Source: Chelativorans intermedius (GTDB lineage Bacteria > Pseudomonadota > Alphaproteobacteria > Rhizobiales > Rhizobiaceae). Taken from it: a stretch of DNA of 64,000 bases. Positions within the stretch are counted from its first letter, which is position 1. Each line of letters starts with the position of its first letter. Of this stretch, positions 1 to 64,000 are shown piece after piece. The translations under genes and the position numbers were made by a program. Location of the stretch: the NCBI RefSeq assembly GCF_025398255.1, contig NZ_JAODNW010000003.1:186001-250000 (forward strand). Direction: 5' to 3'. The notes beneath the pieces are model-generated. The model was not told the DNA's origin and did no database searches. It saw only the letters and a program-made list of their open reading frames with translations.

Positions 1-507
1 GGTGGATTCCCTGAAGAGAAGATAGGTCGAGGGGTTTTCGAGCAGGATTGGCCGGCCGATGGCCTCCTGCATCTGCTCGATGTGGCCTGCCACGCGGGCC
101 AGGGTGGCCGGCGTGTAGGGCAGGGGCAGAAGATCGTTGTAGTAGGTGGTTTCGTGGGTCGACCATGCCAGGTGTTCCGAAACCAGCGTCGGCTCGTATC
201 GCTCGACCAGCGCCTTGAAGCGGTTCAGGTGGTCCCTGTCGAGCGGCTGCGGGCCGCCGATGGACATGCACACCCCGTGCAGCGAAACTGGCCAGCGTTC
301 GCGGATGGCAGCGAGCGCGGCGTGCGGCGGGCCGCCGGCACCCATGTAGTTCTCCGCGTGAACCTCGAAGAAGCCGACGGGCGCGGGGTCGTCAAGGATG
401 GTTTCGATGTGCTGCGGCTTGAAGCTGGCGCCGGCGCGGCCGCCGATATCCAGCCGCGGAAAGCGGGAGCTTCCCGCCGATGGGCCGTGACGCATTTCGC
501 CTGTCAT
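1..507 (-). CDS. bufB: MNIO-family (DUF692) bufferin-modifying enzyme BufB, partial
   Basis: The first 169 codons are present; the gene runs off the left edge. DUF692 proteins are multinuclear non-heme iron-dependent oxidases with a TIM-barrel fold. In bufferin loci they act with a partner (BufC) to convert cysteines of the precursor into metal-binding heterocycles. Visible family blocks are LDIGGRAG near the N-terminus, [30 protein letters not shown] and LLENPSTYL, which carry the His/Glu/Asp metal-ligand pattern. The start is the ATG at 505-507, with a second in-frame ATG four codons later. It lies 83 bp downstream of bufA1 on the same strand. The identification rests on these motifs together with the neighbouring precursor gene. 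BufC should lie beyond the edge. Confidence 0.88.
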
Positions 508-529
508 TGTCCGCTTCCCTCCGATTGAT

Positions 530-573
530 CCCGGCCCGCAGGCCGGGCTGGCGCGGCCCGTTTGCGCGGGCCG
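530..573 (-). promoter_or_regulatory. Two tandem hairpins in the bufA1-bufB gap
   Basis: A perfect 7-bp stem with a 4-nt loop (530-536 with 541-547) is followed by a second 7-bp stem with a 6-nt loop (554-560 with 567-573). Both lie in the 83-bp spacer. They could give the small precursor more mRNA than the downstream enzyme, by partial termination or 3' stabilisation of the bufA1 message. No T-tract follows, so simple intrinsic termination is unlikely. The function is inferred. Confidence 0.45.
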
Positions 574-590
574 GCGCCGCCGTTCGGCGC

Positions 591-893
591 TCAGGCCGGC
601 AGGTCGCGGTCGAGCGGCTCCAGCGAGCCGGTGCGACCGCCGGGCAGCTCCATCGTCTCGCAGGTGCCGGCATCCACCAGCTTCCAGGCATTGCCCTGAT
701 AGTCGAGGGTGGAGGTGCCCGCGCAGGTGGTGCCGGGGCCGGCGGCACAGTCGTTCTGGCCGGCCAGCGCCACGCCGTAGCACTTCACCTTCTCCTGCGC
801 CTGGGCGGCGGTCGCCAGCGCGCCGCTCGAAAGGGCAGCGGCCACGGAGCCGGCAATGTAGGCCGCGCTCAATGCGATGGTTTTCTTGGACAT
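591..893 (-). CDS. bufA1: BufA1-type bufferin precursor (DUF2282), exported copper-binding peptide
   Basis: The protein has 100 residues. The N-terminus ([20 protein letters not shown], running on to about residue 32) is a signal-type hydrophobic segment. The remaining domain carries four cysteines at positions 38, 49, 57 and 78 (KCYG, NDC, TTC, GTC), as expected for DUF2282/BufA1 precursors. In characterised relatives these cysteines are oxidised by the BufB/BufC enzymes to give a copper-binding periplasmic peptide that protects against copper. The adjacent downstream DUF692 gene supports the same role here. An AGGAG Shine-Dalgarno sits before the ATG at 891-893. The post-Cys78 tail is Pro/Gly/acidic. 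Copper as the metal is taken from the family, not shown by this sequence. Confidence 0.9.
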
Positions 894-933
894 GGGTATT
901 CTCCTCTCGCCATTGAAAGATGCGAATGAACGT

Positions 934-953
934 CGCCGGAAGGCTGTCCGGCG
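934..953 (-). promoter_or_regulatory. Hairpin in the bufA1 5' region
   Basis: A perfect 7-bp inverted repeat (934-940 with 947-953, 6-nt loop) lies 41-60 nt upstream of the bufA1 start. It could be an operator or part of the mRNA leader. I find no convincing -35/-10 pair in the 148-bp gap. Confidence 0.3.
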
Positions 954-1006
954 CTTCCGTTTGTCGCAGAACGGGCGGTCACGTGGAAATCAACCGCGCG
1001 CGAGTG

Positions 1007-1030
1007 CGCCCTCACCATTCCGTGAGGGCG
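1007..1030 (-). terminator. Hairpin just after the ltaE stop
   Basis: A perfect 9-bp stem (1007-1015 with 1022-1030) with a 6-nt loop lies 12 nt past the threonine aldolase stop. No T-run follows on the minus strand. It may be a terminator that does not follow the classic form, or a 3' stabilising structure separating ltaE from bufA1. Confidence 0.5.
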
Positions 1031-1041
1031 ATGTGCGCGGC

Positions 1042-2091
1042 CTAGCCGAGCGCGGCGGCCAGCGCCGAAAGGTCTTCGCGCGTCGTGGCGAAGGAGGTGA
1101 CGAAGCGGTAGAGCCCTTCGCCGGCCCGTGCCGTCATGTCGCGCGGCACGGCCCAGGGGTGGAAGAAGATTCCTCGCTCGCGCAGCGCGGCGGCCGTCTG
1201 CTCGCCCATCAGCGCGAAGACCTCGTTGGTCTGCGGCTGCCAGGCCAGGCGCGTGGCTGCCGCCCGGTCGAGAATGTCGGCCAGTTGCGCCGCCATGGCG
1301 TTGGCGTGGCGGGCATTGGCAAGCCAGAGATCGTCGCGGAAATAGCCCTCGAACTGGGCCGCGATGAAGCGCGACTTGGAGAAGAGATGGGCGGCGCGCT
1401 TGCGCAGGAAGGGCATGTCGCGAGCCTTTGCCGGGTCCATGACGACGATGGCCTCCGCGCACCAGCAGCCATTCTTGGTGGCGCCGAAGGAAACGATGTC
1501 GACGCCGCTGCGCCATGTCATCTGCGCCGGCGTCGTTTCGAGCGCCACCAGCGCATTGGCAAAGCGCGCGCCGTCCATGTGCAGGGGTATGCCGTGGGCA
1601 CGGCAGATCCCGGCGATGGCGGCAATCGCGTCGAGCGAATAGACGGTGCCGATCTCCGTGGCCTGGGTCAGCGACACGGCCATGGGCTGGCCGGCATGCA
1701 CGAAGGCGGCCGGAAACTGCGCGATGGCGCGTTCGAGCGCCGGTCCGTCGATGCGGCCCCGCGCGCCGGCCACGCCGTGGGTCCTCGCCCCGCCGGTCAG
1801 ATATTCCGGCGCCCCGCCCTCATCCTCCACCATATGCGCGTGCTCATGGCAGAAGACCACACCGCCCGGCCGGTTGACGAGCGCCATGGAAAGGGCGTTG
1901 GCGGCGGTGCCCGTGGCGACGAAGAAGACCGCCACCTCGCGCTCGAAGATCTCGCAGAAGCGCTCCTCCACCTTGCGGTCGAGGTCGCTCAGCCCATAGG
2001 CGGCGGCAAAGCCCGGCGCGTTCTCGGCCAGGGCCTGCGTGATCGCGGGATGGGCGCCGGCCCAGTTGTCGGAGGCGAAATTGATCGGCAT
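1042..2091 (-). CDS. ltaE: Low-specificity L-threonine aldolase
   Basis: A 349-residue PLP enzyme of the beta-eliminating lyase family that cleaves L-threonine/L-allo-threonine to glycine and acetaldehyde. The PLP lysine sits in SFGATKNG. Other family blocks are FVATGTAANALSMA, CHEHAHMVEDEGGAPEYLTG and LHMDGARFANAL (aspartate that contacts the cofactor). I chose the ATG at 2089-2091, which gives the usual N-terminus MPINFASDNWAG with an AGAGG ribosome site. A frame open 17 codons further upstream is not needed. It is transcribed away from gltB and is probably a single-gene unit, with a hairpin directly after its stop. Confidence 0.93.
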   Translation of the reverse strand: MPINFASDNWAGAHPAITQALAENAPGFAAAYGLSDLDRKVEERFCEIFEREVAVFFVATGTAANALSMALVNRPGGVVFCHEHAHMVEDEGGAPEYLTGGARTHGVAGARGRIDGPALERAIAQFPAAFVHAGQPMAVSLTQATEIGTVYSLDAIAAIAGICRAHGIPLHMDGARFANALVALETTPAQMTWRSGVDIVSFGATKNGCWCAEAIVVMDPAKARDMPFLRKRAAHLFSKSRFIAAQFEGYFRDDLWLANARHANAMAAQLADILDRAAATRLAWQPQTNEVFALMGEQTAAALRERGIFFHPWAVPRDMTARAGEGLYRFVTSFATTREDLSALAAALG

Positions 2092-2291
2092 TGCGGTCCT
2101 CTCAGGCTGCGGCGAGCACAGTGGCTTCTTGCCCGCCGGCATTTCAAGACTTGAGTGCGGGCGGCGGCCAGCGTTCTGTGGATCGTCCCGAACTTGCCGG
2201 AAAGGCGCGAATGCCGCAACTTTGTTGCTCAGCCCCTGCGGTTTTTTTGCATTTTCGTCTTGTACGACGCGCCATTTTCTGGCATGTGAGG

Positions 2292-2318
2292 AAATAGGAC
2301 AGGATTGCTGTCTTATTT
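2292..2318. promoter_or_regulatory. 11-bp palindrome upstream of gltB (candidate operator)
   Basis: Arms 2292-2302 and 2308-2318 (AAATAGGACAG and CTGTCTTATTT, one G-T pair) flank a 5-nt loop. It lies about 28 bp upstream of the TATAAT box, where a repressor or activator could act on gltB or ltaE. The left arm includes AATAGGACAG, which recurs exactly in the hairpin upstream of the marR gene (45803-45812). Confidence 0.45.
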
Positions 2319-2323
2319 ATCCG

Positions 2324-2351
2324 CTGTCCACCGGTCGGTTTGCGCTATAAT
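2324..2351 (+). promoter_or_regulatory. Possible gltB promoter with TATAAT -10
   Basis: A consensus TATAAT is at 2346-2351. The best upstream hexamer is CTGTCC (2324-2329, 16-bp spacer), a weak -35. If used, it would give a leader of about 215 nt before gltB. The call rests mainly on the -10 box. Confidence 0.35.
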
Positions 2352-2573
2352 GAACGGCGCCGGGCCGGACACCGGGAGGATATGCGGACGTGGCGGGCGA
2401 GGGCCGGCAAGGCCCGAAGCGACGTCACGCGAGGGAACGCATCGCGACGCAAATGCGTTCCTCCGGCTTTTCGCAAGATATGCCGAGCGACCGACCGGGA
2501 CGCGCCGCCAGAGGAAGGGCCGCCCGAAACAGACCCGACGCCCCGCAGGGGGCCGAACGCGGAGGAAGAGACG

Positions 2574-7301
<4,728 letters not shown>

Positions 7302-7352
7302 GGTTGAAAACTGGCTGCACGCCTGAGCGGCCGTCAGGAACAAGGGATGAGC

Positions 7353-8807
7353 ATGGGCAAGGTTACAGGCTTTCTGGAGATCGACCGGCAGGAGAACAAG
7401 TACCAGCCGGCCTCCGACCGCATTCGGCATTTTCGCGAGTTCACGCTGCCGATGTCGGACAAGGAGGTCGAGAAGCAGGCCGCGCGGTGCATGGATTGTG
7501 GCATTCCCTTCTGCCATGGGCCGATGGGCTGTCCCGTGCACAACCAGATCCCCGACTGGAACGATCTCGTCTATCGCGGCGACTGGGAGACGGCGATCCG
7601 CAATCTCCACTCCACCAACAATTTCCCGGAGTGGACGGGTCGCATCTGCCCCGCGCCGTGCGAGGAGGCGTGCACGCTGAACCTGGAGGATGTGCCCGTT
7701 GCCATCAAGACGGTCGAGCAGGCGATTGCCGACAAGGCCTACGAGCTCGGCTATATCCGCCCGCAGCCGCCGGAGAGGAAGACCGGAAAGCGCGTGGCCA
7801 TCATCGGCTCTGGGCCGGCCGGGATGGCCGCGGCCCAGCAGCTCGGCCGCGCCGGGCACGAGGTGCACGTCTATGAGCGCGAGAGCCGCCCCGGCGGGCT
7901 GATGCGCTATGGCATCCCCGATTTCAAGATCGAGAAGCACTATGTCGACCGCCGCGTCGAGCAGATGCAGGGCGAGGGCGTCACCTTCTTCTGCGGCGTC
8001 AATGTGGGCGTCGACAAGCCGGTTGCGGAGCTTCTTTCCGAATATGACGCCGTGCTTTATTGCGGCGGCTCGGAAAAGCCCCGCCCGGCCGGCATTCCTG
8101 GCGTGGAGCTTGCCGGTGTCCACGACGCCATGCCCTATCTCGTGCAGCAGAACCGGCGGATCGGCGGCGAGGACATTCAGTCCGTCGCCTGGCCCTCCGA
8201 GCCCATTCTCGCCGGCGGCAAGCATGTCGTGGTTGTGGGCGGCGGCGACACGGCCTCGGACTGCATCGGCACCGCCTTCCGCCAGGGTGCGGTGCGCGTG
8301 ACCCAGCTCGACATCCGGCCGAAGCCGCCGGAGAAGGAGGACAAGCTTACCGTCTGGCCCTATTGGGCCACCAAGATGCGCACCTCCTCCTCGCAGGCCG
8401 AGGGTGCGGAGCGCGAGTTCCAGGTGGCCACGCTGGCCTTCATCGGCGAGGAGGGGCAGCTTACCGGCGTGAAGTGCTGCCAGGTGGACGAGAAGCGCCA
8501 GCCCATCGCGGGCACGGAGTTCGTCATCAAGGCCGATCTGGCCTTCATCGCCATCGGCTTTGCCGGCCAGTTGGAGACGGGGCTGCTGTCCGAACTCGGC
8601 GACCGGCTGGCGATCAGCGTCGACCGGCGCAACTCCACCAACATCGTGGCCAATGACAGGGACTACCGCACCAGCATCGACCGGCTGTTTGCAGCCGGCG
8701 ATGCGCGTCGCGGCCAGTCGCTGGTGGTCTGGGCCATTCGCGAGGGCCGTCAGGCGGCGCGCGCCATCGACGAGTTCCTGATGGGAACGTCCCTCCTGCC
8801 GCGCTGA
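7353..8807 (+). CDS. gltD: Glutamate synthase (NADPH) small subunit
   Basis: A 484-residue flavoprotein that passes electrons from NADPH through FAD and 4Fe-4S clusters to GltB. The N-terminal cysteine groups (CMDCGIPFCH, GCPVHN, CPAPCEEAC) bind the clusters. The FAD Rossmann motif is IIGSGPAGMAAA and the NADPH motif VVVGGGDTASDC. Two in-frame ATGs lie at 7347 and 7353. The second gives the usual MGKVTGFLEIDRQ start and stands six nt after AAGGG, so I prefer it. Its stop codon forms part of the palindrome shared with the converging downstream gene. Confidence 0.96.
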   Translation: MGKVTGFLEIDRQENKYQPASDRIRHFREFTLPMSDKEVEKQAARCMDCGIPFCHGPMGCPVHNQIPDWNDLVYRGDWETAIRNLHSTNNFPEWTGRICPAPCEEACTLNLEDVPVAIKTVEQAIADKAYELGYIRPQPPERKTGKRVAIIGSGPAGMAAAQQLGRAGHEVHVYERESRPGGLMRYGIPDFKIEKHYVDRRVEQMQGEGVTFFCGVNVGVDKPVAELLSEYDAVLYCGGSEKPRPAGIPGVELAGVHDAMPYLVQQNRRIGGEDIQSVAWPSEPILAGGKHVVVVGGGDTASDCIGTAFRQGAVRVTQLDIRPKPPEKEDKLTVWPYWATKMRTSSSQAEGAEREFQVATLAFIGEEGQLTGVKCCQVDEKRQPIAGTEFVIKADLAFIAIGFAGQLETGLLSELGDRLAISVDRRNSTNIVANDRDYRTSIDRLFAAGDARRGQSLVVWAIREGRQAARAIDEFLMGTSLLPR

Positions 8808-8824
8808 GGGCAGCTCCTCAGCGC
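8801..8824. terminator. Bidirectional hairpin containing both stop codons
   Basis: A perfect 9-bp inverted repeat (8801-8809 with 8816-8824) with a 6-nt loop. The gltD TGA (8805-8807) and the stop of the opposing gene (8818-8820) both lie in the arms. It is a natural end point for both converging transcripts, though there is no T-run on either side. Confidence 0.55.
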
Positions 8825-9993
8825 GGTCCCACGTCGTCTTGCAGCAGGAAGTCGTCGGCCCGGCCGGGCTTCGGCGCTTCGGGTTGCGGGCGTTCGGCGC
8901 TCTCCCCCGGCGGCAGAGCGCCCAGAAGGGCCGCGCCCCCGTCAAGTTCGGGGCCGGCCAGGGAGACGGGATGCGTGCGGCTTCGGTCGGCCGGCTCCTG
9001 CGGGGCAAGCCCCGGCGCCGTCAGGCTGTCCGGGTCCAGCCGCTCGATGCCCGGCTCCACCGCCGCGCCCAGAAGCTTGGCCAGCGGCTTCTCCACATAG
9101 AAAGCGATCTTGCGCTTGGCCGGCCGCGTCAGGTTGATGCCGTCGCTGCCGCGCAGGCGCACCGGCTGGCCGTTCATGTCCGGCCCGGTGAAGACGAAGG
9201 CCCCGTTCTCGTCCACGAAGCCTTCCCAGATATCGACGAAGGTGCCGCCCACCGCCTCCGCCGCCCGGCTGTGGATGTCGTTGAAGGCCAGCATGTCGGA
9301 GGACATGGAGGAGGACTTGAAGGGCGGCAGGCCCGTCCACACCAGCGGCAGCCCCTCCTCCCCGATCGTCTCGGCAAAGGCGTTCACGCGGCGCGTGTAT
9401 TCCTCCACCCACGGGCCGCTCTGCGGGCTCTCGCGCCGACCGGCGACGACGAGCGGCTGGCGGTCGTTCGAGCCGATCATGACGACCACCACATCCGGCT
9501 CCACCTCTTCGAGAATGGGGCCGATGGCGGCGTTCCAGTGGTAGAAGTCGTCGCGCACGAAACCGGAGGAGCCGTTGGTGCGGTCGACGATGCGCACCCC
9601 CGGCGCGTCCGCATAGGCCGCCATCAGCCCCTCGGCCAGTCCGGCGGCCAGGAAATCGCCGACCACCAGCACGACGCGCGCATTGTCCAGCTTCTCCACC
9701 GTCGGGGCAGGCGGCGGCGCCGGGGCGGCTGCGGCCGGCGGCGCGCGGCGCGCGGCCGGGGCCTGCGGCGGCCGGCCGGGGGCTGCCCGCTGCGGCTGGC
9801 GCGCCGGCGGCAGCGCCTCACGCGGCGGCGGGCCGCCGAACAGCATGTCGAACAGCCCGCGCCTGCGGATAAGCTCCTGGGCAGACGCGCTGTCGCAGAA
9901 GGAGGGCAGCGCGGTCACAAGCAGCGCCATCGCCAGAACGGCGAGCGCCGGCCGCCAACCGGGGCGGGTCTGTCGGCGCTGGGTCCTGGCCAT
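8818..9993 (-). CDS. DUF459-type SGNH-fold protein, probably exported, apparently lacking catalytic residues
   Basis: 391 residues. A basic N-terminus and hydrophobic helix (about 14-30) suggest a signal or anchor. A Pro/Ala/Arg-rich linker (about 55-98) follows, then an SGNH-hydrolase-like domain. Block I reads VVGDFLAAGLAEG, so the usual nucleophile serine position is Phe114. Block III is intact (MIGSNDRQ). Block V reads SDGINLT, with Asn287 where the catalytic histidine normally sits. This suggests a non-catalytic or altered enzyme acting on envelope glycans, or a scaffold. AAGGAAG precedes the start. The next gene on this strand, an MltB-like transglycosylase ending 15 bp before its start, hints at a wall-related operon. 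Confidence 0.75.
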   Translation of the reverse strand: MARTQRRQTRPGWRPALAVLAMALLVTALPSFCDSASAQELIRRRGLFDMLFGGPPPREALPPARQPQRAAPGRPPQAPAARRAPPAAAAPAPPPAPTVEKLDNARVVLVVGDFLAAGLAEGLMAAYADAPGVRIVDRTNGSSGFVRDDFYHWNAAIGPILEEVEPDVVVVMIGSNDRQPLVVAGRRESPQSGPWVEEYTRRVNAFAETIGEEGLPLVWTGLPPFKSSSMSSDMLAFNDIHSRAAEAVGGTFVDIWEGFVDENGAFVFTGPDMNGQPVRLRGSDGINLTRPAKRKIAFYVEKPLAKLLGAAVEPGIERLDPDSLTAPGLAPQEPADRSRTHPVSLAGPELDGGAALLGALPPGESAERPQPEAPKPGRADDFLLQDDVGPR

Positions 9994-10008
9994 GGCGTGC
10001 TTCCTTCC

Positions 10009-11220
10009 CTATTGCCCTCTCAGCTTGCGCAGCACTTCCTTGCTCGGGTGGCCGGTGGGCGCCAACCCCATGCGCTCCTGAAACGCCTTGATGGCGCTGC
10101 GCGAGCCGGACCCGATCTTGCCGTCGATCGGCCCGCTGTAGTAGCCGAGCGCGCCAAGACGCTTCTGCAGCTCCTCCGTCTCTTCATAGGACAGGCGCTC
10201 GAAGGGCCGGTTCCAGTCGCGCACGAGCCCGCCATAGCCGGCGATCTCGTCGGCCAGCAGGCCGACGGCCAGCGCATATTTGTCGGCATTGTTGTAGCGC
10301 TTGAGCACGAAGAAGTTCTTCACCACCAGGAAGGCCGGCCCGGCGCGGCCGTCGGGCACCTTCAGCTCCGCGCTGTCGGAAGGGCGCGGAAAGGGCTTGC
10401 CGTTGGCGCGTACCACGCCGATCGAGGCCCAGCGCGAAAGCGGCATGGTGCCGGCGGGAAACTTGCGTCCCCCCGGCAGCACCACCTCGTATCCCCAGGT
10501 CTCGCCCGTGCGCCAGCCGTTCTTTTGCAGCAGGTTGGCGGCGGTGGCCAGCGCGTCGGGCACCGAATTCCAGATGTCGCGCCGCCCGTCGCCGTCCATG
10601 TCCACCGCATAGGCGAGATAGCTCGTGGGAATGAACTGGGTGTGTCCCATGGCGCCCGCCCATGAGCTGGTGAGCTGTTCGGCGGAGATGTCGCCGTTCT
10701 CGACGATCCTGAGCGCGGCCAGTAGCTGGGTGCGGGCGAACTTCGCGCGCCGCTGGTCGGCATAGGCCAGCGTTGCCAGCGAGCGGGGCAGGCTGCGCAT
10801 GATGCGGTCGTTCTTCAACGCCTCGCCATAGTTGGATTCGATCGACCAGATGGCGAGCAGGATGTGGCGATCGACGCCGAACCGCCTTTCGATGCGGTCG
10901 AGCCAGGGTTTCCACTGGCGGGCGAGCTGCCGGCCCCTGCGGATGGCGTCCTCCTGCACCCGGTTATCGAAATATTCCCACGGCTCGGCGCGGAACTCGG
11001 GCTGGTAGCGGGCCTTCTCCAGCACCTCCGGGTCGGGCGCGGCAACGCCCCGAAAAATCCGGTCATAGGTGGCGCCGGAAATGCCGTTCTGGACGGCCAC
11101 ATTGCGGAAATCGGCGATCCAGCGCTGGAAACCCGCATCGGCACGCGCTGGCAGGCCAGCCAGCAGGACAAGGCCAGCAGCGGCGAGAAGCATGGCCGTC
11201 GTGGCTCTTTTCGCAAACAT
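10009..11220 (-). CDS. MltB-like lytic murein transglycosylase with peptidoglycan-binding tail
   Basis: 403 residues. It has a signal peptide (MFAKRATTAMLLAAAGLVLL and on to ADA), an SLT_2/MltB catalytic domain (about 30-325) and a C-terminal PG_binding_1 repeat (KRLGALGYYSGPIDGKIGSG). The catalytic glutamate is in LAIWSIESNYGE. AGAMGHTQFIPTSY is a family block. It would cleave glycan strands in the periplasm to 1,6-anhydromuropeptides. The start at 11220 is chosen because GGAGG lies five nt upstream. Two earlier in-frame codons lack such a site. It is first in a two-gene minus-strand unit and divergent from galU. Confidence 0.92.
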   Translation of the reverse strand: MFAKRATTAMLLAAAGLVLLAGLPARADAGFQRWIADFRNVAVQNGISGATYDRIFRGVAAPDPEVLEKARYQPEFRAEPWEYFDNRVQEDAIRRGRQLARQWKPWLDRIERRFGVDRHILLAIWSIESNYGEALKNDRIMRSLPRSLATLAYADQRRAKFARTQLLAALRIVENGDISAEQLTSSWAGAMGHTQFIPTSYLAYAVDMDGDGRRDIWNSVPDALATAANLLQKNGWRTGETWGYEVVLPGGRKFPAGTMPLSRWASIGVVRANGKPFPRPSDSAELKVPDGRAGPAFLVVKNFFVLKRYNNADKYALAVGLLADEIAGYGGLVRDWNRPFERLSYEETEELQKRLGALGYYSGPIDGKIGSGSRSAIKAFQERMGLAPTGHPSKEVLRKLRGQ

Positions 11221-11260
11221 TCCAACCTCCATCGGAACAACCAAGCGGTCTTATCGCCGA

Positions 11261-11290
11261 TTGCGGTTAGGAAAGAGTTTACCATATATA
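11261..11290 (+). promoter_or_regulatory. Possible sigma-70 promoter for galU
   Basis: TTGCGG (11261-11266), an 18-bp spacer and TATATA (11285-11290) lie about 120 bp before galU. The AT-rich -10 stands out from the GC-rich surroundings. Unverified. Confidence 0.4.
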
Positions 11291-11408
11291 ACCGGGCCAA
11301 GGCCGGGCAGGGCCCGCACCTGCGGCATTTACGCTAAAGGAAGGGCCGGCCTTGCCCAAGCATCCTGCGATGCGTTCAAGGCAGCAAGATGTCGAGGGGA
11401 TTTGCCGC

Positions 11409-12284
11409 ATGAAGAAAATCCGTAAAGCCGTCTTTCCCGTCGCCGGTCTGGGCACCCGCTTTCTGCCTGCCACCAAGGCGGTGCCGAAGGAAATGCTCAC
11501 CGTGGTGGACAGGCCCGTCATCCAGTATGTGGTGGAGGAGGCGCGCGAGGCCGGCATCGAGCATTTCATCTTCGTGACGGGGCGGGGAAAGACCGCCATC
11601 GAAGACCATTTCGACATCCAGGTGGAACTCTACGAAACGCTCTCGAAGCGCGGCAAGACGGATGTTCTGGAGGCGCTGCGGGCCATTGAGCCGCGGGCCG
11701 GCACCTTCAGCTACACCCGCCAGCAGGAGCCGCTGGGTCTTGGCCACGCGGTGTGGTGCGCGCGCGAGCTGGTGGGGGGAGAGCCCTTCGCGCTGCTGCT
11801 TCCCGACATGATCATGCAGTCGAGCCCCGGCTGCCTGAAGCAGATGGTGGAGCTTTACGCCAGGACCGGCGGCAACGTGGTGTCCGTGGAGGAATGCGAC
11901 CCCGCCCAGACCCACAAATACGGCATCGTCGGGCGCGGCAAGGAGGCCCACACGGGTTTCGAGATCACCGCCATGGTGGAAAAGCCGAAGCCGGAGGACG
12001 CCCCCTCCAACTTCTTCATCTCCGGCCGCTACATCCTGCAGCCGGAGATCTTCACCCTTCTGGAAACACAGGAAAAGGGCGCGGGCGGCGAGATCCAGAT
12101 CACCGACGCCATGCTGCGCCTGCATGCCGAGCAGCCCTTCTACGCGCATGTCTATCGCGGGCTCACCTTCGATTGCGGCACGCCGGAAGGCTTCGTCGAG
12201 GCCAATCTGGCTTTCGCCCTGCAGGACGAGCAGATGCGTCCGCGCCTTCGCAGCCTGATGGAGAGGCTGGCGCGCGGGGCCTAG
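11409..12284 (+). CDS. galU: UTP-glucose-1-phosphate uridylyltransferase
   Basis: A 291-residue nucleotidyltransferase that makes UDP-glucose for exopolysaccharide, glycolipid and LPS synthesis. The N-terminal signature is [39 protein letters not shown] is a substrate-binding block and [17 protein letters not shown] the C-terminal one. The start [13 protein letters not shown] at 11409 has GAGGGGA eight nt upstream. Nineteen extra in-frame codons upstream look non-coding. It converges with the outer-membrane gene at 12314. Confidence 0.96.
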
Positions 12285-12313
12285 GCGGCTGTCTGCGGCC
12301 TTGGCGGCCGGGC

Positions 12314-13927
12314 CTATCGCTGCAGCGTCACACCCATGAAGACGCTGGTTTCCTCATAGTCACGGTCGGGCAGGCTGCTGTGCTGCCGCTCATGTCGGGC
12401 GCGGCCGGTCAACCCGGCATAACGGTTGAGCCACCAGGTCAGGCTCGCCTCGCCGCTCAGGATCAGGTCATGGCCGTCGCCGGCGTAGTCGCGCCAGGCG
12501 GCGCCCAGCGCCACGTCGCCGGAAAGATTGGCGCGCAGCCGCCGCTCGATCCGCAGCGTGCCGGCATAGAGCAGCGAACCGCTTTCGCCGGCATTCGTCG
12601 AGCCTTCCACGGTCGTGGTGCCGTCGAGGCGCACATTGGTGCCGCGCATGGGCGACCAGTCGAGTGCCGCCGCCAGCTCCAGCCCGGAAACGGTGTCAAG
12701 GCGCGAGTCCTCGAAATCCTCGGCCACCCAGCCGGCGGAGACCTCGCCGGCAAGCTTCTCCGTCAGGTCGAGTGCCAGGCCGGCGCGCCCCGCCAGCCGC
12801 GTGGCGGAGCGGGCATAGCCGGCGCTGTCGCGGTCCTCGTCATGGAAGCGCCGGCCCGCCTCCACCTCCAGGAAGGGAATGAGCGCCGGCGAAAGCTCGT
12901 AGCCGCCACGCAGCCTCATGACCGCCAGGGTGGAGTTGCGGTCGCTCTGGGAAAGCGTGTCGCCATTGGCAAGCCGCGCATCGCCATACCAGTCGCGCGT
13001 TACCGCGCCGGTCACGCCGAGGCGCAGCCGGCCGAGTGCCCTTTCTACGCCCAGTGCGCCGTCGAGGGTGTGGCGCAGGGGCTGGCGCTCCACGCCCGCC
13101 ACGAAAACGGGCGATGATGCCGTTTCGCGCCGCACCTCGTAGGAAAGCGCGGCGCGGGCCGACAGGCCGTCGGCAAGGTCGAGCTCCAGCGCGGCGTCTG
13201 CCCCGCCCTCAAGCTCTGAATCCTGCTCGCCGGAGATCGTCTCGCGATAGGTGGCATAGCCGTTCAATGCTGCCCGATGGCGCGGCCAGTCGGAGACGGC
13301 GTTGAGCCGCAGCGTCGTCTCGGAGAACAGGGCTTCGCTGCCCTGCGGGCTGTCGTTGGCGTTGGAGGTCCATCGCAGCCCCTGTTCAAGGGTGGGGACG
13401 ACGGTGAAGCTGCCCACCCGCAGGCCGAGCGGCGCATAGGGGTCGTCTTCCCGTGTCGGGCGCCGGCCCTCGATCGGCTGCACGGGCGCGTTGGTGCGCA
13501 GCGGTAGCGGGCGGATCGCCTCGGCTCCCCCGTCCAGAGAGGCCGTGCTCGTGGCTTCGACCGCCCCTGTTTCGGGTGCTTCTCTCTCTGCCGGCGCGTC
13601 GGCGGCCTGCCGGGCGCGGTCTGCGCGACGTTCCCTTGCCGTGGAGGGCGTGCGCGGCGGGCCTTGGGAATCGAGAGAGGAAAAGGGCGTCTGGTCGGCA
13701 TCGGCGCCCCGGTCGGGAAACAGCGTGCCGTTTTCCCCTGTCTCGGCGGGCAGCGCGCCGGCGCTTGCAGGCTGATAGACCGGCGAGGGGATGCCGGCAT
13801 TCCGCGTCTCGCTCACCGTGCCGCGCAAATCCGCCTCCTGGCCGGCTGCGGGCAGCGCCAGAAGCGCGCCCACTGCGCAGGCAAGGCAGAAGGATCGGCT
13901 TTTCCTTTGCAAGCGAATGTGCGGCAT
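12314..13927 (-). CDS. Outer-membrane beta-barrel protein, function unknown
   Basis: 537 residues. A signal peptide (MPHIRLQRKSRSFCLACAVG running to AAGQ) is followed by a disordered, Pro/Glu/Ala-rich segment (about 30-180). The rest is a long series of alternating amphipathic beta strands with many Arg/Asp/Tyr turns (for example LRWTSNAND, ELSPALIPFLEVEAGRRFHD, SLTWWLNRYAGLTG). This matches the general outer-membrane barrel families found near polysaccharide genes. It lies between galU and kdsD, so a role in surface glycan export or anchoring is possible but not shown. The start is the ATG at 13925-13927. The open frame extends 109 codons upstream without coding character. Confidence 0.75.
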   Translation of the reverse strand: MPHIRLQRKSRSFCLACAVGALLALPAAGQEADLRGTVSETRNAGIPSPVYQPASAGALPAETGENGTLFPDRGADADQTPFSSLDSQGPPRTPSTARERRADRARQAADAPAEREAPETGAVEATSTASLDGGAEAIRPLPLRTNAPVQPIEGRRPTREDDPYAPLGLRVGSFTVVPTLEQGLRWTSNANDSPQGSEALFSETTLRLNAVSDWPRHRAALNGYATYRETISGEQDSELEGGADAALELDLADGLSARAALSYEVRRETASSPVFVAGVERQPLRHTLDGALGVERALGRLRLGVTGAVTRDWYGDARLANGDTLSQSDRNSTLAVMRLRGGYELSPALIPFLEVEAGRRFHDEDRDSAGYARSATRLAGRAGLALDLTEKLAGEVSAGWVAEDFEDSRLDTVSGLELAAALDWSPMRGTNVRLDGTTTVEGSTNAGESGSLLYAGTLRIERRLRANLSGDVALGAAWRDYAGDGHDLILSGEASLTWWLNRYAGLTGRARHERQHSSLPDRDYEETSVFMGVTLQR

Positions 13928-14284
13928 GCCCACCCCGAAACCTCCCCGGCGCGGCCGCACCAGGGTAACCAAAGGGTAAATGGCGTTGGTTAACACAAGG
14001 TTGAAAGCCCGTGCCCGCGCGGGGACAGAGTCCGCACCGCGAAGCGGACGAAAAGCCAACGATTTGGCTTTTCGAGCGACGAACGCCCGGAGCCATGGCA
14101 GAGGGCCGTGGACGCGTCGCAAACAAGCAGAGAGGTGCGATCGGCGCGCTCCGTTTTCCGAGCTCCTTGGCAAGACCCGGCCTGTAGCCCAGGCGCGGGA
14201 ACGAAGAGGCATGGGCGGGCCAGGCAGGTGGAAAAGCGCGCAATGGTTGGACATCGCGCGCCGAAAGCGCTAAGCGCAATTCCC
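13928..14284. other. Gene-free divergent region with strong hairpins
   Basis: 357 bp between the outer-membrane gene and kdsD. I see no conserved protein. It contains a 6-bp hairpin near 14031-14050 and an 11-bp hairpin at 14049-14074. A GCGACG/CGTCGC pair brackets the next 40 bp. The structure density is higher than in other gaps of this window. An unannotated small RNA is possible. Confidence 0.45.
14049..14074. terminator. 11-bp perfect A/T-flanked hairpin
   Basis: Arms 14049-14059 and 14064-14074 are perfectly complementary around a CGAT loop. The left arm carries AAAA and the right arm TTTT on either side of a GCC core, the layout of a bidirectional intrinsic terminator. It lies between two divergent genes, where no annotated transcript should end. 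Confidence 0.5.
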
Positions 14285-15280
14285 ATGTTGAAGACGGATA
14301 CCGCACAGATCGTCGCCGAGGGCGCCATTGCCTCGGCCATGCGCACGCTGGATGCCGACCGGGCTGCGCTTGCCGCTCTTGAGGAGGCGCTCAAGGACGG
14401 GCTTTCGCAGCCCTTTGTCGAGGCCGTACGGCTCATCAAGGGGCTTTCCGGCCGCGTCATCGTCACCGGCGTCGGCAAGAGCGGCCATATCGGCTCCAAG
14501 ATTGCCGCCACGCTCGCCTCCACGGGAACGCCGGCCTATTTTGTGCATCCGGCGGAGGCCAATCACGGCGATCTCGGCATGATTGCCCGCAACGATGCCA
14601 TCATCGCCCTGTCCTGGTCGGGCGAGAGTGCGGAGCTCAAGGGCATCGTGGCCTACGCACGGCGCTTTTCGATTCCGATCATCGCCGTCACCTCGCGCGA
14701 GAAGTCGGCGCTGGCGCGCGAGGCGCGCGTGGTCCTCCGCCTGCCGCGCGTTTCCGAGGCATGCCCGCACGGGCTGGCGCCCACCACCTCGACGCTTCTG
14801 CAACTGGTCGTCGGCGATGCGCTGGCGGTCGCGCTGCTGGAGGCGCGCGGCTTCACCGCCGATCATTTTCGCACCTTCCATCCCGGCGGTCAGCTCGGCG
14901 CCAATCTCACCCATGTCGGGGACATCATGCGCCGCGGCGACGACATTCCGGTTGTGCGGCCGGGCACGAAGATGCCGGAAGCGGTGATGACGCTGTCGCA
15001 GAAGCGGCTGGGCTGCGTGTGTGTGGTGGAGGAGAGCGGGCGGCTTGCCGGCATCGTCACCGACGGGGATCTTGCCCGCAACCTGCACCGCAACATGGCA
15101 GAGCTGGTGGTGGAGGACATCATGACGCGCCAGCCCAAGACGGTGAGGCCGCAAACCCTGGCAAGCCAGGCCATGGCGCTGCTCAACGAGCACAATGTCA
15201 GCGCGCTGGTGGTGACGGAGGGCGAGCGCCCGGTGGGCATCGTGCATTTCCACGATCTCTTGCGCCTGGGCGTCGCGTAG
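14285..15280 (+). CDS. kdsD: Arabinose-5-phosphate isomerase (KdsD/KpsF)
   Basis: A 331-residue isomerase that converts ribulose-5-phosphate to arabinose-5-phosphate, the first step to KDO for lipid A or capsule. An N-terminal SIS sugar-isomerase domain (VTGVGKSGHIGSKIAATLAS, ALSWSGESAEL, FHPGGQLGANL) is followed by two CBS domains (about 205-325, including VTDGDLARNL and NVSALVV). The start at 14285 gives the typical N-terminus. An ATG at 14243 with AGGTGGA upstream would add 14 residues and cannot be excluded. It converges with hemH, 18 bp apart. Confidence 0.94.
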   Translation: MLKTDTAQIVAEGAIASAMRTLDADRAALAALEEALKDGLSQPFVEAVRLIKGLSGRVIVTGVGKSGHIGSKIAATLASTGTPAYFVHPAEANHGDLGMIARNDAIIALSWSGESAELKGIVAYARRFSIPIIAVTSREKSALAREARVVLRLPRVSEACPHGLAPTTSTLLQLVVGDALAVALLEARGFTADHFRTFHPGGQLGANLTHVGDIMRRGDDIPVVRPGTKMPEAVMTLSQKRLGCVCVVEESGRLAGIVTDGDLARNLHRNMAELVVEDIMTRQPKTVRPQTLASQAMALLNEHNVSALVVTEGERPVGIVHFHDLLRLGVA

Positions 15281-15298
15281 GGCGTCGCGCCGCAGGCG

Positions 15299-16357
15299 TC
15301 AGACCCAGCCGGAAAGCTCGCGGCGCACCAGCTCCTCGATCACCGCCATGCCCTCCTCGCTGTCGTTCAGGCAGGGGATGTGGGCAAAGTTCTCGCCGCC
15401 CGCCTCATGGAAGATTTCGCCCGCGCCGATGGCGATCTCCTCCAGCGTCTCCAGACAGTCGGAAACGAAACCGGGATTGAAGACGGCGATCGACTTCACG
15501 CCCTCGCGCGCCAGCCTCTCCACCGTCTTGTCGGTATAGGGCTGCAGCCATTCTTCCGGCCCGAAACGGGACTGGAAGCAGGTGAGCAGCCTCTCCTCTT
15601 CCCAGCCCAGACGCCGGGCAAGCAGCCGCGAGGTCTTCCGGCAGTGGCAATGATAGGGGTCGCCGCGGCGGAAATAGCTCTGCGGAATGCCGTGATAGGA
15701 GGCGATCAGGACCTCCGGCTCGAAATCGAGCGTTGCCAGGTGGCGCTCGATGGAGCGGGCGAGCGCCTCGATGTAGACCGGCTCGTCATAATAGGCAGGC
15801 ACCGTGCGGATGGCCGGCTGGAAGCGCATCGCCAAGAGCGCCTTGAAGAAGCTGTCGTTCACCGTGGCGGTGGTGGTGGCGGAGTATTGCGGATAGAGCG
15901 GAAAGAGCACGATGCGGTCGCAGCCGCGTTCCATCAGGCTCTTCGTCACGGCCTCGATGGAGGGCTTTCCGTAGCGCATGGCCCAGTCCACGATCACGGT
16001 CCCGTGGTCGGTCAGCGCCTGCCCCAGCTTCTCCGCCTGGGCGCGGGTGAAGGTGCGCAGCGGGGATTCGTTGCGCTCCCGGTTCCATATCTTTGCGTAG
16101 GCGGCGCCCGACTTCTTCGGCCGTGTGTTGAGCACGATGCCGTAGAGGATCGGATACCAGATGGCACGCGGCCACTCGATGACGCGCGGGTCGGAAAGGA
16201 ATTCGGCCAGATAGCGGCGCATCGGCCCGTAGTCCGTCCCGTCCGGCGTGCCGAGATTGACGAGCAGCACGCCCACCTTGCCGATGTGGACGGGCGGATG
16301 GTCCGCCGGTTTCGGGCCTGCCGCCCTGGCCGTCTCGCGGTCGATGGTGATGGTCAT
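15299..16357 (-). CDS. hemH: Ferrochelatase
   Basis: A 352-residue enzyme that inserts Fe2+ into protoporphyrin IX, the last step of heme synthesis. Conserved blocks are VGVLLVNLGTPDG, the catalytic histidine in IASYHGIPQSYF, and the acidic pair in CLNDSEEGM. PYHCHCRKTSRLL carries a Cys-His-Cys group common in alphaproteobacterial forms. Two adjacent ATGs occur. The inner one (16357) is six nt from AGGAG, so I chose it; the outer one (16360) is only three nt away. Confidence 0.96.
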   Translation of the reverse strand: MTITIDRETARAAGPKPADHPPVHIGKVGVLLVNLGTPDGTDYGPMRRYLAEFLSDPRVIEWPRAIWYPILYGIVLNTRPKKSGAAYAKIWNRERNESPLRTFTRAQAEKLGQALTDHGTVIVDWAMRYGKPSIEAVTKSLMERGCDRIVLFPLYPQYSATTTATVNDSFFKALLAMRFQPAIRTVPAYYDEPVYIEALARSIERHLATLDFEPEVLIASYHGIPQSYFRRGDPYHCHCRKTSRLLARRLGWEEERLLTCFQSRFGPEEWLQPYTDKTVERLAREGVKSIAVFNPGFVSDCLETLEEIAIGAGEIFHEAGGENFAHIPCLNDSEEGMAVIEELVRRELSGWV

Positions 16358-16437
16358 CATGTGCTCCTGTCGCTGACACCGCACCTAGCGAAGTTATCCG
16401 CAAAAACAATGGCGCTTCTGGCCGCAGGCAAAAGGAA

Positions 16438-16459
16438 TGCCCCGCGCGGGCGCGGGGCA
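16438..16459 (-). terminator. Intrinsic terminator after the nucleotidase gene
   Basis: A perfect 9-bp GC-rich stem (16438-16446 with 16451-16459) with a 4-nt loop, then CTTTTGCC-type T-rich sequence on the minus strand. It lies 30 bp past the stop and separates the nucleotidase from hemH. Confidence 0.7.
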
Positions 16460-16488
16460 CTCGGCGAAGGGGCGCGCCGGCCGCCGGC

Positions 16489-18357
16489 CTATGGGGCGGG
16501 CGGCACCGTCAGCGTGGCGCCGATGACGAGGCGGCGCGGGGCGAACTGCGGGTTGGCCTCGGCGATGAGCGACCATTTGGCCGGGTCGCCGTAATAGGTC
16601 CGCGCCAGGTCCCAATAGGTGTCGCCACGCACGATGACATGGGTGTTGCCCATGGCGGGTTCGGCCTCCTCCATCGTCTCCCCCGTGTCGGCCATGCCTT
16701 CCGTTTCGGCGGGTGTGTCCTCCATGGGTGCGTCCGCCGTGCCGGCCATCGGCGCGGCCGCGACGCGAATGCGGCCGTCGGTGTAGGGCTGGTAGGGCCG
16801 GTTCTCGGCCAGATAGTCGGCCACCGCCTGCTCCAGCCCCGGCCCGTAGTCATAGGCGTTCATGGCGTTCTCGGCGAACAGGCTGTAGCCATCTCCCCCC
16901 GCTCTCATGAAATTGTTGGAGGCGATGGTGTAGGTGGTCTCCGGGTCGATGGGCGCCCAGCCACCCTCCGTCTGCACCTCGACGGATGAGATGCGGCTGC
17001 CTGGCTCGGCGGCGGGGTCGAAGGTGTAGCGCAGGCCCGAGACCTGCGGGAAGCGCCCGGCCCCTTCCTCGATGCGGCTGACGCCGCTCTCCAGCGAGGC
17101 GACGACATCCGCCCCCTTCAACTGGAAGGTGGCGAGCGTGTTCTGGAACGGCAGGACCTCCAGCACCTCGCCCATGGTAATCTCGCCGGCGTCGATGGAG
17201 GCACGCAGGCCACCGCCATTGGTGATGGCGAACTGCACGCCCTGGTCGCGCGTGCGCGCCAGCATGGCATCCGTCACCAGATTGCCCATTGCGCATTCCA
17301 TCGCCCGGCAGCTCTCGCGGCTGCCGTCGATGGCGGCGGCAGCCTCGGAGACGACGGTGCTCTTCAATTCCTCGATGGGGCCGGCCAGCTCCTCCACGCG
17401 GGCCACCACCGCCGCATCCTTCTCGACCGAGGCGTCGATGAGATGGACGTCGCCCGAGGCATCCGTCACCGTGCCGGCGTCGTCGAAGACGACGTTCAGC
17501 TCGCCCAGATACTTGGAGTAGGAAGCGGCCTGCACCACCGGCACCCGATAGCCCGACGGGTTGTCGACAAAGGTGGGGTAGGGGCCTTCGGCACCCTCGA
17601 TCGTGTTGGAAAGGAGCGTGTTGGTGTGGCCGCCCACCACCACGTCGACACCGGGAATCCTGGCGATGGCGGCAAGGTCGCGCGGATAGCCCACATGGGT
17701 GAGCGCGATGATCTTGTTCACGCCCTGCGCCTCCAGCGTCTCGACCGCCGCCTGGATGCCCTCGACATCCTCGATGATGGAGACGTTCTCGCCCGGGGAG
17801 GAAAGCTCCGCCGTGTCGTTGGCCACGGCGCCGACGATGCCGATCCTTTCGCCGCCCACCTCCAGAACCACGTATTCCTTCACCCGGTCGCCAAGGGCGG
17901 ATGCCTCGCTGGCCTTCACATTGGAGCCCAGGACCGGAAACTCGACCTTCTCCAGGAAAGCGGCGAGGCCGTCCTCGCCGTCATCGAATTCGTGATTGCC
18001 GACCACCATGGCGTCGGTGTTCATGAGATTGAGGAACTCCGCCTCCACCGTGCCCTTGTAGGTGGTGTAGAAGAGCGAGCCCTGGAAATTGTCGCCGGCA
18101 TTGAGGAACAGGACATTCTGGCCCTCCAGCGCAGCGCGGCGCTCGCGCACGGCCGTGACCAGGCGGGCGGCGCCGCCGAAGCATTCGCCGGCCGCATCGT
18201 CCTCGGCGGAGCAGGTGGAGTCGTACTTGTTGATCGGCTCGATGCGGCTGTGCCAGTCGTTGATGTGCAGGATGTTGAGCGCATAGTCGGCAAAGGCGGG
18301 CGCCACGGACAGCGCCAAGGCCGATGTGCCGAAAGCGAAGAGCGCGAGTCTTTTCAT
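16489..18357 (-). CDS. Periplasmic 5'-nucleotidase/metallophosphoesterase with C-terminal LysM domain
   Basis: 622 residues. A signal peptide (MKRLALFAFGTSALALSVAP to about 23) leads into a calcineurin-like metallophosphatase domain with all metal motifs: HINDWHSR, NAGDNFQGS, VGNHEFDDG, ALTHVG and GGHTN. The 5_nucleotid_C substrate domain follows (about 325-510: ITNGGGLRASI, SNNFMRAGGDGY). A Met/Glu/Thr-rich linker (about 525-570) leads to a LysM-like domain (VIVRGDTYWDLARTYYGDP, ending in LTVPPAP). It should hydrolyse nucleotides or UDP-sugars in the periplasm. The LysM tail is unusual and suggests tethering to peptidoglycan. A terminator follows. Confidence 0.92.
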   Translation of the reverse strand: MKRLALFAFGTSALALSVAPAFADYALNILHINDWHSRIEPINKYDSTCSAEDDAAGECFGGAARLVTAVRERRAALEGQNVLFLNAGDNFQGSLFYTTYKGTVEAEFLNLMNTDAMVVGNHEFDDGEDGLAAFLEKVEFPVLGSNVKASEASALGDRVKEYVVLEVGGERIGIVGAVANDTAELSSPGENVSIIEDVEGIQAAVETLEAQGVNKIIALTHVGYPRDLAAIARIPGVDVVVGGHTNTLLSNTIEGAEGPYPTFVDNPSGYRVPVVQAASYSKYLGELNVVFDDAGTVTDASGDVHLIDASVEKDAAVVARVEELAGPIEELKSTVVSEAAAAIDGSRESCRAMECAMGNLVTDAMLARTRDQGVQFAITNGGGLRASIDAGEITMGEVLEVLPFQNTLATFQLKGADVVASLESGVSRIEEGAGRFPQVSGLRYTFDPAAEPGSRISSVEVQTEGGWAPIDPETTYTIASNNFMRAGGDGYSLFAENAMNAYDYGPGLEQAVADYLAENRPYQPYTDGRIRVAAAPMAGTADAPMEDTPAETEGMADTGETMEEAEPAMGNTHVIVRGDTYWDLARTYYGDPAKWSLIAEANPQFAPRRLVIGATLTVPPAP

Positions 18358-18542
18358 GATTGTACTCCCGAATGCTTCCCTGATTGTTCAGCTCTACCGC
18401 CGCAGCGTGTCGGTTTCGCAACGCGCCGGGCATGGTTTCATCGGCCTGCCGGCGATGCAAGCGAAACCTTGAAGGGCGCAAGGAGGGGAGAGGGAGCAGA
18501 TTCGGAAGCGCCGCACGGCGGCCGGTCCGTGGTCGGTGGGGC

Positions 18543-18571
18543 GCCGGCGGCAAGGTCAGCATGCCGCCGGC
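18543..18571 (-). terminator. 10-bp hairpin after omp10
   Basis: Perfect arms 18543-18552 and 18562-18571 around a 9-nt loop, 26 bp past the omp10 stop. No T-run follows, so it may stabilise the 3' end rather than terminate. The rest of the 239-bp gap to the nucleotidase gene shows nothing clear. Confidence 0.45.
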
Positions 18572-18596
18572 CAGCCCGCATGTACGCGCGGGGGGG

Positions 18597-18986
18597 TCAG
18601 CCGGCCCGGGTGAGAACGAAGCTCTGGCCGCTCGAACTCGTGCAATTGAGCTGGTGGACGCGCCCGCCGCCGGCGTCGACCTTCAGGCAGTCGACAATCT
18701 GCGGGTCGCGCACCCGCGACTGCACGGAAATGCGCACGAGACCGCCCGGCTGCTCCTGATAGCTTCCAGTGGCGAGAACCTCGCCCGTGTCGGGTGCGCG
18801 GGTCTCGAAGGCGCCGGCCCTGAAGGTCGAGCGGATGCCCTCCGCACCGACCCATTCCCCATCGACGTTGCTTGCGCGCGCCGGTGCGGGGCCCGGCCCC
18901 ATGCCTGCACCCATGCCCACGCAGCCGGAGACGGCCAGCAGAGACAGCAGCGCGGCGCAGGACGCGATCTTTCTGGTTGTGACCAT
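18597..18986 (-). CDS. omp10: Omp10-family outer-membrane lipoprotein
   Basis: 129 residues. The lipobox is LLAVSGC, so the mature protein begins at the cysteine near residue 22. The domain matches the pattern of Brucella Omp10: GEWVGAEGIRSTFRAGAFET, then TGEVLATGSY, RISVQSRVR and a C-terminal QLNCTSSSGQSFVLTR. Two further cysteines (DCLKV and LNCTSS) probably form a disulfide. A strong GAGGAGG lies five nt before the ATG. The molecular role is unknown; Brucella relatives are surface antigens. Confidence 0.85.
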   Translation of the reverse strand: MVTTRKIASCAALLSLLAVSGCVGMGAGMGPGPAPARASNVDGEWVGAEGIRSTFRAGAFETRAPDTGEVLATGSYQEQPGGLVRISVQSRVRDPQIVDCLKVDAGGGRVHQLNCTSSSGQSFVLTRAG

Positions 18987-19066
18987 ATCGGCCTCCTCAC
19001 TTGAAATCGCCATTTCTTCGCCGCTCATGCCGTGCGAAGGCAAGCAAAAATCGACCGGGACCGGCG

Positions 19067-20512
19067 CTAGCGCACCAGGATGTTGCGGAATTGCCATGGG
19101 TCCCGGGTGTCGATGTCCTCGGGAAAAAGGCCGGGACGGCCGGCCAGCGGGGTCCACTCCGTGTAGTACCCCTTCACCGGCCCGAGATAGGGAAGCTGGA
19201 TATCGAGGCAGCGGCGGTAGTCCATCTCGTCGGTCTCGACGATGCCGGCTTCGGGGTTCTCCAGCGCCCAGACCATGCCCGCCATCACGGCCGACGTGAC
19301 CTGCAGGCCCGTGGCATTCTGATAGGGCGCGAGCCTGCGCGTCTCCTCCAGCGAAAGCTGCGAGCCGAACCAGTAGGCGTTGCGGGCGTGGCCGTAGAGG
19401 AGCACGCCGAGCTCGTCCATCCCGTCCACGAGCTCGTCCTCGTCCAGCACATGCTGCACGGGCTGCGGCGTGCCGCCATTGCCGAACATCTCGTGCAGCG
19501 AAAGCACCGCGTCGTTGCAGGGGTGATAGGCATAGTGACAGGTGGGGCGGTAGACGACCTTTCCGTCTTCGCCGCGCAGGGTGAAAAAGTCGGCGATGGA
19601 GATCGACTCGTTGTGGGTGACCAGAAAACCGTATTGGGGACCGGGCGTCGGGCACCAGCTGCGCACCCGCGTATTGGCGCCCGGCTGCTCCAGAAAGATC
19701 GCCGCCTTGCAGCCTTCCTCCTGGTCGCGGGCATTGTCTGGCCGCCAGGTTTCGTGCGTGCCCCAGCCGAGTTCGGCAGGCTGCATGCCCTCGGCGATGA
19801 AGCCTTCGACCGACCAGGTGTTCCAGAACACGTTGAGAGGCTTCGGGCGTCTGGTGCGCTGGGTGTCGCGCTCGGCGATGTGGATGCCCTTCACGCCCAG
19901 CCTCTGCATGAAGCGTGCCCAGCCCTCGCGGTCGTCCGGGCCGGGCTCCTCGAAGTCGAGCTTCATGTCCTCTGCCAGGTTCACCATCGCCTGCTTGACG
20001 AACCAGGAGACCATGCCCGGATTGGCCCCGCAGCAGGAGATGGCGGTGGTGCCGCCGGGGTTCTGCGCCTTTTCCCGGCGCACGGTCTCGCGCAGCGCGT
20101 AGTTGGTGCGCGCGGCATTGCCGGCCCCCCGGTCGAAATAGAAGCCGAGCCACGGCTCCACCACGGTGTCGATGTAGAGAACGCCCAGCCTGCGGCAAAG
20201 GCGCATCAGGTCCAGCGAGGAGGTGTCGACGGAAAGGTTGACGCAGAAGCCCTGTCCTTCGCCCTTGGTCAGAAGCGGGGTGAGCAGTTCTTCGTAGTTC
20301 TCCTTCGTCACCGCAGCCTTGAGGAACCTGATGCCGCGCTCGTCGAGCAGGTGGCGGTGCGTGTCGACCGGATCGACGACCACCATGCGCGACTTGTCGA
20401 AGTGGAAATGGCGCTCGATCAGGGGCAGCACGCCACGACCGATCGAGCCGAAGCCGATCATGACGAAGGGACCGGCGATCGCGCCGTGAATGGGCCAGTC
20501 TGTATTTGCCAT
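19067..20512 (-). CDS. hss: Homospermidine synthase
   Basis: A 481-residue NAD-dependent enzyme that condenses two putrescines (or putrescine with spermidine) into sym-homospermidine. The N-terminal Rossmann motif is VMIGFGSIGRGVLPLI. Conserved blocks include VNLSVDTSSLDLMRLC, IDTVVEPWLGFY, CCGANPGMVSWFVKQA and NVFWNTWSVEGFIAEG. The start MANTDWPIHGAIAGPF at 20512 is the usual one. A longer frame adds 13 residues. It is a minus-strand neighbour of pabB and omp10 with gaps of about 80 bp, so an operon is uncertain. With the ornithine decarboxylase gene at 42897 it completes a homospermidine route. Confidence 0.95.
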   Translation of the reverse strand: MANTDWPIHGAIAGPFVMIGFGSIGRGVLPLIERHFHFDKSRMVVVDPVDTHRHLLDERGIRFLKAAVTKENYEELLTPLLTKGEGQGFCVNLSVDTSSLDLMRLCRRLGVLYIDTVVEPWLGFYFDRGAGNAARTNYALRETVRREKAQNPGGTTAISCCGANPGMVSWFVKQAMVNLAEDMKLDFEEPGPDDREGWARFMQRLGVKGIHIAERDTQRTRRPKPLNVFWNTWSVEGFIAEGMQPAELGWGTHETWRPDNARDQEEGCKAAIFLEQPGANTRVRSWCPTPGPQYGFLVTHNESISIADFFTLRGEDGKVVYRPTCHYAYHPCNDAVLSLHEMFGNGGTPQPVQHVLDEDELVDGMDELGVLLYGHARNAYWFGSQLSLEETRRLAPYQNATGLQVTSAVMAGMVWALENPEAGIVETDEMDYRRCLDIQLPYLGPVKGYYTEWTPLAGRPGLFPEDIDTRDPWQFRNILVR

Positions 20513-20598
20513 TTCGGGGAGGTCTCCTCGTTGGACGGACGAAGCTTTCAAGCGTCAAAACACAGAACAGCGTCACAATCAAAGGGAGAAACGCACCT

Positions 20599-21747
20599 TC
20601 ACGGTGTGGCGGGCACCTCGCCGGTGGCGAAGCGGGCCTTCAGCAGGCACTCCGCATATTCCCCGTGCGCGGTGGAATCGAAGACCACGCCGCCGCCCAC
20701 ATTGAAGACGGCCTCGCCATCGGCATGGAGCGCGATGGTGCGGATGGCGACGTTGAAGCGCATGCGCCCGTCGGGCGCCGTCCAGCCTATGGCGCCGCAA
20801 TAGACGTCGCGCGGCGCGCCTTCGAGCGCGCGCAGGATCTTCATGGCCGAAATCTTCGGCGCGCCGGTCACGGAACCGCAGGGAAAAAGGGCGGCCAGAA
20901 TGTCGGTGAGCGTGACGCCGGCGGAAAGCCTGGCGCGCACGCGGCTGACCATCTGGTGCACGGTCGGATAGGTCTCGACATGAAAAAGCTCCGGCACGTC
21001 GAGCGTGCCCACCTCGGTGACGCGCGAAATGTCGTTGCGCAGGAGATCCACGATCATGCGGTTTTCCGCCTGGTTCTTGGGATCGTTGCGCAGCTTCTCC
21101 CTGAGGGCGGCGTCCTCTTCCGGCGTGTCGCCGCGCGGCATGGTGCCCTTCATCGGCAGGGTTTCGATGAAGCCGTCGCGGGAGACCTCGAAGAACAGCT
21201 CCGGCGAGCGCGACAGCACCACCGGCCCGCCGAGATCGACATAGGCGGCGTAGCGCACCGGCTGGCGCTCGGTAAGCCTGTCGAAGAGGGCCAGCGGATC
21301 GCCCTGCCAGCGTGCGGTAACGGGGAAGGTGAGGTTGCCCTGATAGCAGTCGCCGCGCCGCAGGTGGTCGTGGAGGCGCAGGAAACGCGTCTCGTAGTCT
21401 GCAAAGCTCCAGGCGGCGCGCGGCGCAATGAGGCGCGGCGGAGGACCTTCGGCCGAGGGCACGGGCTCTTCCGCCGGCGCGTCGAACACGCCTAGGCACA
21501 TCAGCGGCGCGCGGCGGTCCGGCGGAAGGTGGGGCCGCAAGGCGGGCTCCAGCACATAGCCGGCCTCGTAGGAGATGTAGCCCGCCAGCCACAATCCGCG
21601 GCGGCGGGCGGCCTCGGCCCGCGCCAGCGCGGGGTGCAGCGCATCCGGCGTTTCGGCCAGCAGGATTTCCCGCGGCGCGGCGAAACACAGCGTCTCGCCC
21701 TGCAGGTCGTTGCGGAAGAGCGCGATGGGGCGGCGTGGGCTCGGCAT
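20599..21747 (-). CDS. pabB: Aminodeoxychorismate synthase component I
   Basis: 382 residues of the chorismate-binding family. It forms 4-amino-4-deoxychorismate for p-aminobenzoate and folate. Visible blocks are CYQGNLTFP, MKGTMPRGDTP, AENRMIVDLLRNDISRV, FPCGSVTGAPKISAMKIL and FNVAIRTIAL. No PabC or glutaminase domain is fused. The ATG at 21747 lies 13 bp after the pepF stop. A TTG at 21774 overlapping the pepF end is possible, and GAGGAG lies too far upstream to decide. It is probably cotranscribed with pepF. Confidence 0.92.
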   Translation of the reverse strand: MPSPRRPIALFRNDLQGETLCFAAPREILLAETPDALHPALARAEAARRRGLWLAGYISYEAGYVLEPALRPHLPPDRRAPLMCLGVFDAPAEEPVPSAEGPPPRLIAPRAAWSFADYETRFLRLHDHLRRGDCYQGNLTFPVTARWQGDPLALFDRLTERQPVRYAAYVDLGGPVVLSRSPELFFEVSRDGFIETLPMKGTMPRGDTPEEDAALREKLRNDPKNQAENRMIVDLLRNDISRVTEVGTLDVPELFHVETYPTVHQMVSRVRARLSAGVTLTDILAALFPCGSVTGAPKISAMKILRALEGAPRDVYCGAIGWTAPDGRMRFNVAIRTIALHADGEAVFNVGGGVVFDSTAHGEYAECLLKARFATGEVPATP

Positions 21748-21760
21748 GTCGGCGAGGATA

Positions 21761-23617
21761 TCACTCCTCGTCAAGCGCTTGCAGCTCGTCGATCAGCCCC
21801 TCGATCACGGCGAGTCCCCTGCTCCAGAAGGAGGGATCGGAGGCATCGAGACCGAAGGGCGCCAGAAGCTCGGAATGATGCTTCGTGCCGCCGGCCTTCA
21901 GCATGTCGAAATACTTTTCCTGAAAGCCCGTCTCGGCCTGCTGATAGACGGCGAAGAGCGAGTTCACCAGACAATCCCCGAAGGCATAGGCATAGACGTA
22001 GAACGGCGCATGGATGAAGTGCGGGATATAGGCCCAGAAGGTTTCGTAGCCTTCCCGCAGCCTGACCGCCGGGCCAAGGCTTTCGGCCTGCACCTCCAGC
22101 CACAGCTCGCCGATGCGCTCGGAGGTGAGCTCGCCCTTGCGGCGCTCGGTGTGCACCTTGCGTTCGAACTCGTAGAAGGCGATCTGGCGCACCACGGTGT
22201 TGAGCATGTCCTCCACCTTCTGCGCCAGCATCGCCTTTCGCTCGCGCCGGTCGCCGGTGCGCGCGAGCAGCGAGCGGAAGGTGAGCATCTCGCCGAAGAC
22301 GGAGGCGGTTTCGGCGAGGGTGAGCGGGGTGGCGGCCATGAGCGCGCCCTGCCCGCCGGCCAGCACCTGGTGCACGCCGTGGCCGAGCTCGTGAGCGAGC
22401 GTCATCACGTCGCGCGGTTTGCCCATGTAGTTCAGCAGCACATAGGGGTGAACCGAAGGCACGGTGGGATGGGCGAAGGCTCCCGGCGCCTTGCCGGGGC
22501 GCACAGGCGCGTCGATCCAGTTCCTCTCGAAGAAACGGGCGGCAATGTCGGCCATCTCCGGCGCAAAGGAGCGGTAGGCGGAAAGCACGGTCTCCCTTGC
22601 CTCGTCCCAGCCGATGACGGCCTGCGGCGTCTCGGGCAGGGGGGCGTTGCGGTCCCAGTGGTTGAGCGCGTCCATGCCGAGCCACCTGGCCTTCAGCGCA
22701 TAGTAGCGATGCGACAGGCGCGGATAGGCCGCGCGCACGGAGGCGGCCAGCGCGTCCACCACCTCGCGCTCCACCCGGTTGGCCAGATGGCGGGAGTCGG
22801 CGACATCGCCGAAGCCGCGCCAGCGGTCGGCGATCTCCCTGTCCTTGGCCAGCGTGTTGGTGATGAGCGTGAAAAGGCGGATGTGCTCGCCCAGCGTTCC
22901 GGCCAGCGCTTCCGCCGCCTTGCGGCGCTTCTGCGCATCGGCGTCCTGGAGCAGGTTGAGCGTCGGCTCCAGCGTCAGCTCCTCGCCGTCGACGGAAAAG
23001 CGCAGATTCGTCATGGTCTCGTCGAACAGCCGGTTCCAGGCGCCGCGCCCGACCACCGCGGTCTCGTGGAAGAGCTGCTCGATGCGGTCTTCGAGCTGGT
23101 GCGGCCTGTCCTTGCGGATGTCGAGCACCCAGGGCCGATAGTGGCCCAAGAGCGCATCCTGGGCCAGAGCCGTCTCGATGAGGGCATCGTCGATCTTGTT
23201 CAGCTCAAGGGTGAAGAAGAGCAGGTGGGTGCTGGCGTTGGTCAGCTTCTCCTGCATGTCGCCATAGAACTTGGCGCGCGCGGGGTCCGATGTGTCGGAG
23301 GCATAGATCAGCCCGGCATAGGAGCCGAGACGGCCGAACAGCTCGTCGAGCGCCTCGTAGGCGCGCACCGCCTCGCCGAGGCGGCCCTCGGCGCCCTTCT
23401 GCGCCTCGGCGGCAAGCCGGCCTTTCCATTCCTTCTCGAAGAGCTCCGCCTCGCGCTCGGCGCGGGCAAGATCCTCCCTGAGTTCGCGGCTGTCCATGGC
23501 GGGGTAGAGGTCGCCGAGGTTCCATTCGGGCAGCCTGCCGAGACCGGCGGCCTTCCCTGCCGGGGCGGCCTGCGCGGAAAGGACGACGCCGGCGGGGCGG
23601 CCAGGAGATCGAGCCAT
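21761..23617 (-). CDS. pepF: Oligoendopeptidase F (M3 family)
   Basis: A 618-residue cytoplasmic zinc metallopeptidase of the PepF/M3B clade. The zinc site is LAHELGHGVHQ, with the downstream glutamate in LAETASVFGEMLTF. The N-terminal helical region (about 30-200) is typical. It degrades short peptides. The start at 23617 has AGGGAG upstream. The frame remains open far upstream but there runs antisense to the regulator gene and lacks coding character. It is divergent from the sigma-54 activator and followed closely by pabB. Confidence 0.94.
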   Translation of the reverse strand: MARSPGRPAGVVLSAQAAPAGKAAGLGRLPEWNLGDLYPAMDSRELREDLARAEREAELFEKEWKGRLAAEAQKGAEGRLGEAVRAYEALDELFGRLGSYAGLIYASDTSDPARAKFYGDMQEKLTNASTHLLFFTLELNKIDDALIETALAQDALLGHYRPWVLDIRKDRPHQLEDRIEQLFHETAVVGRGAWNRLFDETMTNLRFSVDGEELTLEPTLNLLQDADAQKRRKAAEALAGTLGEHIRLFTLITNTLAKDREIADRWRGFGDVADSRHLANRVEREVVDALAASVRAAYPRLSHRYYALKARWLGMDALNHWDRNAPLPETPQAVIGWDEARETVLSAYRSFAPEMADIAARFFERNWIDAPVRPGKAPGAFAHPTVPSVHPYVLLNYMGKPRDVMTLAHELGHGVHQVLAGGQGALMAATPLTLAETASVFGEMLTFRSLLARTGDRRERKAMLAQKVEDMLNTVVRQIAFYEFERKVHTERRKGELTSERIGELWLEVQAESLGPAVRLREGYETFWAYIPHFIHAPFYVYAYAFGDCLVNSLFAVYQQAETGFQEKYFDMLKAGGTKHHSELLAPFGLDASDPSFWSRGLAVIEGLIDELQALDEE

Positions 23618-23801
23618 GGAGACACTCCCTGTCTGCGGGCGTTGGCCCGTTGAAATCGCAATGTTCTTGCCCGGCGGAATGCGAAGCATCGTCAAGGATT
23701 CGTTCACCGGGTTTCTTGAGCGCCTGTTTAGAAGCCTGTGCGATATTGTTCCAGTATGCCGACGACCACTCTTGCGTGATTTTTTGGAAGCTGTTGCATT
23801 C

Positions 23802-25271
23802 ATGTCCGACACAATCCTGATTGTCGACGACGATCCGGTGCAGCGCCGCCTGCTGGAAGCGGCGGTCCGCAGGCTTGGCCACGCACCGCTGTCGGCGTCG
23901 GGCGGCGCGGAGGCGCTTGCCGCCCTCAAGTGGGAACCGCGCGCTGTCATCCTCGATCTGGCGATGCCGGACATGGACGGCATCGCGGTGATGCAGCGTA
24001 TGCGCCGGGCGGGTGTTGCCACGCCGGTCATCGTGCAGACGGCCAGGGGCGGCGTGGAGACGGCGGTGGCGGCGATGCGTGCCGGCGCCTTCGATTTCGT
24101 CGTCAAGCCCGTCTCGCAGGAGCGGCTGGGCGCGGCAATCCGCGACGCGCTCAAGGTCGGGGCGCTGGAAGGTGCCGTGCGCAGGAAGAGCGGTCCGGAC
24201 AGGGGCTTTGCCTTCCGCGACATCGTGACGGGCAGCCCGGCGATGGAGCGCGTCATCCGGCTGGCGCGCAAGGCGGCTGCCTCCGACATTCCCATCCTCA
24301 TCGAGGGGGAGTCGGGTGTCGGCAAGGAGATGATCGCCCGCGCCATCCGCGGCGAAAGCGCCAGGCGCAGCAAGCCTTTCGTGACCGTCAATTGCGGCGC
24401 CATCCCCGAGAATCTGGTGGAAAGCATCCTGTTCGGCCACGAGAAGGGCGCGTTTACCGGCGCCACGGAGAAACACCGCGGCAAGTTCGTCGAGGCGGAT
24501 GGCGGAACGCTCTTTCTCGACGAGATCGGGGACCTGCCGGCCGAGGTGCAGGTGAAGCTGCTGCGCGCGGTGCAGGAGGGGGAGGTGGACCCGGTGGGCG
24601 GGCGCGGCACGGTGAGCGTCGACATCCGGCTGATCTCGGCCACCAACCGCAACCTTCTGGAACGGGTGAAGGAAGGCCGCTTCCGCGAGGACCTGTTCTA
24701 CAGGCTCAACGTGTTTCCGATCATGGTGCCGCCGCTGCGCGAGCGCCGGGAGGACATCCCGCTGCTGGTTCAGCATTTCATCGAGCGCTTTTCGCACGCC
24801 GCGGCCGGGGCGCGCGTGCGCGGCATCACCGGCGAGGCGCTGGAGATGCTGTCGGCCTATGACTGGCCGGGCAACATCCGGCAGCTCGAAAACGCCGTCT
24901 TCCGCGCCGTCGTGCTGAGCGAGGGAGAGATGCTGACGGCGGCCGAATTCCCGCAGATCCGCGCCCAGGTCGAAGGCATCGACGAGACGCTGCTCGCCGC
25001 CCGCCAGGGCGGGCCGGCACCGCAGGAGGCGGAAACGCGGACCAGACGGCAGGCCGCATCGCCGCCCGGCCATCTGCGCGCCTTCGGGGAGGATGGCCAC
25101 ATCCGCACCCTGGCGGCGACGGAGCGCGACATGCTGCGCCTTGCGATCGAGCATTACGGCGGGCAGATGAGCGAGGTCGCCCGGCGGCTGGGCATTGGCC
25201 GCTCCACGCTCTATCGCAAGCTCAAGGAGATGGACCTCGATCCCTCCGCCACGCGCCAGCGCGGCGCGTGA
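23802..25271 (+). CDS. Sigma-54-dependent response regulator (NtrC family), orphan
   Basis: 489 residues. The receiver domain (1-120) has the acidic pair Asp9/Asp10 and phosphoacceptor Asp52 (VILDLAMPD). The AAA+ domain (about 140-375) has Walker A GESGVGKE, the sigma-54 contact loop GAFTGA and Walker B GTLFLDEIGDLP. The C-terminal Fis-type helix-turn-helix is MSEVARRLGIGRSTLYRKLK. It should activate sigma-54 promoters when phosphorylated. No histidine kinase is adjacent, so its partner and targets are unknown. It is divergent from pepF across a 184-bp gap. Confidence 0.95.
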   Translation: MSDTILIVDDDPVQRRLLEAAVRRLGHAPLSASGGAEALAALKWEPRAVILDLAMPDMDGIAVMQRMRRAGVATPVIVQTARGGVETAVAAMRAGAFDFVVKPVSQERLGAAIRDALKVGALEGAVRRKSGPDRGFAFRDIVTGSPAMERVIRLARKAAASDIPILIEGESGVGKEMIARAIRGESARRSKPFVTVNCGAIPENLVESILFGHEKGAFTGATEKHRGKFVEADGGTLFLDEIGDLPAEVQVKLLRAVQEGEVDPVGGRGTVSVDIRLISATNRNLLERVKEGRFREDLFYRLNVFPIMVPPLRERREDIPLLVQHFIERFSHAAAGARVRGITGEALEMLSAYDWPGNIRQLENAVFRAVVLSEGEMLTAAEFPQIRAQVEGIDETLLAARQGGPAPQEAETRTRRQAASPPGHLRAFGEDGHIRTLAATERDMLRLAIEHYGGQMSEVARRLGIGRSTLYRKLKEMDLDPSATRQRGA

Positions 25272-25272
25272 C

Positions 25273-25318
25273 GGCGCCACCGGCCTTCGTTGACGTTCGA
25301 TTCACCAAGGCCGGCGCC
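25273..25318 (+). terminator. Hairpin after the sigma-54 regulator
   Basis: GGCGCC-ACC-GGCCTT (25273-25287) pairs with AAGGCC-GGCGCC (25307-25318), a 12-bp stem with a 3-nt bulge and 19-nt loop starting 2 nt past the stop. No T-run follows. Confidence 0.45.
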
Positions 25319-25380
25319 GGGGAGCGCGGTGCCACGTTGTCGCCATGCTCTTGATGCATTGCGGTTTTGCTAAGTCTCGA

Positions 25381-25388
25381 TTAACCAT
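25381..25388 (+). promoter_or_regulatory. CtrA-type half site upstream of the DUF882 gene
   Basis: TTAACCAT, the CtrA half-site form seen in alphaproteobacterial cell-cycle promoters, lies 80 bp before the DUF882 start. A single half-site is weak evidence. Confidence 0.25.
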
Positions 25389-25467
25389 TATCGCCGAGAG
25401 TGAGGGTACCTTTCGGGGTCGGTGATCGGCTCTCGTTTCGGGGACAACTTCAGCCCAAGGCCACGGT

Positions 25468-27267
25468 TTGAAAAGCGACGACGTTTTACATCGCCGATTG
25501 CGCGGGAGAGGGAGCAGACCGGCCGGGCTCTTGGCCGGGATCATGCTTGCCCTGGCGTTCCTGCTTGCCGCCGCCCCGCACGCAAGCGCCGAGACACGCA
25601 CGCTCAAGCTCTACTTCCTGCACACCGGTGAACGCGCCGAGATCACCTACAAGCGCAACGGGCGCTATCTGCAGAGCGGTCTCAGGCAGGTCAACCACAT
25701 CCTGCGCGACTGGCGGCGCAACGAGCCGACAAACATGAATCCCCGCCTGCTCGACCTGCTTTGGGAGGTCTATCGCGCCTCCGGCTCGCGCGACTATATC
25801 CATGTGGTCTCCGCCTATCGCTCGCCGGAGACCAACGCGATGCTGCGCAAGCGCTCCAGCGGCGTCGCCAAGAAGAGCCAGCATATGCTGGGCAATGCGA
25901 TCGACTTTTTCCTGCCCGACGTCAACCTCACCAAGCTGCGCAACGTTGCGCTGAGGATGCAGGAGGGCGGTGTCGGCTACTATCCGCGTTCGGGCTCGCC
26001 CTTCGTCCATCTCGATGTGGGCAGCGTGCGCCATTGGCCGCGGATGAGCCGCAGGGAGCTGGCATCGGTGTTCCCCGACGGCAAGACGCTGCACGTGCCG
26101 TCCGACGGCAAGCCTATGCCCGGCTACCAGCAGGCGCTTGCCGCCTATGAGGCGCGAAAGCGCAGCGGCGGCACGATCCAGGTTGCTGACGATTCGCGGC
26201 CCAACCGCGGGCGCGGGCTTCTGGCCATGATCTTCGGCGGTGGCGCGGACGAGGAGGAGGACAACGCGGAGACGCAGATTGCCTCCACCGCGCGCCCCGC
26301 ACGCGCGGTGCAAGAGGCACGCACCGCGCAGCAGCCGCCGGCCCGCCGGGCGGAACCGCAGCGCGAGGAGGAGACGCCGGGAACGATTCTCGCCGCGTTG
26401 CCGGCCCGCGCGCTCCCCGTTCCCCGCCTTGCGCCGCGCCCGCAGGCGGAGGTGGGAACGCCGCCGCCCGGGCAGGCCCCGGCAGCCGAAACCGCCGAGC
26501 AGCCGACACCGGAGCCGCAACAGGCGGATGTGCAGGTGGCCCTTGCCGATGTGCCGCTGCCCACCCGCCGGCCGGATTATACACCGCCCGGTGCGCAGGA
26601 TGCGCGCGAGGAGGCGGCGCCGGTGGCGACGGCCTTTGCCACGCCGGTGCCACGGCCGCAACCGTCGCGCTCGCCCGACGTGATCGCCGAGCTTCTGGCA
26701 ACCCAGCCCGAATCGCAGGACGAAGACGACGTTCCACCGCCCGCTCCAAGGCCGGTGCCGGCGCGCGCCGCCGGGGATGAACGGCCGGCCTATGCCCTTG
26801 CCGCGCTGTCCGTGCCGGTGCCGGCACAGGCCAGGCGTGAAGACGAAACGAGCAGAAGAACCATTGCAGGCGATGCGCGCGGCGAGGAGAAGCCGGCTCT
26901 TGCGGCCGCTTCGCCGCGAGCAGCGCTGTTGCAGAAGGACAGCGGGATTTCGCCGGAAATGCTGGTTTCCGGCAGCGTGCCGACGACGCCTGAGAAGGGA
27001 CCGCGGCCCGGCCCGCAGGATGCGGGCGGCGCGCGCAAGCCGATGGTGCTGCCCACCACCGCGACACTGGCCAGCCGCATGCTCAGCCGCGAGCCGATGC
27101 TCGAAGCGGTTCTGCCGCCGCCCGCCGTGCCGGCCTTCAGCCCGGTGATCGCGGCCGCGCCCAAGGCCGTCTATACGACGGGCTTCCGGCGGGACCTCGA
27201 TGTGGCGGACGCCCGCCAGTTCAGCGGTCGTGCTGTCACCTTCCTGTCTTTGGCGAAGTTCGACTAG
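25468..27267 (+). CDS. DUF882 (peptidase M15-like) cell-wall protein with long Pro-rich tail
   Basis: 599 residues. A basic N-terminus and hydrophobic helix (about 19-41, ending ASA) suggest export. The DUF882/M15_3 domain (about 45-200) shows SAYRSPETN, QHMLGNAIDFFLP and FVHLDVGSVRHW, consistent with a zinc D,D-carboxypeptidase or endopeptidase. The rest (about 210-590) is Pro/Ala/Arg-rich with repeated P-x-P-x-R-R-P-like stretches (PLPTRRPDY, PVPRPQPSR) and is probably disordered. The start is a TTG at 25468; the first ATG would leave a signal sequence without a charged n-region. Its TAG stop overlaps the opposing eda stop by 4 bp. Confidence 0.82.
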   Translation: MKSDDVLHRRLRGRGSRPAGLLAGIMLALAFLLAAAPHASAETRTLKLYFLHTGERAEITYKRNGRYLQSGLRQVNHILRDWRRNEPTNMNPRLLDLLWEVYRASGSRDYIHVVSAYRSPETNAMLRKRSSGVAKKSQHMLGNAIDFFLPDVNLTKLRNVALRMQEGGVGYYPRSGSPFVHLDVGSVRHWPRMSRRELASVFPDGKTLHVPSDGKPMPGYQQALAAYEARKRSGGTIQVADDSRPNRGRGLLAMIFGGGADEEEDNAETQIASTARPARAVQEARTAQQPPARRAEPQREEETPGTILAALPARALPVPRLAPRPQAEVGTPPPGQAPAAETAEQPTPEPQQADVQVALADVPLPTRRPDYTPPGAQDAREEAAPVATAFATPVPRPQPSRSPDVIAELLATQPESQDEDDVPPPAPRPVPARAAGDERPAYALAALSVPVPAQARREDETSRRTIAGDARGEEKPALAAASPRAALLQKDSGISPEMLVSGSVPTTPEKGPRPGPQDAGGARKPMVLPTTATLASRMLSREPMLEAVLPPPAVPAFSPVIAAAPKAVYTTGFRRDLDVADARQFSGRAVTFLSLAKFD

Positions 27268-27914
27268 CGCTTTTTGCGGGCGAGGGCCGCGGCCTCTCGT
27301 GCCAGCCTCTCCACCGCGTCCCAGTTGCCCGCGGCAAGCTCCGCCTCGGGCGCCACCCAGGAACCGCCGATGCACACCACATTGGGCAGGGAGAGATAGT
27401 CGTTGGCGTTGTCCGGCGTAATCCCGCCCGTCGGGCAGAAGCGCACGGTCGACAGCGGCGAGGCAAGCGACTTCAGGAACGCCGAGCCCCCGGCCTGCTC
27501 GGCCGGGAAGAACTTCAGGACCTCATAGCCTTCCTCTCTCACCGCCATGATCTCGCTCGGCGTCACCGCGCCGGGCAGGAAAGGCACGTCGGAGCGGGCG
27601 GCGGCGTCGAGCAGCTCCTGCGTGGTGCCGGGCGAGACGATGAAGCGCGCGCCCGCGCTGGCAGCGTTGGAGAAGTCCTTGCCCGTAAGGATCGTGCCGG
27701 CGCCGACAATGGCCTCCGGCACCTCGTCGACCACAAGGCGAATGGCATCCAGCGCGTCCGGCGTGCGCAGGGTGATTTCCACCGCCGGCAGCCCGCCCCT
27801 GGCGAGGGCACGCGCCAGCGGCACCGCATCGGCGATGCGCTCGATCTTCAGCACCGGAATGACCGGCTGCCCCGACAGGATCTCCAGAAGCTCTTCTGTC
27901 TTCGTTTTCTTCAT
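27264..27914 (-). CDS. eda: 2-dehydro-3-deoxyphosphogluconate (KDPG) aldolase
   Basis: A 216-residue class I aldolase that splits KDPG to pyruvate and glyceraldehyde-3-phosphate in the Entner-Doudoroff pathway. Motifs are VEITLRT (catalytic Glu), GAGTI and KFFPAE (Schiff-base lysine). The start at 27914 has GGAG six nt upstream. The stop overlaps that of the converging DUF882 gene in a CTAG. No other sugar-acid gene is adjacent. Confidence 0.93.
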   Translation of the reverse strand: MKKTKTEELLEILSGQPVIPVLKIERIADAVPLARALARGGLPAVEITLRTPDALDAIRLVVDEVPEAIVGAGTILTGKDFSNAASAGARFIVSPGTTQELLDAAARSDVPFLPGAVTPSEIMAVREEGYEVLKFFPAEQAGGSAFLKSLASPLSTVRFCPTGGITPDNANDYLSLPNVVCIGGSWVAPEAELAAGNWDAVERLAREAAALARKKR

Positions 27915-27969
27915 CACCGGCTCCAGCACATCGTCCTTGCGGCACCTCATAGCCCGATTCAGCGCGAAT

Positions 27970-28878
27970 TCAAATGCCGCGCCGCGCGGCGGCGGCCGCG
28001 CCCACCCGCTGGCGCAGCGCGACGATGCCCGTCCATAGCGCCCTTGCGGCGCGGCTGAGCGGCAGCGCATCGCGAATCCCGGCAAGGGTGCGCGGCCCGG
28101 CGGTTCCGTCGGGCGTCAGGCCGTGCTCGGCCTGGAAGCGCCGCAGGATCTGGCGCGTCTGGGCGCCGAAGATCCCATCGACGGCGAGCGGGTAGCCAAG
28201 CGCGCGCAGCAGAAGCTGCAGATGCCGCACCGCTTCGCCCCGGTCCCCCTCTTGGAGGCGCTCTGCCGCGGGGGGTGCCTTCGCCGCCGCCAGACGGCGG
28301 GCATGGCGGCGATAGGCGAGGGCAAGCTTTACATGATAGCTGCGCGCGGCATAACGCGGGCCGTTATAGGCGCGGGCAAAGGCCGGCCAGTCGCGCCGGC
28401 GCAACGTTTCCGTCAGGCCGGCCCTTTCGATATAGCGCAGCATCAGGTCGAGCTGTCCGCCCACCCCGCTGCGCGCCGTCTCCGCCAGCGCTTCCGCGCT
28501 TTCATAGCCGAGCCAGGCCCAGTGGGCGCCCATCACCTGGCCGAGGCCCCACGAAGTCGATTCGTAGGCGGCGTGCCGGTCGATCTCTGCCGCCCGCTTC
28601 AGCATGCGCCAGCGCGCGGCCTGGCCGGGCGGATTGCGTATCGCGCCGGCGGTTGGCGCGGCAAGGCCGGCGCGGCGCGCCCTGGCGCGCAGCGCGGGGG
28701 AAAGGCGGCGGTCAAAGTAATGGCCCTCGAAACGGATGAGCGGCTCGCGTCTGCCGTCTACGAGCGTGTAGGCGCGTCCGCCACTTTCCACCTCGATCAC
28801 GGCAAGGAGCGCGGCCGGCTCCACTTCGAGACGGCGGGCTGCCTCCCGGACGAGTGTCGTCGTTTTTTCTGAAAACAT
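27970..28878 (-). CDS. N-acetylmuramidase (DUF3380) with peptidoglycan-binding domain
   Basis: 302 residues. An N-terminal N-acetylmuramidase domain (about 1-195) has the likely catalytic glutamate in AVIEVESGGRAY, with RFEGHYF, STSWGLGQVMGAHW and ARAYNGPRYA. The C-terminal PG_binding_1 domain runs about 205-265 (LQLLLRALGYPLAVDGIFG). No signal peptide is evident, which is common in phage-like or holin-dependent muramidases. GGGAGG precedes the ATG. It is divergent from the DUF533 gene with a 240-bp gap in which I recognise no promoter. Confidence 0.88.
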   Translation of the reverse strand: MFSEKTTTLVREAARRLEVEPAALLAVIEVESGGRAYTLVDGRREPLIRFEGHYFDRRLSPALRARARRAGLAAPTAGAIRNPPGQAARWRMLKRAAEIDRHAAYESTSWGLGQVMGAHWAWLGYESAEALAETARSGVGGQLDLMLRYIERAGLTETLRRRDWPAFARAYNGPRYAARSYHVKLALAYRRHARRLAAAKAPPAAERLQEGDRGEAVRHLQLLLRALGYPLAVDGIFGAQTRQILRRFQAEHGLTPDGTAGPRTLAGIRDALPLSRAARALWTGIVALRQRVGAAAAARRGI

Positions 28879-29118
28879 GCGCAAACCTCCCTGCTGCTCG
28901 GCCCATTTTGCGCCGGTCGCGGGAAGCGGGGACAAAACTGTCTTGCCCTCCTGGGCAACCCGCTGGAAATGCACCGTATTTTTCTTCCCTGCCGCTGCTG
29001 TCGCGGGATTCTGTCCCCGCCATGAGCGCATTTTGGCGTGCCCGCCGGATTGCATTGTGCGGCCCCCGCACCTACCTCTGCCAGCGATGTGGGGTATGCC
29101 GGCTGCCAGGAGAACGCC

Positions 29119-29814
29119 ATGATCGACCCAAAGAAGCTGCTCAACGACCTTCTGGGCTCGCGGGTTCCGGGGACGGAATCGACGGTGGGCGACAAGGCGG
29201 GCCAGATCACGCAGCTTGCCAAGGACAATCCGCTTGCCACGGGAGCGATCGTGGCGGTGCTGCTGGGTACGGGGAAAGGGCGCAAGCTGACGAAGAGTGC
29301 CCTGAAGCTGGGCGGCATGGCCGCCATTGCCGGCCTCGCCTACAAGGCCTATCGGGACTATCAGGCCGGCCGCCAGCCGGGCGAGACCCCGCAGGAGCAG
29401 GAGCTGCTGCCGCCGCCTGCCGATACGACCTTCGATCCCGCCCAGGCGCCGCAGGGCGAGGACGCCTTTGCCCTTGCCCTGGTGCGGGCCATGATCGCGG
29501 CCGCCCGCGCCGACGGCCATATCGACGCGCAGGAGCGCCGGAAGATTGCCGAGCGGCTGAAGGAAACGTCGATCGGTGCGGAGGCGGAAGCCTTTCTCGT
29601 GGAAGAGCTCGCGCGCCCTGTCGATCTCGATGCGCTGGTGGCGGCGGCGGAGACGGACGCGCAGAAGGTCGAGCTCTACACCGCCTCGCGTCTTGCCATC
29701 GAACCGAAAAGCCGCGCCGAGCGCGGCTATCTGGACATGCTGGCCGGGCGGCTGAAGCTGCCGGACATGCTGGTCGATCACATCGAGGCGACGGTGGCGG
29801 AGACCACCGCCTGA
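29119..29814 (+). CDS. DUF533 (TerB-like) protein
   Basis: 231 residues. An N-terminal segment with Gly/Ala-rich helix (AIVAVLLGTGKGRK, LGGMAAIAGLAYKAY; about 45-80) may associate with the membrane. After a Pro-rich linker comes an acidic helical TerB-like domain (about 115-230, with ARADGHIDAQERRKI). The biochemical role of DUF533 is unknown. AGGAG lies six nt before the ATG. It stands alone, 186 bp ahead of modA. Confidence 0.85.
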   Translation: MIDPKKLLNDLLGSRVPGTESTVGDKAGQITQLAKDNPLATGAIVAVLLGTGKGRKLTKSALKLGGMAAIAGLAYKAYRDYQAGRQPGETPQEQELLPPPADTTFDPAQAPQGEDAFALALVRAMIAAARADGHIDAQERRKIAERLKETSIGAEAEAFLVEELARPVDLDALVAAAETDAQKVELYTASRLAIEPKSRAERGYLDMLAGRLKLPDMLVDHIEATVAETTA

Positions 29815-30000
29815 GCCTCACCGGCTTGCCAAATCGCGGTACGGCCTGCATAACTGCGGCTGCGCCCATGCGGCGCGGGCGGCAGTGATCGGCCGCCTCT
29901 GCAGCAAGGACGGCGGCGCATCCGGGGCGCGGATGCCCGGCCTGTCCACCATCACGTCCTGCAGTTCGTGCGCGTTCGCACGTCGAGCGTGGGGGATGTG

Positions 30001-30747
30001 TTGTCCAGAATTTCTGCCATTGTCTTCTTTCTGCTTGCCGGTCTTGCCTCCTCCTTCGCGGCAGCGCAGGAGCGCCTGACCGTGTTCGCCGCCGCCAGCA
30101 TGCGCGAGGCGATGGAACAGGCCGCCGCGGCGTTCGAGGCCGAAAGCGGGGTCGAGACCGTGGTCTCGCTCGCGGCAAGCTCCGTGCTGGCCCGCCAGAT
30201 CGCGGCGGGTGCGCCGGCCGACATCTTCATCTCCGCCAATCTCGCATGGACCGACTGGCTGGAAGAGCGGGGCTTCCTCCGCGCCGAAAGCCGCAGGAAT
30301 GTGGCAGGCAACGATCTGGTGATCGCGGCTGGCGGGCCGATGCCGCGCATTGCGGATGCCGGTGTGCTCCTCGGCCGAGGCCGATTCGCCATGGGCGATC
30401 CGGGCCATGTGCCGGCCGGCGCCTATGCCAAGGCGGCGCTCGAAAGTCTCGGCCTCTGGGAGGCGCTGAAGGGCAGGGCCGTCTTCGGCGAGAATGCGCG
30501 CGTCGCGCTGGAGCTGGCACGGCGCGGCGAGGTGACGGCGGCCATTGTCTACGGTTCCGACCAGAAGGCGGTGGAGGGCGATCTTGCCCGCCTCTACACC
30601 TTCCCGCCCGGCAGCCATCCCCCGATCGTCTATCCGGCGGCGGCAACCGGGAATGCGGCGCCGGCGGCAGATGCGTTCCTGGCCTTCCTCTCCGGCCCGC
30701 AGGGGCAGGCAATATTCCGGGGGCTGGGCTTTGCGGCACCGCGGTGA
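30001..30747 (+). CDS. modA: Molybdate ABC transporter, substrate-binding protein
   Basis: 248 residues with a signal peptide ending near AAAQ, then a periplasmic binding fold. ModA blocks are VFAAASMREAMEQAA, AASSVLARQI, GAPADIFISAN and YGSDQKAV. It captures molybdate (or tungstate) for ModBC. The start is uncertain: TTG at 30001 is five nt from a GGGGG run, GTG at 29998 only two; a GTG at 29989 is also in frame. First gene of modABC. I see no clear ModE box or Moco riboswitch in the preceding 186 bp. Confidence 0.93.
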   Translation: MSRISAIVFFLLAGLASSFAAAQERLTVFAAASMREAMEQAAAAFEAESGVETVVSLAASSVLARQIAAGAPADIFISANLAWTDWLEERGFLRAESRRNVAGNDLVIAAGGPMPRIADAGVLLGRGRFAMGDPGHVPAGAYAKAALESLGLWEALKGRAVFGENARVALELARRGEVTAAIVYGSDQKAVEGDLARLYTFPPGSHPPIVYPAAATGNAAPAADAFLAFLSGPQGQAIFRGLGFAAPR

Positions 30748-30771
30748 GGCCGGCGGGCGGCGGGGCGTGCG

Positions 30772-31455
30772 ATGAGCGAGGTGGACATCATCCTGCTCTC
30801 GGCCAAGGTGGCGCTGGCCGCCATCCTGTTTGCGCTGCCGCCGGCCTTCGCCGTGGCATGGCTTCTGGCACGCCGGCGCTTTGCCGGCCGTGGCTTGCTG
30901 CAGGCGCTCGTCACCCTGCCGCTGGTGCTGCCGCCGGTGGCCACTGGCTACGGGCTTCTCCTTCTGTTCGGCGGGCAGGGGCCGCTCGGGCGGCTGATGG
31001 AGAACTTCCTTGGCCTCACCTTCGCCTTCCGCTGGACGGGGGCCGCGCTGGCTGCCGGCGTCATGGCCTTTCCGCTGCTGGTGCGCCCCATCAGGCTGTC
31101 GCTCGAGGCCGTCGACCGGGGGCTGGAGGATGCAGCGGCCACGCTTGGCGCCCGGCGGGTGACGGTCTTCTTCACGGTCACGCTGCCGCTGGCGTTGCCG
31201 GGCCTCGTCGCCGGCGCCGTGCTGGGCTTTGCCAAGGCGCTGGGCGAGTTCGGCGCCACGATCACCTTCGTCTCCAACATTCCCGGCGAAACGCAGACGC
31301 TGTCGCTTGCCATCTATGCGCTGCTGCAAAGCCCCGGCGCGGAGCCGGCGGCGCTGCGTCTCATCCTCGTCTCGGTGCTGCTGGCGCTTGGCGCGGTGCT
31401 CGTGTCCGAGTGGGCGGGACGGCTTGTCCGGAGGGGCAGCGATGGACGCGCTTGA
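30772..31455 (+). CDS. modB: Molybdate ABC transporter, permease
   Basis: A 227-residue inner-membrane permease with five predicted membrane helices. The ABC-interaction EAA loop is present (EDAAATLGARRVTVFFTVTLPLALPG). PLVLPPVATGYGLLLLFG is typical of ModB. It lies 24 bp after modA and its end overlaps modC by 14 bp, so the three genes are one operon. Confidence 0.95.
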   Translation: MSEVDIILLSAKVALAAILFALPPAFAVAWLLARRRFAGRGLLQALVTLPLVLPPVATGYGLLLLFGGQGPLGRLMENFLGLTFAFRWTGAALAAGVMAFPLLVRPIRLSLEAVDRGLEDAAATLGARRVTVFFTVTLPLALPGLVAGAVLGFAKALGEFGATITFVSNIPGETQTLSLAIYALLQSPGAEPAALRLILVSVLLALGAVLVSEWAGRLVRRGSDGRA

Positions 31456-32545
31456 GGTGGACATTGCCGGCCGCGCCGGCAATTTTGCGGTCGAGGCGCG
31501 CTTCCGGGCACCGCCCGGAGTGACGGCGCTTTATGGCCCCTCCGGCGCGGGCAAGAGCACGATCCTCAAGATGATCGCGGGTCTGGCACGGCCGCAGTCG
31601 GGGCGGATCGTCGCCGGCGGGCGCGTGCTGTTCGACGCCCGTGCCGGCATCGACCTGCCGGCGCGGGCGCGCGGCATCGGCTTCGTCTTCCAGGAGGACC
31701 GGCTTTTCCCGCATCTTTCGGTGCACCGGAACCTCACCTACGCGCGTTGGGCCGGGCGGCGGGCGGCGCGGCGCGACGTGGCGGAGGTGGTGGCGCTGCT
31801 CGGGCTGGAGGCGCATCTCGACCGCCTGCCGGCCACGCTTTCGGGCGGCGAGCGCCAGCGTGTGGCCATCGGCCGCGCGCTTCTGGCCGAGCCGGAGATC
31901 CTGCTGATGGACGAGCCGCTGTCCTCGCTCGACCGCCAGCGGCGGGCCGAGATCCTGCCCTATCTGGAGGCGGTGGCCAACGAGACGCGCATTCCCGTGC
32001 TCTATGTCAGCCACGAGACGGACGAGGTGGCGCGGCTTGCCGACCGGGTGGTGGCGCTGGAGGCGGGGCGCGTGCGCGCGGTGGGAACGCCGGCGCAGAT
32101 CCTGGCCCCCAGCGGCGACGGAGAGGCCGTGGCCCTTCTGGAAGGCCGGGTGAGCGGCATTGATCCCCGCTACGAGACCGCTACCGTCGATCTTGGCGGC
32201 GCGACCGTGGAGCTCGGCGCGCCGGGCCTGCCGCTCGGCGGGCGCGTGCGGCTGAAGGTGCGGGCGGGCGATGTTGCGATCGCAACCCATCGGCACGAGG
32301 GACTTTCCATCCGCAACCAGCTCGAATGCACGGTGGAGCAGGTGGTGCCCCGTGGAACGGCGGTCGAGATCACGCTGGCGCTCGGGCGGCAACGGCTGTT
32401 CTCGCGCATCACGCGTCAGTCGGCCGAGGCGCTGGCGCTCGGTCCCGGCCGGCGGGTGGTGGCGCTCGTCAAGGCGGTGTCGGTGGAGCAGGCCAGGCTG
32501 ATGCGGCCGGTGGAGGTGGGGAAGACCGGCATTGGAGGATCGTAG
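31442..32545 (+). CDS. modC: Molybdate ABC transporter, ATP-binding protein
   Basis: 367 residues. Walker A GPSGAGKST, signature LSGGERQRVAIGRALL, Walker B ILLMDEPLSSLD and the switch histidine in YVSHETDE are intact. The C-terminal MOP/TOBE domain (about 290-355, SIRNQLECTVEQVV) is the oxyanion-sensing module typical of ModC. It energises molybdate import and overlaps the end of modB. Confidence 0.95.
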   Translation: MDALEVDIAGRAGNFAVEARFRAPPGVTALYGPSGAGKSTILKMIAGLARPQSGRIVAGGRVLFDARAGIDLPARARGIGFVFQEDRLFPHLSVHRNLTYARWAGRRAARRDVAEVVALLGLEAHLDRLPATLSGGERQRVAIGRALLAEPEILLMDEPLSSLDRQRRAEILPYLEAVANETRIPVLYVSHETDEVARLADRVVALEAGRVRAVGTPAQILAPSGDGEAVALLEGRVSGIDPRYETATVDLGGATVELGAPGLPLGGRVRLKVRAGDVAIATHRHEGLSIRNQLECTVEQVVPRGTAVEITLALGRQRLFSRITRQSAEALALGPGRRVVALVKAVSVEQARLMRPVEVGKTGIGGS

Positions 32546-32650
32546 CGCTTGTGGAAGGCCGCAGCATTATTTATGCCTTAACATTCCGAGAAGCAGCCCT
32601 ATCGGCTGCGATGCGGGGAACGAAGTCAGAACGAGTGAGGAGGAGAACCC

Positions 32651-33646
32651 ATGAAAACGCTGATCGCGGCATTGTCCGCCGTCGCGCTGACGGCGCTGGC
32701 ATCCGGGGCTCAGGCCGCCTGCGACGATGGCGAGATGGTCATCAAGTTCAGCCATGTGGTGGCGGCGAAGGGCCACCCGAAGGGCGATGCGGCCACCTTG
32801 CTCGCCGAGCGGGTGAACGAGGAGATGAACGGCACGGCCTGTATGGAGGTCTTTCCGAACTCCACCCTCTACGACGATGACAAGGTGATGGAGGCGCTTC
32901 TTCTGGGCGACGTGCAGCTTGCCGCACCCTCGCTTGCCAAGTTCGAGGCCTACACGCTGAAGTACCGGCTGTTCGACCTGCCTTTCCTGTTTCCCACCCT
33001 CGATGCGGTCAACGCCTTCATCAGTTCCGATGCCGGCAAGGACCTGCTGAAGGTGACGGAGGATGAGGGCTATACGGGGCTCGGTTACTGGATGTCGGGC
33101 CTCAAGCAGTTCTCCGCCAACAAGCCGCTTCTCGAGCCGGGCGACGCGGCGGGGCTGAAGTTCCGGGTGCAGACCTCGGATGTGGCCGTGGCGATGATCG
33201 AGGCGATGGGCGCCTCCGCCCAGAAGCTGGCCTTCAGCGAGGTCTACGGCGCGCTGCAGACCGGCGTCGTGGACGGCCAGGAAAATTCCTGGTGCAACAT
33301 CTACACCCAGAAGTTCTTCGAGGTTCAGGACGGCATCACCGAAACCAACCATCAGCTTCTGGCCTATCTGGTGGTGACGTCCACGGACTGGCTGGAAGGG
33401 CTGGAGCCGGAGGTGCGCGACCAGTTCCTGTCGATCGTCGATGAGGTGACGGTGGAGGCCAATGCAGCCGTGGCCGACAAGGAGGCCGCCTGCCGGCAGA
33501 ACATCCTCGACGCCGGCGGCGTGATCCGCGAGCTGACGCCCGAGCAGCGCCAGAAGTGGCTGACGACGATGAAGCCCGTCTGGGAGCAGTTCGAGGGCGA
33601 CATCGGTGCGGATCTCATCCAGGCAGCGGCCTCGGCCGGGTCCTGA
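32651..33646 (+). CDS. dctP: TRAP transporter solute-binding protein (DctP family)
   Basis: 331 residues with a signal peptide (MKTLIAALSAVALTALASGA). The DctP fold follows, with the conserved arginine in GLKFRVQTSD that binds a carboxylate and EVYGALQTGVVDGQEN. The substrate is probably an organic acid such as a C4-dicarboxylate, but it cannot be read from the sequence. GAGGAGG is directly upstream. First gene of a dctPQM set. Confidence 0.92.
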   Translation: MKTLIAALSAVALTALASGAQAACDDGEMVIKFSHVVAAKGHPKGDAATLLAERVNEEMNGTACMEVFPNSTLYDDDKVMEALLLGDVQLAAPSLAKFEAYTLKYRLFDLPFLFPTLDAVNAFISSDAGKDLLKVTEDEGYTGLGYWMSGLKQFSANKPLLEPGDAAGLKFRVQTSDVAVAMIEAMGASAQKLAFSEVYGALQTGVVDGQENSWCNIYTQKFFEVQDGITETNHQLLAYLVVTSTDWLEGLEPEVRDQFLSIVDEVTVEANAAVADKEAACRQNILDAGGVIRELTPEQRQKWLTTMKPVWEQFEGDIGADLIQAAASAGS

Positions 33647-33758
33647 TTGCATCCGGTTGCGCCCGCAGCGGCGGGCGCAACCGCTCCTCCCGCGTGACAA
33701 CGAGAAGGCTTCGGCCCGGGGATGCAGCGCGCGGGCATAATCCGATCGGGAGGCTTCG

Positions 33759-34454
33759 ATGACATTGCTGTGGCCATCGCTGGCGCTGTTGGCGTTGGTG
33801 GGTGGGCTGTTTCTTGCCGAAAGGCGCTGGCCGGCGGCCATCGAGCGGCTTGAAGAAAACATCCTGTCCATCCTGCTTGCCACGATCACCTTCGTCTCCT
33901 TCTCGCAGGTGATTGCCCGCTACGGGTTCAACACCGGCTGGGGCGGGGCGCTGGAGTTCACGCGCATCCTGTTTGCCTGGATGATCCTGTTCGGCATGAG
34001 CTACGGCGTGAAGCACGGCATCCATCTGGGCGTGGATGCGTTTATCCGTCTCATGCCGGGGCCGCTGTTTCGCGCGGTGGCGATTTTCGGTGCCGTCTGC
34101 ATCTTCCTCTATGCCTTCATCCTGCTTTATGCGGGTTGGCTTGCCTGGCTGGGGGCGGACGTTTCCACCAACTGGCGCCAGACCGGGGCCGTCGGCTACT
34201 GGACCTTCATGTTCGACCGCGGGACGGGGCTGACCGACCTGCGCTATCCGCTGTGGATGCAGGAGGCCTTCGGCCTGCAGGACAGGGTGCACCGCTGGGT
34301 GGCCTATCTGATGCTGCCGGTCGGGCTCGCCCTGCTCGCCTATCGGGGGCTCGAAGGCGTGGTGGCGATCGCCACGGGCCGGCGGGAGCTGCTGATCGCC
34401 GGGCACGAGGCGGAAGACCTCGTCAGCGAAAACCGCAACGCGGCAGGTGATTGA
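33759..34454 (+). CDS. dctQ: TRAP transporter small permease (DctQ)
   Basis: 231 residues with four membrane helices and the DctQ motif YGFNTGWGGALEFTRILFAW. It is longer than average because of an extended periplasmic loop between the last two helices (about 130-175). GGGAGG lies before the ATG. It runs into dctM. Confidence 0.9.
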   Translation: MTLLWPSLALLALVGGLFLAERRWPAAIERLEENILSILLATITFVSFSQVIARYGFNTGWGGALEFTRILFAWMILFGMSYGVKHGIHLGVDAFIRLMPGPLFRAVAIFGAVCIFLYAFILLYAGWLAWLGADVSTNWRQTGAVGYWTFMFDRGTGLTDLRYPLWMQEAFGLQDRVHRWVAYLMLPVGLALLAYRGLEGVVAIATGRRELLIAGHEAEDLVSENRNAAGD

Positions 34455-34465
34455 GTGGCCAGGCC

Positions 34466-36085
34466 ATGGAACCGTTGATCCTCTTCATTCTCGTTCTCTC
34501 TCTGCTGTTTCTGGGCGTTCCCGTGGCAGTGTCGCTGGGGCTGTCCTCGCTCATCGTCATCGCGTTCTTTTCCAACGATTCCATCTCCTCGGTGGCGCTG
34601 CAGCTCTTCACCGCCTCGCAGCATTACACGCTGCTGGCCATTCCCTTCTTCATCCTCGCCTCCGCCTTCATGTCCACCGGCGGAGTGGCGCGGCGCATCA
34701 TCCGCTTTGCCATTGCGACCGTCGGGCACTTCCGGGGCGGGCTGGCGATGGCTTCCGTCCTGGCCTGCATGATGTTCGCCGCGCTTTCCGGCTCGTCGCC
34801 GGCTACGGTGGTGGCCATCGGCACCATCGCCATCGCCGGGATGCGGCAGGTGGGCTACACGCGCGACTTCGCCGCCGGTGTCGTGGCGAATGCGGGCACG
34901 CTGGGCATTCTCATCCCGCCGTCCATCGTGATGGTGGTCTATTCCGCAGCCACGGATGTCTCGGTGGGCCGCATGTTCCTGGCTGGCGTCGTGCCGGGCC
35001 TCGTCGCAGGGCTGATGCTGATGATCGCCATCTACGTCATGGCCAGGGTAAAGAACCTGCCGGCGGAGGAGTGGAAGGGCTTCCACGAGATCGTGGAAGG
35101 CGGCAAGCAGGCGGGATGGGGGCTGTTCCTCATCATCATCATCCTGGGCGGCATCTATGGCGGCGTCTTCACGCCCACGGAGGCCGCGGCCGTGGCGGCC
35201 GTCTATGCCTTCGCGGTGGCGCTGTTCGTCTATCGCGACATGGGGCCGATGAAGGGCGTGCCGTGGGTGCGCGAGGAGGACGGCCGGCGCGCGCGCACCG
35301 GCTTCTCCGCCACGGTCTATGCCATCGCCTTCTTCTTCGTGTGGATGATCCTCACCTTCTTCCTCACGGCCGGCTGGGAAGGGGTGAGCCTGTCCGGGCG
35401 GGCGCTGGCGGGCCTTGCGCTGTCGGTCTGCGTCATGGTCGCCTATGTGCTGTGGCGCGACGAGGAGAGAAGCCCGCGCAACATTCCTCTGCTCCTCGCG
35501 GCCAGCCTGCCGATCTGGCGGCGCAATCTGGCGCTGATGGCACGCAACCTCCTGCCTGCCTTCTTCAACGAGGATACGCGCAAGGTGATGGTGGACGCGG
35601 CGCGCACCACGGTGATGCTGATGTTCATCATCGTGAACGCGCTGCTGTTCGCGCATGTGCTCACCGCCGAGCGCATTCCGCAGGCCATCACCAGCCTGAT
35701 GCTGGATGCCGGCTTCACGTGGTTCACCTTCCTGATCGCGGTCAACGTGCTTCTGCTTCTGGGCGGCCAGTTCATGGAGCCCTCGGGCCTGCTCCTCATC
35801 GTGGCGCCGGTGGTCTTTCCCATCGCCATGGAGCTCGGCGTCGACCCGGTGCATCTGGGCATCATCATGGTTGTGAACATGGAAATCGGCATGATCACGC
35901 CGCCGATCGGGCTCAACCTTTTCGTCACCTCGGGCATCACCGGCATGAGCCTGGTGCAGGTGGTGCGCGCGGCCCTTCCGTTCGTGGCGGTGCTTTTCCT
36001 GTTCCTGATCCTCGTCACCTATACGCCGGTGCTTTCCACCTGGCTGCCCTACAGCCTGATGGGACCGGAGATCGTGACACGCTGA
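34466..36085 (+). CDS. dctM: TRAP transporter large permease (DctM), with central insertion
   Basis: A 539-residue polytopic membrane protein that carries out sodium-coupled transport with DctP and DctQ. Family blocks are FALSGSSPATVVAIG in slightly varied form, GTLGILIPPSIVMVVY and MITPPIGLNLFV. Usual DctM proteins are about 425 residues. Here about 100 residues are inserted at roughly 255-375, with two further helices and a loop (MGPMKGVPWVREEDGRRART). The ATG at 34466 is preferred. A TTG at 34451 would overlap the dctQ stop. Confidence 0.92.
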   Translation: MEPLILFILVLSLLFLGVPVAVSLGLSSLIVIAFFSNDSISSVALQLFTASQHYTLLAIPFFILASAFMSTGGVARRIIRFAIATVGHFRGGLAMASVLACMMFAALSGSSPATVVAIGTIAIAGMRQVGYTRDFAAGVVANAGTLGILIPPSIVMVVYSAATDVSVGRMFLAGVVPGLVAGLMLMIAIYVMARVKNLPAEEWKGFHEIVEGGKQAGWGLFLIIIILGGIYGGVFTPTEAAAVAAVYAFAVALFVYRDMGPMKGVPWVREEDGRRARTGFSATVYAIAFFFVWMILTFFLTAGWEGVSLSGRALAGLALSVCVMVAYVLWRDEERSPRNIPLLLAASLPIWRRNLALMARNLLPAFFNEDTRKVMVDAARTTVMLMFIIVNALLFAHVLTAERIPQAITSLMLDAGFTWFTFLIAVNVLLLLGGQFMEPSGLLLIVAPVVFPIAMELGVDPVHLGIIMVVNMEIGMITPPIGLNLFVTSGITGMSLVQVVRAALPFVAVLFLFLILVTYTPVLSTWLPYSLMGPEIVTR

Positions 36086-36171
36086 GGAGGGGCGTTAAGC
36101 ACTTCTTAACCCTGCGAGGGGACTATATGTCCTTCGGATCGGCTTTCCTCCTCCCAAGCGCGGTTCGAACG

Positions 36172-36196
36172 GGGGCGGCGCCCCTGGTGCCGCCCC
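36172..36196. terminator. Strong hairpin between converging dctM and aminotransferase genes
   Basis: An 8-bp perfect GC stem (36172-36179 with 36189-36196) extends inward to 11 pairs with one G-T and a 3-nt loop. TTCC follows on the plus strand. It probably ends transcription from both sides of this 153-bp gap, which also contains a TTAAG/CTTAA inverted repeat at 36094-36110. Confidence 0.6.
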
Positions 36197-36238
36197 TTCC
36201 GTTCGGGCTGGATTTCAAGCCACGTGCCGGCGAAAGCG

Positions 36239-37417
36239 CTACCGGCGGCCTGCTTCCAGAAAGTCGCCGATGCGCTCGATGGCGCGCAGGATGTTCTCCT
36301 CCGAATTGGCGTAGGAAACGCGGACATAGCCCTCGCCGAGCACGCCGAAATCCGGGCCGCCGATGAGCGCCACGCCCGCCTCCTCCAGCAAGGCGGAGGC
36401 CAGCGCCTTGGCCTTCCAGCCGGTCGCCCTGATGTTGGGAAACGCATAGAAGGCGCCCCGGGGCATCAGGCAGGTGACGCCGGGAAGCCCGTTCAGCCCC
36501 TCGACCACGATGTGGCGGCGCGCGTCGAAAGCGCGCATCATCTTCTCCACCTCGTCCTGCGGGCCGTCGATGGCGGCGATGCCCGCATATTGTGCCGGCG
36601 CGTTGACGCAGGACCAGCAATTGACCGCGAGCTTGCGCACCTTGTCATAGAGCTGGTCCGGCCAGATGGACCAGCCCAACCGCCAGCCCGTCATGGCCCA
36701 GGTCTTCGACCAGCCGTTGAGCACGATGAGCCGGTCGCGAATCGCGGGGAAGGTAAGGAGCGAGGTCGCTGCGTGGCCGTCATAGGTCATGACGTCGTAG
36801 ATCTCGTCTGAGAGGATGGCGACCTGCGGGTGCGCCTCCAGCCCCTTGACCAGCGTCTCGATCTCCTCGCGCGGGGTCACGCCGCCTGTGGGATTGGCGG
36901 GCGAATTGAGGATGAGGAGCCGCGTCTTCGGCGAAATGAGCGAGAGCGTCTCCTCCGCCGAGAAGGCGAAGCCGTTCTCTTCGCGCATCGGCACCGGCAC
37001 CGGGGTGGCGCCCGTGAACTCGATCATCGAGCGGTAGATGGGAAAGCCCGGATCGGGATAGAGAATTTCCACCCCCGGCTCACCGAACATGACGATGGCG
37101 GCATACATGGTGGGCTTGCCGCCCGGCAGGATCATCACGTTGTCCGGCGAGACCTCCACGCCCGTGGTGGCGAGGGTGCGGCGGGCCACCGCTTCGCGGG
37201 CCGGCAGAATGCCGGTGGCCGGCGTGTAGCCGTGATGGCCGTCGCGCAACGCCTTCACCGCGGCTTCGACGATGTGCTCCGGCGTTTGGAAATCGGGCTG
37301 GCCGATGCCGAGATTGATGATGTCGCGGCCCTGATGGGCCAGTTCCGTCGCCCGCGCGAGGACGGCGAAGGCATTCTCCTCGCCGATGCGGTCGAAGGCG
37401 GCTACAGTCTGGAGCAT
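36239..37417 (-). CDS. Class I/II pyridoxal-phosphate aminotransferase
   Basis: 392 residues. The PLP lysine is in LNGWSKTWAMTGWRLGW. Other blocks are INLGIGQPDFQTP, ILNSPANPTGGV, ILSDEIYD and YVRVSYANSEENI. It belongs to the aspartate/aromatic aminotransferase fold type I group. The substrate could be aspartate, an aromatic or another amino acid. The start MLQTVAAFDRIGEENAFAVL at 37417 fits the fold. The frame continues upstream without support. It is convergent with dctM. Confidence 0.9.
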   Translation of the reverse strand: MLQTVAAFDRIGEENAFAVLARATELAHQGRDIINLGIGQPDFQTPEHIVEAAVKALRDGHHGYTPATGILPAREAVARRTLATTGVEVSPDNVMILPGGKPTMYAAIVMFGEPGVEILYPDPGFPIYRSMIEFTGATPVPVPMREENGFAFSAEETLSLISPKTRLLILNSPANPTGGVTPREEIETLVKGLEAHPQVAILSDEIYDVMTYDGHAATSLLTFPAIRDRLIVLNGWSKTWAMTGWRLGWSIWPDQLYDKVRKLAVNCWSCVNAPAQYAGIAAIDGPQDEVEKMMRAFDARRHIVVEGLNGLPGVTCLMPRGAFYAFPNIRATGWKAKALASALLEEAGVALIGGPDFGVLGEGYVRVSYANSEENILRAIERIGDFLEAGRR

Positions 37418-37501
37418 TGGGCGTTTCCGTCCTGGTTCTGTTGTGCTGCGTGCGCTTTTGTGAGGCTTCGGGCGGAAATCGTCAATTGAAGGAGCCACCC
37501 G

Positions 37502-38218
37502 GTGGATGATCTGAAACACTGGACCGCGCGTCCCGCGCCGGCGCGGGCGCTGCTTGCGGGCCGCTATGTGCGGCTGGAGCCGCTCGATCCCGACCGCCAT
37601 GGCGATGGGCTCTACGCAGCGTGCAGCGTGGCGGATGCGGCGCAGCGGTTCCGCTGGCTTGCCGAAACGGCCCCGCAAAGCCGCGCGGCGCTCCAGCCCT
37701 GGCTCGAAAGGGCCGCGGCCAGCCACGACCCGCTGTTCTTTGCCGTCGTCGATGCCGCGACAGGGCAGGTCGGCGGCCGGCAGGCCCTCATGCGTATCGA
37801 CCGGGCCAATGGTGTGGCGGAGATTGGCAGCATCTACTGGGGCCCGACGATCGCCCGGACGCGCCTTGCCACCGAAGCCTTCTTCCTGTTTGCCCGCCAC
37901 CTGTTCGACGATCTCGGCTACCGCCGTTTCGAGTGGAAATGCAACGCGCGCAACGAGCCGTCGAAAAGGGCTGCCCTGCGCTTCGGCTTCCGCTACGAGG
38001 GCACCTTTCGCCAGCACATGGTGATAAAGGGCGAAAACCGCGATACGGCATGGTATGCGATTCTCGACCATGAATGGCCGGCGATCCGGGCGGCGCTCGA
38101 AACCTGGCTTTCGCCGGAAAATTTCGATGTGTCGGGACGGCAGAAAAAGCGGCTGGAGGCGATGATGCAGATGGAGCGTGCCGCAGGCAGGCAGGGCGAG
38201 ACGGATGCGAGAGGTTGA
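37502..38218 (+). CDS. GNAT N-acetyltransferase (RimJ/RimL-like)
   Basis: 238 residues of the Acetyltransf_3 type: an N-terminal VRLEPLDPDRHGDGLY, FFAVVDAATGQVGGRQALMRI and the C-terminal RRFEWKCNARNEPSKRAALRFGF region (kept short here) are standard. It probably acetylates a protein N-terminus or small amine with acetyl-CoA. The start is GTG with AAGGAG seven nt upstream. A small membrane gene follows after 6 bp. Confidence 0.88.
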   Translation: MDDLKHWTARPAPARALLAGRYVRLEPLDPDRHGDGLYAACSVADAAQRFRWLAETAPQSRAALQPWLERAAASHDPLFFAVVDAATGQVGGRQALMRIDRANGVAEIGSIYWGPTIARTRLATEAFFLFARHLFDDLGYRRFEWKCNARNEPSKRAALRFGFRYEGTFRQHMVIKGENRDTAWYAILDHEWPAIRAALETWLSPENFDVSGRQKKRLEAMMQMERAAGRQGETDARG

Positions 38219-38224
38219 CCGGCG

Positions 38225-38428
38225 ATGAAGGAAAATCGTGAAGCTGCCGTCGCCGCGGCCCTCATTCTCGTGGGTTTCGGGCTTACCGCATTCTTCCTGC
38301 CGCACGTGATGCTGGTGGTGGGAGACATCTCGACCGTGGCGGCGGCGGGCGTGGCGGTTCTGTTCGTCGCCGGCTTTTTCGTCCTGTTCTGGCTGCGCGC
38401 GCGCAGCCAGCGGCGCAAGGGGCGGTGA
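38225..38428 (+). CDS. Small two-helix membrane protein, unknown function
   Basis: 67 residues with two hydrophobic helices (about 9-31 and 36-57) and a strongly basic C-terminus (RARSQRRKGR), so both ends probably face the cytoplasm. It begins 6 bp after the acetyltransferase stop, consistent with cotranscription. I recognise no family. Confidence 0.6.
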   Translation: MKENREAAVAAALILVGFGLTAFFLPHVMLVVGDISTVAAAGVAVLFVAGFFVLFWLRARSQRRKGR

Positions 38429-38431
38429 GGG

Positions 38432-39493
38432 CTACGCCAGACTTGCCGCCAGAAGCATGAGCCCCAGCACGAGGATGAGAAGCGCGCCGGCAATCTCGAT
38501 GCCGGCATGGATGCGCGCGCTCCATGCGCCGCCGCCGGCGATCGCCACTGCCCAGTTCTTGGCTGTCACGGCGAGTGTGGCGAGGATGGAGACGGTGATG
38601 GCCGTGCCGAGCGCCATGGCGAAGACGGAGACGATGCCGCCAAGCCACAACGCGTTGAGAAAGGAAAAGGTCAGCACGATGAGAGCGCCGGAACAGGGGC
38701 GCAACCCCACCGCGGCGACGGCCGACCAGCCCGTTTTCCAGTCGAGGCGCTCCCCGGCGAGCACCGTCGGGTCCGGCGCGTGGGCATGGCCGCAGGTGGG
38801 GCAGGCTTCGCCCGGCGCATGATCGTGATGGTCATGGTGATGATGGTGGTCCTCGCCCTCGCCGTGCCCATGATGGTGATGTTCTTCTTGGGCATGGGCG
38901 GCCGAGAGGCTGTGGGCGGCCGGCCGTGAAGGCCCTCCCTTCGCCACCAGATGGCGAAGCTTGCGCCACAGAAGCCAGGCACCGAAGGCGGCGATGAGCG
39001 CGAAGCTCGCACTTTCCAGAAAACGGGTGGCGTGCGTCATGGAAATGGCGGTCCCGCGCAGCGCCAGAAAGACCGCCGCCATGAGCAGTATGGCGGTGAT
39101 CGCCTGCATCGCGGCGGCAGCGAAGGACAGGAGGACGCCGCGCCTGAGCGTCACCTCGTTGGCGACCATATAGGAAGAGATCACCGCCTTGCCGTGGCCG
39201 GGGCCCGCCGCGTGGAACACGCCATAGGCGAAGGACAGGCCCACCAGCACCCACAATTGAGAGCCGTCCTGGCGCATGGCCTTCAGCGCGCCCGTCAGCG
39301 CCCGGTAGAAAGCCTGTTGCTGGGTGTTGATCCACTGCATGAGGCCGGCCAGAGGCCCCACGGGGGCGAGCGAAGGCTCGGCGGCGCCGATGCCGAGGGA
39401 GCTTTGGGCATGGGCGGGCAGCGCCAGGAGCGCCAGAACCCCGACAGCGAGCAGCAGCCTGGCCAGACCTGCCCTGGAGCTTAGGCTAGCCAT
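38432..39493 (-). CDS. NicO-family nickel/cobalt transporter
   Basis: 353 residues. A signal-like N-terminus is followed by about six membrane helices. The metal motif is FHAAGPGHGKAVIS and the second family block is LRPCSGALIVL. Between them lies a cytoplasmic or periplasmic loop (about 190-240) extremely rich in His, with Asp, Glu and two Cys (CPTCGHAHAPD), suited to metal capture. Export of Ni/Co (RcnA type) or uptake are both possible. Its start overlaps the DUF1007 gene end by 8 bp, so they are translationally coupled. Confidence 0.9.
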   Translation of the reverse strand: MASLSSRAGLARLLLAVGVLALLALPAHAQSSLGIGAAEPSLAPVGPLAGLMQWINTQQQAFYRALTGALKAMRQDGSQLWVLVGLSFAYGVFHAAGPGHGKAVISSYMVANEVTLRRGVLLSFAAAAMQAITAILLMAAVFLALRGTAISMTHATRFLESASFALIAAFGAWLLWRKLRHLVAKGGPSRPAAHSLSAAHAQEEHHHHGHGEGEDHHHHHDHHDHAPGEACPTCGHAHAPDPTVLAGERLDWKTGWSAVAAVGLRPCSGALIVLTFSFLNALWLGGIVSVFAMALGTAITVSILATLAVTAKNWAVAIAGGGAWSARIHAGIEIAGALLILVLGLMLLAASLA

Positions 39494-40139
39494 TGGCGTC
39501 GCACCGGATCTCGAGCTTGGTGGCGAAGATCTTGCTCAGGTCGTTGCCGCCCGGATCGTTGAAGAAGGCTTCAGTCAGCGTCTGCTGATTCTGGGCGATG
39601 GCTTCCTCGGGGTCGGGGCGGATGACGGCCCGGCTGCAGCCCTCGGGCAGGTTCTCGACATTCATGTAGCTGTCTTCCACGAAGTCTATGGCGGTGTAGA
39701 AGGTGGGGTCGTAGACGCCGAACTCCACCCTGCCCTGAAGGGGCATCGGGCCTGCGGGCCGCGACTCGAACAGGATGATGAGCTGGCCATCCACGAAATC
39801 GGTCATCAGCCGCTCGGGCGGCTGCATCCCGACGTCGCGGCCGTTGGCGGTGACGACCTGGAAGTAATTGAACTCGGCCAGCGATTCGTGGACGACGTCG
39901 GCAACTTCCTGAAGCTCCTCGGCGTCCAGGGTGAGGTCCTGGTTGCGGTCGAATTCGAGCAGCACCGTGCTGGAGAAGAGGTCGTCGAACCGCCACACAT
40001 GGCGCAGCGCCTCCACCTCGCGATTGCCGTTCACCATCACGTCGAGCCGCGCCTCGGCAAATACATGCGGATGGGCGAAGGCCGGTGTGCTCGCGGCACA
40101 CACAAGGGCGAGCGTTGCCATTCGCGTCCAACAATGCAT
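39486..40139 (-). CDS. DUF1007 periplasmic protein paired with NicO
   Basis: 217 residues. A signal peptide (to about CAASTPAFA) is followed at once by the motif HPHVFAEARL, a His-rich N-terminus that could bind metal once the signal is removed. A Cys pair (EGCSR and the C-terminal EIRCDANG) may be a disulfide. DUF1007 genes commonly sit with NicO transporters. Function is unknown beyond likely metal handling. The start could also be the ATG six codons later. Confidence 0.85.
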   Translation of the reverse strand: MHCWTRMATLALVCAASTPAFAHPHVFAEARLDVMVNGNREVEALRHVWRFDDLFSSTVLLEFDRNQDLTLDAEELQEVADVVHESLAEFNYFQVVTANGRDVGMQPPERLMTDFVDGQLIILFESRPAGPMPLQGRVEFGVYDPTFYTAIDFVEDSYMNVENLPEGCSRAVIRPDPEEAIAQNQQTLTEAFFNDPGGNDLSKIFATKLEIRCDANG

Positions 40140-40246
40140 GTGCAGTCGTCCCCCATCTGAGCCGAGAGGCGACTTGTCTATCACGAAGCAGGCGAAAATG
40201 GGACAGCGGAACGGGGCAGCGGCGGTTGTCCGCCGGCCGCCCGTTC

Positions 40247-41149
40247 TCAACCCCTGTCGCAGTTTTCCTTGAGCCAGCGGGCCATGAAATCCACGAGCGC
40301 GCGCACCTTGGCCGGCAGGTGGCGGCGATGCGGATAGACGGCGAAGATGCCGGCGCCATCGGTGATGTGCTCGTCGAGCAGCGTCACGAGGCGCCCCGCC
40401 TCGATCTCGGGCGCGGCGATGAAATCCGGCAGGAAGGCAAATCCCAGCCCCGCCACCGCGGCATTGCGCACGGCCAGCGGGCTGTTGACCTCGATGCGCG
40501 CGGAGACGGAGACGGTGAGCGGCGTGCCGTCACGCTCCCTGAAGGGCCAGTTCTGGCGGAAGCGGCCGTTGGTGTCCACGATGCAGGGCAGGCGCTCGAG
40601 GTCCCGCGGATGGGCAGGCCTGCCCACCTTTTCGATGAGCGCGGGGGCGGCGCAGAGCGGCAGGGTGAAAGGTGCCAGGCGCCGGGCAATCAGCGAGGAA
40701 TCCTCCAGCCTGGTGATGCGGATGGCAAGATCGAATCCTTCTTCCACCAGATCGACGAACCGGTCGTCGAGCTGGATGTCGAGCACGACCTCGGGATGGG
40801 CGGCCGCAAAGTCGATCAGCGATCGCCCGATGGGCGCGTCGGCGAAGGTGCGCGGTGCGGAAAGCCGGATGCGCCCCCTGATGTCGCCGGATGAGTCGCG
40901 AATGGTCTCGGCCAGGCTGTCGATTTCGCGCACGATCTCGACGGCCCGCCGGTAGTAGGTCTGGCCTGCCTCGGTGAGCGAGAATTGCCGCGTGGTGCGG
41001 TTGAGCAGCAGGGCGCCGAGCTCGTCCTCGAGTTCGCGCACATATTTCGACAACAGCGCCTTGGAACGGCCCACCTTGCGGGCGGCGGCGGAAAAGCCTT
41101 CCGCCTCGACCACGTCGATAAAGGCGCGCATGCGGGTCAGCGTGTCCAT
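40247..41149 (-). CDS. LysR-family transcriptional regulator
   Basis: 300 residues. The N-terminal winged helix-turn-helix (FIDVVEAEGFSAAARKVGRS, about 10-30) is followed by the LysR effector domain (about 90-295). The family is the CrgA/DsdC-like group with PRTFADAPIGRSLIDFAAAHP. GGAGGGGA precedes the ATG. It begins 14 bp after the amidase stop on the same strand, so it may be coexpressed with, and regulate, that gene. The effector is unknown. Confidence 0.92.
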   Translation of the reverse strand: MDTLTRMRAFIDVVEAEGFSAAARKVGRSKALLSKYVRELEDELGALLLNRTTRQFSLTEAGQTYYRRAVEIVREIDSLAETIRDSSGDIRGRIRLSAPRTFADAPIGRSLIDFAAAHPEVVLDIQLDDRFVDLVEEGFDLAIRITRLEDSSLIARRLAPFTLPLCAAPALIEKVGRPAHPRDLERLPCIVDTNGRFRQNWPFRERDGTPLTVSVSARIEVNSPLAVRNAAVAGLGFAFLPDFIAAPEIEAGRLVTLLDEHITDGAGIFAVYPHRRHLPAKVRALVDFMARWLKENCDRG

Positions 41150-41163
41150 GCCGGGTCCCCTCC

Positions 41164-42345
41164 TCAGGCCAGGATGGCGGCAGCCAGGCGGATGAGCTGC
41201 CGGTCGCTTCCCGGCGGGCCGAGCAGCGAGATGCCGAAGGGCGCGCCATGCACCTCACCCAGGGGAAGGGTGATCTGGGGCCAGCCCAGCATGCCGGCGA
41301 GACAGGTGAGCGGCGCTGCCTTCTCCCGATAGGCGTCGAATTCGGGCTGGGTGGCGATCTTCAGCGGTGCGGCGCTGGGCGCAGAAGGCAAGACCACCAC
41401 CATGTCCGGGTCCATGAGCGCCGTGAAATCGGCGATGACGTCGCGGCGGAAGCGGTGTGCCGCCTCAGCCGTCGCCGCGCTCACCGAGCGGGCATAGGCG
41501 AAGCGCTCCCTCACGCCGGGACCCAGACCGCGCTCCCCTCGGGAGAGGAAGGCGCCGTGCGCCTGCCATGCCTCGTGGGCCTGGATCTCCTTGAAATGCT
41601 CGAACAGCTCGCCCGTCGGGCAGGGCAGGGCGAGGAAGCCTGCCGGCCGCTCGAAATGTTCCAGCACGCGCCTCAGCATCGCGCCATAGGCCGTGCGCTC
41701 CTCCTGTCCGAAGAGCAACGTCTCCATTTCGGCGATGCGCACGGGGCGGGCGAGGGGCACCTCATGGCTGTCGGCACCCAGCAAAACGTCGCCCACGGCG
41801 GCATAGGTGGCGATGTCGCGGGCAAACCAGCCGAAGGTATCGAATGAAGGGGCGAGCGGCATGGCCCCCTGCATGGAGATGCGCCCATGGGTGGTGCGCA
41901 GGCCGACCAGCCCACAGAACGAGGCGGGCACGCGGATCGAGCCGTTGGTGTCCGATCCGATGGCGATGTCGGCGAGACCGCCGGCGACGGCGGCCGCCGA
42001 GCCGGAGGAGGAGCCGCCCGTCACCCGATCCCGCGCCCGCGGGTTCACCGGCGCGGGAAAGTGTGCGTTCATGCCGATCATGGAGTAGGCGAGCTCGTCG
42101 GTCTGGGTTTTGCCCAGGAACCGCGCCCCGGCATCGAGCAGCGCCTGGATGGCGGGGGCCGTGGTCCGGGCGATGCCGCTCTCGGCGCCCCTCTGCGGGT
42201 TGCCTCCGCCCGTCGGATAGCCCACCACGTCGTAGATGTCCTTGACGGCGAGGGTAAGGCCCATCAACGGCCCTTCCGGCGAAGAGGAGACCGCCGCCTG
42301 GGCGTAATCCAGAAAGGCATTCAACGCATCTCGTGTCGCCGTCAT
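41164..42345 (-). CDS. Amidase-signature hydrolase
   Basis: 393 residues. The catalytic Lys is in TLAVKDIYDVVG and the Ser-cisSer pair in TGGSSSGSAAAVAGG, with GSDTNGSIRVPASFCGLVGL following, so the Ser-Ser-Lys triad is complete. It should hydrolyse amides or act as a GatA-like subunit. No GatB/C is nearby, so a stand-alone amidase is more likely. GAGGAG lies five nt before the ATG. It is divergent from the odc leader. Confidence 0.93.
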   Translation of the reverse strand: MTATRDALNAFLDYAQAAVSSSPEGPLMGLTLAVKDIYDVVGYPTGGGNPQRGAESGIARTTAPAIQALLDAGARFLGKTQTDELAYSMIGMNAHFPAPVNPRARDRVTGGSSSGSAAAVAGGLADIAIGSDTNGSIRVPASFCGLVGLRTTHGRISMQGAMPLAPSFDTFGWFARDIATYAAVGDVLLGADSHEVPLARPVRIAEMETLLFGQEERTAYGAMLRRVLEHFERPAGFLALPCPTGELFEHFKEIQAHEAWQAHGAFLSRGERGLGPGVRERFAYARSVSAATAEAAHRFRRDVIADFTALMDPDMVVVLPSAPSAAPLKIATQPEFDAYREKAAPLTCLAGMLGWPQITLPLGEVHGAPFGISLLGPPGSDRQLIRLAAAILA

Positions 42346-42420
42346 TCCTGCTCCTCGGTGGGTTTGCGGCCGACAATCGGCGCTTGCTCGAAATTTTTCA
42401 AGCCGAGGCCGATTTTTCAT

Positions 42421-42449
42421 TTGATTGTGACAGGCAAGGCGCCTATATC
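42421..42449 (+). promoter_or_regulatory. Likely promoter of the odc leader transcript
   Basis: TTGATT (42421-42426), 17-bp spacer, TATATC (42444-42449). Transcription would start near 42456 and give a leader of about 440 nt before the decarboxylase. A 9-bp inverted repeat with one bulge (42433-42459) covers the -10 and could be an operator. Confidence 0.5.
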
Positions 42450-42469
42450 CGCGCCTGCCCAAAGTCGCA

Positions 42470-42839
42470 CGTGCCTGTGGGTGTCCGCCGGGCCTCGGAA
42501 ATGGCGAGGAAACCGGTAAGGTACCTGGACCTAACCCCTCCAGTCGGTTTCGCGGCCAACCACGAAACCGAGGACACCTTGAAGCAACGACGGTGCGGGC
42601 CTTTCTGGTGTCTGCCGGTTGTCCAAAGACCGGGGTTACTAAAGAGGCACACCTTCATTGCCGGCAGTGCGGATGGGAATCTCCCATACCAAAGCTGAGG
42701 CAGACAAAGCGGAGCTTTCGCCGAGAGGCGGGCGCTCATTGTCATGCGTTAAGCGCATCCACGGGTTTCCGGCAACTTCCACCCTCCGGCCCGTCGATCC
42801 GTTTGCCGCATCCTTTGTCCACCGCGGGCCGATGGCCCG
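42470..42839 (+). ncRNA. speF-type structured leader upstream of ornithine decarboxylase
   Basis: A long, highly base-paired 5' leader without coding character. Clear stems: 42480-42486 with 42572-42578 (closing a multibranch region), 42545-42552 with 42563-42570, 42607-42616 with 42646-42653, 42673-42678 with 42682-42687, and a final CGGGCC-GAT-GGCCCG hairpin (42825-42839) 57 nt ahead of the odc start. The position before an alphaproteobacterial speF gene and the length fit the known speF RNA element. It probably controls odc by attenuation or translation in response to a polyamine or ornithine. Ends are approximate; a covariance search would settle identity. Confidence 0.72.
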
Positions 42840-42896
42840 TTGAGCTTGAGCTTCCAGCAAGGGCGGCCTGCCGCCGCCGGAGAAGGAGATACCCCG

Positions 42897-44030
42897 ATGG
42901 CCACGCAGCGCATTCTCGACTTTCTCGCAACCCGACGTCCCGAGGGGCCCTGCCTCGTCGTCGATCTCGACGTCGTGCGCGAGAACTATCGCGCCTTCGA
43001 GCGGGCCCTGCCCGATTCCAGGATCTTTTATGCGGTGAAGGCCAACCCGGCGCCGGAGATCCTGAAGCTTCTGGCCGATCTCGGCTCCTCCTTCGACACG
43101 GCCTCCGTGCCCGAGATCGAGATGGCGCTCGATGCGGGCGCGACCCCTGATCGCATCTCCTTCGGCAACACCATCAAGAAGGAGCGCGACATTGCCCGCG
43201 CCTTCGATCTCGGCATCCGGCTCTTTGCCGTCGACTGCAAGGAGGAGGTGGAGAAGATCGCCCGTGCCGCGCCGGGTTCGCGCGTGTTCTGCCGCGTGCT
43301 GACCGATGGGGCGGGTGCGGAGTGGCCGCTGTCGCGCAAGTTCGGCTGCGTGCCGGAGATGGCCGTCGACGTGCTGCGCCATGCGGCGGCGCTCGGCCTC
43401 GATGCCTATGGCGTATCCTTCCACGTTGGTTCTCAGCAGACGGATCTTTCCGCCTGGGACCGCGCGCTGGGCGATGCGCGCTTCGTCTTCGAGGCGCTGG
43501 CCGAGCAGGGTATCGTGCTCAGGATGGTCAACATGGGCGGCGGTTTCCCCACGCGCTACCTGCGCGACGTGCCGGCGGCCCAGGCCTACGGCCAGGCGAT
43601 CTTTACCGCGCTCAGCAAGCATTTCGGCAACCGGCTGCCGGAGACCATCATAGAGCCGGGCCGCGGCATGGTGGGCAATGCCGGCGTCATCAAGTCCGAG
43701 GTGGTGCTGATCTCCCGCAAGTCGGAAGACGATGCGGTGCGCTGGGTCTATCTCGACATCGGCAAGTTCGGCGGACTGGCCGAGACGATGGACGAGGCGA
43801 TCCGCTATCCGCTCGTCACCAGGCACGATGGCGAGGAAACCGCGCCCTGCGTGGTGGCAGGCCCCACCTGCGATTCGGCCGACGTCCTCTACGAGAAGAC
43901 GCCCTATCCGCTGCCCCTGTCGCTGACGGTGGGCGACGAGGTGCTGATCGAGGGGACGGGCGCCTACACCACCACCTATGCCTCGGTGGCCTTCAACGGT
44001 TTTGCGCCGCTGCGATCCTACGTGATCTGA
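42897..44030 (+). CDS. speF: Ornithine/lysine decarboxylase (fold III)
   Basis: A 377-residue PLP enzyme of the eukaryote-like ODC fold. It decarboxylates ornithine to putrescine (lysine to cadaverine in some relatives). The PLP lysine is Lys48 in FYAVKANP. HVGSQQTD, GGGFPTRY and EPGRGMV bind PLP phosphate, and the catalytic cysteine is in GPTCDSADVL. The start at 42897 has AAGGAG eight nt upstream. It sits behind the long structured leader and 96 bp ahead of a GNAT gene. Putrescine from here would feed homospermidine synthase at 19067. Confidence 0.95.
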   Translation: MATQRILDFLATRRPEGPCLVVDLDVVRENYRAFERALPDSRIFYAVKANPAPEILKLLADLGSSFDTASVPEIEMALDAGATPDRISFGNTIKKERDIARAFDLGIRLFAVDCKEEVEKIARAAPGSRVFCRVLTDGAGAEWPLSRKFGCVPEMAVDVLRHAAALGLDAYGVSFHVGSQQTDLSAWDRALGDARFVFEALAEQGIVLRMVNMGGGFPTRYLRDVPAAQAYGQAIFTALSKHFGNRLPETIIEPGRGMVGNAGVIKSEVVLISRKSEDDAVRWVYLDIGKFGGLAETMDEAIRYPLVTRHDGEETAPCVVAGPTCDSADVLYEKTPYPLPLSLTVGDEVLIEGTGAYTTTYASVAFNGFAPLRSYVI

Positions 44031-44126
44031 GGGGCGCATCAGCGCCCTTTTCCACCCGTGCCTGCCGGCGTCCCGCCCGCGGGCACGAACCCTGGCGGGC
44101 ATTTCATACCGGGAAGGATTGCAGAG

Positions 44127-44933
44127 ATGCTCGGACACGCTTTCAAGGATGCTGGCAACCCGGCCGCCGCCGGGCGGGCCGCCGCTTTCATCATCACCGA
44201 GGAAACCCCCGGTGACGCGGGCGCGCGCGAGGCGCTGCTCGACCGCGCCATGGGGCCGAAGCGCAAGCGCAAGTCTTCCGAGAGGCTGCGCCGCGGACGG
44301 CGGCCGGCGCAGGGGCTGGCCTTTGTCGCGCGCAGCGCGGACGGGGCGCTCGTGGGCACCGTGCGGCTGTGGGAGGTGCGGCTCGGCGCGGCCGGCGCGC
44401 CGGCCCTGCTTCTTGGACCGCTTGCCGTGGAGCCGGCGATGAAGGGGGCGGGGATCGGCTCCGCCCTCATGCGCCACGCCATCGGCGCGGCGCGACAGCT
44501 TGGCCACCGCGCCATACTGCTCGTGGGCGATGCCGGCTACTATGCCCGCTTCGGCTTTTCTGCGTGCAAGACCGGCTCGCTTGCCATGCCCGGTCCCTAT
44601 GAGAGGGAGCGTTTCCTGGCGCTCGAACTTGTCGAGGGCGCGCTCGACGGCGCGCATGGGGTGCTGGTGCCGGGCGCTCGCCGCGCGGAGAAATTGGGCC
44701 GCTCAGATCACCTGGCTCAGCTGCATGGCCAGCGCCATGTCGCCGTCGACGCGCAGCTTGCCCTGCATGAAGGCAGAGGTGGGATCGAGATCGCCGGAGA
44801 TCAGCGCCTCCAGATCGTCCCTGGAAAGCGCGATCGTGCAGTCGGCGTCGCCATCGCCCACGGAGATCTCGGTGCCGGACAGCAGCAGGGCGCCCTCGGC
44901 GCCGCAGTCGAACTTCACCGAACCGTCGAGTGA
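44127..44933 (+). CDS. GNAT N-acetyltransferase (YhbS-like) reading into an antisense neighbour
   Basis: The frame encodes 268 residues. The GNAT domain (about 1-190) shows LLGPLAVEPAMKGAGIGSALM (split here as LLGPLAVEP and KGAGIGSAL) and GDAGYYARFGFSA. The last 77 residues, from 44703, run opposite the SCP2-like gene, are rich in His/Gln/Arg, and look like antisense translation. Relatives normally end near residue 190. A lost stop codon or a frameshift (biological or sequencing) near 44690 is likely. AAGGA precedes the start. It follows speF by 96 bp and may acetylate polyamines or act nearby; that is only inferred from position. Confidence 0.75.
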   Translation: MLGHAFKDAGNPAAAGRAAAFIITEETPGDAGAREALLDRAMGPKRKRKSSERLRRGRRPAQGLAFVARSADGALVGTVRLWEVRLGAAGAPALLLGPLAVEPAMKGAGIGSALMRHAIGAARQLGHRAILLVGDAGYYARFGFSACKTGSLAMPGPYERERFLALELVEGALDGAHGVLVPGARRAEKLGRSDHLAQLHGQRHVAVDAQLALHEGRGGIEIAGDQRLQIVPGKRDRAVGVAIAHGDLGAGQQQGALGAAVELHRTVE

Positions 44934-44984
44934 CCGGCCGGCCAAACGTTCACGCATCTTCTCGGCGATTTCATCCAGTCCCAT
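44703..44984 (-). CDS. SCP2 sterol-binding-like protein
   Basis: A 93-residue single-domain protein of the SCP2 fold, with GAEGALLLSG, ADCTIALSRDDLEALI and TSAFMQGKLRVDGDM. Such proteins bind lipids or acyl-CoA in a hydrophobic tunnel. The start at 44984 has AAGGAG close upstream. A frame open 27 codons earlier is not needed. It overlaps the convergent GNAT frame by 231 bp. Confidence 0.9.
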   Translation of the reverse strand: MGLDEIAEKMRERLAGRSLDGSVKFDCGAEGALLLSGTEISVGDGDADCTIALSRDDLEALISGDLDPTSAFMQGKLRVDGDMALAMQLSQVI

Positions 44985-45091
44985 GGCTGCTCCTTCCTGC
45001 GGCTTGGGTGGCAGGCGGATAAGCCCGCCCGCTCCGCCCGCCGGCTTGAACCGGCGAGGCACCATGGCGTAGCAGCCAAGTTACGTTTACG

Positions 45092-45622
45092 TCAATGTGA
45101 ATCTGCGGGCGAGGGCTTTCCCCCCTTGCCCGGCTCATCCAGCAGCCGGTCGAGGAGATCCGTCAGGCGCTCCAGATTCTGCCGTCCGCCGAGACGGGCA
45201 ATCATGCGGTTCTCGTGCTCCTGCCAGAGTGCCGTCATCCGCTCCACGCAGCGCTCTCCTTCCTCGGTGAGGTACAGGGAATGGGAGCGGCGGTCCGCCT
45301 GACCCTTGCGTCGCTCCGCCAGGCCGCGGGATTCGATGCTGTCCATCAGGAACACGAAGTTCGCCCTCTTGATGCCCAGCCACTCGGCAATGGTGGTCTG
45401 CTTCTGACCGGGATATTCGGCGATCATGGCCAGCACCGAGAATTCGGCCGGGCGCAGCTTCACCTTCGCCAGCGTGGCGGCAAAGTCTTGAAACACGAGG
45501 AGTTGTGCACGCCGCAGCTTGAAATCGAGAAGCGAGGTGATGCAGGGCAGCCGCCTGCGAACCGCTGGCATGGCCTGGCTGTCGTTGCAGTGTCTGTTGG
45601 TCTGGGCTGCGGAAGAAATCAT
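45092..45622 (-). CDS. MarR-family transcriptional regulator
   Basis: 176 residues. The winged-helix domain (about 55-125) has AEFSVLAMIAEYPGQKQTTI, GIKRANFVFLMDSIESRGL and the wing RRKGQADRRSHSLYLTEEG. The N-terminal helix (about 25-50) gives dimerisation. GGAGG lies four nt before the ATG. It follows the flagellar region across 239 bp that hold a large inverted repeat and may be its operator. Ligand and targets are unknown. Confidence 0.92.
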   Translation of the reverse strand: MISSAAQTNRHCNDSQAMPAVRRRLPCITSLLDFKLRRAQLLVFQDFAATLAKVKLRPAEFSVLAMIAEYPGQKQTTIAEWLGIKRANFVFLMDSIESRGLAERRKGQADRRSHSLYLTEEGERCVERMTALWQEHENRMIARLGGRQNLERLTDLLDRLLDEPGKGGKPSPADSH

Positions 45623-45796
45623 GACACCTCCAGGACTGGTGGTTGCGGCGCGTGATCAGAGTTGCGGCAGGACAGCCGACCTGCGCATCGAGCAGGCGGC
45701 GAAAGCCGTGCCGGCGGGAACTGCGCCATGGGAAAAATGCGCACTTCAGCGTGCGGAGATAAGGATTATTCTCCTCAAATATTTCATCAAAAACAA

Positions 45797-45838
45797 TAAC
45801 TGAATAGGACAGATGAAGCCTGTTTCCTATCTCAGTTA
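45797..45838 (-). terminator. Long hairpin with T-tract ending the flagellar region; possible marR operator
   Basis: Arms 45797-45812 and 45820-45838 (TAACTGAATAGGACAG against CTGTTTCCTATCTCAGTTA) pair with a few bulges. On the minus strand TTGTTTTTG follows, so it fits an intrinsic terminator for the flagellar genes. It also lies about 175 bp upstream of marR and shares AATAGGACAG with the gltB upstream palindrome. Confidence 0.65.
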
Positions 45839-45885
45839 CGCCGTTTACATTTCAAATTGCGTCATTTTTGGGGCGGTAAACGGCG
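45839..45885 (-). repeat. 10-bp inverted repeat across the last flagellar stop codon
   Basis: CGCCGTTTAC (45839-45848) is the exact reverse complement of GTAAACGGCG (45876-45885), with a 27-nt loop. The stop codon at 45862-45864 is in the loop. It abuts the terminator hairpin at 45797-45838. Confidence 0.5.
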
Positions 45886-46347
45886 GCGAATGGCGTTGTC
45901 GCGTATTTCTGCCTTGGAAAGATAGTCGATCTGCTCGACCATCACCTCGTGAACCAATTCCTCTCCCACCCGTGCGTTCATGCTCTCCCTGATGCCATTG
46001 CGCAAGGCATCCAGGTCGATGTTCGCCCGCTCGGTGAAATCGATCTGCGGATTGGCGTAGAGATAGCTGTGGAGCTCGTCTGTCAAGAGTGCTTCGGCGG
46101 GCAGGGACAGCGCTTCAAGCCTTTCCGGCGGCGCGGTGAAGACGAGGCGCGCGAGAAAATAGCCGTCCACCCGTCCTTCCTTGACCACGGGAATGGAGAT
46201 GACCGGCGTGCGCACATAGTCGAGCCCGCCGAAGAAGGCGGGCAGGGGCGTGGCATTTCTCGCCGCCTGCGAAGTCTGAAACGAGTAGAGCACCGCGCCG
46301 AGGGTGGCGGCGCTGATCCAGACGGCGGCGAGAAGGAACTTGAACAT
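45862..46347 (-). CDS. Membrane-anchored flagellar-cluster protein of unknown role (FliL-like layout)
   Basis: 161 residues. An N-terminal anchor (MFKFLLAAVWISAATLGAVL) leads to a mixed alpha/beta extracytoplasmic domain. The C-terminal part (LRNGIRESMNARVGEELVHEVMVEQIDYLSK) resembles the general layout of FliL, which steadies stators. It is not a canonical FliL; true fliL genes of this group usually sit elsewhere. It begins three nt after the flgN-like stop and is the last gene of the cluster. Confidence 0.6.
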   Translation of the reverse strand: MFKFLLAAVWISAATLGAVLYSFQTSQAARNATPLPAFFGGLDYVRTPVISIPVVKEGRVDGYFLARLVFTAPPERLEALSLPAEALLTDELHSYLYANPQIDFTERANIDLDALRNGIRESMNARVGEELVHEVMVEQIDYLSKAEIRDNAIRRRLPPQK

Positions 46348-46348
46348 G

Positions 46349-46744
46349 CTAGCGTCCGAACTCGCGCACCGAATAGGTGCCGTCGGCCTGGGCGCGCTCG
46401 ATGGCGCTTTGCAGAAGCGCCGCAACCTCGCCGACGGCGCTCAGATGCGCCTGAATGGTCGCCTCGTTGGTCGCCAGGCTGTCGCGCAGGCGCATCATGG
46501 CCTGGCGGTGCTCTTCGCCGAGCTGTTGCGGCTTGACGCCCTTGAAGGCGCGGCCCAGCTCGTGGAGGTGGCGGCTCTTGCGGGCGTTCGCGGCCTTTAT
46601 GTCGAAGTGCGGCTCGCTGCGGATTGCCGCCGTCTCGGCCTCGATGGCCTCGGTGACACGCTCCAGGAGCGGGATGAGCGCAACGGCGCTGCCGTCGGCC
46701 GGCGCGGGAGCGGCAGTGCTGGCGAGGGAGGCTGGATCATTCAT
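46349..46744 (-). CDS. FlgN-like secretion chaperone
   Basis: 131 residues, mostly helical, with heptad patterns (about 20-55 and 75-115) and a Gly/Tyr C-terminus (DGTYSVREFGR). Size, helices and neighbours fit FlgN, which escorts the hook-junction proteins FlgK and FlgL to the export gate. Sequence signal alone is weak. The start at 46744 is the first Met of the conserved part; upstream open codons look non-coding. Confidence 0.6.
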   Translation of the reverse strand: MNDPASLASTAAPAPADGSAVALIPLLERVTEAIEAETAAIRSEPHFDIKAANARKSRHLHELGRAFKGVKPQQLGEEHRQAMMRLRDSLATNEATIQAHLSAVGEVAALLQSAIERAQADGTYSVREFGR

Positions 46745-46763
46745 GGGTGTCTGCTCACGCTGG

Positions 46764-47297
46764 CTATTGTCGTCCGTCTTTTGCGGGAAGGGCAGCGGCA
46801 TCGGCGGACAGGCGCCTGGCCATCTGGCGTTCGATCTCCTGCACCAGCCCGTTGGCAAGCGCGCTCTGGCTTGCCGCTTCCGCGACCTGCGGTCCGGAGG
46901 AGACGCCGGAGACCGGCACCTTGCGGCCGTCCTCCAGCGTGTAGTCGCCAAGCACGCGCTCTGCGATGCCTATGCCGCCGCGCCGGGCCATGGCCTCGCC
47001 CAGCTCCTGGGCCAGGAGGCCGCGCCACATGTCGCCGGAAAGCCCTTCGCCGTAAAAGGCGTTTTCCTCCGGCAGCATGGTCTGCAGAAAGCTTTGCAGC
47101 ACCATCGCCTCGAACTGCACATAATGCTCGGGCATGCGGGCGGCAGCGGCCTTCGGCGCGGGGGCGGACACCTCGAAGGTGCCGTCGGCCGTTCCTGCCG
47201 CATGGGCCTTCAGGCGCGCGCGGGCTGCCTCCGCCCGTTCCGGGTCGGCCGCCCTTGCCACGTCCATGAGAATGTCGCCGGGTGGTGAGATTGCCAC
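46764..47297 (-). CDS. flgJ: Rod-binding protein (FlgJ N-domain type)
   Basis: 177 residues. The rod-binding domain reads FEAMVLQSFLQTMLPEE, FYGEGLSGDMWRGLLAQELG and AMARRGGIGIAERVL. The muramidase domain of enterobacterial FlgJ is absent; a separate lytic transglycosylase gene lies at 56722-57273. It helps rod assembly in the periplasm. I chose a GTG start at 47297 (VAISPPGDILMDVARA pattern); a later ATG at the MDVARA methionine is possible. Confidence 0.78.
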   Translation of the reverse strand: MAISPPGDILMDVARAADPERAEAARARLKAHAAGTADGTFEVSAPAPKAAAARMPEHYVQFEAMVLQSFLQTMLPEENAFYGEGLSGDMWRGLLAQELGEAMARRGGIGIAERVLGDYTLEDGRKVPVSGVSSGPQVAEAASQSALANGLVQEIERQMARRLSADAAALPAKDGRQ

Positions 47298-47366
47298 GAG
47301 CACCGTCCGCGAGCCGTTTCGCCTGCTTCCGACTATGGCAGGCAAAGCTTGCGGCAGGCTTGCCGC

Positions 47367-47750
47367 TCAGGGCTTGCGCCGCTGTTCCAGAAGCTCCAAC
47401 AGCGCCTTTTCCTGCGTCGCGCGTTCGTGCTTTCGCACCGCGTTGTCATGCGCGCGCCCGGCGACTTCCACGCGGGCACGGGCGGCGGCAACCTTGCGCG
47501 TCTCGGCCATTGCCTGATCGAGCTGCCGTTCCTTCTCGTTCAGGGCGCGGGCGATGCGATCATGATAAAGGGCGGGAAAGAGGGAGGCGAAGCTGTCCGG
47601 CGCATCGAACTGCCGGGCGAGGGACTCGGCCTCCCGTTCGGCCGCCGATGCCTGCTCCAGATGCGCTGCGCGGCGTGTCTCGTGAAGCTCCTGAAGCTGC
47701 TTCTGGAGCTTGACGAGCCGCGCCAGCCGCTTGTGCCTGTCTCCTGCCAT
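47367..47750 (-). CDS. FliJ-like coiled-coil export protein
   Basis: 127 residues, almost entirely charged helix and coiled coil (about 5-60 and 75-125), with size and composition of FliJ, the stalk of the export ATPase. It starts three nt after the fliR stop. No strong sequence family could be recognised by eye, so the call leans on size, coiled coil and position. Confidence 0.6.
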   Translation of the reverse strand: MAGDRHKRLARLVKLQKQLQELHETRRAAHLEQASAAEREAESLARQFDAPDSFASLFPALYHDRIARALNEKERQLDQAMAETRKVAAARARVEVAGRAHDNAVRKHERATQEKALLELLEQRRKP

Positions 47751-47753
47751 CGT

Positions 47754-48500
47754 CTATCCGCCGATCGTGGTGGGAAGGAAGCCATCGACGAACAGGCGCA
47801 GAAAGGTGGCGATGCCGAAATAGAGAAGCAGCAGCCCGCCGGCGATGACGAAAGGCAAAGAGATGAAATAGATGGGAATCTGCGGGGTGAGCTTGTTGAT
47901 GAAACCGACGGCGAGATTGACCAGAATGGCATAGGCCACGAAGGGGCTGCCCAGCCGGATCATCACAAGGAAGGCTTGCGAGAGCGTGTCGGAAAGATCG
48001 ACCAGCGCGGCTTGCGGGTCGAACAGTCCATCCACCGGGGCCAGCTCGTAGGAGGCCACCAGCGCCTGGATGACGGCGTGGTGGAAATCGAAGACGAACA
48101 GCAGAAGCAGCGCCGAGAAGGAGATGAGGGCGGCAAGCTCCGGCTGCAGCTCGTTCTCCTCCACGGCCACGCCGCCGCCGGCCATCCCGAAACCGACCAT
48201 CATGGCCATGGCCGATCCGATGAACTGCAGCGCCAGCACGTAGAAGCGCGCCACCAGCCCGATGAGCGCACCGATCAGAACCTCCGAGCCGATGAGCACG
48301 AACATGGCCTGCGGCTGGCGCGAGACGTGCGGCACGATGGCGCCCCACAGATGCGCCAGCAGGGCGAGCGAGGCGGCGATGGCGACGAAGAGGCGCACCT
48401 GCACGGGAAGGCGGGCGCTGCCCAACCCCGGCATCAGCATGAAGCAGGCGCCAATGCGGCAGAAGGCGAGGAAGGCGGCGAGGATGGCCGTCTCGATCAT
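47754..48500 (-). CDS. fliR: Flagellar export gate protein FliR
   Basis: 248 residues, about six membrane helices, with FCRIGACFMLMPGLGSARLP at the N-terminus and GSPFVAYAILVNLAVGFINKLTPQI. It forms the FliPQR pore of the flagellar type III secretion system. It lies 9 bp after flhA. Confidence 0.95.
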   Translation of the reverse strand: MIETAILAAFLAFCRIGACFMLMPGLGSARLPVQVRLFVAIAASLALLAHLWGAIVPHVSRQPQAMFVLIGSEVLIGALIGLVARFYVLALQFIGSAMAMMVGFGMAGGGVAVEENELQPELAALISFSALLLLFVFDFHHAVIQALVASYELAPVDGLFDPQAALVDLSDTLSQAFLVMIRLGSPFVAYAILVNLAVGFINKLTPQIPIYFISLPFVIAGGLLLLYFGIATFLRLFVDGFLPTTIGG

Positions 48501-48509
48501 CGCGCGGGG

Positions 48510-50597
48510 TCAGGAGATGGAGCCCAGAACGCTGATCTCCACCCCCTTGGCGATCTCGACATGGCTCAGCACGGGCAGGGTGGGGAAGAGGCGTTCGACG
48601 ATCATGCGCACATAGGGCCGTGCCTCGGGGGCGGTGACCAGCACGAAGCGCTCTCCGGCGTCGATATGGGTGCGGATGGCCTTGCTCGCCTCCTGCCCGA
48701 ACTCCTCCAGTTGGCGCGGATCGATGTCGAACTCGCGCACCTCGCCCTTGGCGTCGCGCTTCAGCGCCTGGTGGAAGGCCAGGTCCCAGCGGTTGCCGAG
48801 GCGCAGGACCTTCAGGACGCCGCCCTCGGAAAGGTCGCCACAGATCTGCTGCGCCATGCGGATGCGCACATGCTCCACGATCTGCTCCGTGCGGCGGATG
48901 TGCGGCGCGATCTCCGCGATGGCCTCGATGATGAGATGCAGGTTGCGGATCGACACGCGCTCCGCCAGCAGAAGCTTCAGCACCGCCTGCAGGCCCGGAT
49001 AGGTGATGTGGGCGGAGCAGATTTCGTCGGCCAGCTTGCGGTATTCCGGGTCCAGCCGGTCGATCAGCGCTTTCATGTCCTTGTAGGAGAGAAGCTGCGG
49101 CAGGTTGTTGCGGATCACCTCGCTCAGATGCGTCAGCAGCACCGACATGTTGTCGGCATAGGCAAGCTGCTTGCTCTTCAGCTCCTCGATAAACATCTCG
49201 GAGACCGAGTAGGCGCGCATCCCGAAGGCCGGCTCCTTCACCTCCTCGCCGGGCAGGTCCGGGGCAGGCTTGCTGCCCAGAAGAACGGTCAGCTCCCCGA
49301 CGCGAAGCTGATGTTCGGCCACCACCGTGCCGTGGATGTTGATGCGGTAGCTCTTGGGCGGGATGGTGAAATCGTCGGTCAGACGCACCTCGGGCACCAC
49401 GAAGCCGTATTGGGCGGCGAACTTCTTCCGCATCTTGTTCATGCGGAAGGCCAGTTCCTGGTGCGAGGCGATGAGCCGTGTGGAAAGCTGCTTGCCCACC
49501 AACAGCTCGATCTCGGCCGTCTTCAGCGAGGATTTGACGGAGTTCTGCTCTTCCTCGGCGGCGTGCAGCTTCCTGCGCCGCTCTGCTTCGGCAACCGCCT
49601 CCTCGCGTGCCTTCTCGCGCCGCGGCAGCACGTAGCCGAGCCCCGCCATGACGCCTGCCAGCGCCAGGAAGGGCAGGGCCGGCAGTCCCGGCATGAGCGC
49701 AAGCGTGGCAAGCAGCGCAGCAGCCACGAACAGGGCGCGCGGATAGGCGCCAAGCTGCCCGAAGACGGCCTGATCGGCCGAGCCGCGCGTGCCCCCCTTC
49801 GAGACGAGAAGGCCGGCGGCAAGCGAGACGATGAGCGCAGGAATCTGTGTCACGAGGCCATCGCCCACCGACAGCTTGGTGAAGACGTCGGACGCCTGGG
49901 CGAGGTCCATGCCATGGCGCGAATAGCCGATGGCGATGCCGCCCACGATGTTGATGGCGGTGATCACGAGACCGGCAATGGCATCGCCGCGCACGAATTT
50001 CGAGGCGCCGTCCATGGCGCCGAAGAAGGCGCTTTCCTCCTCCAGCTCGCGGCGCCGGCGCTGCGCCTCCTTGTCGTCGATGGTGCCGGCGGAAAGATCG
50101 GCGTCGATGGACATCTGCTTGCCCGGAATGGCATCGAGCGTGAAGCGCGCGCCCACCTCGGCGATGCGGGTCGAGCCCTTGGTGATGACCACGAAGTTCA
50201 CCACGATGAGGATGAGGAAGACGATGAGCCCGATGACGAAGTCGCCGCTCATCACCAGCCTGGAGAAGCCGCCGATGACATGGCCTGCCGCGTTTGTGCC
50301 TTCGTGGCCGTTGGACAGGATCATGCGCGTCGTCGCGATGTTGAGCGACAGGCGCATCATGGTGGCGATCAGAAGCACGGTGGGGAAGGAGGAGAAGTCG
50401 AGCGGGCGCTGAATCCACAGGGCCACCATCAGGATGAGCACCGAGAAGGCGATGGAGAAGGCAAGGCCGACATCGATGAGAAAGGGCGGAATGGGCAGGA
50501 ACAGCACCGCCAGAATGATGACGATGCCGACCGCAAAGCCGATGTCACGCCCATGCCGCCGCGGCTGCGTGCCCGCAAAGGTTTCGCTCAACGCCAT
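48510..50597 (-). CDS. flhA: Flagellar export gate protein FlhA
   Basis: 695 residues. Eight helices in the N-terminal half carry the FHIPEP-type block ([29 protein letters not shown] in part). The cytoplasmic half (about 350-695) docks chaperone-substrate complexes. It selects and exports flagellar proteins. The ATG at 50597 is five nt from GGAGG. A GTG two codons earlier is less well placed. Confidence 0.97.
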
Positions 50598-50682
50598 CTG
50601 CACCTCCTTGTGGGCTGCGAGGATAGGATGCGAAGCTTGTGCGAGGGCGGAAAGGATGGGCGGCGATCAGGCCGGGGAGGGC

Positions 50683-50949
50683 TCAAAACCCGTCCTGGAT
50701 TCTCTGAAAGATCACCGTCGTGAAGGAGGAAATCTGCGCTCCGACGAATGGCCCGGAGAACGCCACGGCAAGCAGGATGGCCACGATCTTCGGCACGAAG
50801 GTCAGCGTGATCTCCTGCACCTGGGTCAGGGCCTGGACAAGCGCGATGCCGACACCCACCACCATGGCGACGATCACCGCCGGGCTGGCGGCCACAAGCA
50901 CCGTCCAGATGGCATATTGCACGATGTCGAGGGCGTCGGCCTCATTCAT
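50683..50949 (-). CDS. fliQ: Flagellar export gate protein FliQ
   Basis: 88 residues with two helices and the motif GIALVQALTQVQEITLTFVPK. It joins FliP and FliR in the export pore. It lies between flgD (2 bp apart) and flhA. Confidence 0.95.
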   Translation of the reverse strand: MNEADALDIVQYAIWTVLVAASPAVIVAMVVGVGIALVQALTQVQEITLTFVPKIVAILLAVAFSGPFVGAQISSFTTVIFQRIQDGF

Positions 50950-50951
50950 GG

Positions 50952-51344
50952 TCAGCGGATGACCACGCCGGGTCCGACGACGATCTCCTCGCCACCTTCC
51001 AGCGTGGCCACCACGCCGTCGCTGTAGATCTTTACCTGGGAGACCGTGCCGCTCACCGAGCCATCGGCCGAGGTGATCTCGCGGCCGACGAGGCCGCCGG
51101 CCTGGGACAGCGAGGCAGCGGCCAGAAGCTGGTCCAGCTTGTCGTTGATTCTCACCGACTGCTCGACCTGCGAAAAGCTTGCAAGCTGCGCCACATACTC
51201 GGTGGAATCCATGGGCGCGGTCGGATCCTGGTTGCGCATCTCGGCGACCAGCAGCCTCAGGAATGCCTGATAGTCCACCGTCTGCGGTGCAGCGGTGGAG
51301 GATGTCTGGTTGCCGGCCGTGCCCGTGACCGTCGAAACGTCCAT
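50952..51344 (-). CDS. flgD: Flagellar hook cap protein FlgD (short)
   Basis: 130 residues. The conserved N-terminal FlgD block is present (YQAFLRLLVAEMRNQDPTAP, DSTEYVAQLASFSQVEQS). The C-terminal FLG/Tudor-like part is nearly absent, as in other members of this order. It caps the growing hook. Confidence 0.93.
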   Translation of the reverse strand: MDVSTVTGTAGNQTSSTAAPQTVDYQAFLRLLVAEMRNQDPTAPMDSTEYVAQLASFSQVEQSVRINDKLDQLLAAASLSQAGGLVGREITSADGSVSGTVSQVKIYSDGVVATLEGGEEIVVGPGVVIR

Positions 51345-51355
51345 GCCCGTCTCCT

Positions 51356-51790
51356 CTATTCTGCGACCGCCCTGGAGAGCGCGTCTTCCCTCGGTCTTCC
51401 TGCCGCCAGAATCTCTTCCTCCAGCGGGTAGAGGGCGCGGATCGCCTTCAGCGCATCATAGACGCGGCCCTCGCACACCAGCGTGTCCACGTGCTTCAGC
51501 CCCGCCAGCACGCGCGCGTTGCGGAACACGCCCAGAAGATTGGCGAGCGTGTCGCGGAAGACCTCGCGCGCCTTCTCCGCGCCCTCGGGATCCATCAGCA
51601 TGATCTGCGCCGCGAAATAGAGCTGGCGCAGCGGCGTGCGCGCGTCCTCCGGTTGCAGTACGTGGTTCTGCAGCAGGAACTGCACGTCGTTGAGAAATTC
51701 CAGCGAGACCTTCCTGTCGACCCTGATGACGGCGCCGTTGACGTAGATCTTCTCTCCCGCCTTGAGCGATATCTTCAGTGTGTTGGTCAT
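51356..51790 (-). CDS. flbT: Flagellin mRNA regulator FlbT
   Basis: 144 residues: [40 protein letters not shown]. In alphaproteobacteria FlbT binds flagellin mRNA and restrains its translation. Its ATG overlaps the flaF stop as ATGA. The start is chosen at that overlap. Confidence 0.94.
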
Positions 51791-52134
51791 TTCAGGCCGT
51801 CGCGGATGATCTGCGAGATTTCGATGAGTCCGTCGAAATTCTCGGAGCGCCCCTGGCGGATCGCCTCGCCCTCGCGCAGGAGCCAAAGGCCGATGGAGAT
51901 CAGGTTGGCGCGCAGTTCCTTCGGCAGCTCATTGTCCGGGCTGCCCAGATCGCTCAGAAGCGCGGTCCACACCCGGTTCATGAACAGGATGGCGTCGATC
52001 GCCTCGGGGGAGCCGGCTCCCGCCTCGCGGGCGGCCGTCAGAAGCTCGATGGAGCGCGTCAGCACCTGGCGTTCGCGGTCCTTCGCGTCGGCCACCGAAT
52101 CTGTCTGAACCTCGCTGTAGGAAAACTGGTACAT
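51787..52134 (-). CDS. flaF: Flagellin regulator FlaF
   Basis: 115 residues: [10 protein letters not shown] at the N-terminus and [20 protein letters not shown]. FlaF promotes flagellin synthesis or secretion against FlbT. The frame opens 10 codons earlier, but MYQF is the conserved start. Coupled to flbT by a 4-bp overlap. Confidence 0.93.
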
Positions 52135-52160
52135 GGTTTCTTGGGTCCCGCCCCCGATCG

Positions 52161-53204
52161 TCACAGATAATTCACGAGGCTGAGCTGCCGGATGCGGCCG
52201 GTCAGCGCATAGGCCGTCTCGATCTGGGTCAGCAGCTCGTTGACCCTCGTCGCTGCCTCATAGGTATCGACCCCTTCGAGATCCCTGACCAGCGCGTTGA
52301 ACAGGTCCCTTTGCGAAGAGATGCGCGTGTTGGCTTCCTCGATGCGCCCCTGGACGAGGCCGACCTCGCTCTGGGTTCGAGCAAGGTCGGCCACTGCCCC
52401 CCCGACGAGCGTGGTGGAGCGCTCGTAGAGCGTTTGCATCGCCTCGTCGCCAAGCGGTATCTGCAGAAGGTCGCTCAGCGCTGCCGTTGCCATGGCCAGC
52501 CTGCGCATACCCCGTTCGTTGGCCGTGGCCGAGGTCTCGGCCGTCTCGTTCAGCGTGATGCGGGTGGTGATCTTCTGGTCGGAGGCATTGGACCAGGCAT
52601 CGGTCCAGCCCGTGCCCATGAAGCTTGCCTCCACGACATCCAGAAAGGCGTCCATCTGCGCTGCCGTGATGTTCGCGGCCGCGGGGTCCGTCTGGGGGAA
52701 GCCGAAATGGCTCGCAAACAGCGTGTCGAACTGGGCCTTGTTGGGCGAGGCGGGGTCGGTGAAATCGTTGATCGGCGCCTCGTCGGTGTTGATGCCGGCG
52801 AACAGATACTCGCCGTTCAGGCTGCTGTTGAGAACGCTGGTCATCGACTCCAGTGCGTGGCGAGCGCTGGCGCGGATCACCTGTGTGTCCGTGTCCCCGG
52901 AGGAGGCGGCAGTCAGCGCCTCCAGGACATCCTGGGAAATCCTGCCGAGCTTCTCCAGGGCATCCTGCGTGGCGTCGAGCCGTGCGGTCGCCAGCCCGTT
53001 GGTGGCGGCAAGGTTCTCCAGCCGGGCGATGTCCCGCGTGGCCGAGAAGCTGGTGGCGGCACGCGCGCCGAGCGTAACGCCCGGATCGGCCAGGCGCCCG
53101 GTGCTCATCTCTTCCTGGGCGCGCGAGAGGTCCGCCTGCATGCGCATGAGCTGGTGGCGCAGGGTCTGCGAGAGGCTGAGGGTGGAGATGAAGGACGTCT
53201 TCAT
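52161..53204 (-). CDS. flgL: Hook-filament junction protein FlgL
   Basis: 347 residues of the flagellin-like superfamily. The N-terminal helix is SFISTLSLSQTLRHQLMRMQ and the C-terminal helix AATRVNELLTQIETAYALTG. It joins the hook to the filament with FlgK. It lies 2 bp after flgK. Confidence 0.95.
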   Translation of the reverse strand: MKTSFISTLSLSQTLRHQLMRMQADLSRAQEEMSTGRLADPGVTLGARAATSFSATRDIARLENLAATNGLATARLDATQDALEKLGRISQDVLEALTAASSGDTDTQVIRASARHALESMTSVLNSSLNGEYLFAGINTDEAPINDFTDPASPNKAQFDTLFASHFGFPQTDPAAANITAAQMDAFLDVVEASFMGTGWTDAWSNASDQKITTRITLNETAETSATANERGMRRLAMATAALSDLLQIPLGDEAMQTLYERSTTLVGGAVADLARTQSEVGLVQGRIEEANTRISSQRDLFNALVRDLEGVDTYEAATRVNELLTQIETAYALTGRIRQLSLVNYL

Positions 53205-53206
53205 GG

Positions 53207-54655
53207 TCAGCGCGTGGCCTCCATCAGAGCCGACAGCATCGTGTCGATGGTGGCGATCAGCCGGGCGGACGCCTCATAGGAATTTTCCAGATCGAGCAGC
53301 AGCGACATTTCCTCGTCGATGTTCACGCCGGTGGCATCGGAGAGCACGGTCTGGGTGTGCGTAGCCAGCGCCTCCTTGGTCTGCGCGCCTCTCGCGGCGT
53401 CCTTGCGCAGGCTTTCAAGCCAGCCGATGGATTCGGCGGCGAAGGCGTTGAGGCTCTGCGTGGCCTCCAGCCCGCCTGCCGGGTCGAAGCTCATCGGCGC
53501 GTCGAGCTTGCCCAGATAGGCGTTCAGAAGGTCGGCATAGGAAGCGCCGCCCTCGGTGTTGTGCACATAGCCGGCGCCGTTGGCGCCGCCGTCGCGCAAG
53601 AGATCCGGATCGGCGAGGAAAGACGTGTTGAGCGCGATATTGCCGGCCAGCCCGTGCACCAGCGTGGCCGCCGCCGGCAGGGCCGGCCCGCCAGGCCAGG
53701 TGAAAAGCCCCGCCCGGTCGGCCAGGGTGCCGCTCGGGTCGGTTTCGGCAAAGGCGGTGATGAGGCCGCGCGCCGTCTCGTCGAGCTGGCGCTGCATCTG
53801 CACGGCCACGGTGTCGCGCAGCTGCAGGTTCGCCGCCAGGCTTCCCGCCGCGCTGGTGTTGCCGCCGCTGCCGGCGGCCAGCGGCACGCCGTCGATGTAG
53901 ACGGCATTGCCCGTCATGCCGGGGGCATAGGTGCTGTTGGGCGAGAAGGTGACGGTGCGCGCCACAGTCTCGAAGAGGGTCACGCCATCGCCCGTCACCA
54001 GCATCATGTCGTTGTCGCCGCGCGCCACCGACGAAACCGGCACATAGGCCGAAATGTCCTTGAGAAGCGCGTCGCGCCGGTCGAGGGCGTCGGAGATGTC
54101 GCGGCCGGCGCGCGTGCCGGTCACGACCTCATTGTTGGCGGCCTCGAACTCGGCGAGAAGCCGGTTCAGCTCCCCCACCGAGGTGGCGATCTCCCGGTCG
54201 AGCTCGGCGCGGAAGGACTGCACGGTGGCGGTGCCCTCGTTGAGGGAGCGCACGACCCCGCGCGCGGCCTCCATCACGCTTTGCGCTGCCGACTGGCTGG
54301 AGGGCGTGGCGGCGTAGCTTTGCAGCGCTTCCTGCAATGCCGTCAGGGCGGCAGCCGGCGAGCCGGCATTGTCCACGCCGTTCACCCGCACCTGAAGCGT
54401 ATCCAGACCCTTGGAAAGGACGGACTGGCCGCTCCACTGGGAAAGGGCGGAAAGGTTCTGGCGGAACAGGGCATCGTCGGTCGCCCGCCGGATGCCGGTG
54501 ATGCGGGCGCCGTCGCCGGAGCTGGCAAGTGCCGCGGAACGGCGGGCATAGTCCGGATTGGACGCCTCGGAGATGTTGCGCGAAACGATGTCGGTCCTGC
54601 GCGACGTGTTGAACAGTGCCGACTGGGCCGTACTCAATGCGGACGTAAGCGACAT
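53207..54655 (-). CDS. flgK: Hook-filament junction protein FlgK
   Basis: 482 residues: N-terminal SLTSALSTAQSALFNTSRRT with NISEASNPDYARR, and C-terminal EEMSLLLDLENSYEASARLI. Axial protein exported through the gate. It follows flgE by 32 bp. Confidence 0.95.
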   Translation of the reverse strand: MSLTSALSTAQSALFNTSRRTDIVSRNISEASNPDYARRSAALASSGDGARITGIRRATDDALFRQNLSALSQWSGQSVLSKGLDTLQVRVNGVDNAGSPAAALTALQEALQSYAATPSSQSAAQSVMEAARGVVRSLNEGTATVQSFRAELDREIATSVGELNRLLAEFEAANNEVVTGTRAGRDISDALDRRDALLKDISAYVPVSSVARGDNDMMLVTGDGVTLFETVARTVTFSPNSTYAPGMTGNAVYIDGVPLAAGSGGNTSAAGSLAANLQLRDTVAVQMQRQLDETARGLITAFAETDPSGTLADRAGLFTWPGGPALPAAATLVHGLAGNIALNTSFLADPDLLRDGGANGAGYVHNTEGGASYADLLNAYLGKLDAPMSFDPAGGLEATQSLNAFAAESIGWLESLRKDAARGAQTKEALATHTQTVLSDATGVNIDEEMSLLLDLENSYEASARLIATIDTMLSALMEATR

Positions 54656-54687
54656 TGCCTGCCTTCCTGTCCCCTCTTAATGCCTGG

Positions 54688-55836
54688 CTACCTCTTCAGG
54701 TTGACCAGAACCTCCATGAGCTCCGAGCCGGTCTGGAACACCTTGGAGTTTGCCGTGTAGCTGCGTTGGGACTGGATCATCTCGGTCAGCTCCTCGGCGA
54801 TGTCGACATTGGAATTCTCCAGGGCGCCGGAGACCACCTTGCCGACGCCGATCTCCGCGGCATTGCCGTAGAAGATGGGACCGGAATCCGGGCTTTGGGC
54901 GAACACGTTGCCCGACAGCACCTCGAGCTGGTCCGGGCTCGCGACCTTGCCGAACTGGATCTCGTAGAGAGCCACGAAGGAGCCATCCTCGTATTGCGCG
55001 TAGACCGTGCCGTCGGTGTCGATCTGGATCGTATCGATCTCGCTTCCCAGCGTGCCGTTCGTTTCGGCCTGGTCTAGCTGGTATTCGTTGCCCGTCTGGC
55101 TCAGCGAGAAGTCGAGGGCGATCGTCTGGCCCATGGGCAGGTTCGCCGTTCCCGACACCGTGTCGGTCAACGTTCCCGCGGACGCGTTGAAGCTGGCCGT
55201 GCCGAAGGCGTTTCCGTTCACGGTGATGTCCCAGTCGGCTTCGCCCGTGGCGACGTTTTCGCTCACCTTCTCGAAGACGATCTCCATCACCTGCGTGTTG
55301 CCGGTCTGATCGACATAGGACAGCGAGGTGGTGTGCGTGTGGCCGACATCGGCATCGGCCGGCAGATTGGCCGCGAAGCTGCCCTCGCTCGACGGCGTGG
55401 GCAGGCGGTTCTCGGCCTCGATGCTGATCGGCTCCTCTGCGCCCGTCTGGATATTCTTGCCGATCAAGTAGAAGCCTGCGGCGTTGACAAGCCGACCGGC
55501 CTCGTCGGGGACGAAGGAGCCGGCGCGCGTCAGGAAGTTCTGCCCGTCCGCGTTTTGAACCTTGAAGAAGCCGTCGCCATCAATGGCCAGGTCGGTGACC
55601 GATGTGGTGTATTGCAGAACGCCCTGCGTGGAAATCGAATGGCGCACCGTCGTCGTCACGCCGCCCGAATTGTAGGCGCCGGCCGTGCTGGGCAGGACAA
55701 GGCTGGAAAATTCGGTGCTGGCCCGCTTGTAGCCGTTGGTGCTGGAATTGGCGATGTTGTCGGCGACCGTGGACAGGCGGTTGGCCTGTCCGTTCATACC
55801 GGAGACGCCGGTTTTCATCATGCCGTACAGACTCAT
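54688..55836 (-). CDS. flgE: Flagellar hook protein FlgE
   Basis: 382 residues. The N-terminus is MSLYGMMKTGVSGMNGQANR with NSSTNGYKRASTEF, and the C-terminus ELTEMIQSQRSYTANSKVF. It polymerises into the hook. The start at 55836 gives the conserved N-terminus; the frame stays open upstream without coding character. In relatives flgE is the direct target of FtcR, encoded next to it. Confidence 0.96.
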   Translation of the reverse strand: MSLYGMMKTGVSGMNGQANRLSTVADNIANSSTNGYKRASTEFSSLVLPSTAGAYNSGGVTTTVRHSISTQGVLQYTTSVTDLAIDGDGFFKVQNADGQNFLTRAGSFVPDEAGRLVNAAGFYLIGKNIQTGAEEPISIEAENRLPTPSSEGSFAANLPADADVGHTHTTSLSYVDQTGNTQVMEIVFEKVSENVATGEADWDITVNGNAFGTASFNASAGTLTDTVSGTANLPMGQTIALDFSLSQTGNEYQLDQAETNGTLGSEIDTIQIDTDGTVYAQYEDGSFVALYEIQFGKVASPDQLEVLSGNVFAQSPDSGPIFYGNAAEIGVGKVVSGALENSNVDIAEELTEMIQSQRSYTANSKVFQTGSELMEVLVNLKR

Positions 55837-55925
55837 TGCAGGCCCTCGTCGCTTTCTTGTTCCCGAGGGGAGAGTAGACGGCGGGACTTGCGTGAAGCTG
55901 GCCTGTCGCCGGTTTTTGGCCCCAC

Positions 55926-56597
55926 CTAAACGACCAGCCGATAGCCGAGATAGCGCTTGGATTCGATGGGGTCGAAGCCCAGCCTGGTGCGCAGCTTCTT
56001 GCGAAGCTTGCTGATGTGGCTTTCCACCACGTTCTCCTCGACCTCTTCGTCGAAGATGCCGTAGATGGCGTTGAAGATCTGCGTCTTGGTCACGCGGGGC
56101 GGGGCGTTGCCGGCCAGATATTCCAGGATCCGGCGCTCGCGGCGCGGCAGGGGCAGGGGCTCGCCGTCGATCTCGGGATCGCGCCCGTCGGCAAAGATGC
56201 GCATCGGCCCGACGTCGGTGAAGCTCGGCTCCTGGTGCTGGGCGCGGCGGCTGATGGCGGTGATGCGCGCAAGGATCTCGCGCACATGCACAGGCTTGCG
56301 CACCACATCGTCGACACCGTATTCGAAAAGCCTGAGCGTGTCTTCCAGCGAGTTCTGCTCGCTCAGCGCGATGACCGGCGCATTGGAGCGGTCGCGGATG
56401 CTGCGCGCCGGCTTCTCGGGCGCCTCGCACTGGCCGAGAAGAAAGGCGCTGACGGCCTTCAAATCGTCTTCAGGCGCCGTTTCCACCCATTCCCGGAACT
56501 CCCCGGGGCGAAAACCTGCCGTGGCGACCCCCTCCCGACCGAAAAGTGAACTGTACCCCTCGGTTACGAGCTCCCGCTCATCCACCACAACAATCAT
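55926..56597 (-). CDS. ftcR: Flagellar response regulator FtcR/Rem
   Basis: 223 residues. The receiver domain (1-120) keeps acidic residues Asp6/Glu7 and a C-terminal Lys (VVRKPVHV) but has no aspartate where the phosphoacceptor should be: the third strand reads [12 protein letters not shown] (Gly55-Gln56 region). The OmpR-type winged helix (about 125-223) is intact ([22 protein letters not shown]). In Brucella and Sinorhizobium this orphan regulator activates flgE and late genes. The start GTG/ATG context is AT-rich. Confidence 0.94.
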
Positions 56598-56721
56598 CAG
56601 CCCGCCTCCGAATCAGTTGCCTGTCAAGAGGTACCCGCTGATGGGAATCACACACAACCATTATTTTTCGTAACAAATTTTTAGGGATTCGTGAGCACCG
56701 CCGTCCGAATCGCGATTTCAA
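56598..56721 (-). promoter_or_regulatory. AT-rich spacer upstream of ftcR
   Basis: This 124-bp gap is much more AT-rich than its surroundings (runs such as AAAAATTT and GAAAAATAATGG on the minus strand). It is the best place for a promoter driving ftcR and the downstream hook genes. I cannot define -35/-10 boxes with confidence. Confidence 0.4.
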
Positions 56722-57273
56722 TCAGGAATTGCAGAAAGCACGGGCTTTGGGCGTCCATGCGCCGAAGCCGACAGCCACCATGTTGGTGATGACTCTGCAC
56801 AGATAGCGCTTCTGCGCGGGGTCGTTGTCGGGACCGGCGTGATAGCGCGCCACCGCCATGGACCAGGTGCCGTGCCGGCGTTTGAGCTGGCTGAGGAAAC
56901 GGGCGGCATAGTCGACGTTGCGGGCCGGGTTCAGCATTTCGCCGATGCTGCGGAAGTGCTCGCCGTGATAGTGATGATTGATCTGCATGCAGCCCAGGTC
57001 GATGAGCTTCACGCCACGCCCGCGCGCCTCGGAAAAGACGTGCACCGCTTCACTGGCGCTCTTCGCAAACACAGCCTTGCCCTCGATGTTCAACGCATAG
57101 GGCTGCAGGCTGCCTTTCACCCCGGTTTCTGTCAGGCCCACGGCATACAGAATGCCCGGCGGAATGTCGTATCTGTCCGCTGCGCGCAGGATCTCGGCCT
57201 CGCAGGGATTGGCCGCGGCGATCGTTACGGACAGGAGAAGGCTAGATATAGAGACCGCCGCGCGCAGCGCCAT
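56722..57273 (-). CDS. Lytic transglycosylase of the flagellar cluster
   Basis: 183 residues with a signal peptide (to about IAAANP). The SLT domain has the catalytic glutamate in AVGLTETGVKG and GCMQINHHYHGEHF, ARYHAGPD. It probably opens peptidoglycan for the rod, the task done by the FlgJ C-domain in enterics. Its start overlaps fliK by 32 bp, with CAGGAG upstream. Confidence 0.88.
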   Translation of the reverse strand: MALRAAVSISSLLLSVTIAAANPCEAEILRAADRYDIPPGILYAVGLTETGVKGSLQPYALNIEGKAVFAKSASEAVHVFSEARGRGVKLIDLGCMQINHHYHGEHFRSIGEMLNPARNVDYAARFLSQLKRRHGTWSMAVARYHAGPDNDPAQKRYLCRVITNMVAVGFGAWTPKARAFCNS

Positions 57274-58480
57274 GGCGTTGCTCCTGCCGGCCTCCGGCCT
57301 CCCGGCGCCCGCTGCCCTTCTCTCCCTGCGCGTCGGCGGCGCCGCCACCGGAGCGCCCTTCGCCGGTGCCCGTTTCAGGGCCGGAATCGCGTCCGCCGAC
57401 ATGACCGTTCGCCTGGTTGCCTGCGCTGGGGGTTCCGCCCGACGGCGCCTGCTGGACGGTAATGCGGTCCACCTCGTAGCCCAGCGCGCGCAGTGCCCGC
57501 GTCATGGCCTCGCCATCGGCGTTCAGCCGTTGCCGGGCCTCCGCGGTTTCCACCTGAAGTTCAATCGAAAGTTGTCCATCCGAAACCTTCAGCCTGGCCG
57601 TCACCATGCCAAGCTCGGCAGGATGAAGCTGGATCTTGAGCGTATGGACGGGCTCGGTGCCGCGCGCGACGGCGGCCATGGCGCGCGCTGCTTCGCCGGC
57701 GGCGGATGCGAAGGCCGGGCTGGCCTCGAGACCGGAGATCAGCGACGCGCCAGTGCCGCTCATGGCGGATGGCGTGGCACCGGGCGCCGGCGCCGGCGCC
57801 GTGTGCAGGCTGACGATGCGCACCGGCTGCAGCCGGCCGCTTTCGGCGTCCCTGCCGCCGGCATGCCCATCCTGCCGTGCCTCGGTGGCGTCCGTCATCG
57901 CCGGCTGGCCGTGCAGGGGGGCCTTGCCGGCGGGGCCGGGTGGTGCCTCGGCGCCCCGGGCGCGCGGTGCGGAGGGAGCCTCCATTTCAGGCCGGGCCTT
58001 TGGGGTCCGTGCCGTGCCGGCCTCCGGGCCTGGCGCGACAGCCCCTGCCATGTCCGTTCGCGTGGCAGCGGCGATCGGCTCCCGGTGTTCCGTCGGAACC
58101 GGGGCGAAGCCTCCAAGCGCATCCTCTGCCTTCTTTTCGCCCGTGCCGGCGCCGACGGCCTCTCGTTCCTCATCCGGCTCCATCTGCACGGGGCGCATCG
58201 CGCGCGGCTGCGCCTCCTGCGCGCTGACAGACGCCCTGCTCCCGGCCATCGCCGGGCCGGCATCGCCTTGCAGGGCGGCGGAAAGGCGGCCGATGAGCGC
58301 GGCGAGACGCAACGGCCGTTCGCCCGTCTCGCCGGGCGGTTGCTGTCTGCCTGCCGGCCCTGCGTCCTCCTCCAGGGCGCGGCTGAAGCCCGGCATCTGG
58401 CCCGGGGTCTCCTTTCCGCGCGGGCTGCCCTGTGTGCGGGGCAGGGCCATGGATCTTGCCGTTCCCACCGCTTCCGTCAT
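57242..58480 (-). CDS. fliK: Hook-length control protein FliK (MotD)
   Basis: 412 residues. The first 260 are Pro/Ala/Glu/Arg-rich and presumably disordered (the ruler). The C-terminal FliK domain (about 275-345) reads LKIQLHPAELGMVTARLKV and LNADGEAMTRALRALGYEV. It sets hook length and switches export. It overlaps motC by 4 bp and the transglycosylase by 32 bp. Rhizobial copies were first named MotD. Confidence 0.9.
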   Translation of the reverse strand: MTEAVGTARSMALPRTQGSPRGKETPGQMPGFSRALEEDAGPAGRQQPPGETGERPLRLAALIGRLSAALQGDAGPAMAGSRASVSAQEAQPRAMRPVQMEPDEEREAVGAGTGEKKAEDALGGFAPVPTEHREPIAAATRTDMAGAVAPGPEAGTARTPKARPEMEAPSAPRARGAEAPPGPAGKAPLHGQPAMTDATEARQDGHAGGRDAESGRLQPVRIVSLHTAPAPAPGATPSAMSGTGASLISGLEASPAFASAAGEAARAMAAVARGTEPVHTLKIQLHPAELGMVTARLKVSDGQLSIELQVETAEARQRLNADGEAMTRALRALGYEVDRITVQQAPSGGTPSAGNQANGHVGGRDSGPETGTGEGRSGGGAADAQGEKGSGRREAGGRQEQRHGAARGGLYI

Positions 58481-59613
58481 GGTGTTTCCTCCCGCAGCAG
58501 GGCGTCGATGGCCGCGAGCTTCTCTCGCGTCTCGGCCAGGAAAAGGGCGCCGTCCTCGTCTATCGTTGCATCCTGAGCGGCCTCGGGGGACGGGGGTGCC
58601 ACCACTTCTTCGGCGATTTCGGTGGCCGCGCGCAGAAGCCGCCGGTCGCCCGGGGAGAGACGCTGCGCGTCGATCTCCTTCAGCGTCTTGAGCACCTTCT
58701 CCGCGTTTTCGCCGGTCACGGCGGCGAGATTGGCATAAAGCACGGCGCGCGGGTCGCGCTCGTCTCCCTGTTCGACGGCGTGCTTGCGCGCATTGCGCGA
58801 AGCGAAGGCGAGCAGGCGTTCATGGCCTTCTATGGCGCTTTGGCGGGCGATGCGCAGATAGATGGTTCGCGCCTGCTCGGGCGTCATTCCGGCAACGACC
58901 TCCTCGACAAGCCCCAGATCCACCTCTGCCTGCAGGGCAATGACGGCGGAGACGAAGCTCTCCGCAAACTGGCTTGCATAGGGCGAGCGCAGAAAGCGGC
59001 GGACATATTGCCGGGAGGCCAGGGCAAAACGCTGCACGTCGTGCGCGCTGGCGCTGAGCGTGATGGAGCGGCGAAGGGCCGCCTCCTCGATCAGCGTGCC
59101 GGGGCTCAGAAGCCGCGCCTTGTCGAACAGCCGCAGCGCGCCGACGGGGTCTTCCTGGCTCAGCAGCGCCCCCATCATCAGCGCCAACGGTGCGGCGAGC
59201 GTGTCCTCCGTCGCCAGCGGATCGAAGCCCTCCAGCATGGCGCGCGCGCCGGCGAAATCGCCGCGGGCATAGCGCACGATGCCTTCGCTGAGCATCCTTT
59301 CGCGCTCACCGAGCGCCAGGCGCCCGACAATGGACTCCAGCGTGGCGGGATTGCCGCCACTGGCGCCATAGACCAGGAGGGCGCGAATGTTGCGCGGATC
59401 CTCGAAGACCGCCGGATCGGTGGCGCGCAGCCGCTCGTCGATGACGCCAAGCAGCCTGCGCTGCATGGGAAGGGCGGCATGGTCGCCATCGGCGATCCTG
59501 TCCTGCAGGCGGTGCAGCGAGCGTACCATCTGATAGGGCTGCATGCCCTCCGCGCCCGCCGGCAGGGACAGGCCGACCATCAGCGCGATGCCGGCGACGA
59601 CAGGCCACCTCAT
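58477..59613 (-). CDS. motC: Periplasmic motility protein MotC
   Basis: 378 residues with a signal peptide (MRWPVVAGIALMVGLSLPAG) and an all-helical repeat-rich body. In rhizobia MotC works with MotB to control stator activity and swimming speed. It overlaps motB and fliK by 4 bp (ATGA) at each end. Confidence 0.92.
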   Translation of the reverse strand: MRWPVVAGIALMVGLSLPAGAEGMQPYQMVRSLHRLQDRIADGDHAALPMQRRLLGVIDERLRATDPAVFEDPRNIRALLVYGASGGNPATLESIVGRLALGERERMLSEGIVRYARGDFAGARAMLEGFDPLATEDTLAAPLALMMGALLSQEDPVGALRLFDKARLLSPGTLIEEAALRRSITLSASAHDVQRFALASRQYVRRFLRSPYASQFAESFVSAVIALQAEVDLGLVEEVVAGMTPEQARTIYLRIARQSAIEGHERLLAFASRNARKHAVEQGDERDPRAVLYANLAAVTGENAEKVLKTLKEIDAQRLSPGDRRLLRAATEIAEEVVAPPSPEAAQDATIDEDGALFLAETREKLAAIDALLREETP

Positions 59614-60857
59614 CGTGGCACCTCCAGCAGGATGTCGATGCGGCGATTGGCATCGGCCAGCGGGTTGTCGGGCACCTTCAGCCGCCGGTCGGCAAAGCCC
59701 GCCACTTCGGAAATGCGCTCCTCCGCAAGCCCGCCGCGCACCAGCATGTAGCGCGCGGCGTGGGCGCGGGCCGTCGACAGGCGCCAGTTGTCATAGTCTC
59801 CATTGCTGAAAGGACGGGCGTCGGTGTGGCCGTGGACGCGCACGGTGCCTGGATGCCCGGCAAGCGTCTTGCCGATCTTCTCCATGGCCAGCACGAGCTG
59901 GCGCGCCGGCACCGCCGAGCCGACGGGGAACATGCCGTAGCGCATGTCGTCGGTGACGGAGATCAGCACACCGTCCTCTCCCGCGGTCACGGTGACGGTG
60001 GTGGCGATGCCCTCGCGCTGCAGCGCGGCGCGGATTTCCCGGCGCACCGCATCTGCGGTCTGCTCGCGCGCGGCCTCGGCCTGCCGCTCCTCCTCGGCCA
60101 ACGGCTCGACGGGCGGCACGGGAGCCGGCGAGGGGGCTTGCGACCGTGTCTCCTGCTGTTGCGCGGGGCGGGCTTCCGCCTGCGCCGGCCCGTCGGGCGT
60201 GTGCGCCGGGGGCCCACCCTTCCCGCCCGGCTGCCCGCGCTCCTCGTCGGGGTCTCCCTGCACGCCCACCTGGGGTTCGGCCACCTGCTGGGACCAGAAG
60301 TCCGGCGCGAAGGGATCGCGATAGGCTTCGCCGCCGGAGGCGCCGGAGGAGGGGCCGGCGTTCTGCACGCCGCCTTCGCCCTTGTCCGAGACGTTCTGCC
60401 TCTTGTCGATGTCGGCCGCGATTTCGGCCAACACCGCATAGGGGTCGGAAAAGAAATTGTCGTCCGAGTGCCGGCCGGCCTCTTCAGGGGAGGCCGGCTT
60501 GTCCCTGCCTGCCTCGGGCGGGCTCGGCATGGCGGCTGGCGTCGGCTCCGCCGACGGGTCGGGCTCCTGCGGCTCTGCGGCGCTCTGCGGCCCCTGGCCG
60601 ATGTCCTGCACGCCCCTGCTGCTGGTGTTGCGGTCGATCAGCTTGATGGGATTGAAGTAGCTCGCCAGGGCGGCGCGCGTCTGCTCGTTGGCGGCGTTGA
60701 TGAGCCACATCACGAGGAAGAAGCACATCATCGCCGTCATGAAATCGGCAAAGGCGATCTTCCATACGCCGCCATGATGGCCTTCATCCTCATCGTCGCC
60801 GCCGCGGCGCACGATGATGATCTCGGCCCGCCGTTCCTCGCCCTGCGCGGCGCTCAT
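59610..60857 (-). CDS. motB: Stator protein MotB
   Basis: 415 residues. The single helix carries the proton-binding aspartate Asp38 (IAFADFMTAMMCFFLVMW). A long Pro/Glu-rich linker (about 90-280) leads to the OmpA-type peptidoglycan-binding domain (VHGHTDARPF, LSTARAHAARYML). It anchors the stator. motA is not in the window. The start overlaps the fliH-like gene end as ATGA. Confidence 0.96.
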   Translation of the reverse strand: MSAAQGEERRAEIIIVRRGGDDEDEGHHGGVWKIAFADFMTAMMCFFLVMWLINAANEQTRAALASYFNPIKLIDRNTSSRGVQDIGQGPQSAAEPQEPDPSAEPTPAAMPSPPEAGRDKPASPEEAGRHSDDNFFSDPYAVLAEIAADIDKRQNVSDKGEGGVQNAGPSSGASGGEAYRDPFAPDFWSQQVAEPQVGVQGDPDEERGQPGGKGGPPAHTPDGPAQAEARPAQQQETRSQAPSPAPVPPVEPLAEEERQAEAAREQTADAVRREIRAALQREGIATTVTVTAGEDGVLISVTDDMRYGMFPVGSAVPARQLVLAMEKIGKTLAGHPGTVRVHGHTDARPFSNGDYDNWRLSTARAHAARYMLVRGGLAEERISEVAGFADRRLKVPDNPLADANRRIDILLEVPR

Positions 60858-61486
60858 GACAGCACCTCCGCCAGCGCCTGCGACCATTCGCCAAGCCGTG
60901 TCTCGAACAGGCTTTCGTCGATCTCGGCGGTCAGGTCGAAATCGCCGGCCTCGGAAAACTCCACCTGTGCGGCGCGTTCGCCGAGGCTGGCCCTCAGCGC
61001 ATCGCACAACAGCGCGCTGCCTTTCACGCGGATGCGCACGGCCTCGCGGTCCTCAAGCGCGGCGGCGACGATGCGCGTCAGTTCCTCGACGGCGCGCTTC
61101 TGCAGGTCCTCCGTCAGAACGACGCCGAGGATGCGCGCACTCAGCGCGGCGGTAAGCGCGGTCACCTCGCGCTGCATCTTGTCGAAGCGTGCGGCAATGA
61201 GAGCGCCGGCCTCCTCGGCAAGCTGCCTTCTGGCCGCAGCCATCTCCTCCTCGTGACGTGCGCGCTCGGCAGCCAGCCTTTCGGCGTGCTGGCGTTCCAG
61301 GCGCTGGGCGAGCGCTTCCTCGGCGCGCGCCACCGCTTCCTCCAGCGTCTGCCGCTCTTCCCCCGCGTCGGGTGCCTCCGGGCGGGGCGGGGCGAAGGCC
61401 GGCTCCATGTCGGGCGCGACGGCGCGGCGGGCGGGAGCCGCCGCGCCGAAATCCGGCAGCGCATCGGCAAGCGCCAGCCCCGGCAT
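60854..61486 (-). CDS. FliH-like flagellar assembly protein
   Basis: 210 residues. A short N-terminus is followed by a charged coiled coil (about 45-105) and a C-terminal alpha/beta domain (RILGVVLTEDLQKRAVEELT, AVRIRVKGSALL, VEFSEAGDFDLTAEID) that has the FliH/YscL layout. It would control the export ATPase FliI. The start overlaps the fliF stop by one nt (TGATG). Confidence 0.75.
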   Translation of the reverse strand: MPGLALADALPDFGAAAPARRAVAPDMEPAFAPPRPEAPDAGEERQTLEEAVARAEEALAQRLERQHAERLAAERARHEEEMAAARRQLAEEAGALIAARFDKMQREVTALTAALSARILGVVLTEDLQKRAVEELTRIVAAALEDREAVRIRVKGSALLCDALRASLGERAAQVEFSEAGDFDLTAEIDESLFETRLGEWSQALAEVLS

Positions 61487-63129
61487 CAGCCCGTGGCCTC
61501 CGCCTCGGCACGTGCCCACTTGCGCAGGATGTGGGCCGTGCGCTCCTCGCTGAGATCGACCATGCGGGCAAGGCGTGCCTGCGGGGCGGGCCTGATCTTC
61601 AGGCGGTAGTCCTCGTCCTCTTCCTCCATCGTCATTTCGGTGGCTGCCTCACCCTCAGCGGGGGGCAGGCGGGGGTTCTCCGCTGCATCCGGCAGCGAAC
61701 GCTGGGCAGCTTCAAGCTGCGCTGCCTCCTCGCCGGCAGGCCGCATCAGGGCGCCGGCAAGCGGCTTCAATCCGAACCAGGTGACAAGGAAGGCGACCAG
61801 AACGAAGGCGGCGGCATTGATGAGGGTGCCGGCCTGCTGGCCGAGGAAGGCCAGCGCACCCGGCTCGGCGGCCTCCACACCGTCGAGCCCGTCGATGAAC
61901 TCTACGGCCGCGACATTGAGAACATCGCCGCGTGTCTCGTCGAAGCCGGCCGCCGAGGCCACCACCGTCTGGATTTCGGCGATGCGCTCCTGCAGCGCCT
62001 CGGGCGGTGCATTCTCGCCCAGAAGGGCGGCGATGCGCGCCTCGTTCACCACCACCGCGATGGACAGCCGCGAGACGCGGTAGCCGTTGCTGGTGGTGGC
62101 GATGCGGCGCGTGTTGATCTCGTAGTTGGTGGTTTCCTCGCGGCGCTCGCTCGCTTCGGAGGAGCGCGGCGTTTCGGCGGCGGGCGTTTCCTCCTGCGGC
62201 AGGTTCTGGAGCACCGTCGTCGGCGTGGCGGCCGTCTCCTGCATTGCGCTGTCCTCGGTGCGCACGATCTGCACGGAGCGTTCGACGCGCGAATCGGGAT
62301 CGTAGATGACTTCCTCGACCTGCTGGCTGTCGGTGTTGACATCCGCCTTGACGCTGGCGCGGAAGTTGTCCGGTCCGAGATACGGGGTGAGCGCGCGGCG
62401 GATGTTCTGCTCGATCTGGGTTTCCACGGTGCGTTCGATGCCGAGCGAACGCTGGGCGGTGTTGTTGGCGGGATCGTCGCCGGCGGCCAGCAGCGCGCCG
62501 GAGGAGTCGAGCACCGTGACCTTCTCCGCCGCCAGTCCCGGCACCGCGGCGGCGACCATGTAGCGGATGGCAGCGGCCTTTTCCGCTGCGTCGAGGCCCG
62601 AGGCACGAATGACGACGGAGGCCGAGGGCTCCTGAGCCTCGCGGCGGAAATTGCCGCGTTCGGCCATCACGATGTGCACGCGCGCCGCCTTGATGCCGGC
62701 GATGGACTGGATCGTGCGGGCGATCTCGCCTTCCAGCGCGCGCACGCGCGTCACCTCCTGCATGAAGGTGGTCAGACCCAGGGAGCCCACATTGTCGAAC
62801 AGTTCGTAGCCCGCGTTCGTGCTGGTGGGCAGGCCCTTCTCGGCCAGCAGCATGCGCGCCTGGGCGGTGCGGCCGGCCGGCACGAGCACGGTGGTGCCGT
62901 CGGAGGCGACGTCGAAGCTGATGCCGGCCTCGCCGAGCACCAGGCCGATCTGGTTGACGTCCGAGCGTTCGAGCCCAACATAAAGCGTCTCATAGGCCGG
63001 GCGGTTGAGGTAGATCGCGCCGGCCACGACGACGGCCATCACCAGCGCCAGAACGCCGCCCATCATGGCCAGGCGCCTCGGTCCCAGGCTTTTCAGGTTT
63101 TCGACGACGGTCTGAAGCTGCTCCGGCAA
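61486..63129 (-). CDS. fliF: Flagellar MS-ring protein FliF
   Basis: 547 residues. Two membrane helices (about 22-42 and 435-455) flank the ring-building motifs (YETLYVGLERSDVNQI, VTRVRALEGEIARTIQSI, VHIVMAERGNFRREAQEPSA). The C-terminal tail (about 515-547) binds FliG. The start appears to be TTG at 63129, MPEQLQTVVENLKSLGPRRL, the usual N-terminus. A terminator and flagellin lie upstream. Confidence 0.95.
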   Translation of the reverse strand: MPEQLQTVVENLKSLGPRRLAMMGGVLALVMAVVVAGAIYLNRPAYETLYVGLERSDVNQIGLVLGEAGISFDVASDGTTVLVPAGRTAQARMLLAEKGLPTSTNAGYELFDNVGSLGLTTFMQEVTRVRALEGEIARTIQSIAGIKAARVHIVMAERGNFRREAQEPSASVVIRASGLDAAEKAAAIRYMVAAAVPGLAAEKVTVLDSSGALLAAGDDPANNTAQRSLGIERTVETQIEQNIRRALTPYLGPDNFRASVKADVNTDSQQVEEVIYDPDSRVERSVQIVRTEDSAMQETAATPTTVLQNLPQEETPAAETPRSSEASERREETTNYEINTRRIATTSNGYRVSRLSIAVVVNEARIAALLGENAPPEALQERIAEIQTVVASAAGFDETRGDVLNVAAVEFIDGLDGVEAAEPGALAFLGQQAGTLINAAAFVLVAFLVTWFGLKPLAGALMRPAGEEAAQLEAAQRSLPDAAENPRLPPAEGEAATEMTMEEEDEDYRLKIRPAPQARLARMVDLSEERTAHILRKWARAEAEATG

Positions 63130-63185
63130 AGCCTCGATACTCCCAGCAGTGAACCCGGGGGTGAGGCTAGCGGGCGAAGCTTGTG

Positions 63186-63220
63186 CGAAAATGAAATGGG
63201 GGCCGCAGAACGCGGCCCCC
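63186..63220 (-). terminator. Intrinsic terminator of the flagellin gene
   Basis: A perfect 9-bp stem (63198-63206 with 63212-63220), 5-nt loop, then CATTTCATTTT on the minus strand, 23 bp past the flagellin stop. It separates high-level flagellin transcription from fliF. Confidence 0.85.
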
Positions 63221-63243
63221 GCATCGCCAGATCGCTTTTCCGA

Positions 63244-64000
63244 TCAGCGGAAGAGCGACAGGATGTTCTGGGCGTTGGAGTTGGCGATCGACAGCGCCTG
63301 AATGCCGAGCTGCTGCTGCGTCTGCAGGGCGGCAAGCCGCGTCGACTCCTCGTTCATGTCGGCATCGACCAGCTGGCCGACGCCGCGGTCGATGGCGTCC
63401 ATCAGCGCCGAGGTGAACTCCGTCTGCAGGTCGATGCGCGACTTGGCGGCACCGAGCGCCGAGGCGCCGGTGGCAAGGCCGGAAAGCGCGGTCTCGATGC
63501 CCGTCAGGGTGTCGTTGAAGTCCGTCTCGTCCAGGCCGGCCGTCGTCACGTCGATGTTCAGCACCGTGAAGGTCGCAGCACCGGCGCCGGTGGTGGTGAA
63601 CTGGGTGTCGAGGATACCCGCGTTCATGCCGCCCGTGTCGACCAGGCGCACATCGGCCAGCGTGATCTGCAGGCTGCCGGTCGTCACATTGCCCGAGGAG
63701 TCACGGTTGTAGGACGAGATCACGCTGAAGGTCGTCGTCGTGGCCGTGGAGTCCGTCGACAGGAGGTTGGTGCCGGCATAGCTGGCATTGGCGATCTCGG
63801 AGAGCTGATCCTGCAGGGCGCCGATTTCCGTCTGGATCTTGGCGCGGTCCTCGGTTCCCGAGCTCTTGGCCAGAAGGACCTTCTCCTTGATCTGGTCGAC
63901 CACCTCGACGGCCTTGTTTATCGCCGTGTAGGCGGTGTCCACCTTGCCGGCGGCGAGGCCGAGGGCGTCCTGAACGACCGAGTTGGCCTTGTTGTCCGAA
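63244..64000 (-). CDS. Flagellin, C-terminal part (truncated by the window edge)
   Basis: About 251 C-terminal residues are visible, beginning SDNKANSVVQDALGLAAGKV at the right edge. The D1 helices (TAYTAINKAVEVVDQIKEKV, ANASYAGTNLLS) and the C-terminal D0 helix (ALSIANSNAQNILSLFR) are conserved. The middle (STATTTTFSVISSYN and on) is the variable surface region. It polymerises into the filament and should be controlled by the FlaF/FlbT pair. The start lies beyond the window. Confidence 0.95.
   Translation of the reverse strand, partial: SDNKANSVVQDALGLAAGKVDTAYTAINKAVEVVDQIKEKVLLAKSSGTEDRAKIQTEIGALQDQLSEIANASYAGTNLLSTDSTATTTTFSVISSYNRDSSGNVTTGSLQITLADVRLVDTGGMNAGILDTQFTTTGAGAATFTVLNIDVTTAGLDETDFNDTLTGIETALSGLATGASALGAAKSRIDLQTEFTSALMDAIDRGVGQLVDADMNEESTRLAALQTQQQLGIQALSIANSNAQNILSLFR

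Follow-up and report, generated by a model that had tools for sequence, protein, structure and literature searches.

The window (the whole 64,000-nt stretch of Chelativorans intermedius DNA analysed) contains, at 42421-42896, an interval that runs from a -35-like TTGATT to the base immediately 5' of a decarboxylase ATG and takes in a promoter, a leader of 440 nt and the beginning of the decarboxylase gene (Table 1). The encoded protein is of the ornithine/DAP/arginine decarboxylase fold class by its two Pfam domains; NCBIfam returned only matches below the cut-off, the top one being lysA. Among the collected loci, the nearest named relative is Chelativorans salis, with a decarboxylase identity of 90.9%. 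Upstream, positions 39486-42345 hold a DUF1007-like gene, a LysR-type gene (both labelled by synteny alone) and an amidase (NCBIfam PRK08310). The gene order in Sinorhizobium meliloti (locus L258) is that of the window minus the amidase, the leader being followed by odc2 and an N-acetyltransferase gene. This 3.7-Mb record of strain Ak57 is labelled plasmid pSymB, yet it carries the odc2 locus, which the available part of PMC2573895 tabulates among the chromosomal elements of strain 1021; the replicon is possibly mislabelled. Another locus (L244) lies on a probably misbinned contig with the title Candidatus Kuenenia stuttgartiensis MAG (CALQFM020000020.1), where this alphaproteobacterial leader and decarboxylase (80% identical) are found.

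Table 1. Features of the leader and of the gene that follows it, in window coordinates.
Feature	Position	Strand	Basis or remark
Sigma70-like promoter	42421-42448	+	TTGATT 42421-42426, CTATAT 42443-42448; sequence
ar45 (RF02347)	42457-42604	+	cmscan 163.5 bits, cut-off 40, E 6.2e-38; model 1-148 in full
Near-invariant 5' strand, GCCCAAAGUCGCACGUGCC	42457-42475	+	TCGCACGTGCC exact in 203/212 leaders
P2 stem, GGGUGUCC / GGACACC, clade-variable insert on top	42479-42578	+	arms 42479-42486 and 42572-42578
Rod outer helix, 5' arm GCAA-C-GA-C-GGUG, within ar45	42584-42595	+	pairs with 42650-42661
Rod inner helix, 5' arm with pyrimidine tract, GCCUUUCUGG	42599-42608	+	pairs with 3' arm in 96.5% of cells
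speF leader (RF00518), current Rfam bounds	42613-42767	+	cmscan 85.7 bits, cut-off 37, E 1.7e-19
P3, rod tip hairpin, UCCAA loop	42613-42635	+	all five tested pairs show changes on both sides
Rod inner helix, 3' arm, CUAAAGAGGC	42639-42648	+	comparison of relatives
Rod outer helix, 3' arm CACC-U-UC-A-UUGC, within speF	42650-42661	+	comparison and tree
P5 hairpin GG-A-UGGGA / UCCCAU-A-CC, 3' of GUGCGG	42671-42690	+	sequence; columns 148-154 covary, z 5.4
P6 hairpin, CCGG 42769-42772 / CCGG 42786-42789	42763-42792	+	relatives; contains GGCCC 42788-42792
Final hairpin CGGGCC-GAT-GGCCCG	42825-42839	+	CGGGCC 42825-42830, GGCCCG 42834-42839; no U-tract
Shine-Dalgarno AAGGAGA	42883-42889	+	sequence
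Ornithine-decarboxylase-type gene, 377 aa	42897-44030	+	Pfam PF02784 and PF00278; odc2 equivalently placed in S. meliloti

Side by side in the leader lie two Rfam families, ar45 and speF, neither of which has a second copy in the genome; scanning 42000-43200 permissively revealed no further family. The predicted fold of 42457-42899 beats all 100 of 100 dinucleotide shuffles (z = -3.6). The first-pass annotation had recognised a speF RNA element with at least five stems in about 370 nt, an identification borne out by the covariance-model search, with well over five stems found. It had overlooked ar45, which makes up the first 148 nt, as well as a family-spanning rod described below; its remark that the ligand and mechanism of the alphaproteobacterial element are not settled agrees with the available portions of PMC1273637 and PMC7717549. 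The leader is a well-preserved member of a known family, orphan since 2005, the borders of which are now clearer.

Relatives were drawn from a sample of 385 genomes across the class (hits taken at E <= 0.001), a sample of the order, in which speF occurs in 205 of 397 genomes, part of these 205 entering the leader set, and a scan of named genomes giving at least 119 loci. Removal of 14 duplicates (L002, L017-L029) reduced 257 loci to 243, of which 237 have the decarboxylase gene; in the other six the DNA stops at most 280 nt past the motif. Setting aside these six loci without a decarboxylase match and four with a motif variant left 233, and subtracting 11 that lacked the 5' block or the ATG by rule and 10 identical ones yielded 212 distinct leaders. 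Covariation counts and RNAalifold runs on the rod used 87 of 167 distinct rods, and P6 counts were restricted to the region 3' of P5.

In the class sample, speF was found in 15 genomes, ar45 in 14 and both in 13, and the gap separating the matches was 7-9 nt in those 13. The ar45 model itself reports 13 of the 15 speF genomes, and a pattern test finds the ar45 blocks in order in all 15; the two genomes without a model match (G283, G361) have the ar45 strands and a larger insert. The lone ar45-only genome (G260) has a match below the cut-off, and its locus (L029) has no decarboxylase match. This constant order and spacing argue against ar45 and speF being separate neighbouring genes, that is, a small RNA gene followed by a leader with its own promoter, as does a helix with compensatory changes that links the two. 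Such an arrangement is very improbable here, even though Northern blots in Bartonella are reported to show ar45 expressed independently of speF (available text of PMC7717549) and S. meliloti produces a SmrC45 RNA (PMC2780559, as far as its available text goes).

The linking helix belongs to a rod at 42584-42661, where, across the 212 leaders, the speF core (42639-42661) is the pairing partner of the final ar45 strand (42584-42608). Mutual information over these leaders couples the base after GACG in ar45 to a base of the speF loop (z = 13.6), and the combinations seen fall into families: GGUG/CACC, GUAG/CUAC, GUAA/UUAC, GGAU/GUCC, and GAAC with GUUU or GUUC. Folds of single leaders give the outer helix as GCAA-C-GA-C-GNNN with NNNC-n-UC-n-UUGC; by minimum energy, at least three of the four GNNN pairs form in 200 of the 212, an ar45-type closure in 5 and neither in 7. 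A fixed pairing rule without spacer correction pairs 0.925 of cells in 210/212 leaders, against 0.63 when shuffled; sliding it by 1-3 gives 0.30-0.69, with 0.80 at -3, a value from only 19 countable leaders.

The outer helix was also followed on the decarboxylase tree, with the partner position set by rule and four named loop types treated as having no spacer nucleotide (208 leaders with long enough proteins, L197 dropped; 798 of 828 cells pair). The second GNNN pair changed nine times on each side, eight of them on the same branch and always from pair to pair. The third pair shows one double change and three losses, the fourth two double changes and 16 one-sided losses, and the first only six one-sided changes with pairing kept. 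In the inner helix, GCYUUUYUGG pairs with CUGAAGAGGC in 96.5% of cells, compared with 46-69% when slid. A U at tract position 7 faces A or G in 156/156 leaders; a C at that position (56 leaders) faces A, U or C.

RNAalifold run on the 87 rods with no input structure recovered the rod with 19 pairs. Across these sequences, 96.6% of cells are paired, against 89.2% in shuffled and 39-58% in slid arrangements; double-change cells number 124 against 37 shuffled, and the covariation score is 0.253 against 0.131 shuffled and at most 0.069 slid. Eight rod pairs carry a double change, a number that does not exceed the shuffled level (6.8; 123 of 500), and among the 87 no double change falls in the inner helix. 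A separate RNAalifold run on concatenated blocks of the 212 leaders gave a weak, different structure (-20.2); it mixed segments and omitted the insert, and was set aside. From the comparison of relatives, the identity of the leader and the rod are both established.

The ar45-speF covariation had been entertained as a new pseudoknot, a candidate ruled out by folding, which places it in the outer helix of a plain rod; the claim of novelty was dropped because the rod matches the description of Corbino et al. 2005. In the available text of that paper (PMC1273637), a stem topped by a large insertion is followed by about 80 conserved nt forming a long, bulged stem-loop whose outer pairs are invariant. 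A bulged stem-loop of this kind and size is present at 42584-42661, and, judged from the text, the rod is very probably that structure. Since the 3' strand of ar45 pairs with the speF core in the rod, the present Rfam border splits one hairpin, and on these sequence grounds the two entries are halves of one folded element. Should ar45 and speF be one RNA, the first G of ar45 is where RNAs for binding tests and reporter constructs ought to begin; constructs cut at either inner Rfam border disrupt the rod.

At the 5' end, CTTG lies about 26-50 nt upstream of the element in 171 of 211 relatives, and CTTG-N17-21-TA in 147 of 211. A strict consensus promoter scan of 42300-43000 found none, inside the leader or elsewhere, missing the TTGATT/CTATAT promoter too. 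The leader opens with a near-invariant strand whose GCCC is in register in 192/212 leaders, and the transcript start is taken, by analogy with S. meliloti, as the first G of this GCCC. In P2, columns 31-44, 27-48 and 32-43 covary. A long-range pairing of UCGCAC in the 5' strand with GUGCGG in the speF core, proposed by the minimum-energy fold, met mixed evidence and was set aside: one double change (L130), G-U pairs in L079 and L126 and A-U pairs in L100 and L116 fit it, whereas GAGCGG in ten leaders (Bradyrhizobium in every title), GTGAGG in three, GCGTGG in two and an outer mismatch in three more (L051, L179, L198) do not.

For SmelC706, the ar45 RNA of S. meliloti, deep sequencing gives a length of 148 nt in the available part of PMC2873474, where a 2010 table sets it beside RF00518 with a figure of 100, which, the header lying outside that part, we read as per cent overlap. 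From this equal length of 148 nt we infer the first G of GCCC to be the 5' end of the RNA. Counted from there in locus L258, 148 nt end in GCGGGCCTTT and 181 nt in GCCGGGGTT, so that the shorter RNA appears to end at the place matching the pyrimidine tract of the window. This tract (42601-42606) is TTTTTT in 143 of the 212 leaders and CTTTCT in 56, including the window. That most leaders keep a U-tract though the rod would tolerate C suggests that the tract has another use besides pairing, be it as an RNA end or as an Hfq site.

One such use would be transcription attenuation at the ar45 end: the first four nucleotides, GCCC, would pair with GGGC just before the U-tract and release ar45, and if this pairing were prevented, polymerase would continue, the rod would take up the tract and decarboxylase would be made. 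The frequency of TTTTTT where rod pairing would also permit C is in keeping with this, as are the U.G pairs kept in the rod (for example 84/87 at columns 27-79), the GGG before the tract, invariant in 87 rods though two of its Gs are unpaired there, the presence of GGGC in 212/212 leaders opposite the in-register GCCC, and the 148-nt S. meliloti RNA, which would end exactly at the tract. However, the closing stem has just four G-C pairs, so nearly invariant that covariation is no test; the further Rfam stem GUCG:CGAC is fully formable in only 71/212 leaders; the C-interrupted tract is found in the window and 55 others; an earlier paper, in its available text, put the end at 181 nt rather than 148 (PMC2780559); and a consensus terminator scan finds nothing at the tract. 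Attenuation at this site is a possibility of lesser weight. Alternatively, a double-strand-specific RNase could cut the read-through rod, leaving a 3' end in the tract and a cut mRNA leader, with ar45 as the product. The rod offers two ten-pair helices, one of which encloses the reported ar45 end; we consider such cleavage improbable.

Further downstream, the P6 loop is mostly UCUCCA in relatives and is complementary to the Shine-Dalgarno (SD) sequence. A wider loop motif is present in 180/212 leaders and absent in 32; among the 180, a stem of at least four pairs forms in 173, with 108 distinct stems (shuffled flanks: mean 98.4, highest 106), and with strict UCUCCA a hairpin forms in 122 of 127 (shuffled mean 63.4, highest 73). 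The loop matches the SD region over at least 5 nt in 128/173 leaders, compared with 70/173 when the SD letters are shuffled and 18/171 for random 14-mers. In the window, the loop CAACUUCCACCCU matches the SD over just 4 nt, and in the thermodynamic fold the partners of the SD are three other segments (probabilities of 0.2-0.4), with no SD-P6 pairing above 0.2. No covariation was seen between P6 loop and SD, both sides being conserved. The predicted mean unpaired probability of the SD, 0.25 (177 of 212 leaders), was an uncontrolled value and was set aside. The comparisons with relatives are suggestive of P6 masking the SD, short of proof.

Other short segments recur around these elements. Positions 42607-42612 read GGUGUC in the window and GGUCUC in most aligned relatives; the rod leaves its final four letters unpaired, and the segment is complementary to the SD (GGAGAC/U), being one of the predicted SD partners in the window fold at a probability of about 0.3-0.4. 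UCCA(A)-like motifs recur at 42622-42626 (P3 loop), 42689-42692 (after P5) and, in relatives, in the P6 loop (42777-42781 in window coordinates).

The first-pass annotation had proposed that the final CGGGCC/GGCCCG hairpin competes with an upstream GGCCC near 42788 in a terminator/antiterminator switch. Both segments exist, and a similar GCGGGC-type stem is common to the window and three close relatives (L157, L158, L237), but the GGCCC belongs to the conserved P6. The sequence directly 3' of the hairpin is TTGAGCTTGAG, with no U-tract, and a terminator scan of 42300-43000 returned 0 sites. The TTTGTC preceding this site occurs in 47/212 leaders, and a hairpin of at least five pairs follows it in 43 of the 47, only somewhat above shuffled sequences (mean 34.9, highest 40); TTTT comes within the next 10 nt after one of the 43. 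In Rhizobium-type leaders different stems, often CUCCGG/CCGGAG, occupy this place. An intrinsic terminator at this hairpin is hardly credible, and the switch is not supported; some hairpin may be kept at the site in part of the family, though not as an intrinsic terminator. The pyrimidine tract and P6 are better candidates for control.

We somewhat favour a reading in which ar45, speF and the decarboxylase gene share one transcript. A single promoter would give one RNA from about 42457, folding into P2 with its variable insert, next the rod that bridges the 3' part of ar45 and the speF core, and finally P5 and P6. By its position, the leader would act in cis on decarboxylase output, most likely through ribosome access: in most relatives tested the P6 loop could pair with the SD, as could the GGUCUC of the rod, the complementarity being partly shown. 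Some transcripts would end early at the pyrimidine tract, by termination or by cleavage, as published RNA lengths suggest, and constitute the ar45/SmrC45 small RNA, and the near-invariant 5' strand and the rod loops would form a candidate sensing part. Against this reading stand the 4-nt P6 match in the window, the conserved loop and SD with no covariation between them, the window fold that pairs the SD elsewhere, the leaders without the loop motif, the count of rod pairs with a double change, which is at shuffle level, and the treatment of ar45 in the available literature as independent, Hfq-bound and perhaps trans-acting (PMC2848018, PMC7717549). A more elaborate version is conceivable, though we hold it to be rather unlikely: the first four nucleotides would serve as the ar45 terminator arm, and in read-through RNA the U-tract would be locked by the SD-like GAAGAGG of the speF core, so that each transcript would become either a free Hfq-bound ar45 or an odc mRNA. 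Released ar45 could then pair in trans, GCAACGACGNNN to NNNCnUCnUUGC, within the leader of odc mRNA copies.

In gammaproteobacteria, the ornithine decarboxylase gene speF is regulated by an arrest-peptide leader, SpeFL. The window leader resembles it in its presumed regulation of an ornithine decarboxylase gene from a leader, but here single-nucleotide indels among relatives, in the core loop that joins AGGC to TTGCC, speak against a conserved reading frame through the core, and the upstream reading frames at 42673-42840, 42593-43147 and 42333-42695 have no Pfam match. With the alphaproteobacterial speF element as described in the available text of PMC1273637, the leader shares covariance-model family, kind of downstream gene and overall architecture; P6 falls in a part for which that text could not assign structures confidently, and may already be in print, as Greenlee et al. 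2018 are said, in the accessible portion of PMC7266159, to add sequence and structure to speF. The 2005 construct spanned -400 to +3 in Agrobacterium tumefaciens, and according to the same text none of the six polyamine-pathway metabolites tried by in-line probing (ornithine, lysine, diaminopimelate, putrescine, cadaverine and spermidine) bound measurably. In our set, the S. meliloti leader (L258) is 394 nt long, and those of two A. vitis genomes have 414 and 419 nt. Rfam 15 begins the family at 42613, inside the 2005 stem-loop. As for ar45 (SmrC45, SmelC706), it co-purifies with Hfq according to the available text of PMC2848018, and in Bartonella it is reportedly expressed separately, with speF reading through into the gene (PMC7717549, available part). 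The window matches all 148 positions of the ar45 model, but ar45 is taken here as the first 148 nt of a leader, and the GUCG:CGAC stem of the Rfam model does not hold generally.
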